Shown: positions 1 through 23,732 of the stretch, piece after piece
How the letters are laid out: every line of letters starts with the position of its first letter
How positions within the stretch are numbered: position 1 is the stretch's first letter
Virus record (IMG/VR): IMGVR_UViG_3300034072_000820
Span: 1-23,732 of that record
Strand: one strand, 5' to 3'
DNA: 23,732 nucleotides
Source: a virus
Translations under genes and position numbers: made by a program
Notes under the pieces: generated by a model
What the model was told of the DNA's origin: nothing
The model's database searches: none
Seen by the model: only the letters and a program-made list of their open reading frames with translations

Positions 1-1
1 C

Positions 2-244
2 GACCGATACCCCGAATACCAACCAGCCCTCAGTCAAGAGGAAGCTGAATCCCATCTTCGTCGAGGCATTGATGCGATGGCCCACCGGATTGAGCGGCTT
101 CGAGCGACCGGCAATGGCGTGGACCCAGTGGCAGCAGCAACAGCTTACCTTTCTCTCGACGCTGTTCTGCGAGCCGATCGACGAGCAGATGAGCCTGTTT
201 TGACCCGCCTCGCCACCCGCCCAACCGCAAGGAGTGCGCAGTAA
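2..244 (+). CDS. Hypothetical protein, C-terminal part (cut by window edge)
   Basis: An open frame enters from the left edge and runs 80 codons to TAA at 242-244. The visible part is charged and mostly helical, with an Arg/Glu/Ala-rich middle (AMAHRIERLRATGNG) and an Ala-rich stretch (VDPVAAATAYLSLDAVL). I recognise no family. The stop shares its last A with the ATG of the next gene (TAATG), which supports it being a translated member of the rightward early operon. The true start lies outside the window. Confidence 0.6.
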   Translation, partial: DRYPEYQPALSQEEAESHLRRGIDAMAHRIERLRATGNGVDPVAAATAYLSLDAVLRADRRADEPVLTRLATRPTARSAQ

Positions 245-477
245 TGGCTTTTGCTGATTATCACATTTGCGACCACTGCGGCGAACGCAAGACGTTCTAT
301 GACGCAGACCACAACACCGATTGGGATGCAGCCCAAGGCGAATGGGTCTATGACAGTATTCCATCGAGCGGTGGCGTGCCGGGGCTGCCCGGTTATCGGG
401 TTTATGCCCTGTGCCGGGAATGCTCCAAGACGCACAAAATTGTCATCGTCCCGCAGATCGAGGAACCCACCCAATGA
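244..477 (+). CDS. Small Cys-pair (putative zinc-binding) protein, 77 aa
   Basis: The ATG at 244 overlaps the preceding stop by one base and has AAGGAGTG just upstream as ribosome-binding site. The 77-residue product has two CxxC pairs, C9/C12 (CDHC) near the N-terminus and C57/C60 (CREC) near the C-terminus, with an acidic, aromatic segment between. This spacing fits a single four-cysteine zinc site, but no named family is evident. It may be a small nucleic-acid or protein-binding accessory factor; that is only inferred from the metal site. Its end overlaps the next gene by ATGA. Confidence 0.75.
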   Translation: MAFADYHICDHCGERKTFYDADHNTDWDAAQGEWVYDSIPSSGGVPGLPGYRVYALCRECSKTHKIVIVPQIEEPTQ

Positions 478-683
478 CCGCCCCGAGTGAACGGGCTGCC
501 GTGGTGCGGTGGCACCGTGCGGAGAGCAAGCGGATGCACGAGCTATGCTTGCAGGAAAGCGCCAACCCCGAGGGCAACGACGAGCTGATCATTGCCTACA
601 GCCAGGCGACGGCTTTCCACGCGAATGCTGCGAACGCCATCGAGCGCGGCGAGCATATCAGAAAGGACGAAGGACATGAGTGA
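474..683 (+). CDS. Hypothetical protein, 69 aa
   Basis: The start at 474 is chosen because the ATG overlaps the TGA of the upstream gene (ATGA), the usual arrangement in this operon; an earlier start would run far into that gene. The product is short, soluble and probably helical, rich in Ala, Glu, His and Arg (for example AAVVRWHRAESKRMHELCL, then QATAFHANAANAIERGEHI). There is no signal peptide or membrane segment. I do not recognise a family. It ends inside the start region of the next gene (8-nt overlap). Confidence 0.65.
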   Translation: MTAPSERAAVVRWHRAESKRMHELCLQESANPEGNDELIIAYSQATAFHANAANAIERGEHIRKDEGHE

Positions 684-1026
684 CGCAGTAATCACCAAGG
701 CAGACATCATGCGGGAGGTCGAGCGCGCCAAGCAGGCCTGTCCGACTTGTCATCGGCGATGGCGGCATGACACTGAGAAAGCCGTTCTGATCGGCCAGAC
801 GCTGGACGCAGAAGAACGCATCGCCACCCTAGAAGCGCAGTTGGCGGAGGCGAGGATGCCAGTGCCGACAAAAGCGCCGTTCGTGATGGAATGCGTCAAT
901 TGTGGGCAGTGGGAACTCCGCCTGCGTTTCGGGCCTGACGAGGAGGCCTGCGATAACATGCGGACAATGGCCGACTGGCTCCGCGCCACCCTCTCCAAGA
1001 TCGGAGGCGGCGATGGAAACGGGTGA
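676..1026 (+). CDS. Cys-pair protein with short coiled coil, 116 aa
   Basis: The ATG at 676 has AAGGA about 8 nt upstream (AAGGACGAAGGACATG) and overlaps the previous gene by 8 nt. The product has one CxxC pair at C22/C25 (CPTC) and another at C73/C76 (CVNC), separated by a heptad-like, Glu/Ala-rich helix at about residues 40-60 (LDAEERIATLEAQLAEAR). A zinc-stabilised dimer or a single cross-chain zinc site is plausible. The C-terminus is helical (MRTMADWLRATLSKI) and ends in a Gly-rich tail. The function is unknown. Confidence 0.7.
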   Translation: MSDAVITKADIMREVERAKQACPTCHRRWRHDTEKAVLIGQTLDAEERIATLEAQLAEARMPVPTKAPFVMECVNCGQWELRLRFGPDEEACDNMRTMADWLRATLSKIGGGDGNG

Positions 1027-1225
1027 ACAGATGGCCCGCGCTATCAGCGAGGCATTTTACGGCTATGACGTAATCAGCGAGTTCCCGCCTCGTGCATACG
1101 CGGATGAATCGCGCATCAGCAAGGTGATGAAGGTTGTTCAAGCGCTGGCACCTTTGACCACCCTGCAAGCCACCGCCGCGCTCGCAGCCGCAGCAGATCA
1201 CATGGAGGCGGGTGATGCAAACTGA
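1013..1225 (+). CDS. Hypothetical protein, 70 aa
   Basis: The ATG at 1013 is preceded by GGAGG and overlaps the upstream gene by 14 nt, fitting the compressed operon. The 70-aa product begins METGEQMARAISEAFYGYD and has an Ala-rich helical second half (ATAALAAAADHMEAGDAN). No signal peptide, membrane segment or catalytic motif is seen. I do not recognise the family. Confidence 0.65.
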   Translation: METGEQMARAISEAFYGYDVISEFPPRAYADESRISKVMKVVQALAPLTTLQATAALAAAADHMEAGDAN

Positions 1226-1496
1226 CGAGATAGACCGGGTGATTGCGGGGCTGACGAAGGCGCAGCGGGATGCGATCCTATTCATTGGAAACGGCCCATA
1301 CGAGCATGGCATTTCGCTGTTTGCGACGTTCTGGCACCGGCCCGAAAACAAGGGGTTGTTGCAGGTAATCCGTCACGATTTGGGACTGACAGAGACAACG
1401 CCGTTCACTGGCAGCGGCATTGTCGAACGCCTGACCCCGCTCGGCCTTGCCATCCGCAACCGCCTCAAGGAACTGGAGACACGCGATGCAGGATGA
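1215..1496 (+). CDS. Hypothetical protein, 93 aa
   Basis: A GTG (1212) and an ATG (1215) lie side by side. ATG is preferred because GGAGG at 1204-1208 is then 6 nt away rather than 3. The product starts MQTDEIDRVIAGLTKAQRDA and resembles small phage proteins that may have a winged-helix-like fold (LTKAQRDAILFI, then TPLGLAIRNRLKEL near the end). A DNA-binding role is speculation. The gene overlaps both neighbours (11 nt on each side), so translation is probably coupled. Confidence 0.7.
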   Translation: MQTDEIDRVIAGLTKAQRDAILFIGNGPYEHGISLFATFWHRPENKGLLQVIRHDLGLTETTPFTGSGIVERLTPLGLAIRNRLKELETRDAG

Positions 1497-1893
1497 GAAG
1501 CGGACCTATGACGAAAACCTGGTTGAGGATGCGTTTCTGGCGCTGATGAACGCGCGGGATCGCGAATTGAGCCTGCCGCTAAACGCATGGGCCGAGCGCA
1601 ACTTGCTCAAACGCCGGATCGCATTTCTTGTCGGCTATCTGGCCGATGAAATCGTGACCCGCGAGGTAGCGGCGCAGAAGGAGAGGGATGCGGATGGAAT
1701 GGTAATGGTGCCGATCGAGCCGACCGAGGCCATGCTTGAAGCCGTTGTGCCATTCCCCGAGCATCTGTTCGCCGATGGCAAGCGTGGCGCGGATTACCGC
1801 AAGGACATGGAAATCGCAGTTATGGTGGATCGAGCCGCGTTCGTTAGCCAGTATCGGAAAGCCATCGCCGCAGCTATCAGGAGTGCAGGATGA
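1486..1893 (+). CDS. Hypothetical protein with C-terminal VPxxPTxxML-type domain, 135 aa
   Basis: The ATG at 1486 (MQDEKRTYDENLVEDAF) is chosen over an upstream start because it gives the 11-nt overlap typical here and a GGAGAC-type site upstream. The N-terminal 60 residues are helical. The second half starts with DGMVMVPIEPTEAMLEA (about residues 69-85) and ends with a helix containing YRKAIAAAIRSAG. I have seen such 'VPxEPTxxML ... Y(R/A)xMI' segments in many small phage proteins of unknown role. The late-region gene at 21971-22252 ends with a similar layout, suggesting a shared module. There is no catalytic motif. Confidence 0.75.
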   Translation: MQDEKRTYDENLVEDAFLALMNARDRELSLPLNAWAERNLLKRRIAFLVGYLADEIVTREVAAQKERDADGMVMVPIEPTEAMLEAVVPFPEHLFADGKRGADYRKDMEIAVMVDRAAFVSQYRKAIAAAIRSAG

Positions 1894-2120
1894 CCCCCGA
1901 CAAGCCATGGCGCGCATCACGCTGGTCACGCAACCTTTACTTGGGGATTGCGGTTTCAGGCGTGGCGGCAGACATCATACTCTCGCCGGGCCATGCAGGA
2001 GCTATGTGGGCCTTGGTTTGGACAATGATGATATTGGCGGTGATAGAAGACAAGCACGCCAGAACGATGGATGCGTTGATGGCGCTTGCCAATGCGATGG
2101 ATGAAAGGTCCGGCAGATGA
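1890..2120 (+). CDS. Small membrane protein, 76 aa
   Basis: The ATG overlaps the upstream TGA (ATGA at 1890-1893). After a basic N-terminus (MTPDKPWRASRWSRN) come two hydrophobic stretches, about residues 16-31 (LYLGIAVSGVAADIIL) and 38-51 (AMWALVWTMMILAV), then a charged helical tail. This predicts a two-span inner-membrane protein. It is immediately followed by another tiny membrane protein, so the pair may act together. Holin-like or exclusion functions are possible but nothing here decides it. Confidence 0.7.
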   Translation: MTPDKPWRASRWSRNLYLGIAVSGVAADIILSPGHAGAMWALVWTMMILAVIEDKHARTMDALMALANAMDERSGR

Positions 2121-2263
2121 CCGACGATAAGTTCAATCGTATATATCAAAAGCTGGCCAAGAGCGGTGATTTTCAACAGACTACATATCACATATGGGCG
2201 GCGGCGGCTTTTACATTTTTCACCTTAATCGGCGGCGCGTGGCTTTTGGGAGCGTGGCGATGA
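2117..2263 (+). CDS. Tiny single-span membrane protein, 48 aa
   Basis: ATG at 2117 overlaps the preceding TGA (ATGA) and the frame runs 48 codons to TGA at 2261-2263, where the next gene again starts by ATGA overlap. The N-terminal 27 residues are polar (MTDDKFNRIYQKLAKSGDF), followed by one hydrophobic span of about 20 residues (AAAAFTFFTLIGGAWLLGAW). The local sequence is more AT-rich than its neighbours. The stop/start couplings at both ends are the main argument for it being real. Its function is unknown. Confidence 0.65.
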   Translation: MTDDKFNRIYQKLAKSGDFQQTTYHIWAAAAFTFFTLIGGAWLLGAWR

Positions 2264-2469
2264 CCCCCGACAGGATGCTACTGGAAGCCTGCGACGACGC
2301 GCTCAAGGCCCTACGCCTGTGCAAGACGACCATGAACGCCACGCCCGAACAATTCCAGGCTGTAGCGCCACAATGCGTCGTCATGATCCAGACGCATATC
2401 GACCAGCTCGAAACTGCTGTTGATCGGGCTATCAGTGCGGCGATGGATGCAGAAGGGGATGCGTCGTGA
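2260..2469 (+). CDS. Hypothetical protein, 69 aa
   Basis: The start at 2260 is set by ATGA overlap with the preceding tiny gene. The product (MTPDRMLLEACDDALKALRL...) is a soluble, all-helical small protein with Cys at about 11, 19 and 37, probably two helices. No family is recognised. It is the last rightward gene of this block and faces the leftward genes that end at 2485, leaving only 15 nt between; I see no clear terminator hairpin there. Confidence 0.65.
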   Translation: MTPDRMLLEACDDALKALRLCKTTMNATPEQFQAVAPQCVVMIQTHIDQLETAVDRAISAAMDAEGDAS

Positions 2470-2484
2470 CGCTCTGCCTCTAAA

Positions 2485-2703
2485 TCACTCTGGCCGCTCA
2501 GGCGCACATTCTGGAAAATCGCAAAATGCTGACGGATTCGCAGGCACTGGGCGAGAGCGCAGCCAGGCATTGGCCGCCCCAGCCGCCAGAAATGCCAGAG
2601 CCACCGCCGCAGTGATCGCCGCCGGTCGCCAGCCTGGGCGATAGGGCGGGTTGAGGGCGCGCAGGCCGGTGTAGAGCAACGCGGCGAGGGATATCCAGAT
2701 CAG
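2485..2703 (-). CDS. Possible small membrane protein without an ATG, in frame after an amber stop
   Basis: This leftward frame is open from the TAG at 2707-2709 to TGA at 2485-2487. It encodes a hydrophobic segment (LIWISLAALLYTGL), a loop (NPPYRPGWRP), a second span (AAITAAVALAFLAAGAANAWL) and a Pro-rich tail with two Cys. It looks like a real two-span protein, but no ATG or GTG is available before the first span. CTG at 2703 (just downstream of GGGGA) or TTG at 2679 would have to serve. It is in the same frame as the upstream gene, separated only by TAG and one codon, so readthrough or a recently broken longer gene are alternatives. Confidence 0.4.
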   Translation of the reverse strand: MIWISLAALLYTGLRALNPPYRPGWRPAAITAAVALAFLAAGAANAWLRSRPVPANPSAFCDFPECAPERPE

Positions 2704-2706
2704 GGG

Positions 2707-2910
2707 CTATTCCCCAAAGGCGTCCCGCATAATGGCTTCCAGCACTTCACCTTCAAGGCCCGGTATAGCCGCCAGTACGCACCCAACCTCGATCTGCAGC
2801 AGCGCGGCCGTATCTTCGTCTAGGCGTCCCTTGGCAGCGGAAATCGTCGCGATCACCACATCCAGCGGCAGCGTTATTGCCGCGAGCTCTAGGTCAGCGC
2901 GGAGGGGCAT
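2707..2910 (-). CDS. Hypothetical acidic helical protein, 67 aa
   Basis: The ATG at 2910 overlaps the TAA of the upstream gene by one base (TAATG), which fixes the start; longer in-frame extensions run into the upstream gene. The product (MPLRADLELAAITLPLDVVI...) is short and helical with an acidic C-terminal half (LEGEVLEAIMRDAFGE). There is no signal peptide. It ends in TAG, after which the same frame continues with a hydrophobic reading frame. No family is recognised. It is the fourth gene of the leftward run headed by the RHH regulator. Confidence 0.6.
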   Translation of the reverse strand: MPLRADLELAAITLPLDVVIATISAAKGRLDEDTAALLQIEVGCVLAAIPGLEGEVLEAIMRDAFGE

Positions 2911-3236
2911 TATTGGCGACGGTTGCGCAAGATGAAGGCAATGATCTGCTGTCGCTTGGTCGCAATGCGCTCTTGGAATATCTGCTCTATCCCAGGGTCG
3001 TTGCGAGACAGGCCCATTGCCATTCCCTCGTACTGCAACTCGGTGCGAGCTGCTGCTAGTTGCGGCTGACACATGCCCATCGCGCCTTCAGCAACGACCA
3101 TGGCGGAGTCGGAGCCGCTGTCGAGATCCATGGCCCACCGTTGCAAGCATTGATCCCACGCATCATTTGCAGGACCAATGGCGCTGGCCGGGCTGGCGGC
3201 GATGATCAGTAGACCAACGACCAAAACCAGACGCAT
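2910..3236 (-). CDS. Secreted/periplasmic small protein with signal peptide, 108 aa
   Basis: The ATG at 3236 has a strong site, GGAGG, 7 nt upstream. The N-terminus is a classic Sec signal peptide: MR, hydrophobic core LVLVVGLLIIAA, and an AxA site (SPASA, about residues 15-19). The mature part (about 89 aa) contains two Cys (WDQCLQRW and GMCQPQ) that could form a disulfide and ends in a basic helix. This places it in the periplasm. With neighbouring membrane proteins it might be a cell-surface or exclusion factor; that is context only and I recognise no family. Confidence 0.75.
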   Translation of the reverse strand: MRLVLVVGLLIIAASPASAIGPANDAWDQCLQRWAMDLDSGSDSAMVVAEGAMGMCQPQLAAARTELQYEGMAMGLSRNDPGIEQIFQERIATKRQQIIAFILRNRRQ

Positions 3237-3246
3237 AACCCACCTC

Positions 3247-3495
3247 CTAAATCGGCCAGCGACCGTACCGAAGCCACCAGGAAACCGACTCGACAAACCA
3301 GATTAGAAACAGGCTGATCAAGCCAAGGGGCACCCAAAATGTAAATACCAGAAGGTTCGCCGCTTCTTCTCGATCCTTGATGGATAGAGACCCTCGATCT
3401 TTGATCCGTCGGAAGAGCACCGCAAAGAAAACGAAACACACCCAAACGCCACCCATTCGCAGCAACAAATCAGCGTTCTGAGTAAACTCCTGCAT
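3247..3495 (-). CDS. Small two-span membrane protein, 82 aa
   Basis: The ATG at 3495 lies 6 nt after the stop of the RHH gene. The product has a hydrophobic segment at about residues 14-28 (MGGVWVCFVFFAVLF), a basic loop (RRIKDRGSLSIKDREE) and a second span at about 48-66 (LVFTFWVPLGLISLFLIWFV). It ends in an aromatic, basic tail (WWLRYGRWPI). It is predicted to be an inner-membrane protein. The ribosome-binding site is weak, so it probably depends on coupling to the upstream gene. The function is unknown. Confidence 0.7.
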   Translation of the reverse strand: MQEFTQNADLLLRMGGVWVCFVFFAVLFRRIKDRGSLSIKDREEAANLLVFTFWVPLGLISLFLIWFVESVSWWLRYGRWPI

Positions 3496-3501
3496 ATAGG
3501 G

Positions 3502-3705
3502 CTATTTTTCTCGATCCGCAGGCTTCGCCACGCTCAGTGCATACTCGACAAGATGCCTGATCGCCTCTGATCTCGTAAGGTTGGCGGATGCGGCGTAGGC
3601 GTCCACGGACTCTCTCAACTCCCCACCCAGCCGGAAGCTGACATGGGGGTCTTTGCCGGTCGCCGGTCGCCCGCGTTTTTTGGGTATCACCTTTTTATTT
3701 GACAT
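3502..3705 (-). CDS. Ribbon-helix-helix DNA-binding regulator, 67 aa
   Basis: The start at 3705 (MSNKKVIPKKRGRPATGKD) gives a compact 67-aa protein. Residues 9-14 (KKRGRP) resemble an AT-hook-type basic tail. Residues 21-26 (HVSFRL) fit the DNA-contacting beta strand of an RHH protein, followed by helix A (about 28-39) and helix B (about 43-56, TRSEAIRHLVEYAL). RHH proteins act as dimers on short repeats; P22 Arc and Mnt belong to this fold. The gene is divergent from the antirepressor operon, and its start codon overlaps that operon's -35 box. It therefore probably represses the Rha operon and perhaps itself. The ribosome-binding site is weak. Confidence 0.8.
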   Translation of the reverse strand: MSNKKVIPKKRGRPATGKDPHVSFRLGGELRESVDAYAASANLTRSEAIRHLVEYALSVAKPADREK

Positions 3706-3727
3706 GGCGATTTGGGTGTCACATAAA
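3699..3727 (+). promoter_or_regulatory. Sigma70-type promoter for the rightward Rha operon
   Basis: A perfect -35 TTGACA (3699-3704) is followed after 17 bp by CATAAA (3722-3727), a 4/6 match to TATAAT. The predicted start is near 3734, giving a leader of about 60 nt before the first gene at 3797. The -35 box covers the ATG of the divergent RHH gene (3703-3705). A leftward promoter for the RHH gene is less clear; TTGCAA at 3753-3748 with a weak -10 at about 3728-3723 is possible. Confidence 0.6.
3700..3721. promoter_or_regulatory. Candidate operator: TGACA-N12-TGTCA inverted repeat
   Basis: TGACA (3700-3704) and TGTCA (3717-3721) form an inverted pair that can be read as TnTGACA ... TGTCAnA. 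One arm lies in the -35 box and the other abuts the -10 box of the rightward promoter, where a bound dimer or tetramer would block RNA polymerase. The adjacent RHH gene is the obvious candidate binder. Short half-sites of this kind are usual for RHH operators, but the assignment is inference. Confidence 0.4.
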
Positions 3728-3731
3728 AAGC

Positions 3732-3767
3732 GGGCCATGGCAAGAGGTTGCAACTCTTCCACGGCCC
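3732..3767. repeat. 36-bp imperfect inverted repeat at the predicted transcript start
   Basis: The left arm GGGCCATGGCAAGAG (3732-3746) and right arm CTCTTCCACGGCCC (3754-3767) pair over 13 positions with one mismatch and one bulged base around a GTTGCAA loop. In the rightward transcript it would sit at the extreme 5' end. It could be a 5' mRNA-stabilising stem, a protein-binding site or part of the operator. It has no U-run and is not a normal terminator for either strand. Confidence 0.65.
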
Positions 3768-3796
3768 TAACCAACCCGTTCCCGAGGAGAACGAAG

Positions 3797-4075
3797 ATGG
3801 CTGCTGACGCCGCTACCACAACTGCGCTCGCGTTTCACGACTCTCTTTTGGCCATGGCCGGTGTCGCCCAGGACGATGATGCCTGCGACATCCTGATCGA
3901 AGCGGCTTCCGTTTCGCTCGATACCGCGCTCAGATCGCCCGCCAGACACATTGACGACGTCCGCATGAAGCTCGCCGCGATTATGCGCGATGCCGAGTGT
4001 GGCTTTGTCGAGGTCGAGGGGCTGGCCTGCATCGCCCGCGATCTCGACATGCTGACGGGGAGGGCGGTCCAGTGA
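3797..4075 (+). CDS. Hypothetical helical protein, first gene of the Rha operon, 92 aa
   Basis: ATG at 3797 has GAGGAGA at 3784-3790, a good ribosome-binding site; earlier in-frame starts would lie upstream of the predicted transcript start. The product (MAADAATTTALAFHDSLLAM...) is all-helical and Ala-rich with acidic patches (QDDDACDILIEAA, then FVEVEGLACIARDLDML) and has no membrane segment. Its stop overlaps the GTG of the Rha gene (GTGA), so the two are translationally coupled. I know no function for it; it may modulate the regulator encoded next to it. Confidence 0.7.
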   Translation: MAADAATTTALAFHDSLLAMAGVAQDDDACDILIEAASVSLDTALRSPARHIDDVRMKLAAIMRDAECGFVEVEGLACIARDLDMLTGRAVQ

Positions 4076-4503
4076 ACGCGCTCACCCAAGTCGACCCGCA
4101 CGGTGTTCAGACCATGAGCAGCCGCGAGATTGCCGAGCTGACCGGCAAACAGCATGGGCACGTGATGCGGGACATCCGCGAAATGCTGGCCCAATTGCAT
4201 GGCGAAGAGGGGGTATCCAAATTTGGAGACACCCATCGGAACGCCCAGAACGGCCAGAACTACCCGATCTTCAATCTGCCCAAGCGCGAAACTCTGATCC
4301 TCGTTTCCGGGTATAATCTGGAAATGCGCGCTCGCATCATTGACCGGTGGCAGGAGCTTGAAGCAGCGGCGCAGCCGATTGACCCCATGAAGGCGCTCAA
4401 CGACCCGGTCGCCATGCGCGGCCAGCAGCAGGACAGACAGCACCATAAGCCACCGTGCGTTAGGAAGGCTCTCTCGGGCGCTGGGGGGCAGGTCATCCAT
4501 TGA
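4072..4503 (+). CDS. Rha-family phage antirepressor-like regulator, atypical short C-terminus, 143 aa
   Basis: The start is GTG at 4072, overlapping the upstream TGA (GTGA) with GGGGAGGG 7 nt before it. Residues about 12-97 match the pRha domain: TMSSREIAELTGKQHGHVMR at the start, then YPIFNLPKRETLILVSGYN and MRARIIDRWQELE. Rha proteins are phage regulators or antirepressors; the phage P22-type role is to lift prophage repression. Many relatives continue after DPMKALNDPVAMRG into a helical C-terminal antirepressor domain. Here the sequence changes at about residue 117 to a basic Gln/His/Pro-rich tail of 26 residues. This suggests the C-terminal domain was lost by recombination near 4423. It ends 11 nt inside the convergent zinc-ribbon gene. 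Confidence 0.8.
   Translation: MNALTQVDPHGVQTMSSREIAELTGKQHGHVMRDIREMLAQLHGEEGVSKFGDTHRNAQNGQNYPIFNLPKRETLILVSGYNLEMRARIIDRWQELEAAAQPIDPMKALNDPVAMRGQQQDRQHHKPPCVRKALSGAGGQVIH
4423..4500 (-). pseudogene. Possible N-terminal remnant of a leftward membrane-protein gene
   Basis: On the minus strand an ATG at 4500 lies just inside the end of the zinc-ribbon gene (8-nt overlap). It reads MDDLPPSARESLPNARWLMV then LSVLLLAA before entering sequence that is the Rha gene on the other strand. A short cytoplasmic head plus one hydrophobic span at this point, directly after endolysin and zinc-ribbon genes, would suit an inner-membrane spanin or similar lysis gene. Its body appears replaced by the Rha module. 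A second ATG at 4496 (ATGA overlap) is an alternative start in another frame. The call is speculative. Confidence 0.25.
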
Positions 4504-4810
4504 ACAGCGTGTCCGTCTGGTCAGTGCCGCACAACATGCAACGCAGGACGCTCAAGCCATCGCTGGCGCGGCGGTATGCGATCAGCGCCTCCGACCCGCA
4601 CTTGCACGTCAGAACCGCATCGCCAGTCTTTGGCCCGAAAAGATGCTTCACGACGCCTTTGGGAAGGCCGCATGAAGGGCAATCAAGGCTGTGCGTATCC
4701 CCGATGGGACCGACGCCCACCCATTCGTGACGGCAATGCAAACAGACGCAGGGACCAGACCAGTGAGGCTGGTTCTCTTGCTTCCACTGGCTTAGACTGA
4801 CAACGCTCAT
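4493..4810 (-). CDS. Cys-rich zinc-ribbon protein, 105 aa
   Basis: ATG at 4810 overlaps the endolysin stop (TAATG) and has GGAGCAAGG upstream; another ATG at 4825 would overlap the endolysin further. The product carries nine cysteines in four clusters: C21/C23/C26, C44/C47 (CPSC), C69/C71 (CKC) and C91/C94 (CMLC). This predicts two zinc-ribbon sites, roughly residues 21-47 and 69-94. Such proteins bind nucleic acid or protein. Its place directly after the endolysin makes it a late gene, but its role is not known. It converges on, and overlaps by 11 nt, the Rha gene. Confidence 0.75.
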   Translation of the reverse strand: MSVVSLSQWKQENQPHWSGPCVCLHCRHEWVGVGPIGDTHSLDCPSCGLPKGVVKHLFGPKTGDAVLTCKCGSEALIAYRRASDGLSVLRCMLCGTDQTDTLFNG

Positions 4811-5532
4811 TATGCCTTGCTCCATTTCGCGTGCGCCTTGGCGATCTTCACGTGATAGTTGTTCGCCCGGAAGCCGCTGCCGTTGTAACCTTGGGCAAAC
4901 GGCGCATTGTCCTCATGGACGTTGGACACCCGGCGCAGCGCACCTTGCAGCTTCTTGCTCTCGATGAACGCGCAGAAGGCGTCGAGATGGTCGCGCTCGC
5001 TGCGCTTCATGGCGTCCCAGAAGCCTTCAACGGTCGCATGGCCTGCTGCGGCGTGGTTGAAGCCCATAATCTGGTAGCGGCCCGCCGACGCCGATTTGAG
5101 CGCCGCCGTGGCATCAAGCGTGATTGCCCTGTTCAGCCGTTCCCATTCGCGTGCGCCGCCGAAATACAGGTCGCGGTTCCACGAACGGCTCGACAGGTTC
5201 GGATGGCTGGCGCGGAACTTGCCGCCCGTGAACCTATCAAAGTGGTGCGCTTCAAACAGGATTTTGACCCGGCCATCAGGCAGGAAACCACCGCCCGCGC
5301 TTTCCACCTCGTCAACGGCGCGGATTTGGGCAACAGTGCAGCCAAGACGCTTTGCCGCCGCCGCATAGTCCTCCGGCCCCAGTCCGATCTTTGCCACCGG
5401 GTCAGCAGCCAGCGGCGCGCGTGCCAGCCAGTTGCCAGCCAGCGCGTTGATGTGCGGCACGTCCTCGGGCATCAGCTTACCATCGGGGGCGATTGCACGA
5501 ACCGCTTTTGCGATGCTGTCAGCGTAGGTCAC
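4810..5532 (-). CDS. Endolysin, N-acetylmuramidase (DUF3380-type), 240 aa
   Basis: The start is GTG at 5532, overlapping the stop of the putative holin gene (GTGA), with a strong GGAAGGAAGG site upstream. Residues about 55-240 look like the N-acetylmuramidase (DUF3380) catalytic domain, which cuts the glycan strands of peptidoglycan. The signature is VDEVESAGGGFLPDGR followed by KILFEAHHF, with Glu77 in EVESAGGGF the likely catalytic residue. Later come SAGRYQIMGFNHAAAG and a C-terminal YNGSG segment, both usual for the family. Residues 1-50 form a short helical N-terminal part. There is no signal peptide, so release would need the adjacent holin candidate. Confidence 0.9.
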   Translation of the reverse strand: MTYADSIAKAVRAIAPDGKLMPEDVPHINALAGNWLARAPLAADPVAKIGLGPEDYAAAAKRLGCTVAQIRAVDEVESAGGGFLPDGRVKILFEAHHFDRFTGGKFRASHPNLSSRSWNRDLYFGGAREWERLNRAITLDATAALKSASAGRYQIMGFNHAAAGHATVEGFWDAMKRSERDHLDAFCAFIESKKLQGALRRVSNVHEDNAPFAQGYNGSGFRANNYHVKIAKAHAKWSKA

Positions 5533-5846
5533 GGCAATTCCTTCCTTCCAAACCAGTGGGCAAGGTCGAGCTTGTCAGCGGCCTTCAATGCGCCATTGGC
5601 CAGAGACACGCCCACAAGCCCCAAGAGCGCGCCAATCGCGCCGTCGAAGTTGGAGGGCAGCCCAAGGTAATGCGACATGACAGGCTGGCCGAAATAGCCG
5701 CAGGTGACGCAACTGGTCAGCAGCAGGCACGTTTGCAGGATCGATGAGGCAGGCCGCAGGAACAGGCGAACGACGCCGCCAAAGAACGCCGCGGCAGCTA
5801 CCTTCGCGTGCGGAGCCATGCCAGCCAGGAGCGGGGTGAAGTCCAT
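5529..5846 (-). CDS. Putative holin, small membrane protein, 105 aa
   Basis: ATG at 5846 follows the upstream gene by 6 nt. The product has three hydrophobic stretches: about residues 16-31 (VAAAAFFGGVVRLFLR), 36-58 (ILQTCLLLTSCVTCGYFGQP) and 68-86 (AIGALLGLVGVSLANGAL). It ends in a charged tail (DKLDLAHWFGRKELP). Small size, two to three spans and GTGA coupling to the endolysin make a holin the best guess. Holins form membrane pores that release endolysin late in infection. The neighbouring membrane gene (5853-6287) is an alternative holin or a partner. Confidence 0.6.
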   Translation of the reverse strand: MDFTPLLAGMAPHAKVAAAAFFGGVVRLFLRPASSILQTCLLLTSCVTCGYFGQPVMSHYLGLPSNFDGAIGALLGLVGVSLANGALKAADKLDLAHWFGRKELP

Positions 5847-5852
5847 TCCGGT

Positions 5853-6287
5853 CTACCCCACATTCTCGCGACGGCTGCCGCGCTCGCGAATAGCGCGAGG
5901 ATCGATACGATCAAGCCAGCCCACCAATCCATCGGCCATGCCCCCAGCAACAAGCACTTGAAAAACAAATGCCGCGTTTAGGGTTATAGCATAGAACAGC
6001 CAGTCAATGCTATTGGCAGACATAAGAAACGCCCATGCGCACTTGAATAGCGAAACAGTGCCGACGATGCGCGCTCTTTGGCTGCGGTAATATGTCCAGA
6101 CCAGCAACATGCCGATGGACACAAGCGCATCCATGCCGCCAAGCATCCCGAACAACCGCTCGGTCGGCTGCGTCCAGTGCAGGACGGCAGACAGTCCGAA
6201 CGAGATGGCAAGGCCGCCCGTCACCCAATCAGGACGGCGGTAAAGCCCGAACGCCACCAGAGCGGCATAGATGAACGCGAGTCCCAT
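5853..6287 (-). CDS. Multi-span membrane protein in the lysis region, 144 aa
   Basis: The ATG at 6287 is close to the TAA of the upstream gene. About four hydrophobic segments are visible: residues 2-15, 22-38, 50-65 and 81-115. They include AFIYAALVAFGLY, LVSIGMLLVWTYY and ITLNAAFVFQVLVAGGM. The C-terminus is charged (DRIDPRAIRERGSRRENVG). It sits directly before the putative holin and endolysin, so a lysis role (holin, antiholin or pinholin partner) is plausible but not shown by any motif. No clear ribosome-binding site is seen; coupling is likely. Confidence 0.65.
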   Translation of the reverse strand: MGLAFIYAALVAFGLYRRPDWVTGGLAISFGLSAVLHWTQPTERLFGMLGGMDALVSIGMLLVWTYYRSQRARIVGTVSLFKCAWAFLMSANSIDWLFYAITLNAAFVFQVLVAGGMADGLVGWLDRIDPRAIRERGSRRENVG

Positions 6288-6289
6288 GA

Positions 6290-6529
6290 TTAAGCCGGGG
6301 GCTTCGGTGCCCAGACCTGAGGCGACACGCCCATGGCCGGGCCGTGTTCCTCAAGCGCAGACTGCGCAGAGATATGGAACTGCTGCATCAGCAGCCATGT
6401 GCGGACATGCTGGCGACGGATCGGATCACTACTGGAAAGTTCCGCCGCGTCAATATGCGTGCCGGTCAGTTGATGCGCGGTTTCCATCGCAAGCAACTGG
6501 TCCTTAAGGGCAATGATAGCTTGTTCCAT
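6290..6529 (-). CDS. Small helical protein in the late operon, 79 aa
   Basis: ATG at 6529 is chosen over an in-frame TTG at 6547 because AGGAG lies 6 nt upstream of the ATG. The product (MEQAIIALKDQLLAMETAHQ...) is soluble and helical, with a charged centre (DPIRRQHVRTWLLMQQFHI) and a Pro-rich end (VSPQVWAPKPPA). No family is recognised. Its position between tailspike and lysis genes suggests a late role, perhaps an adhesin-associated chaperone or an accessory lysis factor; neither is supported by a motif. Confidence 0.65.
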   Translation of the reverse strand: MEQAIIALKDQLLAMETAHQLTGTHIDAAELSSSDPIRRQHVRTWLLMQQFHISAQSALEEHGPAMGVSPQVWAPKPPA

Positions 6530-6530
6530 G

Positions 6531-6593
6531 TCAGGCTCCTTCGTCAATGCTGTCCAATATGGCGCGGCGGGTCATGTCGAGATCGGGGGTCAT
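6531..6593 (-). CDS. Possible 20-aa mini-gene linking tailspike and the next gene
   Basis: The tailspike stop overlaps an ATG (ATGA at 6590-6593). The resulting frame encodes MTPDLDMTRRAILDSIDEGA and stops one base before the ATG of the next gene (TGACATG). Its last codons contain the AGGAG site of that gene. It may be a true micro-peptide or simply a short translated leader that carries ribosomes across the 60-nt gap. Its perfect fit to the stop/start pattern on both sides is the only evidence. Confidence 0.4.
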   Translation of the reverse strand: MTPDLDMTRRAILDSIDEGA

Positions 6594-8665
6594 GCGCGCC
6601 GCTCCCCGATGACGCGTAAAGTCCCGCTGGCCAAGTCTACCGTGCCGCCGCTTTCATTCTGAAAACGTACCGACGCGGTATTAGCCGCGCTACACCAAGC
6701 AGTCACAGTCACCCCTGCGAGAGCCACGCTGAATGCCGCCTGCACAAAGTCACCCGGCGCGAGGGCCGGAACGGACACAGTGGTTGTCACGCCTTCGCCA
6801 TCCGCCAGAGACGGAGGATCATAAGTGGTGGAGCCACGAAGAAACCCGATATTGTCGGCAACCTCCGGAGATGTGCCAAGCAATCCGGACACAGGCGTCC
6901 CCGCACGGATGAAGTCATTCCGACGCATTCTTAAGCCCGTAACCGTCCCGCTTGAACCGTTGTTCAGAATGCCAAAAGTGCCATCCGCCACTACATTGTC
7001 GTCCACAATAAGGCGGGTCAACGTGCGACCAGTTGCTGCATCAAAAATGATGTTGTTTGTGCATCCTGCGAACCTGTTGCCGATGACAAATGCGTCAGTT
7101 AGGTCTGCTGCACTCGCGCGAGCAAATATCCCCGTGCGGGCATTTGTGACGAGGTTCCCAGTCGCGCCCGCATAGGTTCCCTGACCCTCAACGGTTATGC
7201 CGATAGTGGCCGCGACATTGGTATTCCAGCGGATTTGATTATTATCGATAAGGACATTACGGTATGCTGCCGCCTCGTCCGAAGTAATACCAATCAGGCC
7301 AGGGTTCTCCACAAGGTTATCCGCAATGATAACGTCATCGGTTTGCCCCCGAATGCCGACGCCGCGCGTTCCTGCTACCCCCACATCTTTCACTTGGTTG
7401 CCGACGCATGTGACTGAAAAGCCCTGAGGCGATGCCGTGCCCGCGCGGGTTAGCCCCTTGATGTTAATACCTACATTATCGCCGTTACCGCTGGCGACGA
7501 CGTTTTTCACAACGTTGCCTGTGATTGTGCAATAGCGCAGCTTGGTATAGATGCCCCAGCACTCCCCGGTCCCAGTCTGGCTTACGCCATCTATCACGTT
7601 ACCCGTTATAGAAGCATTGAGCCCGTAAAGGATAATAGGCGCGCAAGAGGCGGTCCCCGATGCGGTGATGCTCGTAAATATATTCCCGCTGACTACGCCG
7701 TTTTTCCAAGTGTCCTGATTGGCAACGGTATTATTCCCGATGCGCAGCACGTAACCGCCAGAGCAAGACGAAAACTCGTTATTGCAAATCATGTAAGACG
7801 ACAAGGGCCGCTCAATGTTGAGCGCAATTCCTGTTATTCCGGTGCAAATGTTGCTCATGAAAACAGCGCTGTCGATGCTGCCGGTATCCGCTTCAAGGCG
7901 AGTGACCACACTCCCCCACCGCTCAAACTGGCACTCCGTAATAACGAAGCGCGTTGTCGGCAAAACAAAATTAGTGCTGGATGCCGGTCCTTTTATTACT
8001 GACCAATTGCCTCGGAGCAAAAACACGCCACTGGTGACACGCGGCGTCCATGTGGCCAGCAGATACGTTGCGCCGGGCTTTCCTTCCATCACAAGGCCGT
8101 TGGCTTCTGCATACGCGCACAGCAACGCAAATTTAGGGCCATCATCGGTTACGCCGTCGCCTGCGCAATAGTCGGAAATGTTTAGAACATCGCGCATCTT
8201 GGCCTGCGACGTGCGGGGAGTCGCTCCGGTGCCGGATTGCAGGAAATCAACCAAACTCGCCCCGGTTGGAGCCGCAAGATCAGCGCGAAGGCCTGCGTCT
8301 GCTCCGGTGCCGCTGGATGCAATCGGGTTTCCATCCGCGTCATAAGCCAAGAACTTGCCCGCACGGGTGGCAGCAGGCGGCGCGCCTTTCAGCACCACAT
8401 TGCTATCGCCAACAACGATATTGGATTCCTTGTAGCGCAGGCGGCCATCAAGGTAAAAATCGGCGCGGTAAAGGCTCTGCACCGCGTTGAAGGCGACAAC
8501 GCCGAACGTGTCCGTCACAAGCGGGTTGGTCAGCGGCTGCCCAAGGTCATCGGTCATGGTCGCAGCCACACCCGTCGCCTGGTCATAAACGTAAATGTCC
8601 ATGCCAGCGATCGGGGCAAGCGTGCGCTCGTCCGTGACGGTGAATTGATAGCGTGCAGTGCTCAT
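6590..8665 (-). CDS. Tailspike / beta-helix adhesin, 691 aa
   Basis: ATG at 8665 overlaps the preceding stop (ATGA). Residues about 1-90 form a beta-rich N-terminal attachment-like domain (VTDERTLAPIAGMDIYVYDQ, then GVVAFNAVQSLYRADFYLDG). A linker follows to about 155. GDGVTDD at 169-175 marks the entry to a right-handed parallel beta-helix of the pectate-lyase superfamily. Repeated rungs follow to about residue 590 (ITGNVIDGVSQTG, CTITGNVVKNV and similar N-x-I/V turns). The end is a small beta domain. Such spikes bind, and often cut, surface polysaccharide; the active site is not identifiable here. Base composition in the helix is more AT-rich than in flanking genes, as expected for exchangeable receptor-binding genes. 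Confidence 0.85.
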   Translation of the reverse strand: MSTARYQFTVTDERTLAPIAGMDIYVYDQATGVAATMTDDLGQPLTNPLVTDTFGVVAFNAVQSLYRADFYLDGRLRYKESNIVVGDSNVVLKGAPPAATRAGKFLAYDADGNPIASSGTGADAGLRADLAAPTGASLVDFLQSGTGATPRTSQAKMRDVLNISDYCAGDGVTDDGPKFALLCAYAEANGLVMEGKPGATYLLATWTPRVTSGVFLLRGNWSVIKGPASSTNFVLPTTRFVITECQFERWGSVVTRLEADTGSIDSAVFMSNICTGITGIALNIERPLSSYMICNNEFSSCSGGYVLRIGNNTVANQDTWKNGVVSGNIFTSITASGTASCAPIILYGLNASITGNVIDGVSQTGTGECWGIYTKLRYCTITGNVVKNVVASGNGDNVGINIKGLTRAGTASPQGFSVTCVGNQVKDVGVAGTRGVGIRGQTDDVIIADNLVENPGLIGITSDEAAAYRNVLIDNNQIRWNTNVAATIGITVEGQGTYAGATGNLVTNARTGIFARASAADLTDAFVIGNRFAGCTNNIIFDAATGRTLTRLIVDDNVVADGTFGILNNGSSGTVTGLRMRRNDFIRAGTPVSGLLGTSPEVADNIGFLRGSTTYDPPSLADGEGVTTTVSVPALAPGDFVQAAFSVALAGVTVTAWCSAANTASVRFQNESGGTVDLASGTLRVIGERRA

Positions 8666-9138
8666 GGGATGATCCCCGACCCAAAGTTTTCAGCAATTGC
8701 GGTGATTGTGTCGGTGGTGGCCGTGTTGCCCCGGCTGTCCTCAACCTCGCATACCCAAGTGCTGGTGAAGAACTCCCCGGCGGGAACGGCGCTCGCAATA
8801 AAGGCCGTCACAGCCGCGCTGGGGCTGATGGCGTTCCACGTGGCAGGGTCAGCATCTGTGCGCGTCCATGCGTAGCTGTAGGGCGGGAAACCGCCCGTCA
8901 CGATGACCTCAGCCGCCGATGTCTGGACACCGACCGCCGAACTTGAAGCAACCGCACCGTAAGGGCTGCTTTCACAGATCGCGGACAGAACACCCGGCTT
9001 GCGCCAGATGGTCTTGAGGCCGTCAGCCGTGCGGATGCGGATCGCCGCGATTTCAACCGGCGGATTTTCATCATCCACCTTGCGCAGTCGAACTGCATCG
9101 ATCGCCTTGGCTGCCGTCGTGTTGCGGGTCCGAAGCAT
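8662..9138 (-). CDS. Ig/PKD-like tail accessory protein, 158 aa
   Basis: The start at 9138 (MLRTRNTTAAKAIDAVRLRK) overlaps the previous stop (TGATG) and has GAGGAGGAG directly upstream; a longer frame upstream reads only shadow sequence. Residues 1-50 contain AAIRIRTADGLKTIWRKPG, a segment common in phage tail proteins. Residues about 60-150 look like an Ig/PKD-type beta-sandwich (VTGGFPPYSYAWTRTDADP, then WVCEVEDSRGNTATTDTI). Such domains decorate virions and aid surface adhesion. It lies between two adhesin genes and probably belongs to the same tail-tip assembly. Confidence 0.75.
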   Translation of the reverse strand: MLRTRNTTAAKAIDAVRLRKVDDENPPVEIAAIRIRTADGLKTIWRKPGVLSAICESSPYGAVASSSAVGVQTSAAEVIVTGGFPPYSYAWTRTDADPATWNAISPSAAVTAFIASAVPAGEFFTSTWVCEVEDSRGNTATTDTITAIAENFGSGIIP

Positions 9139-9734
9139 CACTCCTCCTCGAACCAGATGTCGCCGGGGAGGCTGGTTGGGTCTGCCGCGCCCGCTGCCGT
9201 GGTGAAGATGCGGCCCGACTGGAATGCGCTGTTCGTATGGTAGGTATGCGCGCCCGCTGCCGAGCGGATGACGTTGCCCGTCACGGCGCCGCCGGTCAGC
9301 GGGAGGCAATCAGGAATGCCGGTTGCGGACTTGAGCGCAGCCTGATTGGCCAGCGTCAGCAGCGAGCGGCCAAAGGCGGTTGTCGCAAGGGCCGCAATCG
9401 CGGTCAGGTCAGCGTCAAGCGGCTGAAACTGGACACCGGACAGCACGACCGAAGCGACATAGAACACCTCGTCGAGCGTGTTGTCGCGCACCCGAAGCGA
9501 ATAGTTGTCCTCATCGACGAACACGAACGCCGGGCTGCCGTTGTTGACGATGACGCCGCCAAGGGTCCGCAGCGGCTGAACGGCAGGCAGGGTCAGTGCA
9601 GCATCCCAATAGGTCGCAATCGGGCTGGTCTGCGGATCGGCCCCGGCTGTCCCGATATAGACATAGCCGCCGTCAAGCAGGTTGCCGCGTTTGTCGAGAT
9701 AGAGCGGGAAGGGGTTTACGATGCGCTGCGTCAT
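9138..9734 (-). CDS. Short tail protein with P22 tailspike-type head-binding domain, 198 aa
   Basis: Residues about 1-100 resemble the head-binding domain of P22-like tailspikes: NPFPLYLDKRGNLLDGGYVY, IGTAGADPQTSPIATYWD, LRTLGGVIVNNGSPAFVFVD and YSLRVRDNTLDEVFYVA. The remaining half is a linker (LDADLTAIAALATTAFGRSL) and a beta-rich end (GDIWFEEE). The protein is far shorter than a full spike and has no beta-helix. It probably acts as an adaptor that docks adhesins to the tail hub, or the receptor-binding part has been moved to the downstream gene. ATG at 9734 starts 91 nt after the gp16-like gene. Confidence 0.8.
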   Translation of the reverse strand: MTQRIVNPFPLYLDKRGNLLDGGYVYIGTAGADPQTSPIATYWDAALTLPAVQPLRTLGGVIVNNGSPAFVFVDEDNYSLRVRDNTLDEVFYVASVVLSGVQFQPLDADLTAIAALATTAFGRSLLTLANQAALKSATGIPDCLPLTGGAVTGNVIRSAAGAHTYHTNSAFQSGRIFTTAAGAADPTSLPGDIWFEEE

Positions 9735-9749
9735 GCTACAGTCCCCGCG

Positions 9750-9851
9750 ATGAAAAGGACCGCGCTGCGCTGGCTGATCGGGTTTCCGCTGCTATGGTGG
9801 TATGCGCCTACGGTGGTGTTCATCATCACATTTGGCCTTGTTCGTCAGTAG
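9750..9851 (+). CDS. Possible tiny opposite-strand membrane protein, 33 aa
   Basis: In the 91-nt gap between the gp16-like and head-binding genes, a rightward ATG at 9750 encodes a basic head (MKRTALRWLIG), a hydrophobic span (FPLLWWYAPTVVFIITFG) and a polar end (LVRQ). Upstream is a possible promoter, TTTACG (9715-9720) and extended -10 TGCTACAGT (9734-9742); there is no good ribosome-binding site, so translation would be nearly leaderless. In P22 the same gene interval holds sieA and the immI genes. This may therefore be a lysogeny-expressed exclusion peptide, but chance cannot be excluded. Confidence 0.3.
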   Translation: MKRTALRWLIGFPLLWWYAPTVVFIITFGLVRQ

Positions 9852-12738
9852 GTTCAGCCGCCAGACGGCCTGGTGATTGCTCAAAAGCCGAACGAAGCGC
9901 GGCCTGCATGTTCAGCACGTCATTGGCCGATGCACCGGCAGCCGCAGCCGCCTTGCCGCCAAGGTTCAGTTGCTTTTCGATGTTCGCAGCGGTCGGCATC
10001 TTGCCCGCCTTGGCAGCGCCCTTGACCATCTTGGTGTAGCCGGTGGCCCACTGCACAAAGCGCGGGTTGGCCCAGAGGCGGGACACCACGTTTGCGGTCA
10101 GCGCCTGCGCCCCGAGCGTGCCCACGTTGGTCAGCCCAAACAGCATGTTGACGACACGCGCCGTGCCTGACGGGTTGCCGCTGTTCTGGACGGTCGCCAG
10201 CCCTTCCATGGCGTTCGCAAATCCGTCCAGTTCCTTGCGCAGATCGCTCTTGCCAAAAATGATGTTCTTGGCTGCCGGGTCCATGTTCTTGAACGCGGTC
10301 AGGAAGGTCTGCGGCGAAAAGTCGCGGCTTTCCTTGTTTAGCGGCTGCCCCATAAGCCGGATCATCGACGACGAAACCGAATCCCATTCATCGCCGGGGA
10401 TGGACTTGCGGATTTCCGCCAGCTTCTTGATGTCAGCCGTGCCGCTGTTGTTCAAGCTGATCGTGTCAATCAGCTTGGCAGCGCGCTCGGCAGGGTTCGT
10501 GCCGTCCTTGCCGAGAATGGACACAAGCGCCTTTTCCAGACGCTCTTCCTTCTGCCGGTTCAGGGTATTGGCGCGCTCGAACTTGCGCAGGGCATCGGGG
10601 CCAAGCGCGGTTGCCGTCGCCTTCATGTCATCGGACAGGGACGCATAAAGCCCGCGAAGCTGCTTCTTGCCGAGCCGGTCACCGACGATCAGCGCCTCGC
10701 CAATCAGATCCCCGATTTCCGTGCGCCAGCCCTTGATGTCGCGCCAGGTCAGGCCAGCATCAACTGCATCGCTGAATTGCGCCATCTTGCCGTTGGCGAA
10801 CGCCTGCTGAAGCACGGGGCTGTCAAAGCGGTCTGCCTGCCCGTCCAGAAACGCGCGGGTGTTAGGGGTGGAAGCCGGGGCCTTGGGGCTGATCGGGATG
10901 GCATCATAAGCCTTGCCGACAACCGCCTGCGCCTTGTCCCGCCACTTGTTCGCACCTTCAATCAGGGCCTCACCGCGCGACGTGAACGAACCGCCGGGGC
11001 CGAACCGATCGGCAAGCCCCTGCGCGCCCTGTGCCGCCCCTGCAACGTTCTCGCGGATGTTCGCCGCAACCCGGCCACCGCCCGGCGACAGAGCCAGTGC
11101 ATTCTCCGCGATGGCAGCACTGCCGCCCATGGTCGAACCCAGCGTCGGGTTAGGAACGCCTGCGTTCAACTGGTCCTGATAGGCTTGCGCGGCGGGGCGA
11201 GGCGTCCCACCACCCCCACCACCGCCACGGCCCCCTAGCAGGCGCTGCGCACCCGCCCCAAGCACCGCACCCAAGCCAGCGCCCGCTGCGGTATCGACGA
11301 TTGTGTCTGCCGTCCCTTCGCCGCCAGCAAAGCCGAAATAAGCCCCGCCAGCCGCGCCTTGAGCCGCCGCGCCGCGCAGAGTAGCGGCGGGAGCACGGAA
11401 CGCGCCTACGGGGCTGACGATGTTGCCGACAAGCTCGGGCAACACACCTTCCCGCTCGCGTCCGACCTCAAGCGAGCGACGCACCAGATCGCGCTCTTGC
11501 ATGTAGCCATCAACGAAGCTGCGGCCTTGCGCCAGATTGGCAATCCCACCAGCGACGCCCGAAGCCTCATCGGTGAGGCCGGTCAAACCTTGGGCGATCA
11601 GCGCGCTAGTGTTCGCACCGCCTGCCTGCCCCCGTGCTGCCAGTTCCGCATCAAGCTGTGCCTGCCGCGCCGCATCCTCACGGCTGTAATCGATACCCGG
11701 CATCCGCCCGGTCTGGCGATAATACGCCATGGCAGCTTCCACCTGTTCGGGCGTGCCAAGGGTGCGGCCAAAAGCGCCGGTTGCAAAGGCGTTGACCTCC
11801 GCCGCCGATGCGTTCGGGTTCTGCGCCATGAAGGTCTGCAACTGTGAAAGCTGCTGCGGATTGAAGCGGAAGCCGGTGAGCTGGTCGCCGCCGTCCATGC
11901 CGAACTCGATTTGCGTTCCCTGCGGCAAGCGCGGCAGATCGCGGACATCAGCATTTGCCACATTCTCTTCCAGCCTGCGCTGCGCTTCCAGAATTGGGCG
12001 ATAGATCGCATCGACAGCTTCAGGCTTGCGGCCATTGGCAAGCATGAAGTCGCGGTCGCGCATCAGGGCGTTTTGCAGGATGTCAGCGCGCCGCTTCAGG
12101 TTGGCCTTGATCTTGTCAGGCGACATGCCCGGTTCAATCGTGGTTGCGCTGTAAGCCGCCTTTTCAGTGTCGGTCAGCGCCGATCCGAAAAGCTCGTTAC
12201 GGATTACGTTGTCGTTACCCTTGAAGTCTGCCCACCATTCGGACTGGCCCGGAGTGGCCATGCCGAAATCGAACCCATAGGCCTGCAAGGTGTTCTCGAC
12301 ACCTCCAAGCACGTTGCCGCCGAAATCGTCATCAAAGGTATCGGCGCTGCGGCGCAGGCTTTCGTATTGACCGACAAACCCGCGTGCGGTGTTGAACTCG
12401 CCAGCGGGAATGGCCGTCCCATCAGCGCCTGCGGTGCCGGGAATGCGCTCGGCCTCGCCACCGACAATGCCGTTCTTCCAGCGGTATCCAGTCGGTAGCT
12501 TGGGCGCGTTCGGGTCCGCAATCGGGGTGGCGTTGCGCTTGCGCTTGTAATCCAGATCAAGCGCATCCTCTTCCGCTTGCGCGGGGTCAACGGGCTTGCG
12601 ACCAAAACGGATCGCAGGCTGGGCAGGCTGCCCACTCGGTGCAGGCTGCGCAGGGGCCGACACGCGCCCGGCAGGAACCCATGCCGTGCCGTTCCACTGG
12701 ACGCGCTCGCCAGTCTGCGGATTAACTGCCGTCTGCAT
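9826..12738 (-). CDS. Large ejection (DNA-transfer) protein, gp16-position, 970 aa
   Basis: ATG at 12738 overlaps the upstream stop (TAATG). The N-terminus has the NPQTGERVQWNGTAWVPAG segment often seen at the start of podoviral internal proteins. A Gln/Ala-rich region at about 350-390 follows. A long Gly/Ala-rich, membrane-compatible region lies at about 440-510 (AAAQGAAGGAYFGFAGGEG, then DTAAGAGLGAVLGAGAQRLL), ending in a run of Gly. The C-terminal half is helical. P22 gp16 (609 aa) is an internal virion protein ejected with DNA to help cross the inner membrane; this one is longer. Position (third of the ejection set, just before the tailspike genes) and composition support the call. There is no lytic domain that I can see. 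Confidence 0.75.
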   Translation of the reverse strand: MQTAVNPQTGERVQWNGTAWVPAGRVSAPAQPAPSGQPAQPAIRFGRKPVDPAQAEEDALDLDYKRKRNATPIADPNAPKLPTGYRWKNGIVGGEAERIPGTAGADGTAIPAGEFNTARGFVGQYESLRRSADTFDDDFGGNVLGGVENTLQAYGFDFGMATPGQSEWWADFKGNDNVIRNELFGSALTDTEKAAYSATTIEPGMSPDKIKANLKRRADILQNALMRDRDFMLANGRKPEAVDAIYRPILEAQRRLEENVANADVRDLPRLPQGTQIEFGMDGGDQLTGFRFNPQQLSQLQTFMAQNPNASAAEVNAFATGAFGRTLGTPEQVEAAMAYYRQTGRMPGIDYSREDAARQAQLDAELAARGQAGGANTSALIAQGLTGLTDEASGVAGGIANLAQGRSFVDGYMQERDLVRRSLEVGREREGVLPELVGNIVSPVGAFRAPAATLRGAAAQGAAGGAYFGFAGGEGTADTIVDTAAGAGLGAVLGAGAQRLLGGRGGGGGGGTPRPAAQAYQDQLNAGVPNPTLGSTMGGSAAIAENALALSPGGGRVAANIRENVAGAAQGAQGLADRFGPGGSFTSRGEALIEGANKWRDKAQAVVGKAYDAIPISPKAPASTPNTRAFLDGQADRFDSPVLQQAFANGKMAQFSDAVDAGLTWRDIKGWRTEIGDLIGEALIVGDRLGKKQLRGLYASLSDDMKATATALGPDALRKFERANTLNRQKEERLEKALVSILGKDGTNPAERAAKLIDTISLNNSGTADIKKLAEIRKSIPGDEWDSVSSSMIRLMGQPLNKESRDFSPQTFLTAFKNMDPAAKNIIFGKSDLRKELDGFANAMEGLATVQNSGNPSGTARVVNMLFGLTNVGTLGAQALTANVVSRLWANPRFVQWATGYTKMVKGAAKAGKMPTAANIEKQLNLGGKAAAAAGASANDVLNMQAALRSAFEQSPGRLAAEPTDEQGQM

Positions 12739-13787
12739 TAGCGGACCCCCAGCTTGTTCATGGACAGCCAGCTTTGCAGGCGCTCACGGCCTGCCGGGGG
12801 AAGCATCATGTTGAGGCGGTTCCAATCGGTGCGGCTGATAAATCCCTGGTTGACCGCAAGGCCCATGATGCTTGCAGCCTCGTCCAGCTCGGGGCTATCC
12901 GCGCTCATCCGCTGGCTGCCCTCAAGCTGGAAACCCGGAGGCGGGGGAGGGATAGCCCCCGCACCGGTAGATGCTGGATCACCTCCTTCCATGCCTTGAT
13001 TGACGGGAGTGGCCTGCGTTCCGTCCATGTTGAACGTGCCGCCGCCATAGCCCGAGATGGGTCCGGGCATCGGCAAGCCGCTGGTTGCAGTCGATGCGGT
13101 GTAAACGCCATCAGGACCGGCCAGGAACTTGTCATCCGCCACTCGCTTGGCAGCCACTGCATAAGGCTCGCCCATCGTGCGGGCGTTGAACCGAAACACC
13201 TTCTCATCAGTGGTTGGCGACAGGCGGGAAAGCTTGCCATCGGTCATGGCATCCAACGCCACCTCGACCATGCCCGCCGCCGCGTTGACTTGCAGCGGAT
13301 CGCCGCTTTCGATCATGCCGAGAATGGCCTCATCTTGCGGGTCAGCCATGCCGGACTGCGCCTTTTCCGCCTCGATACGGCGGCGCAATTCCTCAGCAGC
13401 CAATTCGGGCTTGCCGTTGGATAGCGCCCCGTAGATGTTCGACATGGCGCGAAGGTTCGATTGCTTTGCAGGCTCATCGAGCGACGTGAAAGCATCGCCA
13501 AGCTGCTGCCTGAACTCGGGGAAACGGGCGAACAGGGATGCACGGCGCTGCGCACGCAATTGCGGATCACGCTCGACCAGATAGCCGTCCATGGCGTTCT
13601 GGAACTCGACCGCCTGTTGCTGCTCGCGTTGCGCCTTGGCGAGAATCTGCTGCTGACGCTGCGCCTCTAGGCCAAGCTGCCGCTCCTGCATCGCCACCTG
13701 ACGACGATCCAGCTCCTGCGCCGCATAGTCCGGCACAAGCGACATTCCGCTGCGGAGAACGGAACCCTGATCGATCGGCTGGACCAT
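12738..13787 (-). CDS. Ejection/internal virion protein, gp20-position, 349 aa
   Basis: The ATG at 13787 overlaps the upstream stop (TGATG). The N-terminal 60 residues form a long Gln-rich helix (LEAQRQQQILAKAQREQQQA). The middle is helical with acidic turns, and a Gly/Pro-rich linker (GAIPPPPPGFQ) lies at about residue 280. The C-terminus is helical again (FISRTDWNRLNMMLPPAGRE). This is the layout of podoviral internal core/ejection proteins placed between gp7 and gp16 equivalents. P22 gp20 is 471 aa, so this is shorter. Assignment rests on gene order and composition rather than a domain. Confidence 0.65.
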   Translation of the reverse strand: MVQPIDQGSVLRSGMSLVPDYAAQELDRRQVAMQERQLGLEAQRQQQILAKAQREQQQAVEFQNAMDGYLVERDPQLRAQRRASLFARFPEFRQQLGDAFTSLDEPAKQSNLRAMSNIYGALSNGKPELAAEELRRRIEAEKAQSGMADPQDEAILGMIESGDPLQVNAAAGMVEVALDAMTDGKLSRLSPTTDEKVFRFNARTMGEPYAVAAKRVADDKFLAGPDGVYTASTATSGLPMPGPISGYGGGTFNMDGTQATPVNQGMEGGDPASTGAGAIPPPPPGFQLEGSQRMSADSPELDEAASIMGLAVNQGFISRTDWNRLNMMLPPAGRERLQSWLSMNKLGVR

Positions 13788-14455
13788 CAGAAGATGGACT
13801 TCAATGCGCCGCCGATCCCGCTGCTCGGCAGGAAGGACGACGCGAGGCTGTCAAGGAACGAACCGGCATTGTTGAACTGCTGCGCGGTAATGCCGCCACG
13901 GGTCAGCAAGCCCCCGGCCCGAACCTGACCCTGCTGGCCAAGGATGTTCGATACCGCGTTGGCCTTGTTCGCGCCGAAATTGGCCAGGCTCTCGGTCGAA
14001 CCCAGGCCCATGCCTGCCAGACCCCCGAGATTGGCAAGCTGCCGGTCAATCGTGGTCGCCAGCGTGTCTGCCCCGAAGTCCGCAAGGCTGCGCTGCGTGT
14101 TGCCGCCACGAATGCCGCCCGTCGCCGACGCATTGGCCAGCAACGCTTCCTCACCCGTGCGATAGAGCGACTGGTAGAACGGCGACGACCGCAGCGCCTC
14201 GATGGCGGAACCCTGTGCATCGTTTCCGTTGACGCCGATCAGGTCGCCAAGCGGCCCGAGACTGGCGCGGCCAAGGTTGTTGTAAGGCTCGAAATTCTGC
14301 TGCGTGGTGTCGAACTGACGGCGCTGCTCATCAAGCGCGCGGTTCAGATACTCAAGTTGCGCAGCCTCAGCGCGCCGGGAAGCCTTTTTCTGCTTTCCGC
14401 CGCCGATCAAGCCTGAAACGAACGAGAAAAGTCCCAACGCGATCCACCCATGCAA
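13787..14455 (-). CDS. Internal virion / DNA-transfer protein, gp7-position, 222 aa
   Basis: The protein has a short hydrophobic, Gly-rich N-terminus (LGLFSFVSGLIGGGKQKKA), then a Gln/Glu helix (EYLNRALDEQRRQFDTTQQ) and FEPYNNLGRASLGPLGDLIG. A characteristic SSPFYQSLYRTGEEALLANA / RGGNTQRSLADFGADTLA segment follows, and the end is Gly/Ala-rich (GGLLTRGGITAQQFNNAGSF). I know this arrangement from podoviral DNA-transfer proteins. No ATG fits: TTG at 14455 is the first plausible start, and TTG at 14437 is another. It begins the ejection block after one of the 17-bp elements. Confidence 0.75.
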   Translation of the reverse strand: MHGWIALGLFSFVSGLIGGGKQKKASRRAEAAQLEYLNRALDEQRRQFDTTQQNFEPYNNLGRASLGPLGDLIGVNGNDAQGSAIEALRSSPFYQSLYRTGEEALLANASATGGIRGGNTQRSLADFGADTLATTIDRQLANLGGLAGMGLGSTESLANFGANKANAVSNILGQQGQVRAGGLLTRGGITAQQFNNAGSFLDSLASSFLPSSGIGGALKSIF

Positions 14456-14466
14456 CTGTGCTTGGC

Positions 14467-14485
14467 CGCATTCTCGCGGGATGCG
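14467..14485. repeat. Short inverted repeat before the ejection genes
   Basis: CGCAT (14467-14471) and ATGCG (14481-14485) form a 5-bp stem, and an overlapping alternative GGATG/CATCC pair (14479-14491) is also possible. Both lie in the gap between the needle-position gene and the ejection block, downstream of the 17-bp element on the coding strand. The stems are short and may be chance, but the same arrangement occurs at the other two copies. Confidence 0.3.
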
Positions 14486-14495
14486 TCATCCGGTT

Positions 14496-14512
14496 CTATT
14501 TAACGTTTTCAG
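14496..14512 (-). repeat. 17-bp late-operon repeat, copy 1
   Basis: On the coding strand this reads CTGAAAACGTTAAATAG. Its TGA is the stop codon of the needle-position gene (14509-14511) and is followed in frame by TAA. Copy 2 is identical and copy 3 differs at one base. It sits in the gap before the ejection genes. It could be an internal late promoter, an RNA-processing or regulator site, or a conserved recombination linker; the sequence alone does not decide. Confidence 0.8.
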
Positions 14513-15033
14513 GTCACGCGGAGCTTTAGTGTCGATGCCGTGCGGTAAACGCCGCCCACCGGCACACCCCCCGCCGCAGCCGCAGCATCATCCGCATAGT
14601 CGCCGATGCCGGACAGTTTGGGGCTGGCCAGCGTCTTGTTCGACAGGGTTTCCGCGTTCTCAGTGGTCGCCAGCCTGCCAGATAGGGGCAGCGCAACGTT
14701 GGACGCACCTGACACCGTGAACGTCGCGGCAAAGCCCCCGTTGATCGTCGGGACAATCGCGCTCGTCCGCACGACAACCGCATCGGCGGTGACAACCAGG
14801 CTGATCCCCGTGCCCGCCTGCAAGACGCGCTCGTTTGGCAATTCCGAGTTGGGCGAAAGCGTCACATAGGTAGCATTGGCCAGCGTGTCGGTCGCCGCCA
14901 CAGCCGCTTGAGTTGCCGCCGTGTTTTCCTCGACAAGCTGGCTCTGCTGCTCAAACGCTTTCAACAGGCGGATATCGCCCTTGAAATTGGCGTTCAGATC
15001 GCGCCGGGAGAGGAAGTCAGGGACGCGGGCCAT
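14509..15033 (-). CDS. Tail needle/fibre-position structural protein, 174 aa
   Basis: ATG at 15033 overlaps the gp10 stop (TAATG). Residues about 20-50 can form a coiled coil (LLKAFEQQSQLVEENTAATQ). Then come fibre-like beta segments (NERVLQAGTGISLVVTADAV), the phage-fibre motif ENAETLSNKTLASPKLSG and a C-terminal YADDAAAAAGGVPVGGVYRT module found at the ends of several phage structural proteins. In P22 this position holds gp26, the trimeric needle that plugs the portal. Length (P22 gp26 is 233 aa) and coiled-coil/fibre content fit a shorter needle, but sequence identity to gp26 is not evident. Confidence 0.6.
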   Translation of the reverse strand: MARVPDFLSRRDLNANFKGDIRLLKAFEQQSQLVEENTAATQAAVAATDTLANATYVTLSPNSELPNERVLQAGTGISLVVTADAVVVRTSAIVPTINGGFAATFTVSGASNVALPLSGRLATTENAETLSNKTLASPKLSGIGDYADDAAAAAGGVPVGGVYRTASTLKLRVT

Positions 15034-16424
15034 TATGCCCCCAGCGCCTCGAATGTGCCTTCAAGCCGCGCAAAACCCGGCAGCCCCGGCCCGTAGCCCC
15101 GGAACCGCAGGCCAAGGTAATTGCCGAACCGGACATGCGGACGCCATGCCAGACGCCGGTTGCGCGCACCCGATGCCCCAAGGGACAAGGCCCGTTCCTG
15201 CCCCCAGAACTGCCCATCGGTCGAAAGCGACAGGAATATTTCGGACGATGCGGCGAACGGCTGCCGTCCGGGCAGGCCCACCAATTCAAGCTGGTGCACG
15301 ATCGCCCCAAGGCTCTCGTTATACAGCATCCCCGTCTCGAACCGCCATTGCGCGAGCTCGCCGAAATGCGTTGCCACGGTGTAATCGAGAACCCCAAGCT
15401 TTGCCGAGATTGCATCCCCGACGATATAGCGCCCGCCCACCTCGACAGGGTAGCGGATGCGATAGGGCTGATCGATCCCCGACTGTGCTTGATACCAGAC
15501 AGGTTCTCCCGCAACCTTTGAGGCCGTCAGCAGGAATACCAGCGTGCGGTCCGACAGATGCACCAATAGGCGCTCCTCGTCCTTCGACTGGACCGTTTGC
15601 AGCACTATCCCCGCCGGATTGGTCTCCGCAGCCAGGATGTCATCGACTACGCGCGTGCTGATCTTGTCCGCATCGCCATTGCCCGCAAGATAGACCCCAA
15701 GGCTTTCATTGCGCTGCGAGCCGACGAACGCGAACGAGGGGCCGAACAGACACTTTGCCGTTGCCGAGACGCAGCCATAGGGGATGGTCGCGCCTAGGAT
15801 CGTCGAGAAGGGGAAGCCGTTGTCGCCTACGTTGCGGAACACCTGGATGGTGTGTGTGCCCAGAACATAGGCTTCCTCATTGAACTTGATAAGCCCGGTA
15901 CACATGTCCGGGTCATCCTCGGCACTGCCGTATTTGAGCGGGTCAACCGCAGTCGGGTCCGATAGCTGGGTAACGACGATGTTTGTCCCATCGGTCGTCA
16001 TGAAATAGCCGTCGATCCACAGCATATCGAGCACACGGCCAAGGTCCGGGTCCGTCACCTGAATGAGACTGCTGCCCGTCCAGTAATAGAGCCGGTCGCC
16101 CGAATTGATCCCCAAGCGGTCAAAGCTGTAATCCAGACGAACAGGCCCACCGCTTCCCACGTCCCCAAGCTCGGTAACAGCGCCCATATTGGACACCGTG
16201 ACCAGCTTCGTTCCCATGACGCGGTAATGCGTGCCGTTCCATACGATGCCGCCGCGATCCACCCCCGGACCCGTGGCGAAATCCACCGCACCGGCAGCGG
16301 CACGGAACTGCCCCTTGGCGATGTTGCTGTCCACGACCAGCGCCTCAAGGTTGACCGGCAGGCTTTCGATGAACTCGGCTTCGGACGTGCCGACAACGCC
16401 GCCAAGCAGGGGGATGGCAGGCAT
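15033..16424 (-). CDS. Packaged-DNA stabilisation protein, P22 gp10-like, 463 aa
   Basis: The start at 16424 overlaps the upstream stop (TAATG). The opening MPAIPLLGGVVGTSEAEFIE then SLPVNLEALVV parallels P22 gp10. Repeated beta-propeller-like strands run through the protein (YYWTGSSLIQVTDPDLGRVL, WIDGYFMTTDGTNIVVTQLS, CLFGPSFAFVGSQRNESLGV). The end, ASSEIFLSLSTDGQFWGQER, matches the family's C-terminal strand region. Length is close to P22 gp10 (472 aa). gp10 forms a hexameric ring below gp4 in the tail hub, sealing DNA in the head and binding the needle. Neighbouring gp4-like and needle-position genes support the assignment. Confidence 0.85.
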   Translation of the reverse strand: MPAIPLLGGVVGTSEAEFIESLPVNLEALVVDSNIAKGQFRAAAGAVDFATGPGVDRGGIVWNGTHYRVMGTKLVTVSNMGAVTELGDVGSGGPVRLDYSFDRLGINSGDRLYYWTGSSLIQVTDPDLGRVLDMLWIDGYFMTTDGTNIVVTQLSDPTAVDPLKYGSAEDDPDMCTGLIKFNEEAYVLGTHTIQVFRNVGDNGFPFSTILGATIPYGCVSATAKCLFGPSFAFVGSQRNESLGVYLAGNGDADKISTRVVDDILAAETNPAGIVLQTVQSKDEERLLVHLSDRTLVFLLTASKVAGEPVWYQAQSGIDQPYRIRYPVEVGGRYIVGDAISAKLGVLDYTVATHFGELAQWRFETGMLYNESLGAIVHQLELVGLPGRQPFAASSEIFLSLSTDGQFWGQERALSLGASGARNRRLAWRPHVRFGNYLGLRFRGYGPGLPGFARLEGTFEALGA

Positions 16425-16897
16425 TACTGATCTTCCGGCGTAATGACCGCCTCGTAGATATAAGGCTGATAGACAGCCCAGCGGCCCGGATCATAGCCCG
16501 AACCGCGCACAGTCTGCGGCTGTAGCTTGACGGTCGGCAGCACCGACACGCGGCTGCACAGTTGCGCATAGGAACGCTTGCGCGCCGCCCGCTGCTCAGG
16601 GGAAAGCGCCTTGCCGATCCCTGGCGCAATCCGCTCGGCAAGCATGGTCGCGATTACCTGGCTGTCACGATTGGACACTCCCGATGCGTCCGAAGGGTTG
16701 CCGTCGCCAGCAGGGGGCTGGATATAGCCCAACTGGTCAAACGGCCATTCCCACATCATCGCATTCAGCTTGCGCAGGGCTGACGTGTATTCCTCCGCCG
16801 TCTTCTCAAACGAATATCCGGCAATGCCGCAGTCATCGAACGCCATGTCGATCAGCGTCGATTTGGGTATGCCTGACTCAATGAGGATTTGAACCAT
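16424..16897 (-). CDS. Tail accessory factor, P22 gp4-like head-completion protein, 157 aa
   Basis: ATG at 16897 overlaps the preceding TGA (TGATG). The helical core with ALRKLNAMMWEWPFDQLGYI at about residues 40-59 resembles P22 gp4 (166 aa). Then come NRDSQVIATMLAERIAPGIG and a long C-terminal tail. In P22, twelve gp4 copies extend the portal barrel and allow gp10 to bind; P22 gp4 also has reported peptidoglycan hydrolase activity, which cannot be judged here. The position directly before gp10 is as in P22. Confidence 0.8.
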   Translation of the reverse strand: MVQILIESGIPKSTLIDMAFDDCGIAGYSFEKTAEEYTSALRKLNAMMWEWPFDQLGYIQPPAGDGNPSDASGVSNRDSQVIATMLAERIAPGIGKALSPEQRAARKRSYAQLCSRVSVLPTVKLQPQTVRGSGYDPGRWAVYQPYIYEAVITPEDQ

Positions 16898-17214
16898 CAG
16901 CGGCGCTCGATTTCCGCCTTGATGGCAGCGATAACGCCCTTGCGGGTCTTGCCGCCCTCTTCCGCTTCCAGAAGCGCCAGAAGCTCGTCATCGGCAATGC
17001 TGGGTAGCATATCGGCGATCTCGGCTGCGGTGTGGTCAAGCACGCCCTTCGCCGGGGTTTCCTCGGCTGCCAGCGCCTCGGCCAGATCAGTGAAGCCCTC
17101 GTCGCGGGCAACGTCTTCCTCGTCGCCACCGCCCACAATCAGGCTGTCCAGCATCTTGCCGTCCTGCATGAACGAGGTGCCAGCGCGGAAAAGCATCTTG
17201 GGATATTCGCTCAT
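16897..17214 (-). CDS. Small virion-region protein with C-terminal helical (Rho-N/SAP-like) motif, 105 aa
   Basis: ATG at 17214 overlaps the upstream stop (TGATG). Residues about 1-35 are beta-like (YPKMLFRAGTSFMQDGKMLD) and the middle is acidic. The end, DMLPSIADDELLALLEAEE then GGKTRKGVIAAIKAEIERR, is a helix-loop-helix motif frequently attached to phage head-region proteins. The order (after coat and orf107, before gp4) suggests a head or head-completion accessory protein. P22 itself has no clear equivalent here. The function is unassigned. Confidence 0.7.
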   Translation of the reverse strand: MSEYPKMLFRAGTSFMQDGKMLDSLIVGGGDEEDVARDEGFTDLAEALAAEETPAKGVLDHTAAEIADMLPSIADDELLALLEAEEGGKTRKGVIAAIKAEIERR

Positions 17215-17537
17215 CAGAACTCACCCTGTCCCTGCGTCACGTAAAGGCTGCCATCGGCTGCCGACGCGATGCAGCGGATTTCCTTGTAACCACGCCCGCA
17301 GGTAATCACGATGCGCTCACGCGGCCCCACCGGCATGTCAGCGGTTACGGTCGGGGCAATGCCAGTTCCCAACGTATTGTCCGGGTATGTGGTGATGCGG
17401 AAAAACGAAATGGCCGTGCTGCTGCTGTTCCAGAGTGAAAGCTGTGAGCAATCCGGGTCGAGCGCTTGGTCTGCCGTTGCGCTGGTCGCATTAGCGATGA
17501 CGATCGTTCCACCGGCCTTAGGATTGAATGGGCGCAT
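17214..17537 (-). CDS. Small beta-rich protein after the coat gene, possible decoration/head protein, 107 aa
   Basis: ATG at 17537 has GAGG 8 nt upstream. The product is beta-rich with few charges: GGTIVIANATSATADQALD, then QLSLWNSSSTAISFFRIT, and ERIVITCGRGYKEIRCIASA near the end. This resembles small coat-decoration or head-completion proteins that follow a coat gene, but no named family is recognised. It is separated from the coat gene by 48 nt holding a GC-rich hairpin, so its expression may be tuned separately from coat. Confidence 0.6.
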   Translation of the reverse strand: MRPFNPKAGGTIVIANATSATADQALDPDCSQLSLWNSSSTAISFFRITTYPDNTLGTGIAPTVTADMPVGPRERIVITCGRGYKEIRCIASAADGSLYVTQGQGEF

Positions 17538-17553
17538 CTTAGCCTCGAAGTTG

Positions 17554-17577
17554 GCGGGAGGCCCGAAAGCCCCCCGC
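17554..17577 (-). terminator. GC-rich stem-loop just after the coat gene (partial terminator or 3' protector)
   Basis: In the leftward transcript, GCGGGGGGCU, loop UUCG, GGCCUCCCGC can form a 10-pair stem starting 8 nt after the coat stop codon. Two positions are A-C mismatches on the other strand but G-U pairs in the leftward RNA, so the structure belongs to this transcript. No U-run follows, so it is not a standard strong terminator. It could lower readthrough into downstream genes or shield the coat mRNA from 3' decay. Confidence 0.55.
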
Positions 17578-17585
17578 TAGGTTCA

Positions 17586-18863
17586 TCACGCCTGGCTGAA
17601 CATCTGGATGCCCATCATTTCGGTGTTCAGCGGAGCCACACCGAAATCGACATCCCAGCGATACTTGACCGTCAGGTCATTGATCTCGCCCTGGCGTGCA
17701 TAGGTGATGCCGACACCCATATCGGTGGTCGCGCGCAGCACCTGCCAGCCATCCTGCGGATCGACAGCGAACGTGCCGGGCAAAAGCTCGACAGCAGGCT
17801 TGACGAAGAACGGATTGACCGCCGCAGTCGTGGTGTTCAGGAACGTGATGTTAGCACCGTTGGCCGGGGTCGCAGTCACGTTCTTGTATTGCAGTTCCGC
17901 ACGGGTCGGGCTGCTGTCAGCCGCGATGATCGGCGGGGTAATCTGCACAGTGCCAGTGCCGCCCGCGCCGGTCACGATGGATACGATGCGGAAGGTCTTG
18001 AGCTGGCCAGTGCTCTGCTTGGTGATCGGGTGAACCGCGTTGACACCAGCAATCGTGAACGCATCGCCGACCTTGACAGTGCCGCTGGTCACAGTGATCG
18101 AAATCGTCTGGTAGCGGTTGTCAACGTTGGTGGTGTTGCCCGATGCGTCGGTAGTGACCGATGCCGGGACATAACGCTGGTTGGCACCGTTCATGGTCAC
18201 GCCAGTTGCTGCTGCTGCGGTCAGCGAGATCCACTGGTCATTCTTGAACACGTCGATGCCAGCCACGTTGCCGATGGTTGCGCGCTCATAGGCCGTGATT
18301 GCCTTGCCGGCAGCACTGGTCTGCGGCTTGGCAATGGTGCTTGCCATGTTGTTGTAGTCGCGCGGGCCATAGAACACCTTGCGCTGGGCAAGGGGAACGC
18401 CGAGCTCGGTCATCTGCGCATCAATCAGAGCCACGTCATCGAAGCCGGTTGCCGCCACGGTGCGCTTGCTGACGATCGAACCCTGCAATGCCACCGTCTG
18501 GTAGATCGCATAGTTGATGTCACTCGACAGCTTCAGCTTGGCTGCTTCACCATAACGGGAAAGCTGCTGCTGGTCGCGCAGATCCTTGCTGGTGAACTTG
18601 CCGGGGGCCGACTTGTGCTGCCCGATGATGGCCGGAACCGAAAGCTGCGTGATGTCGCCGAAGTTGCTCGACTGGTCGAAGCCGTCATAGGTCACGGCGA
18701 TATAGGGCATCGGACGCCACACGCGGTCCGACATGCGCTGCTGTTCCTGCGCGCTGCCGATGTTGTAAACCTCGACTTCCTTGGCAATCACAAGCTGATC
18801 GTCAAAGCCTTCGAGCACCTGGTCAAACATGACCCGCTCTTCTTTGGAAAATCCGTTGGGCAT
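17586..18863 (-). CDS. Major capsid (coat) protein, P22 gp5-like, 425 aa
   Basis: The protein starts MPNGFSKEERVMFDQVLEGF and has the P22 coat layout. An N-terminal arm leads into the HK97-type core (DRVWRPMPYIAVTYDGFDQS, FTSKDLRDQQQLSRYGEAAK). An inserted I-domain-like beta region lies at about 225-310 (NVDNRYQTISITVTSGTVKV, FTIAGVNAVHPITKQSTGQL). The C-terminal core strand is TYARQGEINDLTVKYRWDVD followed by FGVAPLNTEMMGIQMF. Length is almost that of P22 gp5 (430 aa). Hundreds of copies form the T=7 shell with scaffold. The coat gene lies directly after the scaffold gene, as in P22; the ribosome-binding site (GGA at about -12) is weaker than expected for the most abundant virion protein. 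Confidence 0.9.
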   Translation of the reverse strand: MPNGFSKEERVMFDQVLEGFDDQLVIAKEVEVYNIGSAQEQQRMSDRVWRPMPYIAVTYDGFDQSSNFGDITQLSVPAIIGQHKSAPGKFTSKDLRDQQQLSRYGEAAKLKLSSDINYAIYQTVALQGSIVSKRTVAATGFDDVALIDAQMTELGVPLAQRKVFYGPRDYNNMASTIAKPQTSAAGKAITAYERATIGNVAGIDVFKNDQWISLTAAAATGVTMNGANQRYVPASVTTDASGNTTNVDNRYQTISITVTSGTVKVGDAFTIAGVNAVHPITKQSTGQLKTFRIVSIVTGAGGTGTVQITPPIIAADSSPTRAELQYKNVTATPANGANITFLNTTTAAVNPFFVKPAVELLPGTFAVDPQDGWQVLRATTDMGVGITYARQGEINDLTVKYRWDVDFGVAPLNTEMMGIQMFSQA

Positions 18864-18924
18864 TGTAAAAATCCATCTATGGGAGGGTCACCGTCATCTC
18901 GACGGGGGAAGCCTCATGGGTTGG

Positions 18925-19746
18925 TTACTTGGCCTTCAGGCTCCGCTTGTAGGCGATGACCTTGGTTCGATCGCCCGTCTTGTCAGCTTCGCGCTCCAGC
19001 CGCTCGAGTGTCTTGTCTGCGGTTTCGCTGACACGGGCATTGCCGCGCAGCGGGGTGTCAGGTTCAGGGGCTTTGCGCTTTGACGACACTTTCATGGTTC
19101 CTTCCAATCGGGCAATCTCAGCCGCAAGCTTGATCGGGTCATCGATCTTGGAGAGGGCTTCCAGCCGTTCGGTCCGTTTCCCCAGCGCGTAGATCATCTG
19201 CGCACTGTTGACCGATGCCTTCACGACAACCGCCTGTTGAGCGGGACTGAAGGCGGAAAGCACAGCGGACTCGCTATCCTCGAAATCACCGACACGAAGC
19301 GCGGTCTTCTGCGCCTGGTAAGTGTTCAGGTCGGCTTGCCACTGCTCGGCTGCGCGACGCTGCACCGCTTCCGCTTCTGCCTCAGCCTCTGCGGCCTTGG
19401 CCTTCGCGCCCTTCCACTCGTCAAGCGCCGTCTCGAAAGCCTCTTCATCGTATCCGCAGCTTTCAAGCGTGGGCTTGGGGCCGGGATCGATGACCTTCGG
19501 GGCGGTCGCCTTGCGCGCTTCGGCCAGTGCCTTGTCACGCTCGCGGATGGCTGCACGAAGTTCGCGGATCACGCTGCTTTCGCGTTCTCCAGAGGCTGGC
19601 GCTGCCTCTTCATCACCAAAGACGATCTCCAGTTCGTCGCCCTCGTCAGTTTCGCTGTCCGCTTCGGCTTCCGGCTCGTCGCCTTCGTCCTCCACAATCT
19701 GCTCGTCTTCGAGTTCAAGAACCTCGTCGTCTGTAATGTCTGCCAT
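18925..19746 (-). CDS. Scaffolding protein, P22 gp8-like, 273 aa
   Basis: The N-terminal 55 residues are extremely acidic (ELEDEQIVEDEGDEPEAEAD). A long charged coiled coil follows (ELRAAIRERDKALAEARKAT, AKAAEAEAEAEAVQRRAAEQ). The end is a short basic helical hairpin (LERLEREADKTGDRTKVIAY then KRSLKAK), the kind of coat-binding tail found in P22 gp8 (303 aa). Position between portal and coat is decisive. Scaffold guides coat assembly and leaves the procapsid before DNA packaging. The ATG at 19746 has GAGGG 4 nt upstream, which lies in an inverted repeat (19751-19793) that could hide it. Confidence 0.85.
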   Translation of the reverse strand: MADITDDEVLELEDEQIVEDEGDEPEAEADSETDEGDELEIVFGDEEAAPASGERESSVIRELRAAIRERDKALAEARKATAPKVIDPGPKPTLESCGYDEEAFETALDEWKGAKAKAAEAEAEAEAVQRRAAEQWQADLNTYQAQKTALRVGDFEDSESAVLSAFSPAQQAVVVKASVNSAQMIYALGKRTERLEALSKIDDPIKLAAEIARLEGTMKVSSKRKAPEPDTPLRGNARVSETADKTLERLEREADKTGDRTKVIAYKRSLKAK

Positions 19747-19750
19747 ATGA

Positions 19751-19793
19751 CCCTCATCTCACCCGTTGACGGTCGGGCGGCTACCGATGAGGG
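19751..19793 (-). promoter_or_regulatory. Stem that can sequester the scaffold ribosome-binding site
   Basis: In the leftward RNA CCCUCAUC (19793-19786) can pair perfectly with GAUGAGGG (19758-19751). The latter contains the GAGGG ribosome-binding site of the scaffold gene, whose ATG is at 19746. The 27-nt loop can form a small inner stem (CCCG/CGGG). P22 scaffold synthesis is known to be self-limiting after transcription, so an RNA structure here is a natural candidate for control, though not shown. Confidence 0.5.
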
Positions 19794-19821
19794 CATTTTA
19801 CGGGCGCGCTAAGGGGCGGCG

Positions 19822-19838
19822 CTATTTAACGTTTTCAG
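19822..19838 (-). repeat. 17-bp late-operon repeat, copy 2
   Basis: The coding strand reads CTGAAAACGTTAAATAG, identical to copy 1. Its TGA is the portal stop codon (19835-19837), followed in frame by TAA. The scaffold-gene leader with its RNA stem begins just downstream. Flanking bases on both sides differ from the other copies, so the conserved unit is sharply bounded. Confidence 0.8.
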
Positions 19839-21925
19839 CGCGGTTCAAGCCGGGGCAAGGGGCGAAACTGTGCCATCTCGGTTTCCGTCCCGATGCGGCC
19901 CACCTCGGCAAGCTTGACCAGCGTTTCCGCTTCCGTTTCCGCCGTCTTGGCACGCGACAATTCCGTATCGGCCATGGTCTTTTCGGTGGTCGCCATGTCC
20001 TTTGCCGCCTGTGCGTTCAGCGCATTGGCCTGCGCCTCGACAGCCAGCGCGGCAGGATCGGGCTGTTCGCTTTCCGCCGCCGCGTCCATCGCCGCCTGCT
20101 CTTCCTCGTTCGGTTCGACCAGACCGATGGCAATGCCCTTGCGGCGGGCAAATGCCTGTAGCTGGTTGATGCCTTCGCCATCGCTGTTCATGACAGCCGT
20201 GATGATCGACGCTTGCGCAAGCTCCTGGTCGCCTGCCTGCAATGCGATTTCCGCCATGTTCAGCGACGATTTTACGGTCTTGTCACGCCGGGTAGCGGTC
20301 GCCTCGGTAACGCTCGCCACGACCTTGTATTTGCCGCGCTGCAAGTCATTGCGAATGCGGATCGTGCCGGTCTTGTCGGCAATCATTTCCTGTAGGATGG
20401 CTTCCCCGTCATCGCCATCCTCGGTCATGGTCTCGACCTTGCGGCCCGGCTCGAAATACACGTCGCGGGCCATGGACAGGTAAATCTCTGCCTCGCACTC
20501 GACCGACTGGCGCATGTTGTCCAGATACACGCCGGACTTGGCATCGACGCGCGCGGCGGCAATGTCCATCGCTTCTGCCGACACGTTGGCGCGCACTTCC
20601 CCTGCGCCGTCATTGTCCAGCTCGGTCAAGTCCTGGTTGGCAATCTGGAGCAAGGCAGCCTGCACCGGGGCAAGCTGCGGCGGCTCAATCTTGCCGATCG
20701 GTCCCGTTGCTACGTAGTTCCCGTCATTGTCGATGACCGGATCAACCAGCGCGTAAGGATGGCGCTCGATATTCTGGTTGGCCCACTGCTCCGCAAGATG
20801 CGGCGGCATCTGCTCGGCAAGGAAGATCGGCATCTCGCGCGGGGCGAGCGAATTGGTTTCCGCCAGCTTGGACACGTTGGAATTGTAAAGCCGCTGGGCA
20901 TCCATGCGGTCCTGCACGTGGCCCTTCCACCGCTCCATGTTGTCGATGAAATACCGCTTGCCATAGACCGGAACGACAGGGATGCGGTCGCCTGCAATAT
21001 AGCCGCAGTCCTTCACGATCTGAGCGCCGGTCATGACATACTTGTGCACCCGGCAACGCTTCCGACGCTTGCGGGTGACGGTCCAGCCCTTGGCCTGCTG
21101 CTCGGCAATGTAATCGGGCTCGATGTCGGACAGCCACAGCCGTTCCTCGATGCCGGTAAGCTTCTGCGTGAAGACCAGCAGGGTTTCGGTGCGGTCTTCC
21201 TTCTCGTAATACTCGGCAACCCGCACCATGTCCGGCGTGAACCAGTCGTATTGCAGGCGATAGGTCGCGTCCGGCCATGATGTGGCGGAATCCTCCCCGA
21301 ACTCGTCGCGGAAAGCGTCCATGGTATAGGCCGTCACAACCCATGCGAACCGGGCGTCGGACTTGTCGTAAAGCTTGCTGTTCAGGTCGAAGAACACGCA
21401 CTGATCGGCATCGACAATCGTCATGCCGGGGTTGATGCGCTGGTAATCGTTGTCCTTGTCGTAGGGGTCTTCAAGCTCGTTCGTCAGGCGATAGGCCCCG
21501 AAGCCGCCACGGATCGCTTCAAAGAACGCATTGTCGCGGGCCTGCTGCGCCTTGAAATGGTAGCTGTCGGCACGGTGAAGGCCGTCCAGCATGTCTGCCG
21601 TGTCCTGATCGCTCTGGCCGCCAGCGGGGCGGAAATCGGGAACAATGCGGTTCTCGCGATAGTCCGTCTCGATCTTCTCGACGCCACGGCTGATCTTGTT
21701 GACCTCGACGCGGATGGTATTAGCCCACTGTTCGCCCCATTCGCCTTCCCACTGTGCGCCGGGGATGTCGCAGAAGCGCCGGGCCATGAGCGACTGCTGG
21801 CGCATCTCAAGCTGAGGCGGGACGGTATCGTTGAACCGGCGCATGGCACGGTCAAACACCTCGCTCAGCGCGTCGGTCTCGGGCTGCTCTTCCAGTGCAG
21901 TGTCATGGGCGTTCGGGGAAATCAT
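19835..21925 (-). CDS. Portal protein, P22 gp1-like, 696 aa
   Basis: The protein is close in length to P22 portal (725 aa). The N-terminal part has RRFNDTVPPQLEMRQQSLMA and ARRFCDIPGAQWEGEWGEQW, then NTIRVEVNKISRGVEKIETD and YRENRIVPDFRPAGG, the typical opening of P22-like portals. The central stem/wing has IPVVPVYGKRYFIDNMERWK, QDRMDAQRLYNSNVSKLAET and NSLAPREMPIFLAEQ. Residues about 590-690 form a long Ala/Glu helix, the barrel. Twelve copies make the channel through which DNA is packaged and ejected. The site before ATG 21925 is weak and lies in an inverted repeat. Confidence 0.9.
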   Translation of the reverse strand: MISPNAHDTALEEQPETDALSEVFDRAMRRFNDTVPPQLEMRQQSLMARRFCDIPGAQWEGEWGEQWANTIRVEVNKISRGVEKIETDYRENRIVPDFRPAGGQSDQDTADMLDGLHRADSYHFKAQQARDNAFFEAIRGGFGAYRLTNELEDPYDKDNDYQRINPGMTIVDADQCVFFDLNSKLYDKSDARFAWVVTAYTMDAFRDEFGEDSATSWPDATYRLQYDWFTPDMVRVAEYYEKEDRTETLLVFTQKLTGIEERLWLSDIEPDYIAEQQAKGWTVTRKRRKRCRVHKYVMTGAQIVKDCGYIAGDRIPVVPVYGKRYFIDNMERWKGHVQDRMDAQRLYNSNVSKLAETNSLAPREMPIFLAEQMPPHLAEQWANQNIERHPYALVDPVIDNDGNYVATGPIGKIEPPQLAPVQAALLQIANQDLTELDNDGAGEVRANVSAEAMDIAAARVDAKSGVYLDNMRQSVECEAEIYLSMARDVYFEPGRKVETMTEDGDDGEAILQEMIADKTGTIRIRNDLQRGKYKVVASVTEATATRRDKTVKSSLNMAEIALQAGDQELAQASIITAVMNSDGEGINQLQAFARRKGIAIGLVEPNEEEQAAMDAAAESEQPDPAALAVEAQANALNAQAAKDMATTEKTMADTELSRAKTAETEAETLVKLAEVGRIGTETEMAQFRPLPRLEPR

Positions 21926-21947
21926 GCTGCCATGATACGCTGGCAGC
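21926..21947 (-). promoter_or_regulatory. Inverted repeat immediately before the portal start codon
   Basis: GCTGCCA (21926-21932) and TGGCAGC (21941-21947) form a perfect 7-bp stem with an 8-nt loop, ending at the base next to the portal ATG (21925-21923). In the leftward RNA the stem would cover the ribosome-binding region. This may reduce portal translation, fitting the need for only twelve copies per head. Confidence 0.5.
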
Positions 21948-21957
21948 GAGGCGGGGG

Positions 21958-21974
21958 CTTTTTAACGTTTTCAG
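21958..21974 (-). repeat. 17-bp late-operon repeat, copy 3 (one mismatch)
   Basis: The coding strand reads CTGAAAACGTTAAAAAG, differing from copies 1 and 2 at one base. TGA at 21973-21971 is the stop codon of the preceding 93-aa gene, again followed in frame by TAA. The portal leader with its stem follows. Confidence 0.8.
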
Positions 21975-22252
21975 GCGGACGGGGCAATCATCGCGGCGTA
22001 GCAATCGATCGCTGCGTCATAGTTCGCCATCTTGCGCATGTGGTCTTCGGTGATTGCCGTTGCACCCGCCATCTTCTGGTCAAAGCTGGGAACTGCTGGA
22101 ACGATGACCATGCCTGCCGCTTTCAAAGCATCGATACTTATGGCGGCTAGTGTGTCGGCGTCATCATGGGCGTTTAAAGGCTGCCGATTGCCATATGCCC
22201 ACGCGAAATCCCGCATCGCCTTAGCTAACACATCTACTGCTCTTTCGGTCAT
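21971..22252 (-). CDS. Hypothetical protein between terminase and portal, 93 aa
   Basis: ATG at 22252 has AAGGAT 9 nt upstream. The N-terminal half is helical (VDVLAKAMRDFAWAYGNRQP, DDADTLAAISIDALKAAGM). It is followed by MVIVPAVPSFDQKMAGATAI and an ending AAIDCYAAMIAPSA. That second half resembles in layout the C-terminal module of the early gene at 1486-1893. P22 has no gene between gp2 and gp1, so this is probably a moron-like insertion; the 17-bp element at its end supports a modular boundary. Confidence 0.7.
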   Translation of the reverse strand: MTERAVDVLAKAMRDFAWAYGNRQPLNAHDDADTLAAISIDALKAAGMVIVPAVPSFDQKMAGATAITEDHMRKMANYDAAIDCYAAMIAPSA

Positions 22253-22266
22253 GGTTGCCTATCCTT

Positions 22267-23499
22267 TCAGCGCCGCCCGAATGCCGTCCGCATGGCGGGG
22301 ATTTTGACTGATACCGTCTTGGGCTTGCCCTTGAGCGCCCGCCTTGCGCCTTCCACCGCATAGCGCAGCGCGTCAATACAGTGGTTATTCTTGTCCTCAA
22401 GCTCGGCAAGCACCTGGCCTGTGAGGCTGTCCACCTTGTAGCTGTAATGCGTCAGCTCGTCGATCAGGCGCACGCAGCGGGGGTGAATGACAAGATCATA
22501 GCTTTTGAGGAACTCCACGCCTTCCTCAACGCTGCGCTGCCCCTTGAGCGCCGATGCGATGCGGGGGAAGCCATTGGTGCGCAGATAGCTGATCGTTTCA
22601 GGGCGGCTGCTATCCGCCGTCATCCAATACCGCTCGGCCTCAGGGATGGACATGAACAGTGCCGGCAGGTTGACGATCTCGACGTTCAGCCCCCATGCCT
22701 CATGGTCGATGAATATCTGCGTGCCCTCAATCCAGCACCGCAGCGCCACCGATGGATCAATGCTGAACCCGAAGTCAGCACCAAGGCGATATTCCACACC
22801 GTCAGGGCTATCGAACGGCTCGACGCGCCAGTTCTTGAACACGCGCGCTTCGCTGTTCTGCCGGTATTGGCCGCGCCAGATATGCAGGTATTTGTCATAG
22901 TCCCGCTGCCGGTCGAATTCCATGGCCTCGCGTAGATCAGGCGGAAACCATGGGTTGTCATCGTAATTGACTTCTCGGACGATTGACCGTGGCGGCGGGC
23001 CGTTCTCGCCCCGGAACAGCTTGTCGATCGGATCTGACGCAAGGTCGGGGTTCCATGTGAATATCAGACGGGAACCTGGCGCGCGGATCGTCGGGATAAC
23101 CGTGTCCAAGCTGGCCTGGCTGAACGTCTGCGCCTCTTCGCCCCAGAATGTCGTGATGCCCTCAATCGACTTGATGCCGTTCGCGTTGCCCTTGATCCCG
23201 CTGAACAGGAACAGGCTATCGTTTGGCCCGCGTATCTCCGTCTCGGTGCTGGTGAATGCTGCCGACAGGCCAAGCCGGGCAATCTCGTCATCTAGCAGGC
23301 GCTTGACCGAATCCTTGATAGACTTCTGCACTTCGCGCCCGCACAGAATGCGCTCATGCCGTTCGACGGCTTGCAGGACCAGCCCTGTTGCAACCGATCG
23401 GGACTTTGCTGCACCGCGCCCGCCATGCCATGCCAGATAGCGGAACGGTTGCCATAGGTCGCCAGCATATGCCGGAAGGTCAACTTCCCTGTTCGACAT
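22267..23499 (-). CDS. Terminase large subunit (PBSX/Terminase_3 type), 410 aa
   Basis: This is the packaging motor ATPase and headful nuclease. Walker A is HGGRGAAKS at about residues 25-33. Walker B with catalytic Glu is GITTFWGEEA (114-123). A coupling motif TWNPD follows at about 148-152. The C-terminal RNase H-like nuclease begins with RLGADFGFSIDPS, where D242 is the first metal-binding Asp. Length is usual for the family (400-500 aa). The start at 23499 overlaps the end of the small-terminase gene by 20 nt. It works with the small terminase and docks on the portal. P22-like phages package by headful, so pac-type packaging is likely. Confidence 0.92.
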   Translation of the reverse strand: MSNREVDLPAYAGDLWQPFRYLAWHGGRGAAKSRSVATGLVLQAVERHERILCGREVQKSIKDSVKRLLDDEIARLGLSAAFTSTETEIRGPNDSLFLFSGIKGNANGIKSIEGITTFWGEEAQTFSQASLDTVIPTIRAPGSRLIFTWNPDLASDPIDKLFRGENGPPPRSIVREVNYDDNPWFPPDLREAMEFDRQRDYDKYLHIWRGQYRQNSEARVFKNWRVEPFDSPDGVEYRLGADFGFSIDPSVALRCWIEGTQIFIDHEAWGLNVEIVNLPALFMSIPEAERYWMTADSSRPETISYLRTNGFPRIASALKGQRSVEEGVEFLKSYDLVIHPRCVRLIDELTHYSYKVDSLTGQVLAELEDKNNHCIDALRYAVEGARRALKGKPKTVSVKIPAMRTAFGRR

Positions 23500-23732
23500 G
23501 GCGCAGGTTGATGGTGAAGCCGGACGGCATCGGGTTTTCAGGGTCGCTGCCGATCAATGTCTTGTCTCCATAGACCTTGGGCTTGAGTTTGGCCGCAACC
23601 CACTTGCGGGCATCAACGCGTAGTTTGGAGCGCGCCACAGCGTCCCCGTTGTATTTTACGCCATCATCCCCGCTTTCCATGTAATCATTGGATGCGTCGT
23701 CCGCGATGTCGCAGATTTCATCCGCCAATGTG
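23480..23732 (-). CDS. Terminase small subunit, C-terminal part (cut by window edge)
   Basis: The visible 83 residues contain DEICDIADDASNDYMESGDD, then ARSKLRVDARKWVAAKLKPK and VYGDKTLI. This is the conserved C-terminal half of a small-terminase family common in phages of Gram-negative bacteria, where the missing N-terminal half carries the DNA-binding helix-turn-helix. An ATG at 23728 is present but is probably an internal Met. It overlaps the large-subunit gene by 20 nt. Small terminase recognises the pac site and regulates the motor; the pac site, usually inside this gene, would lie beyond the window. Confidence 0.85.
   Translation of the reverse strand, partial: TLADEICDIADDASNDYMESGDDGVKYNGDAVARSKLRVDARKWVAAKLKPKVYGDKTLIGSDPENPMPSGFTINLRHVEQGS

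Follow-up and report, generated by a model that had tools for sequence, protein, structure and literature searches.

A terS-proximal Myb/SANT-like protein as the probable activator of repeated, phage-specific late-promoter elements in P22-like phages

Phages P2/P4 and Mu turn on several dispersed late promoters through a single small activator of their own (Ogr/Delta and C, respectively); Ogr, a zinc-finger protein, has sites centered near -55. Late control in lambda and P22 relies on Q and gp23, respectively, and on antitermination from one late promoter. The middle promoters of T4 use a MotA box instead of the -35 element, together with AsiA, while the host sigma70 reads the -10 box (PMC7403470). 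In Caulobacter, GcrA, which has a Myb-like DNA-binding domain, serves the primary sigma factor, sigma70, as a co-activator (PMC7403470). Dedicated activators also serve the gene transfer agents of alphaproteobacteria (GafY/GafZ and GafA); at the cluster promoter, GafY/GafZ act together with IHF and through antitermination, and DnaA- and sigma-like domains have been described in these proteins (PMC11150451, PMC9638019). Stoperators of L5 are short, asymmetric, phage-specific intergenic sites oriented with transcription (PMC9283540). The elements described below very likely belong to a kind already known, the activator-dependent phage promoter; what is new is the candidate protein family, the position of the site and its recoding from phage to phage. 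No prior description of them was found in the literature searched on late promoters, GcrA/Myb activators and P22-like repeats.

The window, that is, the whole stretch of 23,732 bases that we analyzed (IMGVR_UViG_3300034072_000820, a complete viral contig of 23.7 kb), carries three copies of a 17-mer on its minus (coding) strand. The repeat had been reported in a first-pass annotation from the letters alone, and its copies, positions and strand were all confirmed: CTGAAAACGTTAAATAG at 14496-14512 and 19822-19838 and CTGAAAACGTTAAAAAG at 21958-21974. The record held no fourth copy at up to three mismatches (0.03 expected by chance), and the pattern matched three times on the reverse strand of the whole record vs. 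none when read backwards. The copies and their neighbors, genes of P22-like type for the portal, scaffold, coat and ejection proteins, are as follows.

23480..23728, minus strand: ORF upstream of terL at the contig end, clustering with the small terminase family; the expected place of the candidate activator gene is past the contig end
21958..21974, minus strand: element copy 1 (CTGAAAACGTTAAAAAG), at about -49 to -33 of the putative portal promoter; its TGA ends the ORF at 21971-22252
21932..21937, minus strand: predicted portal-promoter -10 box, TATCAT, 6 nt 5' of the portal ATG (21925)
19835..21925, minus strand: portal protein (P22_portal PF16510, E 9e-138)
19822..19838, minus strand: element copy 2 (CTGAAAACGTTAAATAG) of the putative scaffold/coat promoter; the portal gene stops at its TGA
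19795..19800, minus strand: predicted scaffold-promoter -10 box, TAAAAT
19752..19790, minus strand: conserved hairpin in the leader of the scaffold transcript (39.2 bits, E 3.8e-7 with model R1, which was built from sequences that include the window)
18925..19746, minus strand: scaffolding protein (phrog_648, E 1e-43)
14496..14512, minus strand: element copy 3 (CTGAAAACGTTAAATAG) of the putative ejection-gene promoter; its TGA ends the ORF at 14509-15033
14470..14475, minus strand: weak predicted -10 box GAGAAT of the ejection-gene promoter
13787..14455, minus strand: gp7-like DNA ejection protein (P22_gp7, E 1e-12)

Each copy supplies the TGA stop of the gene upstream, as originally described (the ORFs end at 14509, 19835 and 21971), and the reading TGA-AAA-CGT-TAA bears out the claim of a second stop, TAA, in frame. 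Profile matches likewise supported the placement of the copies 5' of the portal, scaffold and gp7-type ejection genes. The statement that each copy lies in one of the few real gaps of the operon needs a small correction: gaps of at least 40 nt number seven on the late strand, and the element occupies three of them. The annotation had also proposed searching for further copies of the 17-mer; there were none elsewhere in the genome, and the window's version was missing from nearly all of the portal relatives searched, which we took from IMG/VR, a phage collection and GTDB genomes (the portal-alignment scan of the latter yielded only three relatives). The exact 17-mer occurs in 13 IMG/VR contigs, with one match each, and none of these is a portal relative. 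One record, L057, has the window's version of the element (GTAAAACGTTAAAATG).

A within-genome repeat scan revealed that each well-resolved relative has its own 14-20-mer repeat at the same places, i.e., 5' of portal, of scaffold or coat, and of the ejection genes, and sometimes of terS and later genes; copy numbers reach five to seven in some phages, with copies also 5' of further genes. Versions of the element in these relatives include TAGGGAAGGCAAATAG, AGACCCGTAAAATAG, GTAAAGCCGTCAAATAGC, GTAATTTGCCCAAATG, AATTGTTCAAACGC, CAAAAGTCCAAAAGCC, GTAAACCGGTAAAATG and TCACGATAAGGTTCAA. Copies agree inside one phage and differ among phages, sharing mainly the A-rich 3' part; the CGTT of the window copies, which in an EcfG-type promoter would follow GGAAC at about 18 nt, varies among versions. 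In total, we collected 92 sites in approximately 15 sequence versions from 29 records, selecting them as repeats near the portal gene, so that the -10 box played no role in the choice; related phages do not contribute independent sites. All but one of 93 matches were in the coding-strand orientation. In L120 (9933 and 12045) and L121 (9907 and 12064), relatives farther removed at 40% portal identity, (A)ATATACAAAACG stands before and after the portal gene and is possibly yet another version of the element. Judging from the sequences compared, the conserved features among relatives are the position and the promoter architecture rather than the 17 letters.

When the sites were aligned on the element, a TANNNT hexamer was present at an offset of 23, 24 or 25 in 42, 19 and 4 sites, respectively (65 of 92), vs. 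five sites at most at any offset in 1000 shuffles. The strict hexamer was missing at these offsets in 27 of the 92 sites, including copy 3 of the window; several relatives have GAAAAT, GAAAAC, GAAAGT or GAAGGT at the -10 position of the ejection promoter. There was no excess of the -35 hexamer (TTGACA) at the sites, with a mean of 2.23 matches vs. 2.12 after shuffling. A -10 box at a fixed distance and the lack of a good -35 hexamer are features of activator-dependent sigma70 promoters with a class II-like site that overlaps the -35 region. With the -10 box set as -12 to -7, the element spans approximately -49 to -30 of the predicted start. Thus, the element is upstream of its own promoter's predicted start, which argues against one of the roles first suggested for it, an RNA-processing site; the protein-binding site offered in the same suggestion survives as DNA binding in the model favored below. 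The earlier proposal of a late promoter inside the operon, or of a transcription signal specific to the phage, fared best, because the -10 box is at a fixed distance and the architecture is kept in the well-resolved relatives. The upstream stop codon is exactly at the 5' end of the element in 42 of the 92 sites and inside the element in 54, an overlap explained by the tight packing of the genes. In 28 of 61 portal genes, against a background of about 1% per position, the start codon lies 6-9 nt past a -10-like hexamer, and the mRNAs of such genes are probably leaderless. The same probably applies to the portal transcript of the window, because the portal start is 6 nt past the -10 box. Leaderless mRNAs are common in alphaproteobacteria.

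An all-against-all comparison of the ORFs of 16 near-complete genomes identified only one non-structural family in at least 10 of them (the next was in seven at most). Its members are proteins of ~100 aa encoded directly upstream of terS. The profile of this candidate activator family matched in every element-bearing record long enough to include the region upstream of terS (23 records); in G023 the match is split over two frames. The window contig stops short of the gene. In Sphingopyxis phage VSN-002, the only isolate of the group, the candidate gene (at about 1951-2286 of the record, minus strand) is unannotated. The VSN-002 record (L050) also carries an annotated telomere resolvase (14717-15835), hinting at an N15-type linear plasmid prophage. 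In at least six phages (G026, VSN-002, L076, G013, L176 and L067), the candidate activator gene has a copy of the element at its 3' end, before terS, with two mismatches in G013 and VSN-002 and three in L076. Searched against the PDB, the profile had its best matches to Myb DNA-binding domains (c-Myb, E 5.5e-9) and only a weak one to GcrA (E 0.08). The AF2 model has five helices (mean pLDDT 82.6) and predicts a C-terminal domain of three helices (58-67, 73-81 and 85-104, with high pLDDT) behind a helical hairpin; a Foldseek search with the same model gave no confident match. Pfam and PHROGs returned no confident family, the single-sequence Pfam matches being below the cut-off, and searching the phage collection with the activator alignment was unproductive owing to the low conservation. 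In G012 (L129-L131), a longer open frame (35898-36902) ends in the Myb-like domain, which may reflect a fusion or an ambiguous start site.

From the sequences we infer, with good though not full confidence, that the elements are activator sites of late promoters, that the terS-proximal Myb/SANT-like protein is the activator, and that sites and protein were recoded together. As separate parts of this reading, it is very likely that the elements are late promoters and likely that the terS-proximal protein activates them. The -10 box would be read by the host's RNA polymerase carrying the primary sigma factor, and the ~100-aa protein encoded upstream of terS would bind the element and stand in for the -35 contact. 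The internal promoters before the portal, scaffold/coat and ejection genes would top up the output of the late operon, and the activator and its sites would be recoded jointly between phages. By eye, putative recognition helices pair with element versions as xAVHRR/TTGTTCAAACGC, ETAAxSRL/ATTTGCCCAAAT, GAAYQRL/GCCGTCAAATAGC, AYDRL/GCGAAATAG and GMAYxRL/CCGTRAAAT. Element distances correlated with distances between the DNA-binding domains in a Mantel test of 22 records (r 0.55, p 1e-4), also when portal distance was taken into account (r 0.32, p 1e-4), and the N-terminal half of the protein correlated more weakly. With portal, scaffold and coat as the background, the partial r of the activator domain was 0.40 in 19 records (range, 0.37-0.40), close to the values for the structural proteins portal (0.38), gp10/26 (0.37), gp4 (0.35) and gp7 (0.32) in the same records. 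Because structural proteins correlate almost as well, common descent explains part of the co-variation; we reduced an initially strong claim accordingly, and the co-variation supports the proposed pairing without proving it.

Some members of the group depart from this pattern. Three genomes (G015, G018 and G021) encode activator homologues and had no detectable element of this architecture. In L181, where a pairing was predicted, no site was found; this contig ends inside an interrupted terL, which appears to be split by an intein-like sequence (11100-11350), after which the translation goes on as NHCIAEGQRVLCERGLIPIEEV. G017 and G019 have neither the protein nor the element. In G007 (L023, L033-L035), there is no Myb-like gene, and a palindrome, TGCCTA-N5-TAGGCA, precedes the portal, coat and ejection genes; an element similar to this palindrome precedes the portal gene of L103. 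A different palindrome, approximately GGTAT-N4-ATACC, is found instead near the portal, coat or ejection genes of G018 (L150-L152) and of the terL relatives L165 and L167-L170. From these comparisons, replacement sometimes seems to affect the switch itself but not its position. It is reasonably probable, and we hold this with less confidence than the promoter reading itself, that the proteins form a novel Myb/SANT-like family of late activators, with mutually orthogonal activator-promoter pairs at fixed positions that unrelated palindromes replace in neighboring lineages.

The same late promoters could have another reader, such as a phage sigma factor, another phage regulator or a host activator, while the terS-proximal protein served, for example, in packaging. 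The identity of the activator rests on presence, position, fold and correlation, and sigma region 4 is among Pfam's weak best matches, both of which leave room for this alternative; yet no other non-structural family is as widespread, and a host factor would leave the different element of each phage unexplained, so we regard another reader as unlikely. Two particular readers found no support. A T7-like RNA polymerase promoter was considered for the AAATAG ending, but PF00940 was absent in 11 records and a -10 box fits better; a PrtN-type activator, hinted at by the VSN-002 annotation, was not found either. Control genomes were silent in both searches as well. More improbable is a role like that of the stoperators of L5-like mycobacteriophages, with a prophage repressor preventing transcription from starting or continuing at these sites, although like stoperators the element is short, asymmetric, in one orientation, intergenic and phage-specific (PMC9283540). 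Its fixed distance from a -10 box and the absent -35 are promoter features, which stoperators lack, and the sites are mostly in the late region, with the candidate protein encoded beside terS.

The overlap of the window copies with stop codons, which would place them in read-through transcripts, speaks for an element acting in the RNA as a processing site, terminator or translational signal. The upstream stop is inside the element at little more than half of the sites, however, and the constant feature is the downstream -10 box, making an RNA-level role very improbable. We give even less credence to the remaining role suggested at the outset, a boundary or linker for module exchange as in lambdoid phages. 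Every copy in the window does sit at a gene-module border, but synteny is kept on both sides, exchanging phages should share their linkers, and here the sequence is near-identical within and different between phages, the opposite of a shared linker; a linker would not account for the -10 box that follows the element either. Activator-dependent late promoters thus remain our preferred reading.

As a by-product of the element analysis, we identified a short covarying hairpin that lies downstream of the scaffold promoter, in the leader of the scaffold gene; in phages with this promoter in front of coat instead, the hairpin precedes the coat gene. Its consensus is approximately AACCGC-NNNN-GCCGNNA-NNNN-GTGAG, with examples in L065 (12349-12387), L028 (12096-12134), L018 (12887-12924) and L050 (38741-38777, minus strand). 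Pairing was kept in 96% of cells, and 20 cells had changed on both sides vs. 5.0 after shuffling, a value reached in none of 500 shuffles. The model matched in approximately 35 of the 64 records, for the most part immediately 5' of scaffold or coat and including records outside those used to build it, and Rfam had no match for it in the six sources scanned. The hairpin is possibly a site for autoregulation by scaffold or coat.

The elements and their candidate activator provide a probable switch for the late genes of environmental P22-like phages, a large group with no such switch described in the literature searched, and the candidate activator is a gene that annotation misses. The promoter rule predicts start sites from sequence, including those of leaderless portal mRNAs. 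Further, the series of recoded sites and proteins lends itself to the study of how DNA-binding specificity evolves and could possibly supply orthogonal expression parts for alphaproteobacteria.

Among known systems, the promoters resemble T4 middle promoters in that a proposed phage activator site replaces the -35 element and a sigma70 -10 box is used. They differ in being late, in having a longer site (about -49 to -30) with a sequence that changes from phage to phage, and in that no AsiA-like partner was identified. As in P2/P4 and Mu, several dispersed late promoters would answer to one small candidate activator, although, unlike in P2/P4, the candidate is Myb/SANT-like and its site is at the place of the -35. 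The alphaproteobacterial setting, the small helical DNA-binding domain and the proposed action with the primary sigma factor recall GcrA, as does the weak profile match; however, the Myb-like domain of GcrA is N-terminal, with a sigma-interacting domain at the C-terminus, and reads methylated DNA, whereas the predicted domain here is C-terminal, behind a helical hairpin, and its putative sites are long and specific. L5 stoperators are repressor sites spread genome-wide, in contrast to the present sites, which are tied to a -10 box. The likeness to GafY/GafZ and GafA is that of an activator for a phage-derived structural cluster in alphaproteobacteria; the published descriptions of the Gaf proteins set them apart from the Myb-like candidate. 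With lambda and P22, finally, the phages share the position of the putative regulator gene, just before the late operon, as well as P22-like virion genes, and the candidate activator gene with an element at its 3' end before terS is reminiscent of lambda Q just before the late promoter; unlike in lambda and P22, several internal promoters are predicted here, each with its own upstream site.
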